Shown here one piece after another: positions 1-59,403 of a stretch of DNA of 59,403 bases. Position 1 is the stretch's first letter. Each line of letters begins with the position of its first letter. The notes under the pieces are model-generated. The model worked only from the letters and a program-made list of their open reading frames with translations. It did no database searches and was not told where the DNA came from. A program made the translations under genes and the position numbers. Source of the stretch: a virus; IMG/VR virus record IMGVR_UViG_3300032297_000320, positions 1-59,403 of that record. The stretch is one strand, 5' to 3'.

Positions 1-1
1 A

Positions 2-376
2 ATGACAACAGGAGAACTATTTCTAGCCATCGAAGAGTGGGCAGAACAACGCAACATCATCAGCCCAGAGAACCGCGGCCGTCAGGCACTGAAGGTTATG
101 GAAGAGGTTGGAGAGACTATGGCCGCACTAGCACGTGGTAAGCAGGACGAACTGAAGGACGGCATCGGTGACTCGATTGTTACTCTGATCATCCTTGCGG
201 CTCAGTCAGGGTTCAGCGCACACGATTGCCTCCAGTCTGCATACAACGAGATCAAGGACCGTAAGGGTAAGACCGTTGACGGCGTATTCATCAAGGAGCT
301 ATGTAGAGTTGGTAGCAGTATGGTGTTAACCACACCGAGTACGACCGCGTTGGTTCGTACGCCATCGTCACGATGA
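2..376 (+). CDS. MazG-like nucleotide pyrophosphohydrolase
   Basis: The 124-residue product resembles phage MazG-type all-alpha NTP pyrophosphohydrolases, which hydrolyse nucleoside triphosphates and are thought to tune nucleotide or (p)ppGpp pools during infection. The EExxE...ExxD metal-binding pattern is visible as EEVGE near residues 34-38 followed by ELKDGIGD near 50-57. The recognisable domain ends around VFIKE (about residue 99). The last 25 residues (Thr/Ser-rich, ending TPSSR) have no domain character. The ATG is two bases inside the window, so a longer upstream start cannot be excluded. The stop overlaps the next ATG as ATGA at 373-376, which suggests translational coupling. Confidence 0.8.
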   Translation: MTTGELFLAIEEWAEQRNIISPENRGRQALKVMEEVGETMAALARGKQDELKDGIGDSIVTLIILAAQSGFSAHDCLQSAYNEIKDRKGKTVDGVFIKELCRVGSSMVLTTPSTTALVRTPSSR

Positions 377-558
377 GCTTTGACCAACCCAATTGTCCTT
401 TCTATCTAGGGCTTTTCGGGGTCGCAAAGTCAGGTAGATATAATTTCATTTGCAACTTGCGTATCTCGGAGGGTTGGAATACTTTTGATGAGGCTAAAAC
501 CCAACTTTGCAACAAAGCAATTAAACTCAATGAAAATAAACCAACTAGACCTGTTTAG
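373..558 (+). CDS. Small hypothetical protein overlapping methyltransferase start
   Basis: A 61-codon frame begins at an ATGA overlap with the preceding gene and runs 29 nt past the methyltransferase start in another frame. I recognise no domain; the product is Cys- and aromatic-containing (CPFYLGLFGVAK). A strong early-type promoter (455-487) lies inside it, so it could instead be a transcribed spacer. The frame is open back to 316, but without a standard start codon. Uncertain. Confidence 0.35.
   Translation: MSFDQPNCPFYLGLFGVAKSGRYNFICNLRISEGWNTFDEAKTQLCNKAIKLNENKPTRPV
455..487 (+). promoter_or_regulatory. Early promoter, ACTTG-N20-TACTTTTG
   Basis: ACTTG at 455-459 and TACTTTTG at 480-487 are separated by exactly 20 nt. 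This matches the Bacteroidota vegetative promoter pattern (-33 TTG/TTTG and -7 TAnnTTTG). The methyltransferase ATG is 42 nt downstream. Four other + strand sites in the window share the same ACTTG box and the same 20-nt spacing. Confidence 0.7.
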
Positions 559-1813
559 CGGAATCGGTGGATTCCACTTAGGCTTTGAACGAGCAGGCTA
601 TAAGGTGAACTCTTTCTTCTCGGAGATAGACCCACACGCTATTGCTGTCTACAAACACAAATTCCCAAAATCAACTTATGTCGGATCAGTTACAGATGTT
701 CGAGGAGCAGACCTCCCACGCATCGACCTTATCACCTTTGGAAGTCCTTGCCAAGACTTCAGCCTTGCTGGAAAACGTAAAGGAATGGATGGAGACAGAT
801 CAAGCCTTATCCTTGAAGCAATTCGCCTCATTGGGGAATGCCGACCAAGAGTATTTGTCTGGGAAAATGTTAAAGGAACTTTCTCCTCAAACTCTGGCGA
901 AGACTTTGCGGCAATCCTCCAAGCGTTTGCCAACATTGGGGGCTATCGACTTGAATGGCAACTGCTTAATACATCGTGGTTTCTACCCCAAAACAGAGAG
1001 CGCATTTACCTTGTCGGATATTCTGCAGAACCCAAGCGAAATTGGAGAGGAGTTTTTCCTATCGAAGTTGAGTCAGGAAAGAATTATGGGGTATCGGGAC
1101 AACAAGCAAACACCAATACAATCCTACAGCGATACGGAAACGACGCACAAGGAAGCTATATTATTGAACGTAAACTCAATGCACAAGTAAAGCAGGTTGG
1201 TACTCGTCTTGATTCCAATGGCGGTACCCAGCCATACCAACAAGACAGAGTCTACGATGCTGAAGGAATTGCTCCTGCGCTCAACCAAGGAAAGAGCGAC
1301 CTAATTCTACGAGTTAAGTCTGCAACATCTGTTGGCTATGAGGAGGCTACATATGGTGACAGCGTAAACCTAGCACAGCCTAACAGCGACACACGTCGTG
1401 GACGAGTTTGTAAACAGAAGGCTCAAACGCTAGAGACTAGTTGCAACCAAGGCGTAATAGAGCCAATCTTTACCTACGAAGCAGCTAACGAAACCGTGCG
1501 GAGAAATACCTTCATTGAGGGAGAAATCAAAGCACTTGACTTCTACAACAAAGCTGTTCGTGATGAGTCTCCAACACTGACTGATCCAAAGCACAACAGC
1601 GTAGGGTTATTTGATGGATACCGAATCCGTAGGCTTACTCCCATTGAGTGTGAACGACTCCAGGGATTTCCTGATGACCATACATCATTCGGCAACTACG
1701 ATGGAGAAGTCAAGTCTATGAGCAGAAACCAACGCTACAAGCAGTGCGGCAACGCGGTAACTGTAGATGTAGTTCAGGCTGTAGCAGAACAAGTAAAACC
1801 ACTATTCAAATGA
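530..1813 (+). CDS. DNA (cytosine-5-)-methyltransferase
   Basis: This 427-residue protein transfers a methyl group from S-adenosylmethionine to carbon 5 of cytosine in DNA. The ordered family motifs are visible: motif I DLFSGIGG (residues 7-14), motif IV GSPCQDFS with the catalytic Cys at 74, ENV (112-114), QNRERIYLVG (154-163), and GNAVTVDVV near the C terminus. The central variable region, residues about 180-370, is probably the target-recognition domain. No restriction endonuclease lies beside it, so it looks like an orphan phage methylase that protects phage DNA from host restriction. I chose the ATG at 530 because motif I follows at once; an in-frame ATG at 485 would add 15 uncharacteristic residues and overlap the promoter. 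The stop overlaps the next gene as ATGA. Confidence 0.93.
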   Translation: MKINQLDLFSGIGGFHLGFERAGYKVNSFFSEIDPHAIAVYKHKFPKSTYVGSVTDVRGADLPRIDLITFGSPCQDFSLAGKRKGMDGDRSSLILEAIRLIGECRPRVFVWENVKGTFSSNSGEDFAAILQAFANIGGYRLEWQLLNTSWFLPQNRERIYLVGYSAEPKRNWRGVFPIEVESGKNYGVSGQQANTNTILQRYGNDAQGSYIIERKLNAQVKQVGTRLDSNGGTQPYQQDRVYDAEGIAPALNQGKSDLILRVKSATSVGYEEATYGDSVNLAQPNSDTRRGRVCKQKAQTLETSCNQGVIEPIFTYEAANETVRRNTFIEGEIKALDFYNKAVRDESPTLTDPKHNSVGLFDGYRIRRLTPIECERLQGFPDDHTSFGNYDGEVKSMSRNQRYKQCGNAVTVDVVQAVAEQVKPLFK

Positions 1814-2256
1814 AAGACTCAGCAAATAAAATAACTAGAACAGCAAACGCAGTACGCGACCTTCTACTTGAGAAGAATGCAGCATACGGAGACTCAGCAC
1901 TTAAGCCATCAAACATCTTTGCTCGTGGCTCTGCTGTTGACAACATCGCCTGCCGTATCGACGACAAGCTGATGCGCATCAAGAACAAAGGGTTAAACGA
2001 TGCAACAGAAGACACACTACAAGACCTTATAGGTTACTTAATCCTACTTAAAATCGCAATTGAAGATGAGCGTGCTCAGCCAACCAATAACAATCTTTCC
2101 GAGCGTAACACAAACGGATACCCCAACGTACATAACAGTAGCTTCAGCGCTCCAAAGAATCTCGACTGGTGGGAAACACCTAGCGTTGGTAGAACAAGTA
2201 AGGCAAGGACAGAAGGAAGCAAAGAAGAAGCTTCCGGTGATCCTATGGGCAGGTGA
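1810..2256 (+). CDS. Nmad1/DUF1599-like nucleotide-modification-associated protein
   Basis: The N-terminal 90 residues (motifs LLEKNAAYGDSALKPSNIF, RIDDKLMRIKNKG, EDTLQDLIGYLILLKIA) resemble the DUF1599 / 'nucleotide modification associated domain 1' family. That family is found beside DNA-modification genes in phages, but its exact reaction is not established. Here it lies directly downstream of a C5-methyltransferase and is coupled to it through an ATGA overlap. The remaining 58 residues are Ser/Asn/Gly-rich and lie entirely over the 5' part of the primase gene in another frame (2060-2256), an unusually long overlap. The family assignment is by pattern only. Confidence 0.7.
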   Translation: MKDSANKITRTANAVRDLLLEKNAAYGDSALKPSNIFARGSAVDNIACRIDDKLMRIKNKGLNDATEDTLQDLIGYLILLKIAIEDERAQPTNNNLSERNTNGYPNVHNSSFSAPKNLDWWETPSVGRTSKARTEGSKEEASGDPMGR

Positions 2257-3892
2257 GTTTGAGTCGCGTCGTGACGACGCAATAAAGAACCATAGCGGAC
2301 TGATTGTCCTTGACTTCGACCACATCGACGTTGAGGGTAGCAAGAACGTTCTATCTACAGACAAGTTCGTGTTTGCCTGTTGGATATCACCTTCAGGAGA
2401 AGGCCTCAAGGCGCTTGTCCGCATCTCAAACCCCAGCCTACACCGAGACCACTTCCGTGCGCTTCAAGCCTACTTCGATAAAGAGTACGGACTTGAGGTA
2501 GACCCATCGGGAATCAACGAGTCTCGTGCCTGCTTCGATAGCTACGACCCAGAGATTGTCGTCAACGAAGACTCGCTAATCTTTGGGCAGATGCTGTCGG
2601 AGAAAGCCATCTCACAGAAGGCTGAGCAGAAGGACCACTACACCGACTACAACAAGTTAGCTATTGTCTCTTCAATGGTCCGCCGTGCAGAGGATGGGGA
2701 GAAGCACGCCACACTACTGAAGGCTGCAATGTTGTGCGGTGGTTATATTGCTGTTGGAAGAATAGAGGAGGATGAAGCCTTCCACGTACTTGAGCGTGAG
2801 ATACTACGTCGTGATGTAGACTCTATCGAGACAGCAAGGAACACCATCCGTGATGGTATCGAAAAGGGCAAGACAATGCCCATCCGGGAGGTACTCGAGA
2901 ACGAGAATGCTGTCAAGCTAGAGATGATGATTAACGATGGCGATATGTCGTTTATCTCATCCGATGACGAAGACTATCGTTGGATTCAGGACTACATCGA
3001 TGGTAAGCTACAAGTAGGTCTAAGCACTGGTTGTGTAAACCTAGACAAACACTTCTTATTTAAGCGTGACTTTACCATTATCAATGGTATCTCAAACATC
3101 GGTAAGTCTACCTTCGCCCTCTATATGATTGCATCTTCTGCGGTCCGCCACAATTGGCGGTGGATTATCTACTCTGCTGAAAACAAAACAGCATCAGTGA
3201 AGATGAAGCTTATCCAGTTCGCATCCAATATGCAGATTAAGGATATGAACCAAGTGCAACTCAAGAAGGCATACCAATGGGTGAACGAACACTTTACTAT
3301 TATCAGTAACAAGAACACCTATTCGTACACCGACCTTATGGTCTTTGCTGAGAAGCTTATCCGCCAAGGAAACTACGATGGGTACTTCATTGATCCATAC
3401 AACAGCCTTAAGATTCAGATGAGCAGTGGTACACCATTGTCCACCCACGACTACCACTACGAGGCAGCATCCGAGTTCCTTACCTTTAGTCAGTCCCACA
3501 ATATGGCGCTATGGTTATCTACCCACGCCATCACAGAAGCCCAACGCCGCAAGGGTATGGATGGCTTACCTCAGGCTCCGTTTGCAGAAGACACTGAAGG
3601 TGGGGGTAAGTTCGTCAACAAGAGCGATAACTTTTTAACGTTTCACCGGAAGATTCAGCATCCAGAAGCAGATATGAGAAGGACGGTAGAAATCCACGTT
3701 CGTAAGGTTCGTGAGGTAGAGTCAGGCGGTGAGCCAACAAGCCTTGACTTCCCTGTTCTATTTGAGATGAACAGACAGAATGTAGGATTCCTAAATAAGT
3801 TCACTGGTAAGCATATGTTTCAATCCATACTCAAGGACGAGCCTGTGCAAAAGTTTGTCTTTGAACCAAGTGATATCCACGATATCTTCTAA
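2060..3892 (+). CDS. Primase-helicase (VirE_N/BT4734-like primase + RecA-fold helicase)
   Basis: This 610-residue protein is the likely replicative primase-helicase. The N-terminal third (ITIFPSVTQTDTPTYITVAS..., LIVLDFDHID, FACWISPSGEGLKALVRI) matches the VirE-N/BT4734-like primase domain typical of Bacteroidota mobile elements. The C-terminal half is a DnaB/RecA-like ATPase with Walker A GISNIGKST at residues 343-351, a Walker B-like strand near YDGYFIDPYN and a downstream LSTHA sensor motif. It would prime and unwind phage DNA in the cytoplasm. The ATG at 2060 is supported because the domain starts within 10 residues; an alternative ATG lies at 2066. It overlaps the previous gene by 197 nt out of frame. 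No phage DNA polymerase is seen nearby. Confidence 0.88.
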   Translation: MKMSVLSQPITIFPSVTQTDTPTYITVASALQRISTGGKHLALVEQVRQGQKEAKKKLPVILWAGEFESRRDDAIKNHSGLIVLDFDHIDVEGSKNVLSTDKFVFACWISPSGEGLKALVRISNPSLHRDHFRALQAYFDKEYGLEVDPSGINESRACFDSYDPEIVVNEDSLIFGQMLSEKAISQKAEQKDHYTDYNKLAIVSSMVRRAEDGEKHATLLKAAMLCGGYIAVGRIEEDEAFHVLEREILRRDVDSIETARNTIRDGIEKGKTMPIREVLENENAVKLEMMINDGDMSFISSDDEDYRWIQDYIDGKLQVGLSTGCVNLDKHFLFKRDFTIINGISNIGKSTFALYMIASSAVRHNWRWIIYSAENKTASVKMKLIQFASNMQIKDMNQVQLKKAYQWVNEHFTIISNKNTYSYTDLMVFAEKLIRQGNYDGYFIDPYNSLKIQMSSGTPLSTHDYHYEAASEFLTFSQSHNMALWLSTHAITEAQRRKGMDGLPQAPFAEDTEGGGKFVNKSDNFLTFHRKIQHPEADMRRTVEIHVRKVREVESGGEPTSLDFPVLFEMNRQNVGFLNKFTGKHMFQSILKDEPVQKFVFEPSDIHDIF

Positions 3893-3900
3893 TATCTTTG
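3893..3900 (+). promoter_or_regulatory. TATCTTTG -7 element abutting a start codon
   Basis: TATCTTTG, a full TAnnTTTG match, ends 4 nt before the ATG at 3905. No TTG box is found 19-21 nt upstream. The spacing equals that at 19809 and 51023 and would give a leaderless or nearly leaderless transcript of the resolvase gene. Confidence 0.45.
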
Positions 3901-3904
3901 GTTA

Positions 3905-4423
3905 ATGACAATTGATTGTAATGAAATTGAAGTATCAATACCAAAGCCTCCGTCACTTAATCAGCTCTACGCTGGCAAGTTTTGGACGTATCGCCACGGG
4001 CAAAAAGAAAAGTACTTTTCGGGTATTACCAGAGCGCTTGAAGGATATGATAAATGGACTATGGACCGCTTTGCTATCCATCTACGCTACAACTCTAGGT
4101 ATGATCTTGACAACTCTATTGTTGCTATTAAGTTTCTTGCAGATTATCTACGGTATAATGGATACGTTCACGACGATACTCCTAAATATTTCGTGGACCT
4201 TAGAATCACGTATGATGGAAACCTTAAGAAGGATCAGTACCTTGCTAAAATAATTTGTTACAACTATACTTTAATTGAAAATGACTCTAGAACAACTGAG
4301 CCGAATCTACTTCATAGCGACGAACCGAATCTCGGTAGCAAGCGCGGAACTGTACGAAGACCTACACGACGAAAAGGGAAGCCCGCTGCTCGACCAAAAG
4401 CAAGTAAGCGAAGTAACAAATAA
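3905..4423 (+). CDS. RusA-like Holliday junction resolvase
   Basis: The first ~120 residues fit the RusA endodeoxyribonuclease family, which resolves branched recombination or replication intermediates. Visible features are the N-terminal PPSLNQLYAG, the acidic core RYDLDNSIVAIKFLADYL and the following GYVHDD. The conserved Asp residues and Lys of the RusA active site fall in that stretch. The last ~47 residues are Arg/Lys/Pro-rich and low complexity (KRGTVRRPTRRKGKPAARPK). They overlap the next gene in another frame, so they may be a DNA-binding tail or simple read-out of overlapping sequence. RusA homologues usually end near residue 120. Confidence 0.75.
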   Translation: MTIDCNEIEVSIPKPPSLNQLYAGKFWTYRHGQKEKYFSGITRALEGYDKWTMDRFAIHLRYNSRYDLDNSIVAIKFLADYLRYNGYVHDDTPKYFVDLRITYDGNLKKDQYLAKIICYNYTLIENDSRTTEPNLLHSDEPNLGSKRGTVRRPTRRKGKPAARPKASKRSNK

Positions 4424-4499
4424 GTACTCACGCTCATTCCGTATCGAGCTTGATATGATTCGTGCGGCTCTGACAGAGTACAACGAGCAACACGGATGA
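4281..4499 (+). CDS. Small helical hypothetical protein
   Basis: A 72-residue protein (MTLEQLSRIYFIATN...) of mixed charge, predicted mostly helical, with no family I recognise. An upstream in-frame TTG at 4275 is possible, but ATG 4281 is preferred. It overlaps the resolvase gene by 143 nt and the glycosyltransferase ATG at 4496-4499, so it belongs to a tightly packed operon. Confidence 0.6.
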   Translation: MTLEQLSRIYFIATNRISVASAELYEDLHDEKGSPLLDQKQVSEVTNKYSRSFRIELDMIRAALTEYNEQHG

Positions 4500-5458
4500 T
4501 AACCATCGTACATATTGATGGCCTAAATGGTATCAACTACCACAGGCTTATCGTGCCCCTTCGTCGTCTTCAGGCGCAAGGGGTAAACCTGCATTGGATT
4601 GAGAACTTAGAACAGCTAAAGGAGATTAACCTTGATCCTGTAACTAATCTTATCATCTCAAGGAAGGCATCGATCAACAATCACCAGAAGTTTAGCCAAA
4701 TGCTTAAGAGCAATGGCGTCAAACTGATTCTTGACAATGACGACTACTGGACCCTTAATCCAGAGAATCCAGCCAAGGCTTTGTACGAAGTATACTACGG
4801 ACCAGATATCAAGAAAACCATTAGGATTGCTGACGTCATTTGGACTCCTTCAACGTACTTGGCAAAGCAGATGGCTGCAGTAAATCCAAAAGCTGTTATC
4901 GAATTCATAAACAACGCTATCGATGAAACGGAAGATCAGTGGAGAAACCATCGTAAATATAGTTCTAGTGATGTGCGCTTTGGGTACGTGGGTGCTCTTG
5001 GTCACATTAATGACATAAAGGAAATCGGATACGACTTCTCTAAAGTATACACGTTTGGTGTAGAAGGTATGGACTACGAAGAGATTCTTAAGTACGACAA
5101 GACTATGCCACCTCGTGACATATGGAACTACGGTAAGTTCTACAAGAACTTTGATGTAAGTCTAGTGCCACTTTCTGGTAACCGATTCAACTGGTGCAAG
5201 AGTGACCTTAAGGTTACAGAAGCGGCTTGGACAAAGACAGCTGTCATTGCTTCAAACACCAAACCCTACAGCAAGGTCATCCGCCACGGAGAGACTGGAC
5301 TTCTGTGCCGAACTAGAGAAGAGTGGGCTGAGGCTATCGAGTCTATGGACAAGAAGCTAGCCAAGACACTTGCGCGCAACTTGTTCGATGACCTTCGTGA
5401 TCACGAGGACTACAACCTCGACAAGATAAACCTTAAGCGGTTAAAGCACTTGTTTTGA
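4496..5458 (+). CDS. GT-B fold glycosyltransferase (GT4/group 1-like)
   Basis: A 320-residue protein with features of group 1 glycosyltransferases. It has an N-terminal Rossmann-like half (VHIDGLNGINYHRLIVPL...) and a nucleotide-sugar-binding C-terminal half containing WCKSDLKVTEAAWTKTAVIAS and HGETGLLCRTREEWAEAI, the usual donor-site region. It would move a sugar from an activated donor to an unknown acceptor. Its place between recombination/replication genes and downstream of methylase and Nmad1-like genes makes phage DNA or a host component a plausible acceptor, but that is inference. It overlaps both neighbours by 4 nt (translational coupling). Confidence 0.75.
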   Translation: MITIVHIDGLNGINYHRLIVPLRRLQAQGVNLHWIENLEQLKEINLDPVTNLIISRKASINNHQKFSQMLKSNGVKLILDNDDYWTLNPENPAKALYEVYYGPDIKKTIRIADVIWTPSTYLAKQMAAVNPKAVIEFINNAIDETEDQWRNHRKYSSSDVRFGYVGALGHINDIKEIGYDFSKVYTFGVEGMDYEEILKYDKTMPPRDIWNYGKFYKNFDVSLVPLSGNRFNWCKSDLKVTEAAWTKTAVIASNTKPYSKVIRHGETGLLCRTREEWAEAIESMDKKLAKTLARNLFDDLRDHEDYNLDKINLKRLKHLF

Positions 5459-5862
5459 TTAAGTACGAGAGAGAGCTGTTCAGGTTAATCAAGGAGCGAC
5501 TAGCTCCCGACTTAGAGTTAAGTGAGCATCAGATGTCTAAATATGATTGTTACTCAATTAGTTACAACGCAGACATCGAACTCAAGTGCAGGAACCGCCA
5601 CTATAACGATTTAGTTATAGAGAAGATTAAGTACGATGCTCTTGTCGCCCGGGCTTCTATGTTTGGAACGGTCCCGGTATATATCAACTCAACTCCCATC
5701 GGGGTGTGGTCGTTCCGTTTGACGGAGCTTCCAGAGCCATCGTGGGAGGAGCGTCGTATGCCAAAGACTACCCACTTCTCTAACAACAATATGATTGTCA
5801 AGGTGGTAGGATACTACAATATTTCTTTAGGAAAAAACATAACGGACTTGCTAGGTTTGTAG
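5455..5862 (+). CDS. PD-(D/E)XK nuclease-like protein
   Basis: A 135-residue protein starting at a TTG that overlaps the glycosyltransferase stop (TTGA). The pattern ADIELKCR (about residues 39-46) followed by IEKIKYDAL looks like the D...ELK core of a minimal PD-(D/E)XK fold, and PVYINSTPIGVWSFRL could supply later strands. That would make it a DNA nuclease or a nuclease-derived DNA-binding protein. I cannot confirm the fold from sequence alone; it may be an unrelated conserved phage protein. Confidence 0.55.
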   Translation: MIKYERELFRLIKERLAPDLELSEHQMSKYDCYSISYNADIELKCRNRHYNDLVIEKIKYDALVARASMFGTVPVYINSTPIGVWSFRLTELPEPSWEERRMPKTTHFSNNNMIVKVVGYYNISLGKNITDLLGL

Positions 5863-5878
5863 CCTATTCATATCTTCG
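5846..5878 (+). promoter_or_regulatory. Early promoter, ACTTG-N20-TATCTTCG
   Basis: ACTTG at 5846-5850 and TATCTTCG at 5871-5878 are 20 nt apart, the same architecture as four other + strand sites. It overlaps the end of the preceding gene and precedes the ribonucleotide reductase operon. The -7 box has TTCG in place of TTTG, as at 51172 and 56712. Confidence 0.65.
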
Positions 5879-5888
5879 CATTCCGTTT

Positions 5889-5912
5889 GGGTCACAGCTG
5901 TGGCCCTTTTTT
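5889..5912 (+). terminator. Intrinsic terminator or attenuator upstream of nrd operon
   Basis: GGGTCAC (5889-5895) pairs with GTGGCCC (5900-5906) around the loop AGCT, followed by six T at 5907-5912. It could end transcription from upstream genes. It begins only 11 nt after the -7 box of the promoter at 5846-5878, so transcripts from that promoter would also meet it immediately; this suggests attenuation or a 5' stabilising hairpin. Confidence 0.75.
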
Positions 5913-5934
5913 GTCTAATCTAAAACCAATCAAT

Positions 5935-6930
5935 ATGGGACTGTTCGACGAACGAATCCATTATAAGCCATTCGAGTACAACGTGTACTTCACAGATGGG
6001 TGGCTTCCTCAGGCACAAGCCTTCTGGCTTCACACTGAAATCCCAATGCAGGGTGACGTCAAGGACTTCCGAGAGAACCTTACGGACGCTGAACGCAATC
6101 TAGTTGGTAACATCCTACTTGGCTTTGCTCAAACAGAAACTGCTGTTGGTGATTACTGGACTAGTATGGTAACCAAGTGGTTTCCCAAGCACGAGATTAA
6201 GCAGATGGCTATGATGTTCGGATCACAGGAGACCATCCACGCTGCAGCATACAGCTACCTCAACGAGACACTCGGCCTTGAAGACTTCGAGGCATTCCTT
6301 CACGAGCCTTCTACCGCGGCACGCTTTGAGAACCTCGTAAACACTAAGGCAGGATATGATCATAACGTTCTGAAGATTAGCCCAGTAGGACGCAAAGACA
6401 TTGCTCGTTCTATCGCTGTGTTCTCTGCGTTTGCAGAAGGAGTAGCTCTGTACTCATCCTTTGCTGTTCTCTACTCGTTCCAGATGCGTAACCTACTTAA
6501 AGGTATTGGACAGCAAATGAAGTGGAGCGTACGTGACGAGAGCCTCCATAGTAAGATGGGTTGCGTTCTGTTCAACCACGTATGCCAAGAGTATCCTACC
6601 ATCCGTGCCGAGGTACGCAAAGAAGTAGAGGAGGCCGCACGTATTGCTGTTGATCTAGAGGTAAACTTCATCGACAAGATGTTTGAGATGGGGGACCTTG
6701 AGAACCTGAAGGCAGACGACCTTAAGGAGTTCATCAAGATGCGTGCAAACGAGAAGCTTGTTGAGCTTGGCTACGAAGCAATCATCCCATACGATGCTGA
6801 GAAAGCTGCTGAACTTGAGTGGTTCAACCACTTATCTGGAGGAGTAACACACACCGACTTCTTTGCTGTTCGCCCCACGGACTACAGCAAGGCAGGAGAA
6901 GGAGAAGACTTTGAGGACATATGGACGTAA
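5935..6930 (+). CDS. nrdB: Class I ribonucleoside-diphosphate reductase, beta subunit
   Basis: A 331-residue di-iron/tyrosyl-radical subunit that generates the radical used by the alpha subunit to reduce ribonucleotides to deoxyribonucleotides. Metal ligands are recognisable in TETAVGDYW (Glu68), QETIH (Glu99 and His102), EGVALYSSF, and the second ExxH in RDESLHS. The Tyr in IHAAAYSYL (Tyr106) lies where the radical tyrosine of E. coli NrdB sits. The start at 5935 follows the A-rich leader TAAAACCAATCAAT; an in-frame ATG-less extension to 5887 would run through the terminator hairpin and is rejected. The 3' end overlaps the DnaA-like gene by 10 nt. Confidence 0.95.
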   Translation: MGLFDERIHYKPFEYNVYFTDGWLPQAQAFWLHTEIPMQGDVKDFRENLTDAERNLVGNILLGFAQTETAVGDYWTSMVTKWFPKHEIKQMAMMFGSQETIHAAAYSYLNETLGLEDFEAFLHEPSTAARFENLVNTKAGYDHNVLKISPVGRKDIARSIAVFSAFAEGVALYSSFAVLYSFQMRNLLKGIGQQMKWSVRDESLHSKMGCVLFNHVCQEYPTIRAEVRKEVEEAARIAVDLEVNFIDKMFEMGDLENLKADDLKEFIKMRANEKLVELGYEAIIPYDAEKAAELEWFNHLSGGVTHTDFFAVRPTDYSKAGEGEDFEDIWT

Positions 6931-7226
6931 TAGATAAAATCGAAATCATTCTCAATACTGTTTGCTACGGGTACGAAATCAAACCTATAGCAATCAGAGC
7001 AAAGAATAGGCAATCTAACATTCGTGAGGCAAGACAACTAGTTGCCTACCTCGTTAGAGAATACACAGAGTTATCTCTACCTAAAGTTGGATTTGTAATC
7101 AACAGAGACCACACAACAGTAATCCACTCAATAAAGGTGGTACGAAACGAAATCGAGTTCAACAAGGACTATCGACGCAAGTACGAACTCATTAACGAAA
7201 TAATCAAAACTAGAATCTATGGCTAA
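6921..7226 (+). CDS. Stand-alone DnaA domain IV-like DNA-binding protein
   Basis: This 101-residue protein matches the C-terminal DNA-binding domain of DnaA: IREARQLVAYLVREYT..., SLPKVGFVI, and the signature NRDHTTVIHSIKVV. That domain recognises DnaA boxes (TTATNCACA). The AAA+ ATPase and the helicase-loading N-terminal domain are absent, and the ORF is too short to hold them. It sits between nrdB and nrdA and overlaps both, so it is co-expressed with deoxyribonucleotide synthesis. It could mark the phage origin, titrate host DnaA sites, or regulate nrd expression; DnaA is known to regulate nrd operons in other bacteria. The specific function here is inference. Confidence 0.82.
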   Translation: MDVIDKIEIILNTVCYGYEIKPIAIRAKNRQSNIREARQLVAYLVREYTELSLPKVGFVINRDHTTVIHSIKVVRNEIEFNKDYRRKYELINEIIKTRIYG

Positions 7227-8997
7227 GAACTACGGAGACGACTACGGATGGGTACTCGGAGTAGACTACCCGGAATGGGGCAACACTGATGTGTACTGCA
7301 AGACAATCTCAAAGGGATACCTGCTTCCGGGCGAAACACCGCGTGATGCCTACTGGCGTGCAGCTAACGCTGCGGCTAAGCGCCTCTACAAGCCTGAGCT
7401 TGCGGAGAAGTTCTTTGAGTACATCTGGAACAACTGGCTTGGCCTCGCTACACCAGTGCTAGCAAATATGGGTACCGACCGCGGCCTGCCCATCAGCTGT
7501 TTTGGTATTGACGTTGCTGACAGTGTTCACGACATCGGGGCTAAGAACCTCGAGATGATGATGCTAGCCAAACACGGAGGCGGCGTAGGTATCGGAGTCA
7601 ATATGCTTCGTCCATCGGGGTCACCTATCTCCAACAGCAATGGTACTACCGATGGCGTGGTTCCGTTCTGTAAGATCTACGACTCAACTATCCTTGCTAC
7701 TTCTCAGGGTAACGTACGTCGCGGTGCCGCATCTGTCAACCTCAACATCGAGCACGGAGACTTTTGGGATTGGATTGAAATTCGCGAGCCTAAGGGTGAC
7801 GTGAACCGCCAGTCACTGAACCTACACCAGTGTGTAGTTGTGTCAGATAAGTTTATGCGTAAGCTGGAGGATGGCGATGACGAGGCCCGTAAGCGTTGGT
7901 CTAAAGTTATCCAAAAGCGCAAGGCCACTGGTGAGCCTTACATTATGTACCGCGGCAACGTAAACAAGCAGAACCCTGAGCCGTACAAGCACAACGGCCT
8001 GAAGGTTTATATGACCAACATCTGTTCGGAAATCACACTCCACACAGACGAGTCACACAGTTTTGTCTGCTGTCTTTCTTCACTCAACCTCGCTAAGTAC
8101 GACGAGTGGAAGGACACAGATCTAGTCTACTACTCCACGTTCTTCTTGGACGGGGTGCTAGAGGAGTTCATCCAGAAAGCCAAGAATATGAAGGGCTTCG
8201 AAAATTCGGTTCGCTCCGCTGAAAAGGGACGGGCACTTGGACTGGGCGTACTCGGATGGCACACCTACCTGCAGCAACGTGGAGTACCTTTTGAGGGCCT
8301 ACAAGCCCAGCTCGAGACCCGTAAGATTTTCTCCCACATTAAGATGGAGAGCGATCGTGCGAGTCGTGATATGGCACGCATCTACGGCGAGCCTTTGTGG
8401 TGCCGTGGGTTCGGTGTTCGTAACACCCACCTGCGTGCAATCGCACCAACTGTCTCCAACAGCAAACTAAGCGGTAACGTAAGTGCAGGCATTGAGCCGT
8501 GGGCAGCGAATGTGTTTACCGAGCAGTCAGCTAAGGGTACGTTCATTCGTAAAAACCCCACATTGGAGCGCTTACTGAAGAAGATTGGTGCCAACACTAA
8601 AGAGGTGTGGGATCAGATCCTTGCCGACGGAGGTTCTGTTCAGGAGCTTGCTGCGCTTGAGCCTTGGTTCTACCAACGTGGTAAGCTTGTACACCAAGAC
8701 GAACTTGATGCTATGATTGATAGCGTTCCAGTAAAGGATGTGTTCAAGACCTTCAAGGAGATCAACCAGCTTGACCTTGTAATCCAAGCAGGTCTACGTC
8801 AGCAGTACATTGACCAAGCTGTTAGTCTTAACCTTGCGTTTCCATCGGAGGCAACTCCGAAGTGGATCAACCAAGTCCATATGGAGGCTTGGCGTCAAGG
8901 AGTAAAGACGCTGTACTATATGCGAACTGAGTCAGTGCTACGTGGAGATATCGCTAGTAAGGCGATGAACCCCGACTGCTTGAGCTGCGACGGTTAG
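7219..8997 (+). CDS. nrdA: Class I ribonucleoside-diphosphate reductase, alpha subunit
   Basis: A 592-residue catalytic subunit. Visible landmarks are the first redox Cys in PISCFGI (Cys94), the catalytic N-x-C-x-E in NICSEI (Asn267, Cys269, Glu271), Cys residues in FVCCLSSLN (284-285), the radical-transfer tyrosine pair in TLYYMRT (near 566-568), and the C-terminal CLSCDG pair that accepts electrons from thioredoxin or glutaredoxin. It is much shorter than the E. coli enzyme and starts directly with catalytic-core sequence, so the N-terminal ATP-cone (dATP feedback) domain is missing, as is common in phage enzymes. It overlaps the DnaA-like gene by 8 nt and ends upstream of the terminator at 9075. 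Confidence 0.95.
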   Translation: MAKNYGDDYGWVLGVDYPEWGNTDVYCKTISKGYLLPGETPRDAYWRAANAAAKRLYKPELAEKFFEYIWNNWLGLATPVLANMGTDRGLPISCFGIDVADSVHDIGAKNLEMMMLAKHGGGVGIGVNMLRPSGSPISNSNGTTDGVVPFCKIYDSTILATSQGNVRRGAASVNLNIEHGDFWDWIEIREPKGDVNRQSLNLHQCVVVSDKFMRKLEDGDDEARKRWSKVIQKRKATGEPYIMYRGNVNKQNPEPYKHNGLKVYMTNICSEITLHTDESHSFVCCLSSLNLAKYDEWKDTDLVYYSTFFLDGVLEEFIQKAKNMKGFENSVRSAEKGRALGLGVLGWHTYLQQRGVPFEGLQAQLETRKIFSHIKMESDRASRDMARIYGEPLWCRGFGVRNTHLRAIAPTVSNSKLSGNVSAGIEPWAANVFTEQSAKGTFIRKNPTLERLLKKIGANTKEVWDQILADGGSVQELAALEPWFYQRGKLVHQDELDAMIDSVPVKDVFKTFKEINQLDLVIQAGLRQQYIDQAVSLNLAFPSEATPKWINQVHMEAWRQGVKTLYYMRTESVLRGDIASKAMNPDCLSCDG

Positions 8998-9074
8998 AGC
9001 ACTTAGCATACTCGCAGTTACCATCACAAGCTGTTGGTCTAGTTTCACACCAGCCTACCACAGCAGGATCGAGA

Positions 9075-9099
9075 GGCTCGTCGTAAGACGGGCCTTTTT
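9075..9099 (+). terminator. Intrinsic terminator closing the + strand early operon
   Basis: GGCTCGTC (9075-9082), loop GTAA, GACGGGCC (9087-9094), then TTTTT. One U-G wobble in an 8-bp stem. It lies between convergent nrdA and the - strand gene ending at 9102. The 8998-9074 stretch shows no gene. Confidence 0.85.
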
Positions 9100-9101
9100 C
9101 T

Positions 9102-9242
9102 TTAGCCCTGCCCAACGCTTAGCTTACGATAAAGCTTTGACGTTTTGAGCTGTGATGTCTTGGTCTTTGCGTGAACGCCCGGACGCTTTTGCTTGGGCTT
9201 AGCCTTGTAGGTAGAGGCTGTTTGGGTTTTAGTCTTTGCCAT
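9102..9242 (-). CDS. Tiny lysine-rich conserved phage protein
   Basis: A 46-residue, very basic product (MAKTKTQTASTYKAKPKQKR..., GVHAKTKTSQLKTSKLYRKL). The GVHAKTK...KTSK pattern is familiar from small uncharacterised proteins of Bacteroidota phages; function unknown. Its ATG overlaps the stop of the upstream spanin-like gene as TAATG, and its stop lies next to the convergent terminator, making it the last gene of the late block. Confidence 0.7.
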   Translation of the reverse strand: MAKTKTQTASTYKAKPKQKRPGVHAKTKTSQLKTSKLYRKLSVGQG

Positions 9243-9655
9243 TACTTAAATCGATATAGAAACATCATCAGGACAAGTGCCCCTCCTAAAAACAAAAGTA
9301 AATAATTCTTTACCTTTTCTGTTTTACTTTCAGGCTGAACAAGTTGTGGAGGACACTCCGCCTGTACGCTCACGGGGTAGGGAACCTCCTTTACCTGAGT
9401 CTTCACTATCATCTTATCTTTATACTTTGTGATGACAATGCGCACTGTGTCGTTGTCAATCACTGAGGAATCGCCTTCAGTAGGCACGCTGACGGTGTCA
9501 ACCAAATAAACTGGAGGAGTCACAATCGTATCCCATATCGTAACAACCGTGGGCTTCAAGATGGAAGGGTCCTTCTTGGCTGCTTGATTCAGGTGCCAAG
9601 TTGCGCTGCAGCCAGTAAGTAATCCAGCTGCTAATAGAATCGATATGTGTTTCAT
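9242..9655 (-). CDS. Candidate unimolecular spanin (lipoprotein + C-terminal TM)
   Basis: A 137-residue protein with a lipoprotein signal peptide (ISILLAAGLLTGC, lipobox LTGC with Cys16) and one C-terminal membrane span (YLLLFLGGALVLMMFLYRF). A lipid-anchored N terminus in the outer membrane plus a C-terminal inner-membrane span is the defining topology of u-spanins such as T1 gp11, which fuse the two membranes at the last step of lysis; the length is also similar. The middle is beta-rich and Thr/Val-rich (DTIVTPPVYLVDTVSV). Family membership is inferred from topology, not homology. It lies at the distal end of the late transcript, separate from the holin and endolysin genes. Confidence 0.6.
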   Translation of the reverse strand: MKHISILLAAGLLTGCSATWHLNQAAKKDPSILKPTVVTIWDTIVTPPVYLVDTVSVPTEGDSSVIDNDTVRIVITKYKDKMIVKTQVKEVPYPVSVQAECPPQLVQPESKTEKVKNYLLLFLGGALVLMMFLYRFK

Positions 9656-12600
9656 TAGAGTTCATTTATTTTATAGTTTTCATATGCTTTCTGGAACTTA
9701 GCTAGTTGTGCGTAGCGCATACGCTCCAATTCTAGTAACCTATCCTCCTTAGTGTTTTCGTCCTTAATGTTTTCTGCAGCCTTCTCCATCTTTCTGATAT
9801 TACGAAGAGCCTTGTCTACAGACTTAGATACCACATACATAGAGCGAACCTTTGATGCATCCTTAGGCTCTAGTTTGTTTGCCTTGGCCTCGTCCATAAA
9901 CTGATTGACCTCAATGCGCCTATCAAAGTAAGACTGAAGGTCTACAAACTTACGGGGCTGTCCATAGAATACACGAGCAAAGGGAACTTGATTTGATTCC
10001 ATCTGATCCCAATTGCCAGTGACAACATTAGAAACAGATTCTGTAGTGCGCAATCCAAATCGTCCTGCACCACCGCTAAGCGTCTCAATTACAAAGTCAA
10101 TCTTATCAGGATTGATGTCAACGATTCCACTCCTAAACTCAGATCCACCAGTCAATTTATTGAGCTGCTTAGCAATCCAAACACTTTGAGGTGTAGCACC
10201 CTTACGACCTAGTTCTGACTCTGGCTTAGGTGTTGGGTCAGTTGGGAAGTTCTCATTATAAATCGTACGCCCGAAGTAGTCTTCGTTAAGTGCAAGAGAC
10301 AACGGAATCTGTCCAATTGTTGGCGTAACAAACTTGATGAGCCAAGAGGATAAGTCCTCGCTAGATGGGAAGTTAATCGGTGAGAACGAACCAATGGCGG
10401 CCTCAAAGATGTTTGATGCAACCTCGCCCACAGACTTGATTCCCTGTCCTGCGTCAGCCATTGCATTTCCTGCAACGTAAAAGACGTTAAGACCATATGG
10501 AAGAGGAATCTTAATATAGTCCTTTCCGTTCGGAGCCATAATGATTATGTTACGCTCCTTCTCAAAGTCTGGAATCTTAGAGTAGAATGACTTGTCATCC
10601 TCATCGTCATCACTAATAAGTTCGTTGATGATTGACATAATGCTTCCAGCCACAAACATTGAGATAGCAATCTTCTGTGCGTTAGTAACCTGAAGCGAAC
10701 GAGTTCCGTCGTCGTTCTTCTTGAATTGAGGCTTAAGGCTTCGAACCAAGCGGGATGTACCCTGAACAGACGCGTTGAAGAACAGATACAAAGAGTTAGC
10801 AACGGGACCAATTGATCCGCTCTTATTGAAGTTAACAGTCAAGCCCTTCGCTAGCTCTGCTGCCTTTTCTCTTGCTAGACCTGCCTTTCGAGACTCAATG
10901 TATGCAGCTAAACGAACACCATTCTCTACAGAAGTGTTGATGCGCTCGACAAAGTTTCCAGCAGCCTGAAGAGCACCATCGCCCTTGCCGCTCATAAGCT
11001 TGTCTACATCCTTACGGAGTTCATCCACAGATTTGCTGTAGAACCACTCCGTCTTAGCGCCATCTTCAATAAACTCGCTATAGTAACGCTCAAATTCATT
11101 GGTTGCCTGAGCATCTTTACCAGACATCTTAAAGATTGCCTTGATTGAAGGGAATACAGACTTTACAATCTTACTAGTAATGTTCTTGCCTTTAAGTAGG
11201 CCACCCTCAATCTCTTGTTCGCTCACAGCATTAACAACAGCAACCTGAATGTCTCGAGAGAAGTTGCGAAGTACAAACTCAGGGTCGTACGTAGTGATGA
11301 ATGAACTCAACAATCGGTTGAATCTACCCAATGACTTCACTAGGAAGTCTGCCTTTACCACATTCGCACCCCGAAGTGCCTCTGCAAGTTTAGGGTCTGC
11401 AAACTGAACAAACTTATATTCGCCATCAATACGAACAGCAAAATTTCTGTCGTCAAGTACGTAGTCCGATATCGTCTTTGCTACATCCTTGATTCCTTTT
11501 GTTGTGGCCTTCTTCTTATACTCCTTGTTTACAGATGGGTCAATAACCTTCCAGATGTCATCGTTGGGGTTCTCCTTGGCAAGTTTGTACAACTTCTGAG
11601 CAACCTCATTCTTACGAGCACGAATAATCGTAGATTGATTCTGAGCAACAGCATTTAAGAATGGAGAGTCCGCCTTAGACTTACGGCCCATTGCACGCTT
11701 CTCCCGACCGCGAACCTCAAGCCCACGACCTCCACCAATTATCTCACTTGCTGAATCCTCTCCCTCAAACCCACGTAGTGGTACGTAGTATTTATACGTA
11801 TCCTCAAAAGCAAGTAGGGTATCAAATGTTTCAAGGCCAAAGTCAAACATACGACTACGTGTGTCTGCGATGATTTCTTGCGTTCCCTTTACTGCATCGC
11901 GAAGTGCAGGTTTTAGGGAGTTAATGTTTGGATTGTATGAGTCGAGCCCATATGAGTTAAGAATAGCTTGAGCCTCAGCATCGGTCATACCAGAGCCAGC
12001 ATTCTCTCGGGTGTACTGAGTAAAGAATTGGTTTGGAGTGAGTCCGTATATTGATAGTATATCGTTCAACTCCTTTGTGCTGATACCTCCCTTTGCTGTT
12101 CCTGCCTCTAGCTCTCGATAAGTTTCTGGGTCTATGCCAGCTAACTGAGCAGCCTCTGACGGCTTTAGATTGTTCTTTTTACGTAGGTCAGTAATAGATT
12201 CTGCAATGTCAGTACGCTGTACTCGGATGTATCTGTTACGCTCTTGAGCGTGAAGAGCATAAAGAAGATCATCAAACTCTTCAAGAGTTACTCCTGCTTT
12301 CTTGACATTAGCAACGACATCCTCTGCTTTCTTCGTTGACTCTGCAATGTCATTCGCTGCCTTTCCGTGCATCAAAATCTCAGCATTACGGAAGTCTTGG
12401 TCAAGACCTACTGGCTTACTAGTTGAATACTCAACATCTTCCTGAAGCTGTATTACACCATAAAGTCGGTCCTGAATTGCAATGCGAGCAAGGTCAGTAT
12501 AGCGCTCCATAGGAGTTCTGTCTCGCTGCTGCCAAGACTTAGAGTCCGCTAGTTGGTCCTCAATGTCGTAGTTTATCTGTGAGGCTTGGAAACCAAGCTG

Positions 12601-15600
12601 CACCTTCTCTTTCGATGAGCTGTCTAATAGTTCATCGTATGGCTTGTTTGCCCGACGAGAAGATGACTCTGATAGTTCTGAGTCTAGAGCGTTATTACGC
12701 TCATCAAGAATTTCTAAGGCTTGGTTGAGAAGCTTAAGCGCACCTTCCCTTCCATCTCCTTCGTAGCGTTTGGAATCCCGCGCTTCTTGAAGAATTCGTC
12801 CATAATAGTCCTCGGACTCTCTGTCTGAGTTGGGGAACTTGATTTCTGCTTCATAGTACTTGATTGATTTTTCATCGATTAGGTTGTTTTCTTGAGCAAA
12901 TGTAAGTAGATTATCTAAATTATCACGCAACTGATCCATAGAAGTTTCTTCGCTAGGAATCATTGCAAGGCTAAATGACTTCTCAGATACCACATACGTG
13001 AATCCACCACCAAATCCGTAATCGTTAAGTGCGTTGATAATTTGCTTTGCAGATGCGTCGCTATTAGCGTTAAATGTTACCTCACTTCCTTCTGCTCCAG
13101 ACTTGTATTCCACAAGCATAACTCCGTTTTGGAAGTCTTCCTTCTTTACGGGTGCCATAATACCCGCAACAGCAGACATAGCAAGGATGTCTTCCTTGTT
13201 GCCAGCAATAGCAGGGCGCATTGATACCTCCTGAGTAACAGAGTTTAACTCGGAGTCGTACCAGCCGCCAATAGTCTTTTCGATTCCGTATACTTGAACA
13301 TCAAACTTTTTTGCGATGTCCCTAAATCCCTTAACAAAGCGCTCAAATGATGGCTTCTTATACTCATCGCGAGCTTCAGATATCTCGTTAACGTACTTAG
13401 CACGATATGGGGCAATGCCTACAATAGACTTGACAATATTGTTGTTAATCTCAAGGTTGTTTGCTGATGCACCACCAGTGACGACAGCACGAGCGGCACG
13501 AATCTTAATTCGCTTCTTAAGCTCTGGGTCGCCCTTCTCTTCAGCCATCTTAGAACGATAATCGCCAAAGACATTTCGTACGTCTACGAACTCATTAAGA
13601 ATCTTTAGGTCCTTGAATCCAGTGATAATCCAAGGGTATGCGGGGTGAATCTTAGCGCCTTCAATTGTACGAGAATCTTTGACCTCCATCTTCTTTGGGT
13701 CAAACTCAAGGACAGCAACAATGTCACCGTACTGAGCATTTGCAAGCAGGGGCTCATTGACGTAGTCTAGGATAGTTTCAATTCTAGGCAAACCAAATCG
13801 CTTGTTGGCCTCCGCAGAAAACAGAGCCTCATTAAACTCTGCACGAACTTCATATCCAACCTTCTTTGGGCCATCGTTTGGCATAAGGTTCTTAAGTTCG
13901 GACAGCTTCTTGATTTGAAGTGGCAAACCTTTCTCCTCTAGCGCTGACTCAATTGGTTTCTTCTTTAACTTGGAGTTGATATACTCAACAAGTTCAGCCT
14001 CAGTAGCACGCTTGTCCTTAACAGCCTTATTAACTTCCTCAAGCATATAGCCCCAAAACTGAAAGTTGCCACGGATTCCACGGCTGTCCTGAGACATAAG
14101 CAATACTCGTCCATCAAACTTCTTGAGCTTGCTCAATATCTTCTTTGCTGTTTTTTCGTCGGTGAATGCCCAACCTCCTTCTCCGAGGAGCGGGTAAAAC
14201 ACACCACCATCAAAGGTATATGTAACCCCCGTTGGTGACTTCACAGTGCCTGTAACAGCAAGGTCCATAGCATATGTTATTGCTGGCTTGCCCACATATT
14301 CGCTAAGGTCTGCAAATTGTATTTTTTCCTTATTAAATGTGCGATTAACATACGAATCATCCTTGCCTTGCCTAGAGCTAGACTCTGAAACAGAAGGTAT
14401 AGATGTAGTCGCCTCAGACTCTAGTCCAGTGTATGTTTGATCGTCAATTGATGAGTCAAACAATGCCCCAGAGAACGAGTTCATAAAGTCAATAAACTCA
14501 CCACGAGTATTCAACTTTAGGGCAGGTGATATTTTACCAATGAAGTTGTTTAACCACTGAATAAGCTTGTCCATAGTGGACTTACTGATGCGATTACCGC
14601 TAAGGGCAATCATTCCAGCAGTTTGTGCTATGAACTCTTCAGGACTCTCTTTTGCTGTGTATTCGCCATCATTTACGAACTGCTCTACCTCATCTGCTAA
14701 CTGCTTATCTTGAGCAGAACCAGTGCGCAATACACGCAGGATTCCATCTTTAAATTCAGATGCTACCTTCTCCCTTGTTTGTTGGTTACCTTTAGAGAAT
14801 CTAGATACAAATGCCGCGTGGAATACTTCGTGGAATGGGTCCGACAGAAGCATATCCTCGAGGTTAATATGTATTTCATTACGGCTAGGAATAAACCTTC
14901 CGCCATCTCTTGCGGCATCAGAAGCCCCACTTGCAGAAACTTCATTCATTGCAGCATCAAACTCTTCTCTGCTGTTATGTACGACAACCTTGGTCTTTAG
15001 TCCTAAACGAGCAAGTAACTTCTTAGCCATAGATACAGCTGCTGTTGCTTGATCCTTAGATACAATGCCTTTGGGTGTCTCCTTTTCCGCGGCGGGTTGT
15101 TTCTCAGCCTCCTCTGTTGTTGGTTCGGCTACAGGTTCGGCTACGGGTTCGGCAACGGGGCGCTCTTTTGCGGGTACCTTTTCTTTGGTTGTTACCTCAC
15201 GAGTAATAGTCTCGTACTCCTGAAGCCAGATTACTTCTGGAACATCTCCAATCTGTTTTTTGCGAGCATCAATAGCGATGTCCATCGCAAGTTCTGGGCG
15301 GTTTATCACACTGATGCGGACTGAAGAAATATCCTGTCCCTTTGGCGTCTTTGGACGCATCACAACACCAGTGAGATTTCCGTCTGCGTCAAATATTGAC
15401 TCTACGTATTCAAGACCTAAGATGTTATCAGCAACACGAGCCTGACGACCAACCTCTTGTTTGGTTGCTTTATCGTATGTTACAACATCAATCGAACCGT
15501 CTTCTTGAGTTTCGATTACTGATGTTTGACCATCGGTTTCTGTGCCAACAGCAACCTCAAGGTTATTTAACCTTTCGAAGAGGCGGAACTTCCCGCGTCG

Positions 15601-17595
15601 GACTTCTGGCTCGACAACCGTGCGGCTACCCGCTCGAGGAGCTCCAACTGGGACTTCTTCGGTAACTTGTTCAGTTGTAGTAATTGTTTTGTTGTCATAG
15701 TACTCTAGTTCGTCAAATTTATCTTCTAGTGTTTGGATGTACGCCTGCTTTGCGTCTGCAGGAATGTCAGACTTGTCTATGTCCTCAATAAGCTGAAGGA
15801 TGCGCTCCTGCGCTGCCTCAGCGTCTGATTGTTCTACCTCATCTCCTCGCTCTACAGCTTGGAGTGTGGCATCCATACCAATGGACTCAAGTATTAGTTT
15901 TTCACGTGCTTGAAGTACTCGATCTGCTGGAGTCGCTTCTTTGCCTGCTCCTTCGATAGGTTGGGCTTCGATAGCGGCTTCCCCTTCTGCGATAGGACTT
16001 GGTATCCCTGTTTCTTTTTGACTATCATACTCGTAGACTTTAATGTTGGGGTCGTACTTAGATTCAATCTTTGTCTTCTCGGAGTAAATTTGTTTTACTT
16101 TCTCCTGAAGCGCATCTTTTGATTGCTCATTCTTGAGTTCTGGATAAATCAACTGAGCCATAGAAAGCTCTTGATTCAATGAAATAACATTGTTGCGATC
16201 TTCTTCACTGAACTCCTCGTAAAAAGATGCAAGATTATTTTCTACCTGCTTAAGTTCTGCAAGTTTATTGATGATTTGACCCTTAACTACAGCCTTTTCT
16301 GATGCGCTAGTATTGGGGTCTTGGTGAACATCATACAAATCATTTATCTCTTCTGAGATATTACGACGCTTGTTAATGTTATTTGCTGTTCCTATTGCAC
16401 TAGGCCCCTTTGATAAAAGAGTAATTGGAGAACCAATTGCAGAGCCAAGAATGAATGCGTCCGCCATCCCATAGACGTTACTCTTGGAAAACATATCTTC
16501 TCCAAAAACGAGTGCATCCATAGCATTGCTAGAAATCTCAACAGCAAGCTCTTCGAGACCCTCTTGAAAACCTTCGGTTGCTACATCTTTGCCTACTTGC
16601 TTAGCGGCTTGAAGTGTTGGGCGAGTTGATTTAGCAATATCAGACACTAACCCTTTACGGAACCCACCGCGGATCAAGTCATCAACGCTAGTGCGGAACA
16701 TAAGCTCAGATGCAATCTCACCAGTGCCCTTGTATGTGGCAACAGCTAAATTAGTAACTGCATCAATAAAGTCATCCTCAGGATTCTTTTCAGCAGCATC
16801 AAGATACGCTTGACCAGCTGACGACATACCGAGAGGGACCATAGGCGCTACATCCTCAGCAATCTTTTTAACCAACTTTGTACGTGGCGCAAGTATAGAA
16901 CCAGTTCTTAGTCCTGCAGCGGTTGCTCCTTCAGCAGCCATCGTAGCACGACCAATAGCTCCCATAGCATACATCTGAGGTATTTGACGACCAGCCTCAA
17001 ACGCAATAAGTTTAGCTCCAATTAAAGGGTTCTCTTGAAATGTTTCTACGATACCCTTTCCAATTGTTTCCTCTCCAACATATTCCGACTGAAGTCGTTC
17101 TTTTTCTTGGTTTAGTGGCTCAAGAAGTTTTGCTGAGTTTGAGGAAAAGTAGTTTGTGTTGTTACCAAGAAGTAATGTCTCTACAGCTCTGTTCAAAAAC
17201 GTGTTTGCAGAAACAACACCTTCGGCAATAGATTGACCAACGTATGAGCCAATGTCGGCAAACTTTTGTGCTTGTGCAGCACGCTGTTCTTCAATTACTT
17301 GCTGTCGAGTTTTTTGTGGCTCTTTATCCTTAGTTCCTTCAAACTTGGGAACTTCACCGAAAGGAGCAGGGACTTCAGCTAATGTAGCCGAAGCAGAAAG
17401 TTCTTCCGAAAAGAGTGAATCGGATGCCTCGGAAGATTCTTTTTTTTTTACGTCAAGATTTACCTGATCAGCATACACTGGGTACTTTTCAACCATCTTA
17501 CCAACCAATAGCGAGTCGTCAACGTCAGCATATTGTGGATACTTTGACTTTACCTTAGCCGCAAATTCAGCTACTGATAACTTAGGTTCTGGCAT
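9655..17595 (-). CDS. Giant polyvalent virion protein (metallopeptidase motif, LPD38-like C terminus)
   Basis: A 2646-residue protein, the largest in the window. The N terminus (KLSVAEFAAKVKSKYPQYAD) is a short module common at the start of phage large polyvalent proteins. Residues 919-923 read HEVFH, a zinc-peptidase HExxH motif. A Pro/Val/Ala/Glu repeat (PVAEPVAEPVAEP) lies near 810. An XRE-like helix-turn-helix (about 1795-1850: SITDLRKKNNLKPSEAAQLA... TYRELEAG) is embedded in the chain. The C-terminal ~400 residues (SLYLFFNASVQGTSRLVRSL) resemble large-polyvalent-protein domain 38. Such proteins are packaged in the capsid and ejected with DNA. It lies among the internal virion protein genes; its exact enzymatic role is unknown. 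Confidence 0.75.
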   Translation of the reverse strand: MPEPKLSVAEFAAKVKSKYPQYADVDDSLLVGKMVEKYPVYADQVNLDVKKKESSEASDSLFSEELSASATLAEVPAPFGEVPKFEGTKDKEPQKTRQQVIEEQRAAQAQKFADIGSYVGQSIAEGVVSANTFLNRAVETLLLGNNTNYFSSNSAKLLEPLNQEKERLQSEYVGEETIGKGIVETFQENPLIGAKLIAFEAGRQIPQMYAMGAIGRATMAAEGATAAGLRTGSILAPRTKLVKKIAEDVAPMVPLGMSSAGQAYLDAAEKNPEDDFIDAVTNLAVATYKGTGEIASELMFRTSVDDLIRGGFRKGLVSDIAKSTRPTLQAAKQVGKDVATEGFQEGLEELAVEISSNAMDALVFGEDMFSKSNVYGMADAFILGSAIGSPITLLSKGPSAIGTANNINKRRNISEEINDLYDVHQDPNTSASEKAVVKGQIINKLAELKQVENNLASFYEEFSEEDRNNVISLNQELSMAQLIYPELKNEQSKDALQEKVKQIYSEKTKIESKYDPNIKVYEYDSQKETGIPSPIAEGEAAIEAQPIEGAGKEATPADRVLQAREKLILESIGMDATLQAVERGDEVEQSDAEAAQERILQLIEDIDKSDIPADAKQAYIQTLEDKFDELEYYDNKTITTTEQVTEEVPVGAPRAGSRTVVEPEVRRGKFRLFERLNNLEVAVGTETDGQTSVIETQEDGSIDVVTYDKATKQEVGRQARVADNILGLEYVESIFDADGNLTGVVMRPKTPKGQDISSVRISVINRPELAMDIAIDARKKQIGDVPEVIWLQEYETITREVTTKEKVPAKERPVAEPVAEPVAEPTTEEAEKQPAAEKETPKGIVSKDQATAAVSMAKKLLARLGLKTKVVVHNSREEFDAAMNEVSASGASDAARDGGRFIPSRNEIHINLEDMLLSDPFHEVFHAAFVSRFSKGNQQTREKVASEFKDGILRVLRTGSAQDKQLADEVEQFVNDGEYTAKESPEEFIAQTAGMIALSGNRISKSTMDKLIQWLNNFIGKISPALKLNTRGEFIDFMNSFSGALFDSSIDDQTYTGLESEATTSIPSVSESSSRQGKDDSYVNRTFNKEKIQFADLSEYVGKPAITYAMDLAVTGTVKSPTGVTYTFDGGVFYPLLGEGGWAFTDEKTAKKILSKLKKFDGRVLLMSQDSRGIRGNFQFWGYMLEEVNKAVKDKRATEAELVEYINSKLKKKPIESALEEKGLPLQIKKLSELKNLMPNDGPKKVGYEVRAEFNEALFSAEANKRFGLPRIETILDYVNEPLLANAQYGDIVAVLEFDPKKMEVKDSRTIEGAKIHPAYPWIITGFKDLKILNEFVDVRNVFGDYRSKMAEEKGDPELKKRIKIRAARAVVTGGASANNLEINNNIVKSIVGIAPYRAKYVNEISEARDEYKKPSFERFVKGFRDIAKKFDVQVYGIEKTIGGWYDSELNSVTQEVSMRPAIAGNKEDILAMSAVAGIMAPVKKEDFQNGVMLVEYKSGAEGSEVTFNANSDASAKQIINALNDYGFGGGFTYVVSEKSFSLAMIPSEETSMDQLRDNLDNLLTFAQENNLIDEKSIKYYEAEIKFPNSDRESEDYYGRILQEARDSKRYEGDGREGALKLLNQALEILDERNNALDSELSESSSRRANKPYDELLDSSSKEKVQLGFQASQINYDIEDQLADSKSWQQRDRTPMERYTDLARIAIQDRLYGVIQLQEDVEYSTSKPVGLDQDFRNAEILMHGKAANDIAESTKKAEDVVANVKKAGVTLEEFDDLLYALHAQERNRYIRVQRTDIAESITDLRKKNNLKPSEAAQLAGIDPETYRELEAGTAKGGISTKELNDILSIYGLTPNQFFTQYTRENAGSGMTDAEAQAILNSYGLDSYNPNINSLKPALRDAVKGTQEIIADTRSRMFDFGLETFDTLLAFEDTYKYYVPLRGFEGEDSASEIIGGGRGLEVRGREKRAMGRKSKADSPFLNAVAQNQSTIIRARKNEVAQKLYKLAKENPNDDIWKVIDPSVNKEYKKKATTKGIKDVAKTISDYVLDDRNFAVRIDGEYKFVQFADPKLAEALRGANVVKADFLVKSLGRFNRLLSSFITTYDPEFVLRNFSRDIQVAVVNAVSEQEIEGGLLKGKNITSKIVKSVFPSIKAIFKMSGKDAQATNEFERYYSEFIEDGAKTEWFYSKSVDELRKDVDKLMSGKGDGALQAAGNFVERINTSVENGVRLAAYIESRKAGLAREKAAELAKGLTVNFNKSGSIGPVANSLYLFFNASVQGTSRLVRSLKPQFKKNDDGTRSLQVTNAQKIAISMFVAGSIMSIINELISDDDEDDKSFYSKIPDFEKERNIIIMAPNGKDYIKIPLPYGLNVFYVAGNAMADAGQGIKSVGEVASNIFEAAIGSFSPINFPSSEDLSSWLIKFVTPTIGQIPLSLALNEDYFGRTIYNENFPTDPTPKPESELGRKGATPQSVWIAKQLNKLTGGSEFRSGIVDINPDKIDFVIETLSGGAGRFGLRTTESVSNVVTGNWDQMESNQVPFARVFYGQPRKFVDLQSYFDRRIEVNQFMDEAKANKLEPKDASKVRSMYVVSKSVDKALRNIRKMEKAAENIKDENTKEDRLLELERMRYAQLAKFQKAYENYKINEL

Positions 17596-17605
17596 ATCTT
17601 AACGT

Positions 17606-18895
17606 TTAAAGGCCGAGTCCAAGAGGATCACTTCCTGATTGCGAAGGTACGGCATTTTGCGAAGTGCCTGCTGAGCGCTGAGACGATGGAAGTATCTTAA
17701 AGTACTCATCTGACAGCCCATCAGTTGCCTTGCGAAGTAATGAAAGGTCGCTATCTTTAGCGGGACGAGCAACTTCTCTGATAGTGGTAACCTCGTTACC
17801 TAATTCATCGAGAGATTTCTCCTTCACCTCAAGTATAACTTGTGGCTTTCCGTTTAGCTTTCCAAAGCGAACAATGTTACCTCGTGTAGTGTTCACTGGG
17901 GCAAAGTCAATAGGGACCATATAGCCACTAGCGATAACTTTATCTCCAACACGCTGAGTGTAAGGAGCAGGGTCTATTCCAAAGTATTTGTTTCCACGCT
18001 GAGCTTCGTTTGCTTTTTGATTAAGCTTAGCATACTCAAGATTAATCTTCTGCTGTTGGAGATTCATCTCGGCAGGGTTCACGGCAACCTTAGGGATGAC
18101 AGCCATAAATGAATTAACAACGTCGTCCTTGAATTTATTAGCAAGACGATCGCGTTGTGGAGCGAACTGCTCAGTGTCAATTACGTCAAGATCAGCACGA
18201 CTTGTAATTTCACCATTACGACCAATTACTCCTTCACGTACACCTGAATATATAATTGAGTTCTTCAATTGATTTGGGTCAATGTACCTAGCATCAATAG
18301 CGTTTGTAATAAACTCACGAGCCTTATCTAGGTCAACACTGCCATCTTTTTTTGTGTAGTCGTTGATGTTCTTACGGAACAAATCCTCGTACTCCTTAGA
18401 TACTTGAGTAGGGGCCTGCATATCGTACTTATACTTTGGCATAAGCGTAAACGGATTTGCCGCTAGCGACATAATCTGATTAGCATCACGCTTTGTAGAA
18501 CGTTCACGATTGAATAAGTCAATTGCTTCTTGACCGCTTACACCAAACTTATCTGGGTCCGAGTTCCAAGACGACCATTGCTGTCTGTAGTTGTCAGCCA
18601 AAAACCGAGCGGTACCCGCTACTTCGTTGTATGAAGCATTAGCCTCACGAACCTTACGGCGTAGCTCTACGCTATCTGGGTCACGTGCAAGTTCTTTTAG
18701 TGCCTTCTCTACCTCAGCATATGACGTCTGAACAGCTTCCTTGTCTCCGTCGAGGTATGTGCCAGCCTTCTTGTCAAACTGAGACGACCACTCGTCAAAC
18801 TGCAGTTGCTTCTGGCGCTCACGCTCGTTGAGATTATACTGAAGCTCTGCGAAGTTTGGTAGGTTTACTACGCCACTCGGTATTAGTTTCGCCAT
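17606..18895 (-). CDS. Putative internal virion protein
   Basis: A 429-residue, highly charged helical protein (ERERQKQLQFDEWSSQFDKK near the N terminus; a short beta-rich segment near 310-370). No enzymatic motif is seen. Its place between the giant polyvalent protein and an Ala/Gly-rich gp14-like protein, downstream of the tail nozzle gene, matches the internal or ejection protein cluster of podoviruses. The start overlaps the stop of the upstream gene by one base. Confidence 0.6.
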   Translation of the reverse strand: MAKLIPSGVVNLPNFAELQYNLNERERQKQLQFDEWSSQFDKKAGTYLDGDKEAVQTSYAEVEKALKELARDPDSVELRRKVREANASYNEVAGTARFLADNYRQQWSSWNSDPDKFGVSGQEAIDLFNRERSTKRDANQIMSLAANPFTLMPKYKYDMQAPTQVSKEYEDLFRKNINDYTKKDGSVDLDKAREFITNAIDARYIDPNQLKNSIIYSGVREGVIGRNGEITSRADLDVIDTEQFAPQRDRLANKFKDDVVNSFMAVIPKVAVNPAEMNLQQQKINLEYAKLNQKANEAQRGNKYFGIDPAPYTQRVGDKVIASGYMVPIDFAPVNTTRGNIVRFGKLNGKPQVILEVKEKSLDELGNEVTTIREVARPAKDSDLSLLRKATDGLSDEYFKILPSSQRSAGTSQNAVPSQSGSDPLGLGL

Positions 18896-19809
18896 TACTT
18901 CTGCTTATTGAATTTCTTTAACAAGGTACGGAAGTAAGCACTCTCCTTGCTGAGTTTCTTTTGCTGTGAAGGGTTAAGAATAACCTCACCACCAGTCATC
19001 TCACCAACCTTGCGTCCAGCGTGGATGATATCGATAGGGTTAGTCTTGTGATCAAACTTACCGCCAGTAATCATACCGCCTTCCTGAAGTCGGATTGGCT
19101 CCATCATAAAGTCTTCTTCTGCAAGTAGAGCTTGTGCATCAGCTTCACGCTGACGACGAGCTGCTTCACGAAGTACTGCTTCTGTATCAGATTCAGCAAT
19201 CATAGCTGGTTGCTGTCCAACAGCAGCCGTTTCCTGTGTTGCGACTGGGGTAGTGTCTTCAGTCACGTCCTTCTTTCCCATCAGGCCAAAAATGGCCGAC
19301 GAACCAACTTGGCTAAGTCCTCCAGCAATGTTCTGAAGTCCACCTTCAAGTGCAGCCTGAGCAGCACCACGCTCCATCATCTCACGATTAATCTCACGAC
19401 CAATCTCACGCTCAGCGCCTTGAGCACCAAACTGAAGAGCCTGCATTGTATCAGAGCGGCGTTGTCCTAAAATGTCAAGTGCACCAGCATCTCCAGCTTG
19501 CACCATTTTGGGAAGCACACCAAGTAAGGTGCGCCCACCTGCGCCTTGGGCGGCAGCAATTCCGGTGGAAATTGAACGATTAAGTTCTTCTAGACGTCGT
19601 TGCTCCAGCTCAGCATTACGTGCCTGCTTTAGCAGCTCTGCGTACTCAGATGGACGGGCAGTTGATGCTTCCTTAATTCGTTTAGCAGCTTGCTGTCCTT
19701 GAATCACTTGGTAGATGCCAAGACCTGCCTGACCTGCGCCAAGCAGTGCTCCGGCAACCATACCGCCTACAGCATACTTTTTTGGTTCTTTACTCTTCTT
19801 TGGTCGCAT
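18895..19809 (-). CDS. Ala/Gly-rich internal virion protein (gp14-like)
   Basis: A 304-residue protein with a glycine-rich hydrophobic segment near the N terminus (GGMVAGALLGAGQAGLGIYQ), a long Ala/Gln/Glu helical middle, and a C-terminal module LQEGGMITGGKFDHKTNPID...GGEVILNPSQQKKL that recurs in Bacteroidota phage virion proteins. The composition and position suggest a membrane-active ejection protein comparable in role to T7 gp14. Its ATG is 4 nt from a TAnnTTTG box. The role is inferred. Confidence 0.6.
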   Translation of the reverse strand: MRPKKSKEPKKYAVGGMVAGALLGAGQAGLGIYQVIQGQQAAKRIKEASTARPSEYAELLKQARNAELEQRRLEELNRSISTGIAAAQGAGGRTLLGVLPKMVQAGDAGALDILGQRRSDTMQALQFGAQGAEREIGREINREMMERGAAQAALEGGLQNIAGGLSQVGSSAIFGLMGKKDVTEDTTPVATQETAAVGQQPAMIAESDTEAVLREAARRQREADAQALLAEEDFMMEPIRLQEGGMITGGKFDHKTNPIDIIHAGRKVGEMTGGEVILNPSQQKKLSKESAYFRTLLKKFNKQK

Positions 19810-19813
19810 ATTA

Positions 19814-19821
19814 CAAAGGTA
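19814..19821 (-). promoter_or_regulatory. Late -7 element TACCTTTG, 4 nt from ATG
   Basis: On the - strand TACCTTTG ends 4 nt before the ATG of the gene starting at 19809, in the 16-nt gap after the nozzle gene. No TTG lies 19-21 nt upstream. Confidence 0.5.
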
Positions 19822-19825
19822 CTAA

Positions 19826-22800
19826 TTATTGTCCCAGTTCGTTGTGTAGATTACTTTTTGCGTATACTGCGTTGACAGCATACAGCTCGATTTCAGACGT
19901 GCTGCTGTTGGTTAAGTTGATTTTAGCGTAGTAGTCACGCAGTTGGTCACCTTCGATTCCAGCATTTGCGAGTACCACAATAGTGTCTCCGTCGTTCACT
20001 CCAGTCACACTACCGCTAGCAGTGATCTGTTTATCACCACTAATTGCAGTAACAGTTAGACTAAGTGTTACAAATGTAGATCCACTTACTTTGTACAGCG
20101 TACCGCCAATCGGGAACGCTACGTCGCCAACAGGAGTGGTGAATGTAATGGTTGAACCACTTACACCGCTAGTTGCTATATTGCCCAACACAAACATCTC
20201 AGAACTTCCGCTTAGTGAAGTGATTGTAGTAGTTCCTGTGTTAGCACTAGTGTCGCGAGGTATGTAGGCAAAGTACTCACGCTCACGCTGAATAAAGTCA
20301 GTAGACAAAATAGAGGTGGACTGGTCTGTGTTATTGACAGTTGCCGCCCAAGCTGAGGTGCCCTCAAGACTAAGCGATTCATAAGCCTTAACTAGAGAAG
20401 CATTGTTGTTGCTGATTACCTCTACAGTAGCGCCATATCCCGTTCCGTAGTACGTAGCTCGGTTAGCGGTAGAGTCGTGAACGTACATTGTGCCATTCTT
20501 AAATGTGTACAAGGTGTCATCAAGTGAAGCAATGCGCTCTGGGAAGTATGAGTAGCGAGTATTCCAAACTTTATCTTCGGTGTCGTATGCTACGGTAAAT
20601 CCACCAGTAGTAGCTGTTGGAGATGCTATCGTTCCATTGTAGTTACCACAAGTGTTTATAAACGTAAATGTTCCTTCCGCTAAATTGATTGAAATACCTA
20701 CAAAGAAATCATACGTAGAGTTGGTTGCAACGCCATAAATTGTACTGTTGGTTCCTTGAAACTCTTCGCCTACAATAATTGGTTGTCCTGCGCTTAATCT
20801 GTCAAGGTATACTACTGCATTAATGCTGTTGTCAAACGTGTCACAGATGTCTTGGAAGTCACGAACGTCAGTGTTGAACTGAAGTAACTTGTCATCGTTG
20901 TACTCAATGTCTGAGAAGATGACAGATCCAGCAGTATCGGTCTGAAGTTGGAATGTAAAATCTCCAAGCAGTACTTCAATAGCCGCATCAAAACAAAGAG
21001 CTCCCTCAAATGTTCCCCCATCTGATTCACAACGAGCCTGAAAAGCCGCAGTAATGTCAACTCCGTCACCATCAATTGTGATGGTAGATGTGTAGATAGG
21101 AGTGGATGATATGATGTACTCTCCAGCCTCGTCGTCAACACCAGCTACAACTCGCTTTACTGATGCGAACTGAACAATGTCACGGAAGTTATCCTTGAAG
21201 TAAGAGTCCATCTTGACCTCGCTAATAGGAGTGATTCCGTCTTGTGAGATGCGAATAACCTTACCGTTACGAATGTCGGCAAAGTACACACGACCACTCT
21301 CAACAGCAACTGACTCTGGATTGTTACCTACTCCGTATTCTCCAGCATAGTAGTTTGGAGTCCCAACAACAGATGTTGAAACGGTTACTCCCTGCTGTCC
21401 GTTTACGTACTCAATAAGGTTGCGGTTCACTGGGAATAGACCACACTTCTTGTCCTGAAGAAAGATGACGCTGTCGTCACGGTTGACCATATAGCGAATC
21501 GAACCGTGGATGTAGTTCAGGTCGTAGAATGGAGCAAGCGATGGATTGAATGATGACAATCCCATATGGGTGTTGTCAATAATAAATGGGTCAGAGTAGG
21601 TTACTGATCCAGTACGGAACACCGTTTGAGCATCTGGAAGAACAGCAAATGGACGACCGATAGAAGTGTTCTTTGACTCATAGAAGTCGCTTACCTCGTC
21701 AGACTCTACATACTCAACAAAGTAGTTGTATGAATCTGGGTTGTTACCATAGCGAAGCTGACGCAATCGGAAGTAGGTGTCACCCTCTGTTAGTTCAACA
21801 GCTACAAGGCTGCTGTTGGTAATGTTTAACGTGTAAGTAGAGCCAGCAACAAATAGTCCAGTCCCGAATGTTCCATCTACAAAGTAATTGTATCCGCCAC
21901 TGACTTCTGGGTACACATTCTGTACCTCAAATGTGCGTCCGCTTCCATCGCTAAGTACATCTCCAGCATACAATTGAACATCAGTTCGGAACTGAAGTGG
22001 TCTTACATTGGTACATAACGCAGCAACTTGAGAAACTACAGTGCGATCTCCAGAAAGAACACCATTAGTCACATCGTATGACTTACCTATTTCGTAGTAT
22101 ACCTCTTCGTCTTGTGACTTACGCTTTCTGTAGATTTCTACCAAGCATTTCTTCGACCAGAGATCTACTCCATTTACGATTGCATTCTTGTCAAACGCTG
22201 GTATGTTTTTGTCTTTAAGTACTAAGAATTTTCCAGTAGTATTATAGATAGTATCATCAGTAGATCTGTCTAGAACTGGGTTTGTGTCTAAGTCATCAAC
22301 AAACTCTTCGTATCCAACAACATCAAACTCAATGTTCGACGGGTAAACTTTAGATTCAGATAGCGCAAATGAGCTGTATGCCACTAATGCGCCACTAACA
22401 ATGTTAGCCAATGATCCAGACGCCTGTGGCGCTGGCGCACCAGATGACAAAACAGCTGTTATGATTCCAGCTCCAGCAACTAAACTAACACTTGTAACCT
22501 GAAGTACAGACACACCAGATATATTAAACTGAAGTAGTACATCTCCAACGTTTATCGTGCCAGTAGTTGAGCTAACTGTAAAGCTGTATTGACCGTCTTC
22601 CTCTTGGTATGAAACGATACGAAGTCGATCACCTTCTACGAAGTTGTACTCTAGATTCGCACCCTTTGACTCTTTGTATGAGTCGTCCTTTCCCTCAAGA
22701 GATCGGAAAGACAAGAAGATGTAGTCGTTATTTGCAAGGCTAGACGGAGAGTTGATTGCTTCAACGTTGGTTGCGGCAAATCCATCTATTACGCTGTACT

Positions 22801-25012
22801 GAACAAAGCTTTCAATAGATCCCTTCTTCGTGTATACTGGTGCCCAACTTTTTGCCCACGTTGGTACTGTTCCAGCCAATCGCATAACGATAGAGTTCTT
22901 GCCTCGGTAGTTGCGGCTTCCGTACCAATCGATGTATGTCTTTCCTGCCTTCTGTACTCCAGTTGGACGTCCACGATCGTCAAACAAAACAAAGCCAAGC
23001 TCGTGAGTAGCGCCAGACTTAAACTGTTTGTATCCTTCAATCTCATCAGCGACAAAGCTTGAACTTTCTAACAGCTCGTAAGTCTTTGTGAAGTTGTTGA
23101 GGTTTGATGCACTTGATGGCTTGTATCCGAGTATGTAGAACGCATTAGCTGTTGCTCCGCTTCCTACTGGTACTACGTATGGATCTTCATTGTTTCCCCC
23201 AGTTGGAGCGACACCAAGTACATACTTAGTGTACGACATATTGGTAATCGTAAGCGTACCAGATGTGTCTACGTTGTACTGCTTCTGAAGGTTTGGACTG
23301 TTTGGTCCTCCACCTGCAACGCTAGAAAGATTTAAGCTTACAGTAGGAATAGATGACACTACAAACTTTAAGTTGTTTGTTGTCGTGTTTAAGCCACCAG
23401 AAGATAAGTTAAACTTCCAAGTTCCCTGAAAGAATCCCCAACGATAAATGGTTGGGTCTCCGTCAAGTACGATGTTTCCAATCGGAGGAGCAATATTGTT
23501 TCTGAATCTGGTAGCATACAGGAAGTCAGAAGTGTTTGAACTTAATGTTGAAGAGTATGTCTTCTGAACCAAGGAAACAATAGCGTCTGCTACATCTGTA
23601 ATTGTAGAGCCAGCAGGTACAACGATGTTTGAGTTTATAGATATGGGTGCTGGCTGTACTCGTATTCCATCTCCAGCTAATATGCCACCAGCATTGTGAC
23701 GAACAAGATCTTCGTCTAGCTCAACCCAATCAATAAAGGCATCTGGTGCGTCAATAACCAAATCATTAAACGCAAATGCAATGTCTACGTGAAGGATTGC
23801 ATCGGAAGAAAATGTAACAGCTGAAACGCTGGACAAATCAAAAGATATTCCATCAACTGTATACTGCGTATTTCCATTAATAAACGTTGTGGTTTCATCA
23901 ATCGTAACTGGGATGTTGTACACCGAAGACTCCTTGTCGTAGTTCGGGTATAAACTAACCTTAAGGTTTACGTTTGGGTATCCTTCACTGTAGTTTCCAA
24001 GAAACAATCGTGAGCCAGAAATCGTCTGCGATTGAGCCGCAAGTGGAACAGCATCATAAATTTTGTTTGCCTCATCCTGTGAGATGAACCGATACAGCTC
24101 ATCATTACGGAACTCAGTTGACAAAGTGGCGGGGCTTGACAGGGCGGGGTTTTGAATCTCGTTTACAATAAACCACGGACCAGCATTACCGCGACGACCC
24201 AAGACTCTGATGGTCTTAACGTCTGCTGTTGAGGTTTCTACAAACACACGGATTGCATTGTACTCATTGCGCTGAGCATCTTCAAGGAATCCGTCAAGGT
24301 ATTGGTTTGATGCAATAGCTAAGTCAGTATACTTTGAAATAGCAGAGTATTCTCCATCAAGGTATACGTACTGATACGAAAACTGGAAGTTGCTTTCGTA
24401 GATGTTGTTGTCATCATACGCAGCATCGGTAAAGAACTCGTACGTAGGAGGGTCCAATGGTGGCTTTTTAGCCAATGTAAGGAACTCTAGCTTCTGAGCG
24501 TCTGTTCCGCTAGTAATAACGTCTGAATACCCACCAATGATGGCTCTGGTTACGTTAATCTTTTTTGGGTCACTAATTCCATCAGTGAAGTACAAGAGCA
24601 CTTCGTTGTAAAGATTATTTATGATGTCACCCTTTACAAAGCTGTCGGCTTGGAATGCCAATACGCTATCGCGGTAAACCAACTCAACAACATCTTGTGA
24701 CGTGGTGTATCGGTAGATCGAGTGGTCAGCATTACTATTGTAAACAAAGTAGATGATGACGCCATTCTTAAGGTCACTTACTGATCCTACAACTTTGTTC
24801 GTACCAGTTGGCAGTGCGTGAGGCAAACCTTGCCAGTTGTTGCCAGTGCGAAAAGAAACAGCAGAGTTACCAAACGCATTCTTAATGACTCCGCCATCGC
24901 CATCTGTCTCAGAAGAAAGTCGCACATTGAGTGCGTCCGTCATCTCTACGCTCTTAACTAGCCGAGCATCATCGTCCTTATTCAGGTATCGTGGTACGAG
25001 TTTATCAATCAT
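19826..25012 (-). CDS. Large tail nozzle / tail-tube-like structural protein
   Basis: A 1728-residue, beta-rich protein beginning MIDKLVPRYLNKDDDARLV with the long Thr/Ser/Val/Tyr-rich strands of virion proteins. The N terminus and later segments such as NGKVIRISQDGITPISEV are similar in style to podovirus nozzle proteins (T7 gp12 role) and to the very large counterparts in crAss-like phages. It follows two small connector genes and precedes the internal proteins, the expected order. Near residue 1343 it contains FQARCESDGGTFEGALCFDAAIE, a short DGG...E..C module that also appears in two other structural proteins here. The assignment is by position and composition. Confidence 0.6.
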   Translation of the reverse strand: MIDKLVPRYLNKDDDARLVKSVEMTDALNVRLSSETDGDGGVIKNAFGNSAVSFRTGNNWQGLPHALPTGTNKVVGSVSDLKNGVIIYFVYNSNADHSIYRYTTSQDVVELVYRDSVLAFQADSFVKGDIINNLYNEVLLYFTDGISDPKKINVTRAIIGGYSDVITSGTDAQKLEFLTLAKKPPLDPPTYEFFTDAAYDDNNIYESNFQFSYQYVYLDGEYSAISKYTDLAIASNQYLDGFLEDAQRNEYNAIRVFVETSTADVKTIRVLGRRGNAGPWFIVNEIQNPALSSPATLSTEFRNDELYRFISQDEANKIYDAVPLAAQSQTISGSRLFLGNYSEGYPNVNLKVSLYPNYDKESSVYNIPVTIDETTTFINGNTQYTVDGISFDLSSVSAVTFSSDAILHVDIAFAFNDLVIDAPDAFIDWVELDEDLVRHNAGGILAGDGIRVQPAPISINSNIVVPAGSTITDVADAIVSLVQKTYSSTLSSNTSDFLYATRFRNNIAPPIGNIVLDGDPTIYRWGFFQGTWKFNLSSGGLNTTTNNLKFVVSSIPTVSLNLSSVAGGGPNSPNLQKQYNVDTSGTLTITNMSYTKYVLGVAPTGGNNEDPYVVPVGSGATANAFYILGYKPSSASNLNNFTKTYELLESSSFVADEIEGYKQFKSGATHELGFVLFDDRGRPTGVQKAGKTYIDWYGSRNYRGKNSIVMRLAGTVPTWAKSWAPVYTKKGSIESFVQYSVIDGFAATNVEAINSPSSLANNDYIFLSFRSLEGKDDSYKESKGANLEYNFVEGDRLRIVSYQEEDGQYSFTVSSTTGTINVGDVLLQFNISGVSVLQVTSVSLVAGAGIITAVLSSGAPAPQASGSLANIVSGALVAYSSFALSESKVYPSNIEFDVVGYEEFVDDLDTNPVLDRSTDDTIYNTTGKFLVLKDKNIPAFDKNAIVNGVDLWSKKCLVEIYRKRKSQDEEVYYEIGKSYDVTNGVLSGDRTVVSQVAALCTNVRPLQFRTDVQLYAGDVLSDGSGRTFEVQNVYPEVSGGYNYFVDGTFGTGLFVAGSTYTLNITNSSLVAVELTEGDTYFRLRQLRYGNNPDSYNYFVEYVESDEVSDFYESKNTSIGRPFAVLPDAQTVFRTGSVTYSDPFIIDNTHMGLSSFNPSLAPFYDLNYIHGSIRYMVNRDDSVIFLQDKKCGLFPVNRNLIEYVNGQQGVTVSTSVVGTPNYYAGEYGVGNNPESVAVESGRVYFADIRNGKVIRISQDGITPISEVKMDSYFKDNFRDIVQFASVKRVVAGVDDEAGEYIISSTPIYTSTITIDGDGVDITAAFQARCESDGGTFEGALCFDAAIEVLLGDFTFQLQTDTAGSVIFSDIEYNDDKLLQFNTDVRDFQDICDTFDNSINAVVYLDRLSAGQPIIVGEEFQGTNSTIYGVATNSTYDFFVGISINLAEGTFTFINTCGNYNGTIASPTATTGGFTVAYDTEDKVWNTRYSYFPERIASLDDTLYTFKNGTMYVHDSTANRATYYGTGYGATVEVISNNNASLVKAYESLSLEGTSAWAATVNNTDQSTSILSTDFIQREREYFAYIPRDTSANTGTTTITSLSGSSEMFVLGNIATSGVSGSTITFTTPVGDVAFPIGGTLYKVSGSTFVTLSLTVTAISGDKQITASGSVTGVNDGDTIVVLANAGIEGDQLRDYYAKINLTNSSTSEIELYAVNAVYAKSNLHNELGQ

Positions 25013-25018
25013 AAGTGC

Positions 25019-25762
25019 TTAGTACTTAGGAGATTGCTTGAAATTTTTGCGAATCGTCTTAAGTGCTTCATCCTTGCTGAATGCCTTGAGACGTGAGTTA
25101 GCCAGACGGCGCTCGTTGAAGTACTCCTGACGAGCACGACCCTTCTCTCCTAATGGCACATTGCTCTTGCGTTCAATCAAGTGATAGTAGATGTACGAGC
25201 GAAGCGCCTGCTCAGCGTAGATATGAACAGTTGGGCTAGCAGCACGCGCTTCGTCCGCAATGTATTCGATGTAGACCGTATCAACACTAGTTCCGGTGGT
25301 CAGCTCAATGCGGTTCTGCTCTAGATTTATTCGGTATTCACCGCTGTAGTGTCCACCGCCGTACCCGTAAAGGCGACCATCGGTTGTGGCGTACACATAG
25401 TTACGATAAATAAAGTCATCAAAGCCCAACAGATAATCAGGTATCTGGTAAGGTTGCTGTTGGGGTAGTATATTTTTGTTCTTGTTCTCTCCGAAAATGT
25501 ATACAAGTCCATCTGATCCTACAATTCCGATCTTCACCAAGTCAACGTAGTCAGCAGGAAGCGTAACGGTGTTGGTGTTAAGATCAATGTTAAGTGAAGT
25601 CGCCTTTAGCCGTTTAAGAATGTCGAAACCCATCTCGCGGATTCCACGAAGTGCTAAGTTACGAATAAGTGTGTCTGATGCGGTATTTGCATAGTCATCA
25701 CTCTCCATCGAGATGACGAAGTCCGTAATAACCTGCTCGAGCGATACGGTATCCTGTGCCAT
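25019..25762 (-). CDS. Tail-tubular / ring structural protein
   Basis: A 247-residue protein. The helical start (LEQVITDFVISMESDDY) and end (QALRSYIYYHLIERK) enclose a beta domain (NIDLNTNTVTLPADYVDLVK, RINLEQNRIELTTG). This layout matches T7 gp11-type tubular or crAss ring proteins that sit between portal and nozzle. The gene order capsid - connector - this gene - nozzle supports it. It overlaps the upstream gene by one base. Confidence 0.6.
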   Translation of the reverse strand: MAQDTVSLEQVITDFVISMESDDYANTASDTLIRNLALRGIREMGFDILKRLKATSLNIDLNTNTVTLPADYVDLVKIGIVGSDGLVYIFGENKNKNILPQQQPYQIPDYLLGFDDFIYRNYVYATTDGRLYGYGGGHYSGEYRINLEQNRIELTTGTSVDTVYIEYIADEARAASPTVHIYAEQALRSYIYYHLIERKSNVPLGEKGRARQEYFNERRLANSRLKAFSKDEALKTIRKNFKQSPKY

Positions 25763-26475
25763 TATTGCTGTTGAGTTTCTTGTTTAGCGTAGGCGTACAC
25801 ATCAGTGTCGCGAAGGTTGACCCCAATAAGCTTAGCAGTCTCCACCACAAGCTCAGCAAAGTAGTGTTCGGGTAGCTCGAAGTCTACGCTATTTGTTGCG
25901 TCGTAAACTTCCTTGCCTGCGACTACCGTGTAGCCAAAGCGAGGAGATGAAGTCGTGCGTGCTCCGGTAGATGGGACAAGTCCCTGTGGAAGTTTGTAGT
26001 AGCGCATATACACGCTAGCAATAGACACGGGGTACACGTAGATGCTGTCACCCACCATCGCAATAGGATACGTAGTTGTTGGTGCGCTGAGCGTAGAACG
26101 AAGGATGTACTCCAGCTTCTCCTCGTCGTAGATGAGCTCAAGGTTCTTTGCTGTTGCATCAGTGGTGAAGATAGAAATCACACGAGCCAAGTCGGTTGGC
26201 TTAGCTCCAACGCCACTAGTGAGGCTAATTGTCCCACGCTTAGAAAAATACGAAAGGTCTTCATTTGTCTGCTTCACACGAGACTTGTCACGTCCCGCAT
26301 CAATCTGCCCCTGACGTAGGCGCTTGTTGAGTGCGCCATCGCTGAACATCTTGTTGAATAGATTCATCTGCGCTACTTGAGCGAAGTTGTTGAAGACAGC
26401 AGGCGTAACAAAGCCACGCTGGTCTTTATTGACCAGATCCTTTAAGGCAGAATATACGCGGTTTACTGATGCCAT
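25762..26475 (-). CDS. Head-tail connector / ring protein
   Basis: A 237-residue protein with an N-terminal helical segment (SVNRVYSALKDLVNKDQRGF) and a beta-rich middle (GTISLTSGVGAKPTDLARVI, AMVGDSIYVYPVS, VYMRYYKLPQGL) ending in helices. It resembles head-completion or ring proteins in crAss-like phages and sits between the capsid-side and nozzle-side genes. A consensus -7 element lies 22 nt upstream of its start. Confidence 0.55.
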   Translation of the reverse strand: MASVNRVYSALKDLVNKDQRGFVTPAVFNNFAQVAQMNLFNKMFSDGALNKRLRQGQIDAGRDKSRVKQTNEDLSYFSKRGTISLTSGVGAKPTDLARVISIFTTDATAKNLELIYDEEKLEYILRSTLSAPTTTYPIAMVGDSIYVYPVSIASVYMRYYKLPQGLVPSTGARTTSSPRFGYTVVAGKEVYDATNSVDFELPEHYFAELVVETAKLIGVNLRDTDVYAYAKQETQQQ

Positions 26476-26497
26476 AGCTTAATATCTGTAGTTCGTA

Positions 26498-26505
26498 CAA
26501 AAGTA
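26498..26505 (-). promoter_or_regulatory. Late -7 element TACTTTTG
   Basis: TACTTTTG on the - strand, 22 nt upstream of the connector gene start (26475) and directly after the terminator at 26509-26538. No -33 TTG at the usual distance. Confidence 0.5.
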
Positions 26506-26508
26506 CAA

Positions 26509-26538
26509 CAAAAGAAAAGGGCCACATTTCTGCAGCCC
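26509..26538 (-). terminator. Intrinsic terminator with GAAA tetraloop
   Basis: Read on the - strand: GGGCTGCA, loop GAAA, TGTGGCCC, then TTTTCTTTTG. The 8-bp stem contains two G-U pairs. It follows the gene ending at 26608. Confidence 0.8.
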
Positions 26539-26607
26539 TCTTTCCAACCAATCAAAACAATTCACCTATGAAAACGTAGGCACAACTATTATGACTGCAA
26601 ATATATG

Positions 26608-27375
26608 TTACAATTCTAACTTATGCAACTCTTCTTTCAAGGTTTCGTAAACGGTTCCACCCTTTTCAGTCAGACAAAACTGTGTTGTAACACTGATTGT
26701 GTCTTGGCCTACTGGAGTAGCTACGATAAGTCGGTTGCTGTCAAACCAGTACATACCATCCTCACGAGCATTGATGAGCTGGAAGTCTACAGCCTTCTTC
26801 ACAATTGCACGGGTGGCAACAGTAGGATTGTCGAACAACTCGATGAAGCGCTTTGGACGAGCCTTAGCCTCTAGCAACAGCTCACGCTTAATCTCTGCAT
26901 TCTTCTGGTTTGTGTCTACGCCGAGGTAGATAGCAACTGGCATCAGCTCGTCAATAGATTTGTTACGAACCAAACCAACAGCATCGTGAAGAACAAACTC
27001 TTCGTTGATGTCAAGCTCTGCCTTGTGCTCTGTGTTTACTTCCTCGAATAAACCACCTCCATTAGCCTTGTTGCCCGGATGGTATTCGAGGAACTTCTGA
27101 AGGCTTGGCTGGTCTGCGGGAACAGCAAGCAGTCCATTCTCAAACACCACGTGCTTACGAACAGCAAACTGCGACTGCTCATCAGAGAAGATGGAAGGTT
27201 CGTTGGGGCAGAAGCGAATCTGTCGGTTAGTATTTGTTTCGGGATCGTATACGATAGCCTCAGACTTAATGCTAGCAATAATGCCACCACCTTTAGGAAT
27301 CGAATAGATCTTTGTCTTGCGCTCAGATGCGCCTTCCGCTTTGGGAGCTGCGGTTGCTCTTGCTGGACGTGCCAT
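26608..27375 (-). CDS. Conserved virion-region protein, unknown function
   Basis: A 255-residue protein with a basic Ala/Pro-rich start (MARPARATAAPKAEGASERK), a beta segment (IIASIKSEAIVYDPETNTNRQ) and a helical C-terminal half. It lies directly after the major capsid gene and is flanked by its own promoter box and terminator, so it is a monocistronic transcription unit expected to be abundant. It could be a capsid-associated or head-completion protein; I do not recognise a family. Confidence 0.55.
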   Translation of the reverse strand: MARPARATAAPKAEGASERKTKIYSIPKGGGIIASIKSEAIVYDPETNTNRQIRFCPNEPSIFSDEQSQFAVRKHVVFENGLLAVPADQPSLQKFLEYHPGNKANGGGLFEEVNTEHKAELDINEEFVLHDAVGLVRNKSIDELMPVAIYLGVDTNQKNAEIKRELLLEAKARPKRFIELFDNPTVATRAIVKKAVDFQLINAREDGMYWFDSNRLIVATPVGQDTISVTTQFCLTEKGGTVYETLKEELHKLEL

Positions 27376-27404
27376 AGTTAAATAGAATTTAGTTAATAAC
27401 TACG

Positions 27405-27412
27405 CAAAATTA
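27405..27412 (-). promoter_or_regulatory. Late -7 element TAATTTTG
   Basis: TAATTTTG on the - strand, 29 nt upstream of the start at 27375 and 30 nt downstream of the capsid-gene terminator hairpin. The same octamer precedes the 30064 gene. Confidence 0.5.
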
Positions 27413-27442
27413 CTAGTTGTATGAATGCGAATTTTTGCCAAT

Positions 27443-27464
27443 AAAAAAGGGGGCCGAAGCCCCC
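27443..27464 (-). terminator. Strong intrinsic terminator after major capsid gene
   Basis: On the - strand: GGGGGC, a TTCG tetraloop closed by C-G, GCCCCC, then TTTTTT. A textbook C(UUCG)G hairpin with a U tract, 22 nt past the capsid stop codon. Confidence 0.92.
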
Positions 27465-27486
27465 TCTGAATCAGCTGTTAGGCTAA

Positions 27487-28908
27487 TTACTTGGTCAAAA
27501 GCACGTGCTGGTTGGCAGCGCGAGTAACCAGTGCGAACTCCGAGCGGTAGTTAAACTGCAGGGCGTCCGTGTTGGTGTTGGTTACACCAAGGATAGAACC
27601 TGTCATCCAGTGCTCCATCTCGCGGTTGTAGCCATTCGTTGACTTGTAGTTGAGCTCCAAAGCAGGAGACTTCTCTCCGGTGCGAGGATCAGCAACATTA
27701 GTCAAAGGAATCATTACACCTTGGAAGTTGCTAGCGCCCAACAACGTAGGATCGTTGAGGAGCTTCCAGCTGTGCTTGTGGAAGGTGTAAGAGCCACGCA
27801 TAAATGAAGAGAAGCCAAGCTTCACCATATCTGCTGCGTTAGCGAACTGACCGAACTGAGTGGTAACACCAGCGGTGATGTTAGCAGCCGTAGACGTACC
27901 GTTGGCGATCAGATCGTCGATGGCGAGGTCTTGCAGGCGGTTAACGTACATAGCGTACTCAGGCATAGCACCTTGCTTGTCGAGGGCGGTGATGATAGCA
28001 TCAAGCTCGTCAAGGCTAGCGATAGCAGCAGTAGTAGTAGCACCAGAGTTAACTACGATACCACGATTCTGGATAGCAGAGAAGTAACCTTCAGAGCCAG
28101 CGATAGAACCAAGGGCAGTCAAGCCAGTGTTAGATACTTCTTCGCCCAAGAGCATCATCATCTCACGCTTGTCGAGGAAGCGCTGACGAGTGTCGTTCTC
28201 AGACTTGATGAACCAACGGTAGTCGCCGTTGCCCAAGTTGATCCAGCCGATGTTGGTAGCCTGTGAACCAGTAACCTTGTAAACCTCTTTGAGGATTTGG
28301 TATGGGTTCGTACGCTTAACAACGTTTGATTCGAGGTAGCCAGTGTTCTGGTCGGTACCTTGAGCAAACATATTACCAACGATGGGGAAGTTAGCTGAAG
28401 CTGCGGCGGCAGAAGCAGACAGACCAGCGCTAGACAGAGCAATAGCAGTAGCAGCGGCAGTAGCAGTCTGAGAGAATTCGCCAGAAGAAACAGCAGTGAT
28501 GATGAAACGGTCTACACCGCCAACCAAGATCACGTCGTTAACACGCAAGTACTTCTGAGCAGCAGCCTTGGTAGCACCAGTGGCTGAAGTAGCAGCAGAA
28601 GCAAGGTTCAACGTCAAGGTCGTAGCTCCAACAGCGCCAGAAGCGGCAGGAGTAGCAACCTGAAGTTGGTGCAGACGAGTCTCCTCCCAGTACTGAACCT
28701 CATCGGCAGCACCGTTAGACTTCACAGCTCCTACCATCTGGAGGAAGCCAGTGATGCCTTGGTTGCCGTAGGTCTTAACAAGAAGATCACGGTTGTCAGG
28801 CTTGTTTACTTCATTGATGAAGTCACCAAGTGAGGTGTATTTGGTCGGGTCTAACCGACGAAAGCTGTTGGGAGAAAAATCCAACGGCGTAGAAGTAGTA
28901 GATGCCAT
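27487..28908 (-). CDS. Major capsid protein
   Basis: A 473-residue protein that directly follows the scaffold gene and is followed by the strongest terminator in the window. The N-terminal arm (MASTTSTPLDFSPNSFRRLD) leads into alternating helices and strands. An Ala/Ser/Thr-rich insertion near residues 85-180 (TTLTLNLASAATSATGATKA) looks like a surface domain. Later segments RQRFLDKREMMMLLGEEVSN, MPEYAMYVNRLQDLAIDDL and a conserved C-terminal EHWMTGSILGVTNTN are consistent with the HK97-fold capsids of crAss-like and related Bacteroidota podoviruses. The assignment rests on position, length and style; no accession-level match was possible. Confidence 0.8.
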   Translation of the reverse strand: MASTTSTPLDFSPNSFRRLDPTKYTSLGDFINEVNKPDNRDLLVKTYGNQGITGFLQMVGAVKSNGAADEVQYWEETRLHQLQVATPAASGAVGATTLTLNLASAATSATGATKAAAQKYLRVNDVILVGGVDRFIITAVSSGEFSQTATAAATAIALSSAGLSASAAAASANFPIVGNMFAQGTDQNTGYLESNVVKRTNPYQILKEVYKVTGSQATNIGWINLGNGDYRWFIKSENDTRQRFLDKREMMMLLGEEVSNTGLTALGSIAGSEGYFSAIQNRGIVVNSGATTTAAIASLDELDAIITALDKQGAMPEYAMYVNRLQDLAIDDLIANGTSTAANITAGVTTQFGQFANAADMVKLGFSSFMRGSYTFHKHSWKLLNDPTLLGASNFQGVMIPLTNVADPRTGEKSPALELNYKSTNGYNREMEHWMTGSILGVTNTNTDALQFNYRSEFALVTRAANQHVLLTK

Positions 28909-28930
28909 TTTGTATTAAGTATTAGGCTTT

Positions 28931-30064
28931 TTAGATTTTGAGACGAAGACTGTCGTTGTTGCTCATATAGTTTAATATCTGAGCAGTGACAGAATCAGCA
29001 GCTTTTGACTGGGCGGGACGTGGACTAGAAACATCCACATTCGCAGCCGTCTCCACGAGCTTGCGCTGGCCATCACTGAGACCTTGCTTGTAGATTGAAT
29101 TAACAATTTCGTCAATGTTGTCTACCAAGGCTCGGTGAGAGTTCAGCAACTCGAAGTTCCAGCTTCCGCTGTCATCGACATACTGATCGAAGAACTCGTC
29201 AAGGCGGGCGTTCTTATCCTTTAGGCTCGACTTGTACTGGTCGTTGATACCGAAGTTGAACTCTTGGTCACCAAGCTGAAAGCTCAGTGCTTCAAGTGAA
29301 TCAACCTCTTGGCTCATCGTGCGAATCCAGTTCTCGTCAATGGGACTTTGAACTTCCTCTTGAGAGGCTTCTTGCTTCACGGGCATACGATAGTTTTCGC
29401 GCAACTTTTCGATGTCCCGTTTAGCTTTATCCGCATCAATCTTCAATTGAATCTTCGATAACCGAATCTCTTCATCACTGAATAGGTCCTCGTCAACTTT
29501 GTACTTGGACTTCACCAGCAAATCGACATCTTCGTTAGAGAGGTTAGGATAGTCAACAGCCATCTGTAGTTTCACAGCGCTGAGGTCATCCATCTCGGAC
29601 GGATTAATAGATTGGTAGCGAAACCAGTCGTACGGATCACGTCCCGTCTCTGCAACGAAGTCGGCAATCGCCTTGACTCGTTCGTCAATTGATGGGCTTT
29701 TTTGAGCTTCCAGAATCTTAGTAAGTTGTTCGATGCTATCGATGGAAACGCCGAGCTTTTCACTGACGTAACCTGCGATTGCAGCCTCGAACTCTTGCTC
29801 AGACATCTCTGGCTCAGGTTCATTTGTAAAAGAACTTTGAGCAATCTCTTGCTCAGGTTGCTGTACTGGCTCTGGAGTCTGGGTTGGTTCCAACGTTGCC
29901 TCTGGTTCAGGAGTAGGCTCAGCAGTCTGTCCGCTGAAGTCTAGCACTTCTGCACCTTCGGGCACCGAGAAGGTGGGGGCACTTAATTGCGTACCCTCTG
30001 GCACCTCTGAGTTGGTAACCTCAAATCCCATTGCTCCAAGAGCATCTTCAATGTCATTGTTCAT
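28931..30064 (-). CDS. Capsid scaffolding protein
   Basis: A 377-residue acidic protein with a Pro/Glu/Thr-rich N-terminal third (repeats like PTPEPEATLEPTQTPEPVQQ) and a long charged helical region (SKIQLKIDADKAKRDIEKLR). Composition, predicted coiled coil and position immediately upstream of the capsid gene are those of phage scaffolding proteins, which direct procapsid assembly and are then removed. No protease domain is seen within it. Confidence 0.72.
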   Translation of the reverse strand: MNNDIEDALGAMGFEVTNSEVPEGTQLSAPTFSVPEGAEVLDFSGQTAEPTPEPEATLEPTQTPEPVQQPEQEIAQSSFTNEPEPEMSEQEFEAAIAGYVSEKLGVSIDSIEQLTKILEAQKSPSIDERVKAIADFVAETGRDPYDWFRYQSINPSEMDDLSAVKLQMAVDYPNLSNEDVDLLVKSKYKVDEDLFSDEEIRLSKIQLKIDADKAKRDIEKLRENYRMPVKQEASQEEVQSPIDENWIRTMSQEVDSLEALSFQLGDQEFNFGINDQYKSSLKDKNARLDEFFDQYVDDSGSWNFELLNSHRALVDNIDEIVNSIYKQGLSDGQRKLVETAANVDVSSPRPAQSKAADSVTAQILNYMSNNDSLRLKI

Positions 30065-30089
30065 ACTAAATAAATTTTAATTACAAAAG

Positions 30090-30097
30090 CAAAATTA
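30090..30097 (-). promoter_or_regulatory. Late -7 element TAATTTTG
   Basis: TAATTTTG on the - strand, 25 nt upstream of the scaffold ATG (30064), in the 76-nt gap after the gene ending at 30141. It would drive scaffold and capsid. Confidence 0.5.
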
Positions 30098-30140
30098 CTG
30101 CAAATTACTATTGCATATTTTGCAAGTGTTTCGTATGAGA

Positions 30141-30530
30141 CTACTTACGGAAGCGTGCTACCTTCTTGGCGATAGATTTGGGTTGGGCTACGAATTGTTT
30201 ACCCTTTGCTGTTCCCTCACGCTTGGCACGAGTTGTTGCTGCGTATTCTGCTGAGGATAAAGACTTTATTGCTTTTTCTGGTAGGTAGCGTTCACCTGTT
30301 TCACTTGATGGCTTACCACTCTTTGTGCGCCAGTTTTGCTGGGTCCACTTTGATAGAGATGTCGAACGCTTGGGGCCAACGAAAGAGCCTCCTGCTTTCT
30401 TGTATAACGAAACTGCTAATTGTGCTTTCCTCCCGCTCCACTCCCCAGAGTCCCCGCCCTTCGAGCCAGATTTCACTCGGGAAACTATCCGCTTCCACAG
30501 CTCTGGGTTCTTCTTTTTTGCTGTTGCCAT
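30141..30530 (-). CDS. DUF5872-like basic protein
   Basis: A 129-residue Lys/Arg-rich protein. The segment SLSKWTQQNWRTKSGKPSSE...GERYLPEKAIKSLSSAEYAATTR is the signature of a small domain (DUF5872-like) found in phages and some bacteria, often beside the family encoded by the next gene. It may bind DNA or be packaged in the virion; function is not established. Confidence 0.7.
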   Translation of the reverse strand: MATAKKKNPELWKRIVSRVKSGSKGGDSGEWSGRKAQLAVSLYKKAGGSFVGPKRSTSLSKWTQQNWRTKSGKPSSETGERYLPEKAIKSLSSAEYAATTRAKREGTAKGKQFVAQPKSIAKKVARFRK

Positions 30531-30533
30531 CGC

Positions 30534-30821
30534 TCACCACTTTACTTTGTCAGCCCAATAAGCTGCACTCATTTTACCTTTAGCAATATTCTTTGCGTGG
30601 CGAGCCTTGAAGCTTGCACGCTTCTTTGCACGAGCAGGAGATGGATTGCTTTCCGTTACAGTGTCTGCACCTTTCTCTCCGAATCGGATAAGTCGAACTT
30701 TGTCACCGACCTTAGCCAAAACAATGTGTGACTTCTTAGGGTGCGAAGGCGTTGCCTTTGCCTTGTTGACCCCTGCAAGTCCGTGCTTTTTTAGAAGATT
30801 CTTTACTCGGTTGTCCATCAC
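30534..30821 (-). CDS. Conserved small basic phage protein
   Basis: A 95-residue protein with the recognisable C-terminal pattern SFKARHAKNIAKGKMSAAYW and the central HIVLAKVGDKVRLIRFGEKG. These are conserved in many unrelated tailed phages (including cyanophages) and of unknown function. It pairs here with the DUF5872-like gene 3 nt downstream. Two adjacent ATG codons are possible starts. Confidence 0.7.
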   Translation of the reverse strand: MMDNRVKNLLKKHGLAGVNKAKATPSHPKKSHIVLAKVGDKVRLIRFGEKGADTVTESNPSPARAKKRASFKARHAKNIAKGKMSAAYWADKVKW

Positions 30822-31180
30822 TGCTCAAATAATACGAAGAATACAAATCTACCCCATATATACAGGGCAATTCCACCAACCCATTGGTCGTTTACCTTTC
30901 TTACAGCAGCCTTAGGCTCCATAAGAGCTTTGCGTAGCATCTCAGTAGTTCTTACGTTCTGCGTAGCCAAAGAGTCAGCAACAGACTTTATACCACGATA
31001 GTCTACGCTTACAGAGTCAATGTCCTTCTTTAGCTTAACGAATCTGCTGTTCATTGCAGCAGCCTGAGACAGCTTAAGTACGACTACTGTATCACTTCCC
31101 TCCACCCGTTGAATCGGGTAGGATTGCGAGTACATCGAAAGGCTGAGCAGCAGGCTCAGACTTAATAGCAACAATCTCAT
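30818..31180 (-). CDS. Secreted/membrane protein overlapping upstream coiled-coil gene
   Basis: A 120-residue protein with a strong signal peptide (LLLLSLSLLLSLSMYSQS), a central coiled-coil-like segment (FVKLKKDIDSVSVDYRGIKS) and a hydrophobic C terminus (IALYIWGRFVFFVLF). There is no lipobox Cys. Its first 89 nt lie inside the 3' end of the preceding gene in another frame, the embedded arrangement often seen for lysis genes. A role at the envelope in lysis is plausible but unproven. Confidence 0.6.
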   Translation of the reverse strand: MRLLLLSLSLLLSLSMYSQSYPIQRVEGSDTVVVLKLSQAAAMNSRFVKLKKDIDSVSVDYRGIKSVADSLATQNVRTTEMLRKALMEPKAAVRKVNDQWVGGIALYIWGRFVFFVLFEQ

Positions 31181-31436
31181 CTTCCATTACTTTAACTTGT
31201 TCAACGAGCTGCTCGTTTTGCTCTTCCAGTACCTCGATGACTTGCTTCATCTTGCTTACGCTCTCGGATACTTGTTTGTCTGCCATAGCTGAAACAGCAC
31301 TTGCCTTACGCATTGTCTTCTTTGACTTCTCGATGATGATGTCGATGGGATCAGCCTGAACGTTCTGCTTTTTCTGGTCGGCTAAAACAGCGCCAACAGC
31401 AATACCAGTAATCAGGAGGAGAGTTATGTTTTTCAT
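31092..31436 (-). CDS. N-terminally anchored coiled-coil protein
   Basis: A 114-residue protein with one N-terminal hydrophobic segment (ITLLLITGIAVGAVLA) and a long heptad-like region (VIEVLEEQNEQLVEQVKVME). The architecture resembles inner-membrane spanin subunits (Rz-like) but also generic phage membrane proteins. Its stop-side 89 nt contain the start of the next gene. It sits in the holin cluster. Confidence 0.6.
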   Translation of the reverse strand: MKNITLLLITGIAVGAVLADQKKQNVQADPIDIIIEKSKKTMRKASAVSAMADKQVSESVSKMKQVIEVLEEQNEQLVEQVKVMEDEIVAIKSEPAAQPFDVLAILPDSTGGGK

Positions 31437-31684
31437 CGTGTCTGGATAAGCATTTCGTTCTTAGCACTTGTGTAGGCCAAAGCTGAGTCGAGTTTACGGA
31501 TGTGTTCCGTGTACTTGTCAACCTTTACCTCTAGCTCGTTGACACGAGTTTGGCATCGGTCGTCAATTGTTTCTGACGTCATCTTCTGGTCTACATAAAG
31601 ATAACCTATTGCGACAAGCGCAATAAACGCAATAGCGGCAACTGGGTTCTTCTGGAACTGATCGAAAGATACAGGTAGCTTCAT
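31433..31684 (-). CDS. Single-TM coiled-coil protein of the lysis cluster
   Basis: An 83-residue protein with one membrane span (PVAAIAFIALVAIGYLYV) followed by a charged helix (RVNELEVKVDKYTEHIRKLD). It overlaps both neighbours by 4 nt. An N-in membrane anchor with a periplasmic coiled coil would fit an i-spanin-like component, but no homology is recognised. Confidence 0.6.
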   Translation of the reverse strand: MKLPVSFDQFQKNPVAAIAFIALVAIGYLYVDQKMTSETIDDRCQTRVNELEVKVDKYTEHIRKLDSALAYTSAKNEMLIQTR

Positions 31685-31935
31685 TTCTTGGCAAACTTCT
31701 CAAGTCCTGCGATTCCGAATGACCCAAGCGTAATTATAACGAAAGAGTTATATGTGAACTCGTTTATGACAAGATCTTTCCCCATAAGTCCAGATACAAC
31801 GTCTGCAATCATCACGATTACCATAACAGCAAAAGAGAAGAAACCAATGATGGTCTTTTCGTTCCAACTGTTGTCGTCCTTAAAGATAGAGGCGAAGCCC
31901 ATAAGTTTGCCTTTTATGTAGGTAAAGATTTTCAC
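31681..31935 (-). CDS. Putative holin (two TM segments)
   Basis: An 84-residue protein starting at GTG. Two hydrophobic spans are visible, IIGFFSFAVMVIVMIADVVS and SFVIITLGSFGIAGLEKF, with a short charged N terminus and a Lys-rich C terminus. The topology and the C-terminal FGIAGLEKF pattern resemble holin-like proteins of Bacteroidota phages, which open the inner membrane for the endolysin. It heads the run of small membrane-protein genes. Confidence 0.65.
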   Translation of the reverse strand: MKIFTYIKGKLMGFASIFKDDNSWNEKTIIGFFSFAVMVIVMIADVVSGLMGKDLVINEFTYNSFVIITLGSFGIAGLEKFAKK

Positions 31936-31963
31936 TTGTCAACTAAATGGGTTTCAACTGGTG

Positions 31964-31971
31964 CAAATTTA
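31964..31971 (-). promoter_or_regulatory. Late -7 element TAAATTTG
   Basis: TAAATTTG on the - strand, 28 nt upstream of the GTG start of the holin-like gene, directly following the terminator at 31975-32002. Confidence 0.5.
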
Positions 31972-31974
31972 TGG

Positions 31975-32002
31975 CAAAAAGAAAGGGCCCATTTTAGGAC
32001 CC
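31975..32002 (-). terminator. Intrinsic terminator
   Basis: On the - strand: GGGTCC, loop TAAAAT, GGGCCC, then TTTCTTTTTG. A 6-bp stem with one G-U pair, 28 nt past the stop of the gene ending at 32030. Confidence 0.8.
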
Positions 32003-32029
32003 CATCTGCACTATATGTATGGCTGCTGA

Positions 32030-32281
32030 CTACTCAATCACCTCAGCACCAGTCGATGGCGTAAACTCACCAGTGGCGAGATCGATAGTGCCGTCGCCGT
32101 ACTTATCGTAGATTTTTGCACGTACGTCCTTCATTGAAGACTCAGCCTCTTCGTAGGAAGCGATAAGCTTAGCCTTGCGGGATTCGATAAGTGCGATGGT
32201 TCCAAGCTCTGTCTTGACCGACTCCATCAGTGACTGAAGCTGCTTGATGTTCTCTAAGAACTCTTTGTTTACTTGTGACAT
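32030..32281 (-). CDS. Small coiled-coil protein
   Basis: An 83-residue, mostly helical protein (FLENIKQLQSLMESVKTELG, RKAKLIASYEEAESSMKDVR) with a C-terminal acidic tail (GDGTIDLATGEFTP). A similar organisation occurs in small proteins next to tail genes in other Bacteroidota phages; function unknown. It is its own transcription unit, with a TATATTTG box 17 nt upstream and a terminator downstream. Confidence 0.6.
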   Translation of the reverse strand: MSQVNKEFLENIKQLQSLMESVKTELGTIALIESRKAKLIASYEEAESSMKDVRAKIYDKYGDGTIDLATGEFTPSTGAEVIE

Positions 32282-32298
32282 AGATTAAATTATTTATG

Positions 32299-32306
32299 CA
32301 AATATA
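32299..32306 (-). promoter_or_regulatory. Late -7 element TATATTTG
   Basis: TATATTTG on the - strand, 17 nt upstream of the start at 32281 and abutting the stop of the tail-fibre gene. No -33 TTG. Confidence 0.5.
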
Positions 32307-35300
32307 CTATACTGGACCAGATGTAGCGAGCAGAGAGAAGCTCGCGAAGTTTACTTCTGGACTGTTAGCATTTAAATCAATCATTTGTACACGAATAGTG
32401 TCACCAGTAGCAACATACTCTTCAATTGGTATGTGGTATGTGAATATGGTGTTCGCAGAATCGTTTCCTAATGAATTTAAATAACCAGTCCAAGTGTGTG
32501 TTGAATCGGTTATGATTGCGCTTTGAGTTTGATTGTATAAACGTATACCAACACAAACAAAATCTGCTGACTCTTTCTGATTTTCAATGCTTATCATTAC
32601 GGTAGCTAAGTTCTCAGTATAGACGCCATCGCTATCGACTGGTGCAGAAAGTTGAATGTTTGTTCCATCTATATTAACTACTGACCAACTTGAAGTGACT
32701 ACAAATGGAGTAGTCAAAGCACTTTGGTACATTGACGCAGCATACACAGGATATGGTATGAACTGTGATCCTATCGTGACAGTGTCAGTGGTGTCGTCCG
32801 TGGTAATTGAAACGCCATACCCAGCCGCAATATTTAGCGTGTCTTCAATCGCATCAGCAACAATCGTTGCCTGACCACTAACAGCAACATTCTTAAATGC
32901 AACCTGAGCATAACGTTCGTCAAGGTCTGTAGCGCCAACTCCCAATACGTGGCCAAACTCGTCAACAGCAATATTCTGTAAAACGAAACCATCGCTATAG
33001 TCAGTTGATGTAGGAGATGCTGCATCCTCAAGACTACCGATTGCAATAGCAACCTCACCAAGCGCCTCAAAGATTCCTCCATCAGCAATAACCCTATCTC
33101 TAAATGCTTCAGCTGTTGTGAAGTCAGCACCAGTTGCTGTTCCGTGAGTTACCGTTATAGAGCCACTAGACGTAATAGGGCCACCACTAACCTCAATCCT
33201 ATCTCCGGCAGTCAAATTAATGCTTGTTACCGTTCCAACACTCCAAGTCCTGTTTGCACTGAGGTCATATGATGTTCCGTTGATCGAAAGTGTTCTTGTT
33301 GTGGGAACCCCACCGAGGCCAGTAAGTGTGTACTCTGGTATGTTTAAAGTACTAGATACAAATGTTGCAGCACCAGAGTTACCAGTAGTGGTTAGCGTAA
33401 TAGCATTTTGCTTGCTGTTAAATGTAGTCCAGTCGGTAGAAGACAGCGCTCCACGATTTGTTGCAGAAGCTGTTGGGACATTTAATGTGATGACTGGCGT
33501 AGTACTACCATTAGCAACCGTACTGCTTAAGTCAGTACCTGTAGTGCCAAGGGTAAGGGCGGCAACACTAGTAACTGTGCCATCATATTGATCGTTAGAT
33601 GTGATGGTGAAGCTCGGGTATGTGCCAGTTACAACAGTGGTGCCAGCTCCCGTCAAAGAAACAACCTGATCTGGTGCGCTGTTGGTAATCGTGAGGGTGT
33701 CAGTTAGTGCTGCGGTTGTAAGCGTTATTCCGGTTCCCGCCGAAATAGTTAACGTATCATTAGCAGAGTCTGCAACAATGTCTGACTGTCCAGATACTGC
33801 AATGGTGGTAAACGAACTTCCAGCCTTTCCGTTAAATGTATTCCAATCAGTAGACGAAAGGTATCCATCTGCAGCAGCACCAGATTGAGTAATACCAATA
33901 GTACCAGTAGATGTAATCGTACCACCTGTAATTGGCGCAGTAGTAGCAATAGAAGTTACTGTACCTCCCGATGAAGGAGACGAGTTGGTAATCGTAAAGT
34001 TTGGATACGTACCAGTTACACTGATTCCAGTGCCCGCAGTCAGTGCAACTGTTTGGTCTGGAGCTGAGTTAGTTACCGTAAAGTTTGGATAAGTTCCACT
34101 TGTAGTTATTCCAGTTCCTGCCGTCAAGACCACAGTTTGATCTGGGGCACTATTGGTAATCGTAAAATTCGGGTAGGTTCCAGAAGTAGATATGCCTGTA
34201 CCAGCTGTTAATACTACGGTTTGGTCTGGAGCTGTATTCGTAACCGTAATGCTGCCACTAGACGTAATCGGACCTCCGCTTACACTGATTCCCGTACCCG
34301 CCGTCAGGTCAACGCTCGTTACCGTTCCGTCGTACTGATCGTCGCTATTTATGGTAAAGCTTGGGTAGGTCCCAGTGATGGTCGTGGTTCCGGTTCCAGT
34401 CAATACTACTGTTTGGTCTGGAGCTGAGTTCGTAATAATCCCAGTAGAATTATCGTAAGAAATTCCAGTGCCAGCGCTGAGTGCTGCGCGAGATCTGGCA
34501 TCTGTGTAGTACAGATTGGTTGATCCCTCTGTAATATCGTCCGTGTCAAGTGTGATTGCACCAATACCAAGAACGTGACCAAACTCATCAACAGCAAGAT
34601 TCTGAAGTACTGTTCCACCACTATAGTCTGTGGATGTTGGCGAGGCTGCATCTTCTAGTGAGCCAATGGCAATAGCAACTTCTCCAAGTGCTTCGAAGAT
34701 TCCTCCGTCTGCAATGACTCTGTCTCGGAATGCTTCTGCCGTTATAAAGTCAGCACCATCAGCTACGCCGTGGGTAACAGTAATTGATCCACTAGTTGTA
34801 ATCGGACCACCGCTAACATCGATGCGATCTCCTGCGGTTAGGTTTACACTAGTAACTGTTCCGTCGTATTGGTCGTCACTACTTATGGTGAAATTAGGGT
34901 AGGTTCCAGTAATTGTTGTTGTTCCTGCGCCCGTAAGAGAGACAATCTGATCTGGTGCTGTATTTGTAACAGTGATACTACCAGATGTAGTGATTGGTCC
35001 GCCGCTGACGCTAATGCCAGTTCCAGCCGTTAAGTCTACACTAGTTACGGTTCCGTCATACTGATCGTTTGAAGTAATCGTAAAACTCGGGTACGTTCCA
35101 GTAACAGAAGTTGTGCCAGCACCAGTGATAGATACCACTTGGTCTGGTGCGCTATTCGTAATCGTTAAAGTGTCAGTGCTAGCATCAGTTGTAATTGAAA
35201 CGCCAGTTCCAGAAACTATTGTTAATGTATCGCTTGCTGAGTCAGCTACAATGTTTGATTGACCACTTACTGAAATAGTGGTGAAAGAAGTTCCAGCTTT

Positions 35301-37742
35301 TCCATTGAATGTGTTCCAATCAGTAGAGCTTAAGTATCCGCTCGTCGTAGAACTAGATTGAGAAACAGCAATTGTAGTTCCTGACCCAATGACAGCATTG
35401 GTGCCACCAGTTATAGTAAGAACTGATGATGTTGTCTCTGTAAGGTTACCTTTTGCTAATGCAGGCTCTTTGCTGTTAAATGTATTCCAATCGGTAGAGC
35501 TTAGGTAGCCATCTGAAGCGGTTCCAGACTGAGTGATTCCGATAGTCCCAGTAGTGGTGATTGTCCCTCCAGTAATCGGAGCCGTAGTAGCTATAGATGT
35601 TACAGTTCCAACGTATTGATCGTTAGATGTAATAGTGAAGTTTGGATATGTCCCACTAACAGACGTCGTTCCGGCTCCCGTGAGTGATACTATTTGGTCG
35701 GGGGCTGTGTTTGTTACCGTTATGCTTCCAGAAGTGGTAATGGGTCCTCCGCTTACGCTAATCCCTGTTCCTGCAGTAAGGTCAACTGATGTAACGGTTC
35801 CACCAGTGCCTGTTGCGCTAATGGTAAAGTTTGGATAAGTCCCAGTTACTGATGTGCCTGTTCCTGCAGTAATAGCTACAATTTGATCGGGAGCCGAGTT
35901 GGTGATAACACCAGTAGAATTGTCATAAGATATTGCTGTGCCTGCACTGAGGCTTTGACGTGCACGAGTAGTGGTGAAGTACAGATTCGTTCCCTCAGTA
36001 AGGTTTGTTGTACTGAACGGCTGAAGAGTAACGGTAGCAGTTAGCGTTCCTGCGTCTTGCTGAGTCAACGTGAGTACTCCAGTAGAGGTGTTGTACGAGA
36101 ACGCAGTGATGCTGTCGTTGTATGCCGTGTTCCAGTTGGCTTGCGATGCAGTGGTAGGAAGTGAGTATCCACTAGCAAAAGCTAAAGCAAGAGTTCCACT
36201 TGTAGTAATTGGATTTCCAGAAATAGCGAACCCAGTAGGTACGCTCATATCAACACTAGTAACAGTTCCAACGTACTGATCAGTAGAGCTTATTGTAATT
36301 GTGTCAGCAACAGCGCTAGTAGTAATTGTTACGTTAGATCCAGCAACAAGAGTAAGTGTGTCATTATACGAATCAGCAACTACATCACTTTGGCTAGCAA
36401 CAGCAATAGTCTTGAAAGCTCCAACCGCAACATTCTGCCACTCCTGAGATGTTGAGTTGTAAAACAAAAAGTCTTGATTCTGAGGAGACGTTATAACAAC
36501 GTCTGACAAGTCCTCAAGCTTTAAGTTTGTCGTTGATCCTCCTCCAGAACCTAAGCCCCTGAATAGGCCAGCCTGAATAAACGTAGCATCACCCAATGAC
36601 GACAAGTTCGAAGCACCACCACGAGGAATTACGTATCCAAGGAAGATTGAGTTCAGCGCGGTAATCGGAGCCTCACTAAATGGTTCGTATGGGATGTTAT
36701 CAATAGCATCACCTTGGCTGTTGTAAATCTGAGTTCCGTAGTAACAGATAATATCGTCTGGAGCAGAAGGGAATGTATATAAGCGCTGAATTGTCCACTG
36801 ATTGTTGTTTACAGTCTGCAGCGTTCCGCTTCCATTGTCGTACTTAGTTGGATCTATGTTGTTATAGTAAGACCCGCCATTGTTGTCAAACACATATCCT
36901 CCACTTCCGTTCCTGTATATCCTACACAGCAAAGACGGTATTTTTGCTGAAATGATAATCTTGTCTGGGTCAAACTGATCAATTTGATAGTTAGATCCAA
37001 TAATAAATCCTTCTCCAGCTGACCTATTAATCCTTAAGTTTGATCCGTTTGCGCTGAGCGTCAGGCCCTGTTTCTTTATTGGCCCAAATGTCTGAATAAG
37101 TTCAAGCAGACGAGTAGGTGTTCCGTACGCTACGTTTTGGTCACCGGTAACAAGATTGATTGTAGCTAAATCAATATGGCATAGGTGACCTATGATAATG
37201 CTGCTCTTGTATTGAACATCAGTAAACGGAGTCGCTTGTTGCTGAAGGGCGCCTACTGAATCTATATACAGATATGTGAATGGCTGAGTAGTTAGATTCG
37301 TTGGAGTAATAGCGCTAAATGCGTCCCACGATATAGGTGTAACTATAGTAGACACACCAGATGATGTTGCCGCTTGAGACACAATTTGACCTACTCCAGC
37401 AGATATACTAAAAGTAGTTCCTCCAATAGATGCCGTTAACTCACCACCAACTAGTATTCCAGTTGATGCATTTTGGGTCTCGGTTGACGTAGATATAGTG
37501 TAGCTAGCTGTAACTTCTGATCCGTCTGCCTTTACAAGATGAAGCGTTTGGGTGCCTCCAACTGTGCTATAGTACGCTGATACAATGTCGTTAGGATCAT
37601 CCTCCTGTCCTACAGCTAAGATATCGCCACGTAGCTTCGAGAGCAACGTAAAGTAGGTAATGATTTTATCACTACGAGTCTGAGGACTGTATACGTTGAA
37701 CTGATCGCTTGGTAGGATCTTGAAGTCTACTTGGTTTGCCAT
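32307..37742 (-). CDS. Large repetitive tail fibre protein
   Basis: An 1811-residue protein. After a virion-attachment-like N terminus (VDFKILPSDQFNVYSPQTRS) it is built from repeated beta modules: 'GTGISVSGGPIT(T/S)SGSITV', 'DGYLSSTDWNTFN(S/G)K' and 'TGTYP(N/S)FTI' recur many times, and a longer block with 'FRDRVIADGGIFEALGEVAI' appears twice. A non-repetitive C-terminal domain (ending FASFSLLATSGPV) may contact the host. This is typical of elongated phage fibres that bind surface polysaccharide. I chose the start MANQVDF at 37742, 7 nt from a -7 box; the frame is open for six further codons but these overlap the promoter. Confidence 0.85.
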   Translation of the reverse strand: MANQVDFKILPSDQFNVYSPQTRSDKIITYFTLLSKLRGDILAVGQEDDPNDIVSAYYSTVGGTQTLHLVKADGSEVTASYTISTSTETQNASTGILVGGELTASIGGTTFSISAGVGQIVSQAATSSGVSTIVTPISWDAFSAITPTNLTTQPFTYLYIDSVGALQQQATPFTDVQYKSSIIIGHLCHIDLATINLVTGDQNVAYGTPTRLLELIQTFGPIKKQGLTLSANGSNLRINRSAGEGFIIGSNYQIDQFDPDKIIISAKIPSLLCRIYRNGSGGYVFDNNGGSYYNNIDPTKYDNGSGTLQTVNNNQWTIQRLYTFPSAPDDIICYYGTQIYNSQGDAIDNIPYEPFSEAPITALNSIFLGYVIPRGGASNLSSLGDATFIQAGLFRGLGSGGGSTTNLKLEDLSDVVITSPQNQDFLFYNSTSQEWQNVAVGAFKTIAVASQSDVVADSYNDTLTLVAGSNVTITTSAVADTITISSTDQYVGTVTSVDMSVPTGFAISGNPITTSGTLALAFASGYSLPTTASQANWNTAYNDSITAFSYNTSTGVLTLTQQDAGTLTATVTLQPFSTTNLTEGTNLYFTTTRARQSLSAGTAISYDNSTGVITNSAPDQIVAITAGTGTSVTGTYPNFTISATGTGGTVTSVDLTAGTGISVSGGPITTSGSITVTNTAPDQIVSLTGAGTTSVSGTYPNFTITSNDQYVGTVTSIATTAPITGGTITTTGTIGITQSGTASDGYLSSTDWNTFNSKEPALAKGNLTETTSSVLTITGGTNAVIGSGTTIAVSQSSSTTSGYLSSTDWNTFNGKAGTSFTTISVSGQSNIVADSASDTLTIVSGTGVSITTDASTDTLTITNSAPDQVVSITGAGTTSVTGTYPSFTITSNDQYDGTVTSVDLTAGTGISVSGGPITTSGSITVTNTAPDQIVSLTGAGTTTITGTYPNFTISSDDQYDGTVTSVNLTAGDRIDVSGGPITTSGSITVTHGVADGADFITAEAFRDRVIADGGIFEALGEVAIAIGSLEDAASPTSTDYSGGTVLQNLAVDEFGHVLGIGAITLDTDDITEGSTNLYYTDARSRAALSAGTGISYDNSTGIITNSAPDQTVVLTGTGTTTITGTYPSFTINSDDQYDGTVTSVDLTAGTGISVSGGPITSSGSITVTNTAPDQTVVLTAGTGISTSGTYPNFTITNSAPDQTVVLTAGTGITTSGTYPNFTVTNSAPDQTVALTAGTGISVTGTYPNFTITNSSPSSGGTVTSIATTAPITGGTITSTGTIGITQSGAAADGYLSSTDWNTFNGKAGSSFTTIAVSGQSDIVADSANDTLTISAGTGITLTTAALTDTLTITNSAPDQVVSLTGAGTTVVTGTYPSFTITSNDQYDGTVTSVAALTLGTTGTDLSSTVANGSTTPVITLNVPTASATNRGALSSTDWTTFNSKQNAITLTTTGNSGAATFVSSTLNIPEYTLTGLGGVPTTRTLSINGTSYDLSANRTWSVGTVTSINLTAGDRIEVSGGPITSSGSITVTHGTATGADFTTAEAFRDRVIADGGIFEALGEVAIAIGSLEDAASPTSTDYSDGFVLQNIAVDEFGHVLGVGATDLDERYAQVAFKNVAVSGQATIVADAIEDTLNIAAGYGVSITTDDTTDTVTIGSQFIPYPVYAASMYQSALTTPFVVTSSWSVVNIDGTNIQLSAPVDSDGVYTENLATVMISIENQKESADFVCVGIRLYNQTQSAIITDSTHTWTGYLNSLGNDSANTIFTYHIPIEEYVATGDTIRVQMIDLNANSPEVNFASFSLLATSGPV
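32930..36300 (-). repeat. Protein-level repeat array in tail fibre gene
   Basis: The central half of the fibre gene encodes dozens of diverged copies of short beta modules (SGGPITTSGSITV, TGTYPNFTI, SSTDWNTFN). At DNA level the copies differ at many synonymous positions, for example in the two FRDRVIADGGIFEALGE blocks near 33045-33100 and 34670-34730. Confidence 0.75.
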
Positions 37743-37749
37743 ACAATTG

Positions 37750-37757
37750 CAAAGGTA
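37750..37757 (-). promoter_or_regulatory. Late -7 element TACCTTTG, 7 nt from ATG
   Basis: TACCTTTG on the - strand ends 7 nt before the fibre-gene ATG (37742). It lies just downstream of the terminator-like hairpin at 37761-37786. Confidence 0.5.
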
Positions 37758-37760
37758 CAA

Positions 37761-37786
37761 AACGTCAAAGGGGCACGATTGGCCCC
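37761..37786 (-). terminator. Probable intrinsic terminator
   Basis: On the - strand: GGGGC, 7-nt loop CAATCGT, GCCCC, then TTTGACGTTTTG. The stem is short and the T tract interrupted, so it is weaker than the others. It separates the gene ending at 37812 from the fibre promoter. Confidence 0.55.
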
Positions 37787-37811
37787 TGTAACGTATATAA
37801 AGATACGAACG

Positions 37812-38204
37812 TTATTTTAAGGTCGGAGGTACTGGAGGCAGACAGTACTCAGCTGTTGGATTAGCCACGCAGTATGCGGTAGCGTATTCCGTATCAAGGG
37901 TGTAGCCCATACTAGAAACACCAACTGGGAGTGGCCAGACCAAGTAAGGAACGAAGGCTGCAAGAACCTCGTCGTGCCATACAATGTCAACAGCATAGTT
38001 AGGGTCTGTCACCTCGCATACTTGGTTACCTTCTGCATCGGTTCCCCACTCAAGACAGAGATTCCCAAGCTCAACTACAACGTCTACGATTTCGTTGTTG
38101 TAGTAGGTTGTTTCACCTTCGGGACCTTCTGAGGTCTTTTCGATTAGTGGCTTTAGTTCTTCCCACTTACCTACTGGGAAAGAGAACTTGCGAAATTTTT
38201 GCAT
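37812..38204 (-). CDS. Hypothetical tail-region protein
   Basis: A 130-residue protein (MQKFRKFSFPVGKWEELKPL) with several Cys residues (NLCLEWG, QVCEV, AYCVANPTAEYCLPP) and acidic/aromatic composition. No domain is recognised. It lies between a carbohydrate-binding tail protein and the fibre, so it is probably a virion or fibre-assembly protein. Confidence 0.55.
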   Translation of the reverse strand: MQKFRKFSFPVGKWEELKPLIEKTSEGPEGETTYYNNEIVDVVVELGNLCLEWGTDAEGNQVCEVTDPNYAVDIVWHDEVLAAFVPYLVWPLPVGVSSMGYTLDTEYATAYCVANPTAEYCLPPVPPTLK

Positions 38205-38215
38205 CGTATGTTGAT

Positions 38216-39910
38216 TTAGGCGGTTAAGGAAGCGAGGTCAGCGTTTGAAAGGCGGGTCTTGAATAGTAGGGCTTGGTTAATCCTATCGCCATAAGTATAG
38301 GCGCTTGAATAAGAGAATTTGCCTAATGCTATTTCCGTCATCGTGGGAATGGTACACGATGTGTCTACGGAGCCCATTATTGTTCCATCAAGGTAGGCCA
38401 CCGTATTGTTTAACTCGTAGGATATGGCTAATTTATGGCGGCCGACTGTTAGCGTTCTGCTTTGCGAGAATTGGGCTACGCCATTGTCAAGCATAAAAAC
38501 ACCCACACTATTACTGCCAGCGCTACCATAAATCTCAATAAGTTCGGCAGAACTTGCGCCCATTACGGTCATAACTGGCCAAAATGAATCCTTTGAACCC
38601 GAAAATTCAAAATCCACGAATACGGTGCCAGCGGTCTGCCCAATCAAAGAGCTGATACCCGTTTTGCTGCACGCATCCGCCCCCCTTGTCACCGCTGCTC
38701 CCAATGTGGGGATGTACGAGGTGGCGTAGGCTCCTGCTTCTACCTGTGCGCCCCAAAAATATGACACCGAAGCAGCTGACAAAGTGCGGCTGCTGCTTGT
38801 ACTTGAAATGCCAAACTGAAAATAGTCAAGCGATTTGTTTGATGTATTGGTCAACGTACAGCGGAACCAGCCATTGCCGTAATTTTCAATAGCACCAGTA
38901 AAGCCGCTTATTTGGTTAGCAACAGTCCCAGCCTCAATGTCAAACCAAACTTTTGCGCTTTCGCTATTGGTTGGGCTGAAAATGTATAGATACTTTCCGC
39001 CACTAACGTACTTTGCAAAAATTGAAATAGAATATATTGCGCTTGAGCCGCTAACCGACTTATAACAAGACGAATCCGCAGAAGCATCAAAAGCGAACTT
39101 ATCTGCGTTTTGATATCCGTCTGGACTTGTGGTAAAATTTTGGGTTAGGGTAAAGTTAACGCTTACCCATTGACTAAACTGCTCCGAATAGTTTATAAGG
39201 TTTGTCCGCTGTGGTTCAAGCAACAGGCGAGGACAAGTACTATTCAAGTAGTCCAAACGGGGTAACCCACTAACAGGGCCAACGCTTACCGCTGCGGTGG
39301 TGGTGGCGATGTAGTCTGTTGCTACGTCACCAACTTCTACTTGGTATCCGTAAATAAGCACGTCAGTAGCAAGCTGCTTTGCATCAACGCCAACAAATAC
39401 AGAAGTAACTGAAGTTGTTTGTGTATAAGAAACACGAGTCCAAGAAGTAGTAGCCGTTACTGTTGCAACAGCACCACCTTGAAACTGAACATACAACTCT
39501 TGTGCGCTTGCAGTATTTGACTTAATCCAAAATGAAACATTGTACGGAATACCATTTGTAAGCGTTAAAAGTTGACGTACAAAAGCTCGGTCTGAAGTTG
39601 TAGCGATTGTTGCTAACCAACGCTGGGCATTACTGCCTCCCGTTGGGTCGGTGAAACCAGTAGTAACTGCACTTGTGTAAGTTCCTACACCGCCTTTAGT
39701 CCAAGCAGCATTATCAAACGCCTGCGAGTAGGTAATAAGGTTCGTACGCACCTTCTCAATAAGCCCATCGGGGCCGACTCGGGTGGCGGTGTCGTTTGAC
39801 CTTGAAAATGAAAGGTCCGCTGCCCCATCTGTAGGTACAGCGCAGTAGACTTTTGACGTCTTATACCCTGAGGGTATCATAACTACTGACGCATCACTGT
39901 AAAAACTCAT
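38216..39910 (-). CDS. Receptor-binding protein with carbohydrate-binding and LamG-like modules
   Basis: A 564-residue protein. Two tandem jelly-roll-like modules of the kind often annotated as carbohydrate-binding are seen: NLITYSQAFDNAAWTKGGVG ... VSFWIKSN ... YGYQVEVGDVATDYI, then NLINYSEQFSQWVSVNFTLT ... ISIFAKY ... WGAQVEAGAYATSYIPT. A C-terminal concanavalin/LamG-like region follows (VFVDFEFSGS, KLAISYELNNTVAYLDGTIM, DRINQALLFKTRLSNADLAS). This modular layout is common in phage tail proteins that recognise surface glycans. It partly overlaps the homing endonuclease gene upstream. Confidence 0.7.
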   Translation of the reverse strand: MSFYSDASVVMIPSGYKTSKVYCAVPTDGAADLSFSRSNDTATRVGPDGLIEKVRTNLITYSQAFDNAAWTKGGVGTYTSAVTTGFTDPTGGSNAQRWLATIATTSDRAFVRQLLTLTNGIPYNVSFWIKSNTASAQELYVQFQGGAVATVTATTSWTRVSYTQTTSVTSVFVGVDAKQLATDVLIYGYQVEVGDVATDYIATTTAAVSVGPVSGLPRLDYLNSTCPRLLLEPQRTNLINYSEQFSQWVSVNFTLTQNFTTSPDGYQNADKFAFDASADSSCYKSVSGSSAIYSISIFAKYVSGGKYLYIFSPTNSESAKVWFDIEAGTVANQISGFTGAIENYGNGWFRCTLTNTSNKSLDYFQFGISSTSSSRTLSAASVSYFWGAQVEAGAYATSYIPTLGAAVTRGADACSKTGISSLIGQTAGTVFVDFEFSGSKDSFWPVMTVMGASSAELIEIYGSAGSNSVGVFMLDNGVAQFSQSRTLTVGRHKLAISYELNNTVAYLDGTIMGSVDTSCTIPTMTEIALGKFSYSSAYTYGDRINQALLFKTRLSNADLASLTA

Positions 39911-40490
39911 AACTCCAAAAATAATTATTGTGACTCTTTATTACTCCCCTGCATACTTTTGATATTGCGTTTTCATCAGAGCCTGTGGCTAAGGCTGCGA
40001 TTCTTACACTGTTATACTGACGCAGTGGTTCTTTTTCTTTTGTGTATTGATAAACGATTTTTCCTTTTCCTTTTCTTGCTTCAACTGATGCAAAGATAGC
40101 CTTTGTAATATCAATCCTATTATTCTCGTAAGCGTGTTTAGAATTCTCACTATGAGTTACCCATTCTAAATTTTCAACATTATTGTTCCTTGGATTGGAA
40201 TCAATATGGTTTACGAGTTTTTTGTTTTCTGGATTTTGTATAAATGCTTTGGCGACTAAGCGATGAGCTTTATTGTAGTGTCTTTTACCGTCCTTCTTTA
40301 AATAGTAGACTACATATGGATAAACTAAGGATCCAAGTTCAGGAATTAAATTGCCTCCTTTTTTAAACACTAAAAATTCTTTTCCAAGCTTAGACTTGCT
40401 TTTTATGAATCTATCTAATGATCGAACATTACCATAGCTACTAACTTGGTATTCACTTTCGTATCCTTCTATGTCTCGCCAAACTTCCAT
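39894..40490 (-). CDS. HNH homing endonuclease (NUMOD4-HNH-NUMOD1)
   Basis: A 198-residue free-standing homing endonuclease. Domains in order: NUMOD4 (WRDIEGYESEYQVSSYGNVR, residues 4-23), HNH (HRLVAKAFIQNPENKKLVNH then NNVENLEWVTHSENS, about 75-120), and a NUMOD1-like helix-turn-helix (VYQYTKEKEPLRQYNSVRIA, about 145-165) for DNA contact. It would cut a specific site in related phage genomes and spread by repair. It is visibly more AT-rich than the flanking tail genes and overlaps both by a few bases, suggesting recent insertion between two tail genes. Confidence 0.88.
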   Translation of the reverse strand: MEVWRDIEGYESEYQVSSYGNVRSLDRFIKSKSKLGKEFLVFKKGGNLIPELGSLVYPYVVYYLKKDGKRHYNKAHRLVAKAFIQNPENKKLVNHIDSNPRNNNVENLEWVTHSENSKHAYENNRIDITKAIFASVEARKGKGKIVYQYTKEKEPLRQYNSVRIAALATGSDENAISKVCRGVIKSHNNYFWSYEFLQ

Positions 40491-40765
40491 TACGCGTTAA
40501 TTGCAAAAAAGGAATTGTTAAAGCAAGACTCAGCCTCAACAGTAGCGCCATCAGCAGTCCAACGTTGGAAGATTAAGTCAGTATAGTTTATTGAGTTTCT
40601 TACGCCAAGCAAGAATACGGCACGTTCAAAGCAAGACTCTCCCTCTACCGTACCACCATCAGCCGTTACTCTGTTGTAGTAGTCGTTGAAGATTAACTGC
40701 GCTGCTCCACGTAGGAATCCAGCACCAGACGGAGTCAGGCTTACGCTTAGTCCGAGACCAATCAT
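40490..40765 (-). CDS. Small structural protein with duplicated DGG..E..C motif
   Basis: A 91-residue protein with an internal duplication: RVTADGGTVEGESCFERAVF and RWTADGATVEAESCFNNSFF. Related DGG..E sequences occur in the tail fibre and in the nozzle-like protein. No known function; a small virion decoration or fibre-associated role is likely from position. It shares one base with the endonuclease start codon. Confidence 0.6.
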   Translation of the reverse strand: MIGLGLSVSLTPSGAGFLRGAAQLIFNDYYNRVTADGGTVEGESCFERAVFLLGVRNSINYTDLIFQRWTADGATVEAESCFNNSFFAINA

Positions 40766-40767
40766 AT

Positions 40768-41034
40768 TTAGGCGATGTAGGCGATTACCGTTCCTGAGCT
40801 AACGCTTACAGCACTAAACAATCCGTAGACTGTAGAGCCAGCAAGAAGCGTTACAGCGCTAAGGTTATCCCCCTCTTCTGAGGTGAGTGTTACGACAGCG
40901 TCTGCAAGCACAGTGATTGCACGGTAGTATTCTCCACTAACAGGAGAGAAGCTTGAGGTTACAACCCGAAAGCCCTTTTGACCAAAGGCTTGCAGTTGGT
41001 AGTTTACTGGGTTGGTAATGTTTGAATAGCTCAC
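40768..41034 (-). CDS. Small beta-rich virion protein
   Basis: An 88-residue, GTG-initiated protein rich in Ser/Thr/Val (YYRAITVLADAVVTLTSEEG, GSTVYGLFSAVSVSSGTVIA). It looks like a small trimeric decoration or head-fibre protein; similar proteins sit near portal genes in other phages. No domain certainty. Its promoter box lies 42 nt upstream. Confidence 0.55.
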   Translation of the reverse strand: MSYSNITNPVNYQLQAFGQKGFRVVTSSFSPVSGEYYRAITVLADAVVTLTSEEGDNLSAVTLLAGSTVYGLFSAVSVSSGTVIAYIA

Positions 41035-41076
41035 AACGAAAAAGATTAAAGGTTAAAGAGCAACGCTATTGCCCTA

Positions 41077-41108
41077 CAAAGATAGTTATTGATTTAAGAT
41101 GATGTCAA
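41077..41108 (-). promoter_or_regulatory. Late promoter TTG-N21-TATCTTTG
   Basis: TATCTTTG at 41077-41084 on the - strand with TTG (41106-41108) 21 nt upstream. It is the only late-strand site for which I see a plausible -33 box; it overlaps the end of the portal gene. Confidence 0.5.
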
Positions 41109-43542
41109 CGATGTCTTCCTGAGCCTCGAGGTCTTCCTTCTTGAGTTCAGGACGCTCGCCTTTACGCTGAGCAATCAGTTTGCTCTGGGCTACGGCCTGC
41201 TCCTTGATGCGGTCATCCTTGCGGTCTTCCGCCTGCTGGTCGGCATTCTGACGTACACCAGATTCAATCTGCTGTTCGGCAATACCGAACTGACCTTGAA
41301 CCCTAGCTAGTTGCATCTTAAGGTCGTACTCCACCTGCAGCAGCTGAGCCTTAGCCTGTGCTTCAAGCTGAATCTTCTGTGCCTCGAGCTGTGCCTTCAT
41401 CTGCTCCTCCTGCATCTTGGCTTGACTGGTAACCTGAGCCACCTGAGCGTTAGCCTGTGCTTGGAACTGAGAGTTCTGCTGAGCCATCTCCTGACGCATT
41501 TTCATACGCTTCTTACGGCGTACGATAAGCAAGCGCTCGGCTTGGTCGATGTCACGCAGCTGACGGATGGCGATTGCATCTTCGATGTCTAGTTCTCCGT
41601 TAGCGATGGAAGCCTGAATGTTCTGCTCAAGGTACATCCGGTCAAGCTCACCCATATCGTTTACCACACGTACTCCGAAGTTATACATAGGAAGCGCTGA
41701 GAAACTCGACAATACCGCCATATTCTCGCGTCCAATTGCAGTTTCGTACGCTTGGTACAAAATAGATTTTGGAGGAAGAATCTGCAGACATTTCACCACG
41801 TCCTCACAGATCTTGCGGTACAGCACAATCGCTGCGTTGGTGATGTCGTAGAGTGCGTTATTGCCAGCGGCAAGCTGCTGCTGACGTACACCAACAAGCT
41901 GGTCTCCTTTAGGACTCGTTCCGTCCATCACCTCGTTGATACCCGTAGCGTCACGGATCATCCGTAGTGCGTGGTTGTAGATGGTGATGAGTTCGTTGAT
42001 GTTGCGGATGCTGTTGTCCAACGGACGGATGGGCGGGTTCTGGAAGCTTCCGTCTGCGTTCTTAGAACGGTAGTAGAAGATACCAGTCTGCTCGTAGATG
42101 TCTTGGATGTCAAGAGGCTGAAGCTCTCCACCGCGGCCGAGCTGTACGTTCTCCAGTCCTTCGATGTCTACAATCAATCCATCAGGCTTGGCCTTAGCGA
42201 TTGACTGCTGAAGCTTGAGGTGAGTGATCTGAAGTTGGTCAGCGAATCCAATGATAGAACTTACCATTGACTTAGGAATCATACGACGGATATTGCTAGC
42301 CATCACGCTGTAACTCATACGAGTACGGCTAAGGTCGTGTACGTTCTTAGGTATATTTTTCTTTACCCCGTAGTCGTAGATGTATTCCGTGCCAAGGATG
42401 TAGCAGCCTCCGTATAGCGTCTGGTTCTGCATATAAACAGCTTCACGATCGTATACACTCTGCTGTGGTGCATTGTACTTGTGGCCCTTGTAGTAAAATC
42501 CGATGTTGCCAAAGCGAGACTCCTTCTTCTCGAAGATGATGTTGTCAACGCTTACGAACTCGAAGTCAAGTACGTCAATGGTGTACTCGTCGTAGCCGTA
42601 GTAGTAGCGGTCCATACCTACGTCGTAACGCTGGTCCATAAAACGGTTAGCATCGTTACCGAATCGGTTCATCACCGTGCGCGCCATCTTCTCGTACTGG
42701 TCTTCAGTGAACTGATTACCCGCTACACGCTTAAGCTCAGAGATGCTCATACGCTTCATATGTCCTGCGTAGATGATGTCGCTGAACGTGGGGTCATCTG
42801 TGAAGCTGTGGACGAAGTATGCTGGGTCAACGTACTCCTCTACGATTCCGTAGTTGGGGTCGTTGCTGCGTTTGGTGACAGCCATACCGCAGGTAACGAG
42901 GTCCTCTACGTTACGACGGAACACACGCTCGTCAAAGTCGTTCCAGCTAAGGGTAAGGTTGATGCCAATCTGTGCAGCGATTTCTGCTGCAGTCTTGATG
43001 TTGGTCTCAAGGAATATTTCGGTTTCTTCTGCGGTATCGGGAAGTTGGTCGGGGTCTACCTCAGTACGCAGTCCAGACTCTTTGGCTTCCTTAAGTACGT
43101 CTTTGTTCTCGATGAAAATCTTCATCTTGTTCTTCTCGTAGTCCTTCTCACTGCGAGAGAGTGGATCTACGGCCTCTACGTTAGGGTAAAACTTAGACGA
43201 TAGGATCTTGTTTACTACAATCTTTACGAACTTAGGAACGATAGGTACTGGTGTCCAGTCAAGGTTTACCAGTGATCCGTCTCCGTTGTTTGGGTCTAGC
43301 GACGTAAGGATTTGCTTGTAGATTGAAGTGTCCTGTGTTCCGTTGGCATAGTCGCGAGAAATCTCAAACTCCTTCCAACGCTTACCATATAGTGAGCCTT
43401 CCCACTCTACACTACCCCATTGGCTGTAGATGGCCTTGGCGTATTGTAGGCCATAGGCTTTACTTACTTTGGCCTCGTGTGACGCAAGCGGATCAGGAAA
43501 CGTAGAGTCGTACCCGCTGCTTTTTACTGAGTATTGATCCAT
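41086..43542 (-). CDS. Portal protein
   Basis: An 818-residue protein encoded directly downstream of the large terminase. It forms the dodecameric ring through which DNA is packaged and ejected. The body contains helical and clip/stem-like segments (IVNELITIYNHALRM-type helix written NINELITIYNHALRMIRDAT, then GINEVMDGTSPKGDQLVGVR), as seen in portals of crAss-like podoviruses. The last ~150 residues are a long Gln/Ala-rich coiled coil (AQANAQVAQVTSQAKMQEEQ, MKAQLEAQKIQLEAQAKAQL), reminiscent of podovirus portal barrels. The assignment is supported by order (TerL - portal) and by length. Confidence 0.8.
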   Translation of the reverse strand: MDQYSVKSSGYDSTFPDPLASHEAKVSKAYGLQYAKAIYSQWGSVEWEGSLYGKRWKEFEISRDYANGTQDTSIYKQILTSLDPNNGDGSLVNLDWTPVPIVPKFVKIVVNKILSSKFYPNVEAVDPLSRSEKDYEKNKMKIFIENKDVLKEAKESGLRTEVDPDQLPDTAEETEIFLETNIKTAAEIAAQIGINLTLSWNDFDERVFRRNVEDLVTCGMAVTKRSNDPNYGIVEEYVDPAYFVHSFTDDPTFSDIIYAGHMKRMSISELKRVAGNQFTEDQYEKMARTVMNRFGNDANRFMDQRYDVGMDRYYYGYDEYTIDVLDFEFVSVDNIIFEKKESRFGNIGFYYKGHKYNAPQQSVYDREAVYMQNQTLYGGCYILGTEYIYDYGVKKNIPKNVHDLSRTRMSYSVMASNIRRMIPKSMVSSIIGFADQLQITHLKLQQSIAKAKPDGLIVDIEGLENVQLGRGGELQPLDIQDIYEQTGIFYYRSKNADGSFQNPPIRPLDNSIRNINELITIYNHALRMIRDATGINEVMDGTSPKGDQLVGVRQQQLAAGNNALYDITNAAIVLYRKICEDVVKCLQILPPKSILYQAYETAIGRENMAVLSSFSALPMYNFGVRVVNDMGELDRMYLEQNIQASIANGELDIEDAIAIRQLRDIDQAERLLIVRRKKRMKMRQEMAQQNSQFQAQANAQVAQVTSQAKMQEEQMKAQLEAQKIQLEAQAKAQLLQVEYDLKMQLARVQGQFGIAEQQIESGVRQNADQQAEDRKDDRIKEQAVAQSKLIAQRKGERPELKKEDLEAQEDIVDIILNQ

Positions 43543-43559
43543 TTATCGCAGTTTATGTA

Positions 43560-43567
43560 CAAAGGTA
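43560..43567 (-). promoter_or_regulatory. Late -7 element TACCTTTG
   Basis: TACCTTTG on the - strand, 17 nt upstream of the portal ATG, in the 34-nt gap after TerL. No -33 TTG. Confidence 0.5.
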
Positions 43568-43576
43568 CGTGTTATC

Positions 43577-45691
43577 TCAGCGCGTAATTTCCTTGCCTTT
43601 ACGAAAGAAAACCTTCTCGTTGAAGTTTGTCTTCTTTGTTTCCTTTACCTGCTTTTGTGCCCCAAGAAGTGCGAGTCCAGAGCTGATGGTTAAGTCAAAC
43701 TTTGTTCGGTCGTCAATCTTAAAGTTAATCCAATCCTCCAGCGTTCTTGTGAAGTACATCTTCCCGAAGTGTCCGGTCTCGTTGTGGAGACCTACGTGGT
43801 CGTGGATATACGCCTCGATAGCCTGAGCGTGGGCTTGGATCACGTCTTGGCTGTTGGATGGGATACCCTTTGTCTTTACGTTCACCTTTGCCGATGACGA
43901 CATAAGATGCGCTGGGCGGTCCATTAGGTACTCGTCATACCCTCGTGACTCAAAGTATCGTGCAATGCCGTACTTGTTGTTCTCTATCAGCACAGGGTAT
44001 CCGTAGAATACAGCAGCCATAAGGATGTCCTCGTAGAAGATTTTAGCAAGCGGTGGACGAGATGCATACTCAGCTACAAACATATTCGCTGGGTGCTCCA
44101 TCGAGAACTTGTTGTAGATATGACAGGCACCCTTAGATGCTCGATAGTCGATCGTAGTGTCAAGGTCATAGGAGTCAACTCCCATCACACCAAATGCTCC
44201 GTTGGGAGCAACCATCTTGTTGTTCTCTATCTTTCGTTTGTTTCGAATGTACTGTGGTGCTAGCCACGCCACTCGCCATCTTCCGTTAGGGTCTGGTGCA
44301 AAGACAACCTCTGTGTCCTGCTTGCCTTCCTTCCACTGGAAGTTGCCAATGATAACTGGATTGGGGTACAGCTCCTCGTTGTGCTGAATCTGTTCGTAGA
44401 TCTTTTGGATATTAAACAGCGAAGACTTGGTCGAATCACGGAACGCTTCGTCCTCAGTAAACGGGAACTGACGGATGATCTCGTTAAGCTCGTAGCTGTT
44501 GTTTTGCTGTCCTTTTCTCTCGTTCTTCAAGAACGTGCGTGCACCGATAGTGGTGAACGTTCCATCCTCAGTCATCACTGGCTGCTCTGGGTCATCAATG
44601 ATAGGCAAACCGTACTGGTCGAAGAATCCTTCTAGCGCATCGTAAGCCGGGATGAATATTTTGTACAGACCACTCTTGGTACGTCCGTTCTCGTTGCGGT
44701 CATTCGGGTCAGAGTCGTAGTACAAGTCTCGGAACTCTCGGCCTCCCTTGTCAAGTGGATTCACGGTAGAGCCTACCATCGCCTTGCCGATAACCCTACG
44801 TCCAACAAGCAAACACGTTCTATGGATACGCCACACCTCACGTATATCGTTAGGATTCAGCCATTTACCAGCCTCATCAAGAAACAACATATGGGTCTTG
44901 CTTCCGTCGTATGCGTTGTTGGTAGTATTCTTCCAGTTGATGATTGTGTCGAGTGCCTCTCCTCGTGAGGTAGTCTTATTCTTTTTAGTGATGCGCTTTG
45001 CAGGTTCACGGAACGCAAGCTCCATTCGTGGGTTGGTGGTACCGTCTAGGATTGGAGAAAAGAAGAATGGATAGCTCTTAAAGATTGGCACGATCTTGGA
45101 ACCGAACACCGCCTCCTGAGCGTCAGTACCTGTCTTGCTCATAATACCCAACAGCTTCTCTTTCACCTGCGAACCTTCGTTCACAAGCGTAGCTGCACTC
45201 ATATTGGTATACCCAGAACGTCGGCACTTGGTATAGATCTGTCCCAAGCAACGTGGGTCAGCCTCGCACGCAGCGAAGTGGGTGAACAGCTTTCTCTGGA
45301 AGTCTAGGTAGCCCGGGTAGCCAATGTCAATTTTGCTCCACTGAAGGAACATATAGTGGTGTCCAGTAATGTATGTTTGAACACCGTTATTCATAAACCA
45401 CACACCTTCTCTTCTGCGGCGGAACTCCTCCTCGATGTAGGGACTCCACTTCTGTTGGAACTCTCGTGGTGATTCGTACCAGTCGTCCATAGACTTAATC
45501 TGGGACAGCTCTCGTGGCAATTCTATTCTTTGCCACTTTTGGTTCACTACTGGTAAACTTTGGAATAGAACATTCGTTGGCTCTGGAAGCTGAATATTCA
45601 GCGACTCAATCTCAATGATCGGACCATCCGACCCATTGGGACAGATGTTGATCACCTCTTCGCCGTCTATCATCTTCAGACCTGCCATCAC
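43577..45691 (-). CDS. Terminase large subunit
   Basis: A 704-residue packaging motor. The ATPase half shows an atypical P-loop region TKCRRSGYTNMS (around 155-165, no GK[ST] lysine) and a clear Walker B MLFLDEAG (268-275). The RNase H-like nuclease half begins with VMGVDSYDLDTT and has a later acidic VLIENNKYGIARYF. Gene order (small helical protein - TerL - portal) agrees. The enzyme cuts concatemeric DNA and pumps it into the procapsid. The unusual Walker A is common among divergent Bacteroidota-phage terminases but deserves checking. It overlaps the upstream gene by 4 nt. Confidence 0.9.
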   Translation of the reverse strand: MMAGLKMIDGEEVINICPNGSDGPIIEIESLNIQLPEPTNVLFQSLPVVNQKWQRIELPRELSQIKSMDDWYESPREFQQKWSPYIEEEFRRRREGVWFMNNGVQTYITGHHYMFLQWSKIDIGYPGYLDFQRKLFTHFAACEADPRCLGQIYTKCRRSGYTNMSAATLVNEGSQVKEKLLGIMSKTGTDAQEAVFGSKIVPIFKSYPFFFSPILDGTTNPRMELAFREPAKRITKKNKTTSRGEALDTIINWKNTTNNAYDGSKTHMLFLDEAGKWLNPNDIREVWRIHRTCLLVGRRVIGKAMVGSTVNPLDKGGREFRDLYYDSDPNDRNENGRTKSGLYKIFIPAYDALEGFFDQYGLPIIDDPEQPVMTEDGTFTTIGARTFLKNERKGQQNNSYELNEIIRQFPFTEDEAFRDSTKSSLFNIQKIYEQIQHNEELYPNPVIIGNFQWKEGKQDTEVVFAPDPNGRWRVAWLAPQYIRNKRKIENNKMVAPNGAFGVMGVDSYDLDTTIDYRASKGACHIYNKFSMEHPANMFVAEYASRPPLAKIFYEDILMAAVFYGYPVLIENNKYGIARYFESRGYDEYLMDRPAHLMSSSAKVNVKTKGIPSNSQDVIQAHAQAIEAYIHDHVGLHNETGHFGKMYFTRTLEDWINFKIDDRTKFDLTISSGLALLGAQKQVKETKKTNFNEKVFFRKGKEITR

Positions 45692-46014
45692 TTACGTGCC
45701 ATTCGTTCTGCGAATCCTCCCTTGAAGTCTTTCTCCTCCTCGAAGCCACCAGACTCCTCGAGGTCTCCCACTAGCTGTTCTAGCTTCTGTCGCTCCACAA
45801 TCAGTTCCTTGCACGCTAGGGCTGTATCCTTGATGGCCTGAAGTTCCGCCTTACGAGCAGACCCCGTTAGGTCAGGGTCCACTGGCTTGCGAATCTCTTC
45901 GGTCATATTCTGGATGGCAGCCTCCATTGCGGAGATAAGATTGCGGGCTGCGTCAACAGTGGTGAACTTGCTTACTGCTTTGCGCATAGCAGGTGGTGGA
46001 TTTGCATACGCCAC
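45688..46014 (-). CDS. Candidate terminase small subunit
   Basis: A 108-residue helical protein (TTVDAARNLISAMEAAIQNM, KELIVERQKLEQLVGDLEES) ending in a basic tail. It lies immediately before TerL with a 4-nt overlap, the usual place for the DNA-recognition subunit. No helix-turn-helix is obvious, so this is a positional suggestion. Two starts are possible, 46014 or ATG 45987; the latter reduces the overlap with the GroES-like gene from 43 to 16 nt. Confidence 0.45.
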   Translation of the reverse strand: MAYANPPPAMRKAVSKFTTVDAARNLISAMEAAIQNMTEEIRKPVDPDLTGSARKAELQAIKDTALACKELIVERQKLEQLVGDLEESGGFEEEKDFKGGFAERMARK

Positions 46015-46550
46015 AGCTTGCGGCCATTGATGTCCATCTCGTAGTCTGCGTCTTTAGCGAAGAACACTACGTCCCCAACAGCAAGTCCTTCCGACTCCAA
46101 CCACTGGCTTCCGTATACGATACGTCCCCAACGCTTCTCGGGCTCCTTAAACGTAACTAATTCCAGAACATCGCTCTTGAGTTCAGGCTCCTGCTCTACT
46201 GGCTCTAGGAACACCCAGTCTGCAACAGCAAGCAAAGTTCCATCCGGTTTCTCAATCAGGTAGGCTTGGTTTGCGCTACCACCGAATGGGTCGTAGTTGA
46301 CGCGGTAGACCTTTTCGTTGACGTCAACAATTTGGTTATCGTTCAGCGCTACGTGGTGGTGGTGGAAGACATAGTCTCCAACCTCTACCTGAGATTCGAA
46401 CTTCGCTGGAATTCCAACAACCTTCGCCTTCATTGTGCGGTACTCAAACTCGTTGAACTTGGTGTCTACGTATATTTCAGTTTCACCCACTTTGATGGTG
46501 TCGTTTACAGCCGACGGGATATGTACAAGAATGTGGTACAATGGTTTCAT
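45972..46550 (-). CDS. GroES-like co-chaperonin
   Basis: A 192-residue beta-rich protein. Segments VVGIPAKFESQVEVGDYVFH..., KVYRVNYD and AYLIEKPDGTLLAVADWVFL, then RWGRIVYGSQWLESEGLAVG DVVFFAKD (split here) and ending RMQIHHLLCA, resemble the GroES/Cpn10 barrel, possibly twice in tandem. Phage co-chaperonins (T4 gp31) replace host GroES so that GroEL can fold the large capsid protein. The location in the head-packaging operon fits. The fold call is by pattern and is moderately certain. Confidence 0.6.
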   Translation of the reverse strand: MKPLYHILVHIPSAVNDTIKVGETEIYVDTKFNEFEYRTMKAKVVGIPAKFESQVEVGDYVFHHHHVALNDNQIVDVNEKVYRVNYDPFGGSANQAYLIEKPDGTLLAVADWVFLEPVEQEPELKSDVLELVTFKEPEKRWGRIVYGSQWLESEGLAVGDVVFFAKDADYEMDINGRKLWRMQIHHLLCAKQ

Positions 46551-46583
46551 ATAAATTAAAGTAAAATTGTAAGTGGGTTACAA

Positions 46584-46817
46584 CTAGAAGTTGCAGTCGT
46601 ACTCTACAATGGTTGGCATACCCTCGATTGTCTTCCACAGCATAATGCTGTTGTTCTTGATGAGGTATACCATATACCTGCGCTCTCCGTGACGTACTAG
46701 GTACTGCCCGTCAAGCATAATGGCGTGGATTTCTCCGTCGCCAGCCTTCTGTCCTACATAGTAGGCGAGGGCCTTTAGCGGGTCGGTCCCCGCAATAATT
46801 TTTCTGATAATGTCCAT
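46584..46817 (-). CDS. Small hypothetical protein
   Basis: A 77-residue protein (MDIIRKIIAGTDPLKALAYY) with a beta-rich second half (GEIHAIMLDGQYLVRHGERR). No family recognised. It lies upstream of the GroES-like gene and has its own TAAATTTG box 16 nt upstream. Confidence 0.55.
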   Translation of the reverse strand: MDIIRKIIAGTDPLKALAYYVGQKAGDGEIHAIMLDGQYLVRHGERRYMVYLIKNNSIMLWKTIEGMPTIVEYDCNF

Positions 46818-46827
46818 TTCATTTAAT

Positions 46828-47130
46828 TTACTTCAAATTTAGCCAGAAATCAGGATCAGACGGATCGGTATCCTCGTCGTCATCATCCATCTCCTGATAT
46901 GATGTAGCTAAGTACATCAATAATGAGTTCATTTCTTCAGTGTTGTCTACATCAATAGTCGATATAGACTCAACAACGTTCTTACCTTCTTGCTCCCCAG
47001 CTACAAGCCCAACGGTTGCAATCATCATAAAGTCATCATAGATGCCAAGATCCTTGGCCTTCTCCATAATCTCTTCGAAGTTATTACGAGCTAGAATAAA
47101 CAGCTCTACCCGTGCTTCTTCTTTAGTCAT
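46828..47130 (-). CDS. Acidic hypothetical protein
   Basis: A 100-residue protein, helical in its first half (MTKEEARVELFILARNNFEE) with an extremely acidic C terminus (YQEMDDDDEDTDPSDPDFW). Function unknown. The ATG at 47130 overlaps the upstream stop (TAGTATG context); an extension by 11 codons is open but would run into the fibre-like gene. Confidence 0.55.
   Translation of the reverse strand: MTKEEARVELFILARNNFEEIMEKAKDLGIYDDFMMIATVGLVAGEQEGKNVVESISTIDVDNTEEMNSLLMYLATSYQEMDDDDEDTDPSDPDFWLNLK
46834..46841 (-). promoter_or_regulatory. Late -7 element TAAATTTG
   Basis: TAAATTTG on the - strand, 16 nt upstream of the start at 46817, overlapping the last codons of the upstream gene. Confidence 0.45.
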
Positions 47131-47131
47131 A

Positions 47132-48109
47132 CTAGAACGCGTAGAAAGCTTTGCCGTTGACAAGTACGGTCATATTACTTCCTGTCGTGTTGCTTGCTCG
47201 AAGCTGAAGGGTGGTAGATAAGATTGTTGCGTTAAAAACAAACGTAGACGTGGTAGAAGATCCAATTGAAGTCTTGATTGAATCGATCATTACTGGTGAT
47301 GTAGCGAGGTTGTCTGGGTTCCAAGCCACGTGAATCTCTCCAACTCGTACAATCGTAGATCCAGAGTTATAGATCATATAGTCGATAATCCAGCCGCCAG
47401 CAAAAAGGTCAGCCTCAATAGTTGTTACTACACCATTGGTTACAGCGTTGTTGATTGTAGCACTATCTGAACGGCTAAAGAATGCACAGGTTCCGCTTGA
47501 TGCTTCGCGTTGTACGAAGTCAAGACCCATAAAGTTCAGCTGTTCAGCGCCCGGCGAGTCATTAAACACAAGACTTGAAGATCCTCCTGCTACACCTCCA
47601 TTGTTGTATGTAACCTGTCCGTTGCTTCCAGCAGCAGCAACTGAGATGTTGTTTCCTACGTAAGTTGTAAGGTCAGATAGTGTGACATACTTGTAGACAG
47701 TGGCTGTTGCGTCGTACACCATAAAGGTGTCTGCTGTTGCTAGTGTTGCTGAGGTCAGCTGCGAAAGCGTTGTTGGAGCATTGATTGAGATTACGTCACT
47801 AGCAATGTTGAGAGGAGCAACAGGAGTAAGGCTAGCACCAGAGGTAAATGCTGCTGTTCCGAGGTTGCGCTTAACAAGGTTATTACTCGCATCAAGAAAA
47901 AGAGCTGCAACTTCAGTAGATCCAGTAGTGGGAGCTTCACTAAAGCCAAGCGTTCCATTTACTTCAACCTTAGTAGTGGACAGCTTAAGGGCAGTGTCGT
48001 TTCCAGCTCCGTCCTCAATTACTTTGGTAGTAGACGTAGCCGTACCACTCTCAAGCTTAAGGAGAGAAGTATACGCATCTTTTACGCGTTGGCCGCTAAG
48101 TGTTCCCAT
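47132..48109 (-). CDS. Tail-fibre-like structural protein
   Basis: A 325-residue Ser/Thr/Ala-rich protein (MGTLSGQRVKDAYTSLLKLE, TKVEVNGTLGFSEAPTTGST, GNDTALKLSTTKVEVNG). The N-terminal 'GxRVKDTYTSLLKLES' pattern and the following short beta repeats are typical of phage tail or head fibre proteins. A C-terminal domain (ADLFAGGWIIDYMIYNSGST) may be globular. The start at 48109 is chosen because it lies 17 nt after a TATCTTTG box; the open frame continues 18 codons further. Confidence 0.6.
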   Translation of the reverse strand: MGTLSGQRVKDAYTSLLKLESGTATSTTKVIEDGAGNDTALKLSTTKVEVNGTLGFSEAPTTGSTEVAALFLDASNNLVKRNLGTAAFTSGASLTPVAPLNIASDVISINAPTTLSQLTSATLATADTFMVYDATATVYKYVTLSDLTTYVGNNISVAAAGSNGQVTYNNGGVAGGSSSLVFNDSPGAEQLNFMGLDFVQREASSGTCAFFSRSDSATINNAVTNGVVTTIEADLFAGGWIIDYMIYNSGSTIVRVGEIHVAWNPDNLATSPVMIDSIKTSIGSSTTSTFVFNATILSTTLQLRASNTTGSNMTVLVNGKAFYAF

Positions 48110-48115
48110 ATTCTG

Positions 48116-48134
48116 TACTTTTGCTACAAAGATA
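48116..48134. promoter_or_regulatory. Divergent pair of -7 elements
   Basis: TACTTTTG on the + strand (48116-48123) and TATCTTTG on the - strand (48127-48134) lie 3 bp apart, pointing away from each other toward the + strand gene at 48147 and the - strand gene at 48109. Neither has a -33 TTG at 19-21 nt, and use of one should hinder the other. Confidence 0.5.
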
Positions 48135-48146
48135 CAATTTACTTCA

Positions 48147-48776
48147 TTGGCTAAAAAGTTCAAGAAAAAGGTAGACCTGAAGTTCAGGGACTTCGCCTAC
48201 CGAGACGATCGTAGTGCTCCCACATACAAGTATACGTGGCACGCCAATAAATACATCAAGGAAAAGTATGGGATGATCCCAATCCAAATACAATTCCTTC
48301 TGTTCGCATACGACCTTGAGTTCTTCACTATCGAATGGATGGCACAACAACTGTCCAAGTCATACAATCAAACCAAGGATTGGCTAACTGTTAAACTCCG
48401 AAAGAAAGGTTTCCTCTTTGACTACTTCTCCAAGGAAGACATCGACATCCACAAGGATGCGTCTATGTGGTTTCGGGAAGAGAATAAATGGAACTACCGC
48501 AAGCGTTACGCCCTGACTCAAGAAGGTCGACGTATTGTAGAGGAATGGGTGGCAATCACCAGTGGCCAGATGAAGATAGACCTAGAGTACGACTACAGAG
48601 CTGTCAATACAGAAATCAAAGACAGGGCAGAAGGTATACCTACAAAGCTGTTAGGTCGTAAGCTAAAAGGTCACGAGGACACTCCGCTAGGAAAGAAGAT
48701 TATCGAGCGTGCTAAGCTTGATGGGAAGGATATAAGCGGAATTTTGCCTCCTTCGAAGCCCCAGCGTGGGGAGTAA
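48147..48776 (+). CDS. Winged-helix-like protein, lone + strand gene in late block
   Basis: A 209-residue basic protein best started at TTG 48147 (MAKKFKKKVDLKFRDFAYRD). The region FFTIEWMAQQLSKSYNQTKDWLTVKL followed by KKGFLFDYF (written in parts: IEWMAQQLSKSYNQTK, VKLRKKGFLFDYF) and KRYALTQEGRRIVEEW has the helix-turn-helix plus wing and 'LT..G' pattern of MarR-type winged helices, suggesting DNA binding. It is the only + strand gene between 9.1 and 51 kb, so it could be expressed at a different time and regulate late transcription. It could instead be a packaging or structural DNA-binding protein. Its 3' end overlaps a convergent small gene by 65 bp. Confidence 0.65.
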   Translation: MAKKFKKKVDLKFRDFAYRDDRSAPTYKYTWHANKYIKEKYGMIPIQIQFLLFAYDLEFFTIEWMAQQLSKSYNQTKDWLTVKLRKKGFLFDYFSKEDIDIHKDASMWFREENKWNYRKRYALTQEGRRIVEEWVAITSGQMKIDLEYDYRAVNTEIKDRAEGIPTKLLGRKLKGHEDTPLGKKIIERAKLDGKDISGILPPSKPQRGE

Positions 48777-48885
48777 ACTTCCCGTCTTTGTCTGGCATCA
48801 GGTAGTAACGACCTTTTTCCATCATCCAGTGATGACCTTCAGGTGCGGGCACCATTACGTGGGTCTGTTTCTTCTTGGCTTTCAT
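48712..48885 (-). CDS. Tiny conserved-looking protein, antisense to 3' end of + strand gene
   Basis: A 57-residue protein, MKAKKKQTHVMVPAPEGHHW then MMEKGRYYLMPDKDGKFTPH. The Gly-His-rich APEGHHWM and YYLMP...GKF segments look like real coding sequence of the small proteins seen in Bacteroidota phages. The start forms ATGA with the upstream stop. Its last 65 bp run antisense through the end of the winged-helix gene. Confidence 0.6.
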   Translation of the reverse strand: MKAKKKQTHVMVPAPEGHHWMMEKGRYYLMPDKDGKFTPHAGASKEAKFRLYPSHQA

Positions 48886-49100
48886 TTCTTAGATCTGTTC
48901 TTTACAGCTGAAATAAACCTACGTTCGTCGTGGTCGTAGTCTTTGCCGTCGCCATTTCCGTATGTTCCGGCTTGACGGTTCTTTTTGTTCAAGAACGCAC
49001 GATACTTCTTTCGCTCCTCAGTAGAGTGGTACTCCTTGTCGTACTTCTTCTTCTTCTCGTACGCCTCTGGGTTGCTGGCGTAGTACTTCTTCGTTTTCAT
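48882..49100 (-). CDS. Conserved small phage protein (YYASNPEA... family)
   Basis: A 72-residue Lys/Tyr-rich protein: KTKKYYASNPEAYEKKKKYD, EYHSTEERKKYRAFLNKKNR, AGTYGNGDGKDYDHDERR. This pattern is shared by many small proteins in marine phages and may be a degenerate HNH-like or nucleic-acid-binding module; function unknown. It overlaps its neighbours by 4 nt on each side. Confidence 0.7.
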   Translation of the reverse strand: MKTKKYYASNPEAYEKKKKYDKEYHSTEERKKYRAFLNKKNRQAGTYGNGDGKDYDHDERRFISAVKNRSKK

Positions 49101-49678
49101 TTCTCTAACTCAAAGATTAAGTCGTCGTATCGTCCCTTGCTTTGTCGAAGATCAAAGGTCCGATATTTTTTGTAACCGAATTTTTTTGCGTGAGCAGCCA
49201 GCTCATCAAACCACTCTACGTGCTGAAGGTCTTCGATGATAAGCTTACCACCAACCTTAACCTTCGGCATCCACAGCTCAATAGCATCCTTCATACTCTC
49301 TAGCGTATGTGGTCCGTCGTCTATGATGTAGTCGTAGCTGTTGTCTTTATGTGTGTCTACCACCGACTTGTCGTAGCCGTCTGCAATAACGATTTCAATC
49401 CTTGGAAACTCACGACCTAGCGATGCTTCACGATAGTTGTTTAAACACGCATCTGTTACATCTATGCCAACAATCTTGGCATTTGTAAACCATTCGTGCC
49501 AGAGTATAAGGCTTCCTCCGTTCTGTACTCCGATTTCAAGTACAGCAGTAACCTTCTCTGGGATAGTGAACTCTTTGCTGTAGTATCCATCTAGATAGTC
49601 GTGGTACGAACCTTTGTCTGTGGTGTGCCATCCATTGGCATCAACGCAGTATTGCCCGTATATGTCCTTTAGTGTCAC
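49097..49678 (-). CDS. SAM-dependent methyltransferase (class I)
   Basis: A 193-residue Rossmann-fold methyltransferase-like protein. VLEIGVQNGGSLILW is the SAM-binding motif I, VGIDVTDACLN is motif II, and YDYIIDDGPHTLESM and GGKLIIEDLQHVEWFD are the later core strands. The last two resemble the family annotated as methyltransferase domain 24 / cephalosporin-hydroxylase-like. It begins with a GTG that overlaps the upstream stop (GTGA). The substrate is unknown; small molecules, glycans or proteins are all possible. It is unusual inside a late tail/lysis operon. Confidence 0.75.
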   Translation of the reverse strand: MTLKDIYGQYCVDANGWHTTDKGSYHDYLDGYYSKEFTIPEKVTAVLEIGVQNGGSLILWHEWFTNAKIVGIDVTDACLNNYREASLGREFPRIEIVIADGYDKSVVDTHKDNSYDYIIDDGPHTLESMKDAIELWMPKVKVGGKLIIEDLQHVEWFDELAAHAKKFGYKKYRTFDLRQSKGRYDDLIFELEK

Positions 49679-49851
49679 TTTAAGAGTTCAACGAAGTATT
49701 TGTCTACCTCTTTAAAGTCTGCTGCTCCAAAGAACGGAGAGTCCATCTCAAAGTTGCTCTTGAAGTAATCTTCTACTAAATTAATATGGATTACTAAGTA
49801 CTTGCCAACTTTCTCGTTGAAGTGAATGATGAAGTCAGAACGAACTTCCAT
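49675..49851 (-). CDS. Small hypothetical protein
   Basis: A 58-residue protein (MEVRSDFIIHFNEKVGKYLV..., FFGAADFKEVDKYFVELLK) of mixed beta and helix. Its TGA overlaps the GTG of the methyltransferase and its ATG is 2 nt after the upstream stop, so it is translated as part of a tight chain. Confidence 0.6.
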   Translation of the reverse strand: MEVRSDFIIHFNEKVGKYLVIHINLVEDYFKSNFEMDSPFFGAADFKEVDKYFVELLK

Positions 49852-49853
49852 AG

Positions 49854-49970
49854 CTATTGTTTTAATTTATTTAGTATTGCAGTATTATTAACGCCAACAG
49901 CAACTCGGTCTTTGCTTACGCGCTTGACTCCGTTGCTGTTCGCTACTCGTTTCTTGGACGACTTAGCCAC
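49854..49970 (-). CDS. Tiny basic protein
   Basis: A 38-residue Lys/Arg/Val-rich peptide (MAKSSKKRVANSNGVKRVSK) starting with GTG that shares a base with the upstream TAG (TAGTG). Ordinary signals are weak; it is supported mainly by its exact fit between two overlapping genes. Confidence 0.45.
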   Translation of the reverse strand: MAKSSKKRVANSNGVKRVSKDRVAVGVNNTAILNKLKQ

Positions 49971-50146
49971 TATTCCTCGTCCTCTTCGTAGTAACAGGCT
50001 TTGATCTTGTAGTGGGTTGGCATCATCTTGCCTGATTTTACAGCAGCCTTGATTTGAGCAACAGCTTCATCAAGAGACGGAGCCTTGACCATAGCCATCT
50101 GACCCATCTCCATTTCGCCTCCTTCGTTGTACTTCTTAATCTTCAT
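49970..50146 (-). CDS. Small hypothetical protein
   Basis: A 58-residue protein (MKIKKYNEGGEMEMGQMAMV, LDEAVAQIKAAVKSGKMMP, acidic end YYEEDEE). The N-terminal 'MKIKKYNEGG' is similar to short N-terminal tags of Bacteroidota phage proteins. ATG overlaps the upstream stop as TAATG. Confidence 0.6.
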   Translation of the reverse strand: MKIKKYNEGGEMEMGQMAMVKAPSLDEAVAQIKAAVKSGKMMPTHYKIKACYYEEDEE

Positions 50147-50544
50147 TACTTCATCATCTTGAAGTCGACACCAGTGATCTTTCCGTCCATATTCTTGTCA
50201 AGCTTAACCTGACTGCCCTTTAGGTACTTCATCATTCCACCTTTTCCGTATTTAGGCATCTTACCGCCCTTTTCGTAGTATCCGTCAACGTTCATCTTGC
50301 CGCCACCCATCATCTTCTTGACGGGGCGCTTGACAACCTTGAAGCCCTTAGCCTTAAGCTCCTTGTCGAACTTAGCAAGCTCCTCAGGACCTTCAGCCTT
50401 CAATGCGTTACGCATCTCGGTAAGGTTCTCTGCCTCACGAGTGCGAGCAGCAGCGTTAAACTTCTGATCAGCTGGAGACATCTTCTTCTTAGGATCGATT
50501 GGCATCTTGCCACCCATCTGGTAAACGGTCATCTTTGGTTTCAT
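50146..50544 (-). CDS. Gly/Met/Lys-rich conserved protein with Ca-binding-like end
   Basis: A 132-residue basic protein. The Gly-Met-Lys repeats (GGKMPIDPKKKMSPADQKF, KKMMGGGKMNVDGYYEKGGK, MPKYGKGGMMKYLKG) are widespread in Bacteroidota phage proteins of unknown function. The C terminus LDKNMDGKITGVDFKMM has the D-x-[DN]-x-DG spacing of EF-hand/dockerin calcium loops. A -7 box ends 5 nt before its ATG. Confidence 0.6.
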   Translation of the reverse strand: MKPKMTVYQMGGKMPIDPKKKMSPADQKFNAAARTREAENLTEMRNALKAEGPEELAKFDKELKAKGFKVVKRPVKKMMGGGKMNVDGYYEKGGKMPKYGKGGMMKYLKGSQVKLDKNMDGKITGVDFKMMK

Positions 50545-50549
50545 AAGTG

Positions 50550-50557
50550 CAAAGTTA
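50550..50557 (-). promoter_or_regulatory. Late -7 element TAACTTTG, 5 nt from ATG
   Basis: TAACTTTG on the - strand ends 5 nt before the ATG at 50544, just after the endolysin stop. Confidence 0.5.
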
Positions 50558-50558
50558 T

Positions 50559-51023
50559 CTATTTAAACGCTACGTATTTTGTCTTGCCACCCTCACGAAC
50601 AGCCTTCAAGATCTGCTTACGATTGGCACCCTTGCGGTATCCTACGTGTACCCAGTCAGGATTCTTGTCTGTCCCAAACTCCCATATCAATTGATCGAAG
50701 TCAAGGTTAGACTTGATGTAGTTAAACACATCAGCATTCGTTACACCATTGCCGTGACCGTCTTGATCCAAGTCAAGAGCCTTTCCAAGGTTATGGTCCG
50801 AAGTAGAGCTACCACCAATAGCCTTGTTCAAGGCAGCAGAGCGGTATCCGCTAGAGATAAAGATAGGAACACCAAAGTACTCACGTACCTTGTCGAACAC
50901 CTCCTCCGAAATAACCTTAAGGTTCTCCAGATGTTCTGCTGTTGGACTATTATCAATCCCCTTGCGCTTGGCAGTATCACTCCGTGTTACCTCAGCCAAC
51001 GATACGTACTTACTTAACTTCAT
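50559..51023 (-). CDS. Peptidase M15 endolysin
   Basis: A 154-residue zinc peptidase of the M15 (D-Ala-D-Ala carboxypeptidase/L-Ala-D-Glu endopeptidase) family, which cleaves cell-wall cross-links. The SxHxxGxAxD motif is present as STSDHNLGKALD (His77, Asp84) and the third zinc ligand in DWVHVGY (His126). An Arg-containing ISSGYRSAALN precedes it, as in family members. It has no signal peptide, so it needs the holin. It is the first gene of the late block next to the control region, and its ATG is 4 nt from a TATCTTTG box. Confidence 0.9.
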   Translation of the reverse strand: MKLSKYVSLAEVTRSDTAKRKGIDNSPTAEHLENLKVISEEVFDKVREYFGVPIFISSGYRSAALNKAIGGSSTSDHNLGKALDLDQDGHGNGVTNADVFNYIKSNLDFDQLIWEFGTDKNPDWVHVGYRKGANRKQILKAVREGGKTKYVAFK

Positions 51024-51027
51024 ACGG

Positions 51028-51035
51028 CAAAGATA
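51028..51035 (-). promoter_or_regulatory. Late -7 element TATCTTTG, 4 nt from ATG
   Basis: TATCTTTG on the - strand ends 4 nt before the endolysin ATG. Immediately upstream is an inverted repeat AACAGC-AATAATA-GCTGTT (51038-51056), a possible operator. Confidence 0.55.
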
Positions 51036-51037
51036 GT

Positions 51038-51056
51038 AACAGCAATAATAGCTGTT
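51038..51056. promoter_or_regulatory. Inverted repeat AACAGC-N7-GCTGTT
   Basis: A 6-bp perfect inverted repeat just upstream of the first late -7 box. The same half-sites (AACAGCAAT/ATTGCTGTT) flank the -33 box of the ERF promoter at 57063-57101, and an AACAGC/GCTGTT pair occurs at 51373-51392. Confidence 0.4.
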
Positions 51057-51083
51057 TTATGGACCCATAAGAAAAATAAACTC

Positions 51084-51098
51084 CTACTAATTTAGTAG
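51084..51098. promoter_or_regulatory. 15-bp palindrome CTACTAA-T-TTAGTAG
   Basis: Perfect 7-bp arms around a single T, in AT-rich DNA between the divergent late and early promoters. A dimeric repressor site is plausible. Confidence 0.4.
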
Positions 51099-51146
51099 AT
51101 ATTTATATAACTATCTGAAAGACACACCAATAAACTAACATCTACC

Positions 51147-51179
51147 ACTTGACTTTCTCGTTTTTCTTTTGTAACTTCG
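51147..51179 (+). promoter_or_regulatory. Early promoter, ACTTG-N20-TAACTTCG
   Basis: ACTTG at 51147-51151 and TAACTTCG at 51172-51179, 20 nt apart. Its transcript would start near 51185, run through the structured segment, and could read into the early operon. Confidence 0.65.
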
Positions 51180-51183
51180 CTAA

Positions 51184-51425
51184 GGCTAGAGCCGATAGAC
51201 AGAACGCAGACTAACTAAGCTCTCTTATCATCGAGAGCCTACTTAGCCTACCAAACAAAGAAGGGGCGGCGCCTCAGCAGAGCCCCCACCCCACCGCCGA
51301 GAGCAAACAAAGCTCAAGCTCCTAAGATCCGCTCAGCTACCCATAATACAGGCGTACTATACCCCAACCATAGCTGTTCAAATCATAACAGCAAATCAGT
51401 TGGCTCTAATAGTTTTTTCTTTTTA
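51184..51425 (+). ncRNA. Candidate structured non-coding RNA
   Basis: About 240 nt without a credible ORF between an early promoter and a T-rich run (ttttttcttttt, 51413-51424). Several hairpins are visible: CTCTC/GAGAG near 51220-51237 nested in AGGCTA/TAGCCT, GGGGC/GCCCC and GGCGG/CCGCC between about 51263 and 51300, GAGC/GCTC near 51302-51316, and GCTGTT/AACAGC at 51373-51392. The segment is C/G-rich against AT-rich flanks. It matches no RNA family I can name. Confidence 0.45.
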
Positions 51426-51439
51426 TTACAGCCAACTTG

Positions 51440-51530
51440 TATCTAGGGACCACAAATAAGTATCTAGGGTTACAAATAAGTACCTAGGGTTAGATATAAG
51501 TATCTAGTGGTGCAAATAAGTACCTAGGGG
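51440..51530. repeat. Iterons: five ~20-bp tandem repeats (AAATAAGTAYCTAGGG)
   Basis: The core TATCTAG/TACCTAG begins at 51440, 51461, 51481, 51501 and 51521: spacing 21, 20, 20, 20 nt, close to two helical turns. Each is preceded by AAATAAG or a close variant. Regular iterons in a non-coding divergent region are typical of replication origins or cooperative binding sites. Confidence 0.7.
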
Positions 51531-51549
51531 ATTATATACATAATCGATC

Positions 51550-51838
51550 GTTCGCGCGCGCGTACGGAAACCGATTCCCAGACGTATGGGGTTGCGTTTG
51601 ACAGCATTTCGTTCGTAGGTTTCAGCGTTTTGCCCACGTGACTCTCGTGATGAACTGACTGATTTTGCTGAGGGTTTTGACTTGAGTTCCTAGGGAAAAA
51701 GGAGGAACAATCCCCCCCCTACTTCACCCCTTTCTGCCCACTATCTCCCACCCCTACCCACGTGCTATGCGCACTTGTGCACGTGCTCACGTGTGTGCGT
51801 TACGCGTGTGTGTGCGCGCATTATGCGCGTGCGCGAGC
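51550..51838. other. Low-complexity control region: polypyrimidine and alternating Pu-Py tracts
   Basis: After the iterons come CGCGCGCGCG (about 51554-51562), a C-rich polypyrimidine tract with a run of eight C (51709-51758), and an alternating purine-pyrimidine tract (51759-51838) containing several CACGTG, GTGTGTGTGCGCGC and the palindrome CGCGCAT-T-ATGCGCG. Such DNA can form triplex or Z-DNA/cruciform structures. TTATCCATC at about 51860 resembles a DnaA box (7 of 9). No gene is seen. Confidence 0.5.
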
Positions 51839-51970
51839 CAAAGGAATTCGGTTAGCTTTATCCATCATTTTGAGCAATGGATGTATAGTTTCGTTCAATT
51901 TGCGGTTTGCCTATTGTGGGTTCGTTTCGGCTAACTACATTCGCAGTGTTAAACCATTAAAACAATTGCT

Positions 51971-52285
51971 ATGACTCCTTCATCACTTTACAACACCCCC
52001 TCACTCGGAGACTTCATTAAGAGCACCTACGGCGAGATACCTTCGGTCGAGGTTTTGACTGAGCAGGTAGAGAACAACGTACGCCGCCTTGCTGAACTTG
52101 AGTCACGTGTTCCGAACTTCCTTAAGGAGAAAGAATTCGCCTTCGTTGACTTGCGTCGTGAGGTTATCACCTTGCAAGATATTGAGGACTACGAGTACGA
52201 CACTGCTGATGTGAACTACCACTGCAAACGTGCGAACGAACTGCTCACTAAGGTTGAGCAACGTGCGACTAAGTTAGGCTACTAA
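51971..52285 (+). CDS. First early protein, hypothetical
   Basis: A 104-residue helical protein (VEVLTEQVENNVRRLAELES, NYHCKRANELLTKVEQRATK) with an acidic middle. No family recognised. The start follows the leader TTAAACCATTAAAACAATTG, which resembles the leaders after the two hammerhead cleavage sites. First gene right of the origin-like region. Confidence 0.65.
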   Translation: MTPSSLYNTPSLGDFIKSTYGEIPSVEVLTEQVENNVRRLAELESRVPNFLKEKEFAFVDLRREVITLQDIEDYEYDTADVNYHCKRANELLTKVEQRATKLGY

Positions 52286-52316
52286 AAATTTGAAAAACCG
52301 AAAAAACTGTTCTGCT

Positions 52317-52511
52317 ATGAAAACTAAAAAATCAAACCTATACTCATTCTTTGTCTTAATCGGAGGCGGAGTAGTTCACAAGGAGGTATACCGCCGTGAG
52401 ACTAAGTGTCCTAGTCGCACTAAGGAGTACAAGGTAGTTCGGTGTATGTTCGAGAACTTCAGTGGTGCTGAGGTGCCCATCGTGGGCTACGGATACGAAA
52501 TCGTTAAATAA
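52317..52511 (+). CDS. Small hypothetical early protein
   Basis: A 64-residue basic beta-rich protein (KKSNLYSFFVLIGGGVVHKE, RTKEYKVVRCMFENFSG). ATG 52317 is preferred over one at 52290 because it follows the A-rich CTGTTCTGCT leader style of neighbours. Function unknown. Confidence 0.6.
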   Translation: MKTKKSNLYSFFVLIGGGVVHKEVYRRETKCPSRTKEYKVVRCMFENFSGAEVPIVGYGYEIVK

Positions 52512-52529
52512 GTTAAAACTTTCTATGCT

Positions 52530-52727
52530 ATGAAAGTGCATACGTATTCCTTTGGGGGCCTTAAAATTAGGGTTTGCTACCATCGTGATGCCGAGGGTGC
52601 GCTGAAGTGGGCTGTGAGTTCTCCTGAGTTCGATGTGTGTGAATATACTGACGAACTATGGGCAACGAAGGGTGAGGCAATCGAGGCGGGTGTGTATGCC
52701 GCAAAGAGGTTAACTGAGGAGTCCTAG
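52530..52727 (+). CDS. Small hypothetical early protein ending inside a ribozyme
   Basis: A 65-residue protein (MKVHTYSFGGLKIRVCYHRD, ...EFDVCEYTDELWATKGEAIE) of unknown function. Its last six codons form stem I and the core of hammerhead 1, and the TAG stop lies in the stem II loop. Ribosomes reaching the stop would unfold the ribozyme, so translation and self-cleavage may compete. Confidence 0.65.
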   Translation: MKVHTYSFGGLKIRVCYHRDAEGALKWAVSSPEFDVCEYTDELWATKGEAIEAGVYAAKRLTEES

Positions 52728-52757
52728 GTGGACGAAACGTCGCGAGACGTCTTAACC
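52708..52757 (+). ncRNA. Hammerhead ribozyme 1 (type I)
   Basis: All core elements are present. Stem I GGTTAA (52708-52713) pairs with TTAACC (52752-52757). Core CTGAGGA at 52714-52720. Stem II GTCC-TAGGT-GGAC (52721-52733). GAA(A) at 52734-52737. Stem III ACGTC-GCGA-GACGT (52737-52750), with a GNRA loop. Cleavage triplet GTC, with the expected cut between 52751 and 52752. The open stem is stem I (type I). Cleavage would give the downstream gene a 5' end 23 nt before its ATG. Confidence 0.93.
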
Positions 52758-52774
52758 ATAAAACAATCAAAACA

Positions 52775-53017
52775 ATGACTATTAAGGACTATTATCTGAA
52801 AAACTTTTCAACTGATGAATTAGGTTTGGAACTTAATTGCAAACCAACATTTGCAGGTCTTTTGCACCAACTTCTTATTGGTAAATGTGTTTACGAATAC
52901 ATTGGTGTATACGATTCAATTGTGCGAGAAATGTTATTTGAGGAACTTGCAAGAGAGATAGAAACACCTTATAAGTTTGTTTACGACCTATGGTTAAACA
53001 ATAGTGAAAAAGGTTAA
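52775..53017 (+). CDS. AT-rich small protein between two hammerhead ribozymes
   Basis: An 80-residue protein (MTIKDYYLKNFSTDELGLEL, ...CVYEYIGVYDSIVREMLFEE). I do not recognise a family; it is acidic and probably helical. Its codons are clearly more A/T-rich than those of neighbouring early genes, suggesting separate acquisition. The TAA stop lies in stem I of hammerhead 2. Together the two ribozymes would release an RNA of 308 nt (52752-53059) carrying only this gene. Confidence 0.65.
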   Translation: MTIKDYYLKNFSTDELGLELNCKPTFAGLLHQLLIGKCVYEYIGVYDSIVREMLFEELAREIETPYKFVYDLWLNNSEKG

Positions 53018-53065
53018 CTGATGAGGACTAAATGTCCGAAACAAGGAGCAATCCTTGTCTTAACC
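53012..53065 (+). ncRNA. Hammerhead ribozyme 2 (type I)
   Basis: Stem I GGTTAA (53012-53017) with TTAACC (53060-53065). Core CTGATGA at 53018-53024. Stem II GGAC-TAAAT-GTCC (53025-53037). GAA(A) at 53038-53041. Stem III ACAAGGA-GCAA-TCCTTGT (53041-53058), with a GCAA tetraloop. Cleavage triplet GTC with the cut between 53059 and 53060. Stems II and III differ from ribozyme 1 in sequence yet keep pairing, which is internal covariation evidence. Confidence 0.95.
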
Positions 53066-53082
53066 ATAAAACAATCGAAACT

Positions 53083-53286
53083 ATGAACACTTCAATTGAA
53101 AGCATCGTTGCATACGAGAGCGGAGAGCTCACTGATCAGGAGGTCGTGTACTTCTTTGCCGAACTTGTGAAGAGCGGTCTAGCCTGGAATCTTCAGGGTC
53201 ACTACGGACGGACTGCGAGTGCGCTAATTGACCACGGACTAATTGACGAGCAAGGAAACGTTTCTCTTGCTGTTCTAGAACTTTAA
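53083..53286 (+). CDS. Conserved small phage protein (YESGEL... LQGHYGR)
   Basis: A 67-residue protein: SIESIVAYESGELTDQEVVY, AELVKSGLAWNLQGHYGRTA, ALIDHGLIDEQGNV. The 'GLAWNLQGHYGRTA..LI..GLI' pattern occurs in many phages and is uncharacterised. The start at 53083 is 23 nt after the ribozyme 2 cut; an in-frame ATG at 53032 lies within the ribozyme itself and is rejected. Confidence 0.75.
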   Translation: MNTSIESIVAYESGELTDQEVVYFFAELVKSGLAWNLQGHYGRTASALIDHGLIDEQGNVSLAVLEL

Positions 53287-53309
53287 TAACCGCCAACGAA
53301 ATCTAACTT

Positions 53310-53519
53310 ATGAAAACTTATCAATTCATCGTGACTGTGAGCAACAGCACCATCGTCGAGGTTCAATCTGAAAACTACGAGGAGGCCGTCGGACTTGCGC
53401 TGAAGGAGTTCCACGAGAGTGAGGTCATCCACGATCTATGCGACCCACGCTCTATGGGTGTTGACATTGAGCTCGAAGAGGAGTTTGATGGTGAGGTACC
53501 AGAAATGTATCCACTTTGA
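53310..53519 (+). CDS. Small acidic early protein
   Basis: A 69-residue protein (KTYQFIVTVSNSTIVEVQSE, NYEEAVGLALKEFHESEVIH) with a beta-strand start, one helix, and an acidic end (VDIELEEEFDGEVPEMYPL). It resembles small ferredoxin-like phage proteins of unknown function. Confidence 0.65.
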   Translation: MKTYQFIVTVSNSTIVEVQSENYEEAVGLALKEFHESEVIHDLCDPRSMGVDIELEEEFDGEVPEMYPL

Positions 53520-53532
53520 CCGAAAATGTGTT

Positions 53533-53562
53533 TTGCCGAACAAACAATTCTTTTAACCTTTG
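53533..53562 (+). promoter_or_regulatory. Possible promoter TTG-N19-AACCTTTG
   Basis: TTG at 53533-53535 and AACCTTTG at 53555-53562; the -7 box has one mismatch to TAnnTTTG. The 17-nt block around it (AATTCTTTTAACCTTTG) is repeated exactly upstream of 54130. Confidence 0.45.
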
Positions 53563-53587
53563 ACTAACCAACGAAATAATTAAAACT

Positions 53588-53743
53588 ATGAAACAATTAG
53601 AATCAGGAGCGGCATCGCTCAAGGTGGAACTGCACAAGGGGGTGATTAGTGTCTACCACGGAACGGACGGCACTTTGCTGTTCACCCGCCCTGCCTTCGA
53701 GGGAGACTGGGGCAAACTTTTTAATCAACTTAAAAACAACTAA
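53588..53743 (+). CDS. Small early protein
   Basis: A 51-residue protein (MKQLESGAASLKVELHKGVI, VYHGTDGTLLFTRPAFEGDW) with an alternating beta pattern. No family recognised; it is supported by the A-rich leader and its fit with the next gene (ATG 7 nt after the stop). Confidence 0.6.
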   Translation: MKQLESGAASLKVELHKGVISVYHGTDGTLLFTRPAFEGDWGKLFNQLKNN

Positions 53744-53749
53744 GAAACT

Positions 53750-54064
53750 ATGGAACGCTTTAACAAATATCAATTCACTGCCGACCTAGAGGCAGAACTT
53801 CTAGAGGCTGTAAACAACGACCAAATCAGTGAGCTCGAAGAGGTCTTCGACTGGATGCATCAATCAATCGAGAACGCTGTGATCTATGCGGCGGACTGCT
53901 TCGAAATCATTCGGGAACTTCACTTCACGAACTTCAAGGACAGCGACTTTGAGATTACTGACATCTACCAGGCCGCTTATGCCGCCTTGTACGAGTACGC
54001 CAACGAAAACATTGACCTAAGTGATGTCGAGGAAGCGATTAAAAACAAGATAGAAAATGACTGA
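53750..54064 (+). CDS. Acidic helical early protein
   Basis: A 104-residue acidic protein (KYQFTADLEAELLEAVNNDQ, ...DLSDVEEAIKNKIEND). Entirely helical in appearance with many Glu/Asp; DNA mimicry cannot be excluded but there is no direct evidence. Unknown function. Confidence 0.65.
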   Translation: MERFNKYQFTADLEAELLEAVNNDQISELEEVFDWMHQSIENAVIYAADCFEIIRELHFTNFKDSDFEITDIYQAAYAALYEYANENIDLSDVEEAIKNKIEND

Positions 54065-54072
54065 AAATGGGT

Positions 54073-54103
54073 TTGTCTATCTAAGTAATTCTTTTAACCT
54101 TTG
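54073..54103 (+). promoter_or_regulatory. Possible promoter TTG-N20-AACCTTTG
   Basis: TTTG ending at 54075 and AACCTTTG at 54096-54103, spacing 20 nt. It is a near copy of the 53533-53562 site, including the following ACCAAC(A/G)AAA leader. Confidence 0.45.
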
Positions 54104-54129
54104 AAAAACCAACAAAACAATTAAACACA

Positions 54130-54513
54130 ATGAAAAACACAATGAGCCTTTTAGAAGCCGTAGAATTCCTGGTAGGACTTCAGGACGGTGAGAACGACCA
54201 ACTTGCTCAGGCAATAGATGTAGTCGTTGGCGGACTTAAGTTTGGCCACGAGGAATTCAATCAAGTAGAACTATCTTCCTTAGCCTGGACCGCAGAAGAC
54301 TTTGATAACCACGTTGAAGGGTTGTACGACCTAGGAAAGATTGACGAGTCAACAGCAAAGAAGCTTATGGCCTATCGTGAGTCTGAAAAGCTAGGTATTG
54401 TTTCGAACGCAATCGAAGATATCGAGGACTCAATTATGGAGAAAATAAATGACAGCATTTTCTTACGTGTTCGTATAGAAGCTAACCAAGTAAAAAATCA
54501 AAGCAATGCCTAA
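54130..54513 (+). CDS. Acidic early protein
   Basis: A 127-residue acidic, helical protein (MSLLEAVEFLVGLQDGENDQ, GLYDLGKIDESTAKKLMAYR). Two ATG codons (54130 and 54142) are possible starts. The stop overlaps the next gene by 8 nt. Unknown function. Confidence 0.65.
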   Translation: MKNTMSLLEAVEFLVGLQDGENDQLAQAIDVVVGGLKFGHEEFNQVELSSLAWTAEDFDNHVEGLYDLGKIDESTAKKLMAYRESEKLGIVSNAIEDIEDSIMEKINDSIFLRVRIEANQVKNQSNA

Positions 54514-55054
54514 TTGGATGAGAACAGCCCTTGAAGTATCAGGCGATCAGAAACTACAGCAAGAATTCTTTGCCGCAATCGGCAACGGAATCGGGTCAGA
54601 ACAGCCAATCGATTTCGAGAAGCTAATACCACCACCTGCGAATATCTTCAGGGGTAACTTAGGAGATACCGAGAGAGTGTACTGCGAGGAGAACAACATA
54701 CCGAATTGGTACGACTGGAACCGCGAGAACTGGGGGACCAAGTGGAACGCGGCCTACGGAGAGCTTCGGCCCTCGAAGCAAGGGGACAGCACTGTGCTGT
54801 TCTTTGACACCGCGTGGAGCTTGCCTATGCCTGTCCTCGAGAAGATTGAGGAGATGCTGATGAATGAGTTCCTTGGCCTTGAAATCTACGGAGAGTTCAT
54901 TGAGGAGGGCTACGCAGTTGCGGGAGTTATCCTGATGGGCAAGGACGGCGGAGATATCCGGGAGATAGACATCGACTTCGACCAAGAGTCAGACCAACCA
55001 AAGATTAATTTCTTTGATCAGGACGGAACAGAATTTAAATTTAAAAACCTTTAA
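54506..55054 (+). CDS. DUF1281/YubB-like ferredoxin-fold protein
   Basis: A 182-residue protein. MPNWMRTALEVSGDQKLQQE, then IPNWYDWNRENWGTKWNAAY and STVLFFDTAWSLPMPVLEKI match the YubB/DUF1281 pattern (CxN.L.v.G....., W...NWGTKWna). That family is common on plasmids and phages and has an api/YubB ferredoxin-like domain of unknown function. The C-terminal acidic part (IREIDIDFDQESDQPK) is less conserved. Confidence 0.75.
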   Translation: MPNWMRTALEVSGDQKLQQEFFAAIGNGIGSEQPIDFEKLIPPPANIFRGNLGDTERVYCEENNIPNWYDWNRENWGTKWNAAYGELRPSKQGDSTVLFFDTAWSLPMPVLEKIEEMLMNEFLGLEIYGEFIEEGYAVAGVILMGKDGGDIREIDIDFDQESDQPKINFFDQDGTEFKFKNL

Positions 55055-55057
55055 GCA

Positions 55058-55252
55058 ATGAAATCTTTCTTCGGACAAATCTTCACTCCACTGCGCCAAC
55101 CAAAGGTGTGCATTGAGTACGCAAACGGTGTGTTCATCCTGGTTGATGAGTCGGACCAAAGCTTGGGCTACGAGTTCAAGAACTTTAACGAGGCGTTTCG
55201 CTTCGCTAAGACAATGGGCTACGAGTTCAGTGATAACGACTATTTCGTCTGA
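55058..55252 (+). CDS. Small early protein
   Basis: A 64-residue protein (MKSFFGQIFTPLRQPKVCIE, ...FKNFNEAFRFAKTMGYEFSD). The ending 'NEAFRFAKTMGYEFSD' resembles the end of the following 49-residue protein ('EDEAFNYAKQLESIKQ'), suggesting a tandem duplication of a small module. Unknown function. Confidence 0.6.
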   Translation: MKSFFGQIFTPLRQPKVCIEYANGVFILVDESDQSLGYEFKNFNEAFRFAKTMGYEFSDNDYFV

Positions 55253-55253
55253 T

Positions 55254-55403
55254 ATGCCGTTCATCGTTTCGTATAACCCAGACAGCGAGACCTTTGATGT
55301 ACTTCAGAAGAGTCCGTTCCGACTGGTCCGATCCTTCACATACGAGGACGAAGCCTTCAACTACGCCAAGCAATTAGAATCTATTAAACAGCAAAAGAAA
55401 TGA
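55254..55403 (+). CDS. Small early protein, paralogue of preceding gene
   Basis: A 49-residue protein (MPFIVSYNPDSETFDVLQKS, PFRLVRSFTYEDEAFNYAKQ). The start codon is one base after the upstream TGA. The beta-then-helix layout (..FxxxDEAFxxAKxL) matches the 55058-55252 product. Confidence 0.6.
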   Translation: MPFIVSYNPDSETFDVLQKSPFRLVRSFTYEDEAFNYAKQLESIKQQKK

Positions 55404-56005
55404 AAGACTACAGCGACAACCCAATCGATATCCGACTTCAGAACTGTACTGAGTGCGGACAAGAGTTCGATCAGGACAACGACTACTACGAGTACAACGC
55501 CAAGGATGAAATCATCTGCAGTGACTGCTACTCTTCTCACTGGGATAGTGCGGTGAGCGTATACGAATACGACCCTGAGTACGAGAACCTTAGCCGCATT
55601 GAGTACTCCTATACTCTAGAAAAGCACCGAGACTACGAGAACTACGACCCGTACGACGGCCCACCTCAGTGCATCAAGAAAGCCGAATGGAAGCGAATAG
55701 ACGGATGGAGAGGATACGTTGATGTAGAGATTGCCGATGGCTTCACCTGCGTTGCCGAAGGATGGTCTACCGATATGTACGATGATGTCAAGTGGAAGTG
55801 GGACTTCAACGAGTTTGTTGACAAAGTACACTCAGGAGAACTTGTACCGCCAGTCGAGACATTCTTCATCTTCGCTCAGACGAGCAACGTATTTTCTACT
55901 GCCGCACAGCTTGTGGTACGTACGCACCAAGAGAACACATTCCTGAACTGGTTGGCTGATCAGGCAGGGCTTACTAAAGAACAACTTCAAAACGCACTAC
56001 GATGA
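55400..56005 (+). CDS. Zinc-ribbon hypothetical protein
   Basis: A 201-residue acidic/aromatic protein with an N-terminal CTECG (residues 16-20) and CSDCY (about 40-44), a CxxC-x20-CxxC zinc ribbon. The middle is Tyr/Asp-rich (RDYENYDPYDGPPQ), followed by a beta-rich part (GYVDVEIADGFTCVAEGW) and a helical end. Unknown function; it may bind nucleic acid or a host protein. It overlaps its neighbours by 4 nt. Confidence 0.6.
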   Translation: MKDYSDNPIDIRLQNCTECGQEFDQDNDYYEYNAKDEIICSDCYSSHWDSAVSVYEYDPEYENLSRIEYSYTLEKHRDYENYDPYDGPPQCIKKAEWKRIDGWRGYVDVEIADGFTCVAEGWSTDMYDDVKWKWDFNEFVDKVHSGELVPPVETFFIFAQTSNVFSTAAQLVVRTHQENTFLNWLADQAGLTKEQLQNALR

Positions 56006-56208
56006 AAAACGGAATCTACATTGAACTAACTGAGTCGCTATCTTGGTCAGTTGACAACGACAACTATATGCTAACAGCAATGTTTTCGAGCTCGGAGGGG
56101 GACACAGTCATTGACTTCCCCCTTCACGAAGACTTCCTTGACTTTGCTTTGGCTTATGTCGAACAATACAAGAGACACATCAACAACAAAATCAACAATG
56201 AGTTATGA
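56002..56208 (+). CDS. Small early protein
   Basis: A 68-residue protein (MKNGIYIELTESLSWSVDND, ...FPLHEDFLDFALAYVEQYKR), beta then helix, of unknown function. It overlaps the next ATG as ATGA at 56205-56208. Confidence 0.6.
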   Translation: MKNGIYIELTESLSWSVDNDNYMLTAMFSSSEGDTVIDFPLHEDFLDFALAYVEQYKRHINNKINNEL

Positions 56209-56342
56209 ATCGCAAGAAAACAAACGAGGAGTTCGGTGAGGTCTTTGACCTACTTGTTGAAAAAGCTATGTCGTTTCTGCAGGTGATTATTTTCGCTAAC
56301 ATTGTAGTGTTAATAGTGGCGCAGATACTCAAAGCATTATAA
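56205..56342 (+). CDS. Small single-span membrane protein
   Basis: A 45-residue protein with a charged N terminus (MNRKKTNEEFGEVFDLLVEK) and one C-terminal membrane span (SFLQVIIFANIVVLIVAQIL). Translationally coupled to the previous gene. An early membrane peptide could act in superinfection exclusion or host inhibition, but this is only suggestion. Confidence 0.6.
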   Translation: MNRKKTNEEFGEVFDLLVEKAMSFLQVIIFANIVVLIVAQILKAL

Positions 56343-56344
56343 TT

Positions 56345-56659
56345 ATGAAGATGACCTACGAATCATTCACCTCAACAACCTTCCGCATAAAGTTCTGCAT
56401 TGGCTCAGAGCGTGCGGAGGTAACGATCGAACCACTTGTCGATGACGAGTGGGTTACCACCTACGTGGGAAACGAGTGCTACGATGTTAACCTTTGGCTG
56501 GATGATAACGTAGGCAAGGATCAGGAAGGGCTTGTGCGCTTTGGTGTGTACCACGTCAAGCCCGACCCTGACAACTCCCCAGATGGGATGTGGATTACCG
56601 ACAGCAAGGTGGTCTGCAGTAGCGACTGTCCGGGATCTCAGATTGATATTTGCTGTTAA
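56345..56659 (+). CDS. Cys-containing early protein
   Basis: A 104-residue beta-rich protein (STTFRIKFCIGSERAEVTIE, ...VYHVKPDPDNSPDGMWITD) with clustered Cys at the C terminus (VVCSSDCPGSQIDICC). No family recognised. Confidence 0.6.
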   Translation: MKMTYESFTSTTFRIKFCIGSERAEVTIEPLVDDEWVTTYVGNECYDVNLWLDDNVGKDQEGLVRFGVYHVKPDPDNSPDGMWITDSKVVCSSDCPGSQIDICC

Positions 56660-56686
56660 TAACTTTATTTTTAATTCAACCAAAAA

Positions 56687-56719
56687 ACTTGCAAGTCTCG
56701 AGAACGAGCGCTAACTTCG
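56687..56719 (+). promoter_or_regulatory. Early promoter, ACTTG-N20-TAACTTCG
   Basis: ACTTG at 56687-56691 and TAACTTCG at 56712-56719, 20 nt apart, identical in both boxes to the promoter at 51147-51179. It precedes the short gene at 56749. Confidence 0.65.
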
Positions 56720-56748
56720 CTTAGCTCAAGAGCGCAAGAGAAACCAAA

Positions 56749-56889
56749 ATGATAACTATGAGCGAGCACTTTCAGTCACTAGTAGAGTTCTACGTGCTAC
56801 GGATTAGCGCGATGGAGGCGGCCCTCAAAGCCGCCGAGTCAGAGCGCGATGCCCTGCTAGAACAGCTTATGGAGCGTAAGGCTTCCTGA
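56749..56889 (+). CDS. Small coiled-coil protein
   Basis: A 46-residue helical protein (MITMSEHFQSLVEFYVLRIS then AMEAALKAAESERDALLEQL) with an amphipathic, coiled-coil-like C-terminal half. An alternative ATG lies at 56758. Short, but well placed behind a promoter. Confidence 0.5.
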   Translation: MITMSEHFQSLVEFYVLRISAMEAALKAAESERDALLEQLMERKAS

Positions 56890-56950
56890 CGCTACGTTAC
56901 CGAGCGCAATCCAGGCGCACTATGTCCAACCCGAAACAACCAATGAAACA

Positions 56951-57073
56951 ATGAGAGAACAGTTTATGAGGATAGCTATGGCTAGATTACGTGCCGACTA
57001 TCCGTTCCGACTACAACGTATTGCTGTTGCCGCGAAGATGTGGAGCAGGTATGTTGAAAGAAAACAGCAATAA
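56951..57073 (+). CDS. Tiny basic protein
   Basis: A 40-residue Arg-rich peptide (MREQFMRIAMARLRADYPFR, LQRIAVAAKMWSRYVERKQQ). It follows the leader AACCAATGAAACA and ends inside the next promoter. Supported by context and lack of alternatives. Confidence 0.45.
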   Translation: MREQFMRIAMARLRADYPFRLQRIAVAAKMWSRYVERKQQ

Positions 57074-57101
57074 ATACTTGCATATCAGCAAGATTGCTGT
57101 T
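57063..57101. promoter_or_regulatory. Inverted repeat AACAGCAAT...ATTGCTGTT around ERF promoter
   Basis: Perfect 9-bp arms (57063-57071 and 57093-57101) flank the -33 box and touch the -7 box of the promoter at 57076-57108; arm centres are 30 bp apart (about three turns). The same half-site occurs beside the late promoter at 51038. Confidence 0.45.
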
Positions 57102-57108
57102 ATATTTG
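57076..57108 (+). promoter_or_regulatory. Early promoter, ACTTG-N20-TATATTTG
   Basis: ACTTG at 57076-57080 and TATATTTG at 57101-57108, 20 nt apart. The ERF-family ATG follows 22 nt downstream. Best consensus match of the five early sites. Confidence 0.75.
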
Positions 57109-57130
57109 TCCAACAATTCAATTCACTACA

Positions 57131-57733
57131 ATGAAAGAACAAACGTTCCAACAGCGACTGATTAATGTTCAGTCGCGACTGAAGGCTCACAAGTCTCAGT
57201 ACAATTCGTTTGGTAAGTACTCTTACCGCAACCAAGAGGATATCCTCGAGGCAGTCAAGCCTCTGCTCGCAGAGAACGGACTGACTATGACCATCTCAGA
57301 TGAAATCCTTGGCGATGCATTTGCTAACTCGATGTTGATTATCAAAGCTGTTGTTACCATCAGCGACGGAGAGAACAGCATTGCGGCTTCCGCTTGTGCA
57401 GGTATTGATCCGAACCGCAAGGGTATGGACATCGCCCAATCATTCGGTGCCTCTTCTTCGTATGCTCGTAAGTATGCGCTGAATGGTTTGCTGTTGATTG
57501 ACGATACCAAAGATGCTGATGCTACAAATACTCACGGCAAGGACGCTCCGGCTTCGATGCCTACGGCGAAGCCAGCGTCCGTTGCCCCACCAAAGGACGA
57601 TATGTTTCAGAAGGCTGTTGACCGAATGAAAGAGGTCGGGACGAAAGCCAAGTATGATGAGATTATTGCAGCTATCGGGACCCAGTTGTCTGAGGCACAG
57701 CGTAACGCGCTGAGCAAATTCATCAAGAAGTAA
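57131..57733 (+). CDS. erf: ERF-family single-strand annealing protein
   Basis: A 200-residue recombinase of the ERF superfamily, which anneals complementary single strands and supports recombination-dependent replication. Diagnostic segments: FGKYSYRNQEDILEAVKPLL near the N terminus and the conserved AQSFGASSSYARKYALNGLL followed by DDTKDAD. A Pro/Ala-rich linker and a small helical C-terminal part (DRMKEVGTKAKYDEIIAAIG) follow. It is paired with a RecE-like exonuclease through a one-base overlap, the usual two-component recombination system. Confidence 0.9.
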   Translation: MKEQTFQQRLINVQSRLKAHKSQYNSFGKYSYRNQEDILEAVKPLLAENGLTMTISDEILGDAFANSMLIIKAVVTISDGENSIAASACAGIDPNRKGMDIAQSFGASSSYARKYALNGLLLIDDTKDADATNTHGKDAPASMPTAKPASVAPPKDDMFQKAVDRMKEVGTKAKYDEIIAAIGTQLSEAQRNALSKFIKK

Positions 57734-58521
57734 TGAGTGAGATTGTCTTACTTGACGGCACGTCGTGGGAGTTGCCCACGCTGTTGGATGCAATGATGGA
57801 TGATGACTTCTACTATGGGTACCTAGGTAGCGCTTCACTATCATCTTCTTCTGACAAGTTGCTGAACGCAAGCCCGAAGGAGTACGCAAAGTCTTTGCGT
57901 GGCCATCAGCTTGAAACGTCTGCGCTTTCCGTAGGTAAACTAATTCACACGGCAGTCCTTGAACCAGAGAAGGTCGATAGCCTTTTCGTTACTGTTGACG
58001 TATCCACGAAGTCTACCAAGGCTTACAAGGAAGCAAAGCAACAGCTAAGCAAAGGACAGACACTACTTACAGCAAACGAGTACGACTCAGCAATGTATGT
58101 TGTTGACGCACTATTACGCAACGAAATAGTAAAGAATATGCTCAAGGGTGCAGAGTTCGAGAAACCTGCAATTGGTCACGTCGAGGGACTGCCTCACCGA
58201 GCCAAGGCTGATATCCTACACCCAGGTGTTGCAGTTTACGATTTGAAGACAACTTCAGAGATTTCTGGATTTAACTACAGCGCACGAAAGTATGGTTATC
58301 CCGCTCAAGTGTACATCTACTGCACGCTGTTTGGAATTGGCTACGAGAACTTTAAGTTCATCGCAGTCGATAAAGGTAGCAAGGACATCGGGGTCTTCTC
58401 CGTCTCCGAATCCTTCTACCTCGAGGGTAAGCGCCTAGTTGAGAATGCTGTTCGTATTTATACGGACTACTTCATCAACGGCGAAGATCTCGACACTTAC
58501 ATCATTTACGGAGAACTTTAA
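57733..58521 (+). CDS. RecE-like PD-(D/E)XK exonuclease (DUF3799-like)
   Basis: A 262-residue nuclease. GKLIHTAVLEP (about 68-78) carries the family His, HRAKADIL and VYDLKTT provide the D...D-x-K catalytic core, and YPAQVYIYCTLFG the Q-x-x-x-Y motif. This arrangement is that of PD-(D/E)XK exodeoxyribonuclease VIII-like proteins, which resect DNA ends to give the 3' tails used by the ERF annealing protein. Confidence 0.88.
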   Translation: MSEIVLLDGTSWELPTLLDAMMDDDFYYGYLGSASLSSSSDKLLNASPKEYAKSLRGHQLETSALSVGKLIHTAVLEPEKVDSLFVTVDVSTKSTKAYKEAKQQLSKGQTLLTANEYDSAMYVVDALLRNEIVKNMLKGAEFEKPAIGHVEGLPHRAKADILHPGVAVYDLKTTSEISGFNYSARKYGYPAQVYIYCTLFGIGYENFKFIAVDKGSKDIGVFSVSESFYLEGKRLVENAVRIYTDYFINGEDLDTYIIYGEL

Positions 58522-58531
58522 TTCTAATTTT

Positions 58532-58813
58532 ATGTCAGAGAAGAGTAAAATCAATTACTTCGGTAGCGCATATCACAATGACTACCAAGGTCAATTCACT
58601 GGATACTCATTGGTTGTTTCACTCACTCAACTTGAGGACGCAAAAGCATTTGCTGGTCCTGATGGTCGTGTGAAAATCACCATCCGTCCAGGTAAACAAG
58701 ATCCTACGAAGCCATACGCTTCTATTGCTCCGCACACGCCAAAGCAAGATGGTCAGTCACAGAATGCTCAGTACAGCAAGCCTCAGGCTCAGAAAAGCGA
58801 TCTGCCGTTCTAA
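58532..58813 (+). CDS. Candidate ssDNA-binding protein with DLPF tail
   Basis: A 93-residue protein. The N-terminal ~60 residues are beta-rich (INYFGSAYHNDYQGQFTGYS, VKITIRPGKQDP), followed by a Gln/Ser/Pro-rich disordered linker and a C terminus ending KSDLPF, similar to the acidic/hydrophobic tip (DDIPF/DLPF) through which SSB proteins recruit partners. Lying next to ERF and exonuclease genes, an SSB role is attractive but the OB-fold is not certain. ATG 58532 is used. Confidence 0.5.
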   Translation: MSEKSKINYFGSAYHNDYQGQFTGYSLVVSLTQLEDAKAFAGPDGRVKITIRPGKQDPTKPYASIAPHTPKQDGQSQNAQYSKPQAQKSDLPF

Positions 58814-59184
58814 TGTTTGAGACCTCGATTGCATACCTGCTATCGATGGAGTGGGGGAGGGAGATTTCATCTCCCCCTACCTCCTCCTTCTCAGTGAAGA
58901 GCGACAGCGGACCAGATGTTACGTTCCTGATTACACAAGCCAAGCTTGTAGGGTCCGACATCAAGTTTGTTCCGTTCTCCACACGACAAGAGTTTGTTGT
59001 TCTGTTTATTTGGGGCAAAGACGGAGACAACTGCGTTACTATACCAACAGCTAAAGTTCAAGACGAGCTACCAACTGGCGTAATCAGCGCGAAGAAGGTC
59101 GCCGAATCACTAATCCACAAGATCCGCATCAATGCCTCGTCCGATTTTCTACCTTCAGGTACTGATATCCTACACAAAGGGTAA
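58813..59184 (+). CDS. Hypothetical protein of recombination operon
   Basis: A 123-residue beta-rich protein (SDSGPDVTFLITQAKLVGSD, FVVLFIWGKDGDNCVTIPTA) with no recognised domain. It shares one base with the SSB-like gene and overlaps the next by 53 nt, so it belongs to the same transcript. Confidence 0.6.
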   Translation: MFETSIAYLLSMEWGREISSPPTSSFSVKSDSGPDVTFLITQAKLVGSDIKFVPFSTRQEFVVLFIWGKDGDNCVTIPTAKVQDELPTGVISAKKVAESLIHKIRINASSDFLPSGTDILHKG

Positions 59185-59374
59185 GCAGAAGTTTAAGAAG
59201 GAGGAATGGGTTGTCACCAAGTACGAAACCGCAAGGGAGATAATGGTGAATGATGTTAAGACTATGGACAGCCTGAGAGACCGCATCTACGGATCGAACT
59301 ACAAGGGAGAGAAGACCATCGTAATTGTAAAGATTAACTCAAGCAAAATCGTAGGCTATGAAAGCAGACAATAA
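59132..59374 (+). CDS. Small basic hypothetical protein
   Basis: An 80-residue protein (RPIFYLQVLISYTKGKQKFK, ...GSNYKGEKTIVIVKINSSKI). The 5' 53 nt overlap the previous gene in another frame. Unknown function. Confidence 0.55.
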   Translation: MPRPIFYLQVLISYTKGKQKFKKEEWVVTKYETAREIMVNDVKTMDSLRDRIYGSNYKGEKTIVIVKINSSKIVGYESRQ

Positions 59375-59403
59375 GGAAGCAGGAAGCGATATGAAGTTCC
59401 TGT
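59358..59403 (+). CDS. Partial CDS at window end
   Basis: ATG at 59358 opens a frame (MKADNKEAGSDMKFL...) that runs off the window end and overlaps the previous gene by 17 nt. Too short to identify. Confidence 0.4.
   Translation, partial: MKADNKEAGSDMKFL

Follow-up and report, generated by a model that had tools for sequence, protein, structure and literature searches.

What purpose could two predicted self-cleaving RNA motifs serve between the small genes of a virus? The window analyzed here spans an entire virus record (59,403 bases); its genes include a portal, a large terminase, an ERF annealing protein and exonuclease VIII, and it also encodes a ribonucleotide reductase and a primase/helicase with a BT4734-like domain. 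Because the terminase is 38-47% identical to those of an uncultured podovirus, a Maribacter phage and Elemovirus phages of Flavobacterium, the sequence places the host probably within the Bacteroidota. No direct DNA similarity to deposited phages was found for positions 50500-59403, and BLAST with the first motif, HHR1, returned chance matches only. The region is presumably an early operon, a label drawn from gene size and from the neighboring ERF and exonuclease genes. Its relevant features, all on the plus strand, are as follows.

52530-52727, +: small gene 5' of HHR1, 65 aa, without a family match
52708-52757, +: HHR1, type I hammerhead (direct reading, core-plus-stems scan, family covariance model)
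52751/52752, +: predicted HHR1 cleavage site, GUC^UUAACC (sequence reading, scan, hammerhead chemistry)
52752-52774, +: HHR1 leader, 23 nt, A-rich, predicted to be unstructured after cleavage
52775-53017, +: gene between the ribozymes, 80 aa, no family match
52989-52997, +: TATGGTTAA, within coding sequence, predicted competitor of HHR2 folding
53012-53065, +: HHR2, type I hammerhead (direct reading, core-plus-stems scan, family covariance model)
53059/53060, +: predicted HHR2 cleavage site, GUC^UUAACC (sequence reading, scan)
53060-53082, +: HHR2 leader, 23 nt, A-rich, predicted to be mostly unstructured after cleavage
53083-53286, +: gene 3' of HHR2, 67 aa, DUF7417 / phrog_3908
57131-58521, +: genes for an ERF-like ssDNA-annealing protein and exonuclease VIII, same gene block

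Direct reading gives the layout GGTTAA CTGAGGA GTCC-TAGGT-GGAC GAA A-CGTC-GCGA-GACG-T C^TTAACC for HHR1 and GGTTAA CTGATGA GGAC-TAAAT-GTCC GAA A-CAAGGA-GCAA-TCCTTG-T C^TTAACC for HHR2. At both sites, reading and scan find the invariant core (C3U4G5A6N7G8A9 and G12A13A14), and the A15.1-U16.1 pair and NUH triplet are present as A-U and GUC. Stems II and III are closed and stem I is open, with covariation, which defines both as type I. The two sites share stem I and the leader and differ in stems II and III, and the predicted cuts fall 23 nt before the ATG codons at 52775 (HHR1) and 53083 (HHR2). An earlier note on this DNA had described two type I hammerheads, both complete and on the same strand, that lie between small phage genes, and its account of the core, pairs, GUC, GNRA loops and 6-bp stem I is borne out; the sequence likewise agrees with the nearly identical 23-nt leaders and the cut positions that it predicted. 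Its further point, that stems II and III differ yet pair, can be read in both copies and is carried much further by the independent sequences described below. HHR1 and HHR2 were the only matches of the core-plus-stems scan on both strands of the window, and Markov-simulated sequence gave 0.07 matches per strand, none of equal quality. The minimum free energy (MFE) structure calculated with ViennaRNA contains the expected three-way junction for HHR1, and for both sites once full flanks are included. Hammerhead cleavage leaves a 2',3'-cyclic phosphate and a 5'-OH.

A covariance model built from relatives scores HHR1 at 62.5 bits (E = 2e-14) and HHR2 at 57.7 bits (E = 4e-13). An Rfam search of the window at the gathering score returned no match, and the same search found no hammerheads in 19 related loci rich in family members. 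The scoring run against RF00163 that the earlier note had proposed as a check did not reach the 34-bit gathering cut-off (HHR1, 22.6 bits; HHR2, not listed), and RF03152 (RAGATH-1, cut-off 56.3) gave 25.1 bits for HHR2 and 20.3 bits for HHR1. These two models, the best sub-threshold Rfam matches, have the same catalytic core and type I topology as the window sites; in the RAGATH-1 consensus, however, stem II is a single base pair and a hairpin lies upstream, whereas the window sites have a 4-bp stem II and do not need the hairpin. Since the family is missed by Rfam cut-offs, it is likely to be unannotated in public phage genomes.

When virus contigs were scanned for the exact stem I and core, with stems II and III left free, at least 120 stretches matched, as compared to none for a control scan with another stem I. 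A second virus-contig scan left stem I free and set the core and the stem II/loop; it yielded at least 118 distinct matches, and 114 of the 118 listed resolve as type I hammerheads, almost all with a 6-bp stem I of diverse sequence. A fixed GGTTAA stem I was therefore dropped as a rule. Merging the virus scans gave at least 365 distinct elements. Among the 365 listed, stem I is 6 bp long in 360 and its outer pair is G-C in 354, loop II is mostly TNANT on a short stem II, and at least 64 stem I sequences occur, with GGTTAA the commonest, though its share is inflated by the first scans, which had specified it. An A precedes stem I in 361 of these elements and follows it in 360, although neither A had been requested; in the window these are A52707 and A52758 around HHR1, and A53011 and A53066 around HHR2. 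The flanking A residues and the TNANT loop are conserved candidates for a tertiary contact between the stem I region and loop II. HHR1 and HHR2 thus apparently belong to a large, virus-specific and uncatalogued family.

Covariation was assessed in 239 matches from a search that imposed no pairing on stem II or stem III. Stem III is 96-100% paired (40-78% when shuffled) and pairs 2-4 of stem II are 85-96% paired (45-58% when shuffled), while the first pair of stem II is almost invariant. A separate pair-count alignment is more striking, but its rows were selected by pairing. In L105, L186, L225 and other pairs of loci, some closely related ribozymes keep stem III and the flanks while stem II is wholly different and still paired, which suggests that copies of the ribozyme have swapped segments at the conserved core.

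The position of the elements relative to genes was scored by two rules, with random same-strand positions in the same loci as control. An ATG lying 12-35 nt after the cut and opening a frame of at least 25 codons, or one open to the contig end, is found for 86% of the 365 elements listed (control, 15%). An upstream frame ending inside the ribozyme or within about 10 nt before it is found for 89% (control, 18%), and both together for 77% (control, 3%). The window follows the same pattern: the TAG stop of the upstream 65-aa gene (52725-52727) falls in loop II of HHR1, and the TAA stop of the 80-aa gene (53015-53017) is part of stem I of HHR2. Among the elements listed, leaders have a median length of 22 nt for the GGTTAA group and 25 nt for the others, and Shine-Dalgarno-like leaders were counted in 25 of 218 GGTTAA-group elements and 77 of 133 others; as both kinds occur, the element serves Shine-Dalgarno and non-Shine-Dalgarno leaders. 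Translation in Bacteroidota is compatible with A-rich leaders that lack a Shine-Dalgarno sequence (PMC6847099). All 72 listed loci with at least two copies carry every copy on one strand.

We consider it fairly likely (probability about 0.7) that HHR1 and HHR2 are type I hammerheads of a virus-specific family that act between cistrons as a "stop-cut-start" element. The gene on the 5' side would terminate inside the ribozyme or just ahead of it, and the RNA, once free of ribosomes, would fold and cut itself after GUC in infected cells, such that terminating ribosomes may gate the reaction. The 3' end of the upstream mRNA would retain the stem II and stem III hairpins as a cap, together with the 2',3'-cyclic phosphate, which may stabilize this product. 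The downstream gene would receive a short open leader with a 5'-OH and room for one initiating ribosome, and its expression would therefore become independent of the upstream message. A polycistronic mRNA would in this way be split into separately translatable pieces, and the phage would presumably benefit from the separate mRNA ends. RNase III sites in the early region of T7 are cut between early genes to give separate mRNAs with 3' hairpins; there the cut is made by a host protein, whereas here, as proposed, it would be made by the RNA itself. The stop-cut-start proposal is supported by structure and covariation, the conserved core, the use of one strand, the set spacing to stop and start codons, repeated occurrence across phage contigs and cultured phages, and scarcity in bacteria. 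By analogy, cleavage of relatives within the hammerhead class in vitro and in vivo (PMC3088659) supports it too. Against it, the predicted thermodynamic folding of HHR1 and HHR2 in longer transcripts is not clean, many related records lack the element, and the intergenic placement could partly reflect compact genomes.

Could the elements instead be inert or selfish repeats with no role for the phage? A family element is present in only 10 of 25 related records picked by the exonuclease gene (some of them fragments) and is therefore dispensable; this patchiness would suit such repeats, and what hammerheads do in phages and bacteria has itself been described as an open question (PMC6155905). However, the catalytic core and the pairing are kept while the stems diverge, the sense strand is always used, and the distance to the start codon is fixed in Shine-Dalgarno and non-Shine-Dalgarno leaders alike, and we regard inert repeats as very unlikely.

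The shared stem I of the window ribozymes raises another possibility, namely that both cuts free a monocistronic RNA in which UUAACC at the 5' end pairs with GGUUAA at the 3' end. The second ribozyme could then ligate this RNA into a circle, as happens with retrozymes and viroid-like RNAs. HHR1 and HHR2 have stem I and leader in common while their stems II and III differ, and across the family stem I is common to 12 of 51 within-locus pairs as compared to 2.5% between loci, with stems II and III hardly ever shared within a locus. But 39 of the 51 within-locus pairs of the stem-I-free set differ in stem I, and a matched stem I is therefore no general requirement. Perreault et al. looked for circles or spliced RNAs formed by tandem hammerheads of phages and found none (PMC3088659). 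Matching within a locus is above background yet absent from most pairs, and circular mRNA was set aside as highly improbable.

Folding in longer transcripts bears on whether translation might operate the ribozymes. TATGGTTAA, near the end of the 80-aa gene, is a perfect 9-bp complement of UUAACCAUA, which comprises the 3' stem I strand of HHR2 plus leader. With a 30-nt upstream flank, the TATGGTTAA helix is predicted to outcompete the HHR2 hammerhead and replace it in the MFE structure; the predicted probability of the exact hammerhead fold is then about 0.001-0.004, unless translation were to mask the decoy. For HHR1, at least 40 nt of downstream sequence brings a predicted competing pairing to AAGGACU in the next gene. 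A terminating ribosome that masks the ribozyme, or the TATGGTTAA decoy at HHR2, could make cutting report upstream translation. Such a switch would fit the finding that 89% of members listed have a stop codon within the ribozyme or abutting it, and among 356 members the HHR2 decoy is the longest complement of this kind. Yet decoy helices are not enriched across these 356 members, and the nearest homolog of the 80-aa gene, in the related locus L342, has no TATGGTTAA decoy. The decoy was accordingly rejected as a family-wide switch; as complements of this kind show no overall enrichment, it is probably accidental, though it could matter for HHR2. Overall, a translation-operated switch appears unlikely.

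Comparison with relatives brings in a further reading, in which the ribozymes bound exchangeable gene cassettes, their conserved ends providing homology for crossovers and their insulation letting a new gene work anywhere. The nearest relative, L123 (98% protein identity at the exonuclease), has a single ribozyme here, in which the HHR1 body is joined to the HHR2 leader and gene, and it is missing exactly the gene at 52775-53017 plus one ribozyme. That gene has a GC content of 32%, as compared to 41-51% for the other genes scored, and its homolog in L342, 78% identical, sits beside other ribozymes. One-unit differences like that between L123 and the window number 12, in 7 distinct places, and ribozyme bodies are mixed at many junctions. 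One-sided homology is commoner at ribozyme junctions, where homology downstream given homology upstream has a probability of 0.35 (ordinary junctions, 0.54), and the products of the ERF-like and exonuclease VIII genes in the same block are possible agents of homologous exchange.

Exact one-gene indels, however, are not clearly enriched, either per consecutive pair (7 of 107 ribozyme pairs and 75 of 1911 ordinary pairs) or per upstream-homologous pair (12 of 186 and 133 of 1832, respectively). As ordinary junctions show indels about as often, no recombination site is claimed, and a recombination hotspot was rejected even though the window and L123 differ by a clean indel of one unit. On average, genes led by a ribozyme fall just 1.8 points of GC short of the locus median, and a foreign origin by base composition, while it holds for 52775-53017, is weak in general. 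We therefore treat the cassette reading as tentative and rather doubtful. The small gene at 52290-52511 of the window is replaced by an unrelated one at L123:4704-4880, and in L342 a homolog of the latter adjoins the 52775-type gene, as though small genes were drawn from a common pool and reshuffled. A broader form of the stop-cut-start proposal is possible but rather doubtful: a portable self-cutting boundary, made of stop codon, ribozyme and minimal leader, may turn acquired small genes into insulated units in many phages, with cutting gated by upstream translation, and so act as a natural counterpart of RiboJ that aids gene turnover.

The family is rare in bacterial genomes. Only four matching stretches were found in a scan of 84,980 bacterial and archaeal species genomes, and with a broader model under strict filters, 395 Bacteroidia genomes yielded one match, which was the seed, and 398 genomes of a second phylum yielded three, its seed included. 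Among cultured phages, the Elemovirus phages of Flavobacterium have one member each, with a TAG stop that adjoins stem I and an ATG 28 nt past the predicted cut; in MT497069.1 cleavage would leave an end at 16403 on the minus strand, ahead of phanotate41. The deposited Elemovirus annotation covers the ribozyme with a small opposite-strand ORF (L356:1884-1991, +; L357:1581-1688, +). Pelagibacter phages HTVC019P, HTVC131P and Jormungand also have one member each, upstream of MarR and integrase genes, and these depart from the rule of a close downstream ATG. The phages with a member that can be grown in culture, namely Elemovirus on Flavobacterium sp. BAL314 and the Pelagibacter phages, are ready systems, and the single stop/start geometry of a large family makes the separation of mRNAs a directly testable hypothesis; the interest of the family lies in bringing the role of phage hammerheads within reach of experiment in cultured phages.

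The earlier note had stated that it knew of no case of two same-strand hammerhead copies serving as spacers between small early genes, but clusters of phage hammerheads, and the idea that they cut mRNA, date from 2011, and the novelty claim therefore fails. The note also passed over the stop codons within both ribozymes, the family that this geometry defines, the single gene-plus-ribozyme unit absent from L123 and the 9-bp helix that competes with HHR2. Perreault et al. reported that in prophages, clusters of hammerheads flank individual genes or short runs of genes; three tandem sets cleave in vitro and one in vivo, in E. coli (PMC3088659). Their clusters resemble the present family in having same-strand copies around single genes or short blocks, an arrangement of at least two copies flanking phage genes that is found here in the window and in the 72 multi-copy loci, and in the proposal that phage transcripts are cut. 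Their set spans types I-III in mixed contexts, whereas the family described here has one narrow type I architecture, is fixed between stop and start codons, occurs mostly on virus contigs and falls below Rfam cut-offs; some of its sequences may be included in their dataset. The hammerhead HHphage of haloviruses HF1/HF2 lies 13 nt upstream of the ATG of an early helicase gene, and a mapped 5' end is consistent with its cleavage (PMC3088659). Unlike the window elements, it is a structural variant in an archaeal virus, with a single copy before the helicase. Synthetic insulators of the RiboJ type (PMC7536230) use a 5' UTR hammerhead to remove upstream sequence and give a uniform leader, as proposed here; RiboJ is engineered and has an added 23-nt hairpin, whereas the window elements are natural, lie between operon genes and have a leader with no added hairpin. 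A description of the family was not found in the literature searched, coverage of which was incomplete, and as judged against that literature the narrow architecture, the fixed stop-to-start placement, the scale and the invisibility at Rfam cut-offs appear to be new.

Other RNA motifs were noted in these loci. A type III hammerhead candidate with a 6-bp stem I hairpin lies just upstream of an ATG in the Elemovirus genome MT497069.1 (L356:3692-3748, -) and also occurs in L357; the L356 candidate scores 36.3 bits with RF00008, below the cut-off of 48.5, with E 7e-5. A type-P3 twister ribozyme above the Rfam cut-off is present at L004:174-241 (+), and a family hammerhead follows about 370 nt downstream on the same virus contig. 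In the window itself, TTTTAACCTTTGA occurs as an exact repeat at 53551-53563 and 54092-54104 (+), in two intergenic stretches; both copies lie 25-40 nt ahead of start codons and may be promoters.
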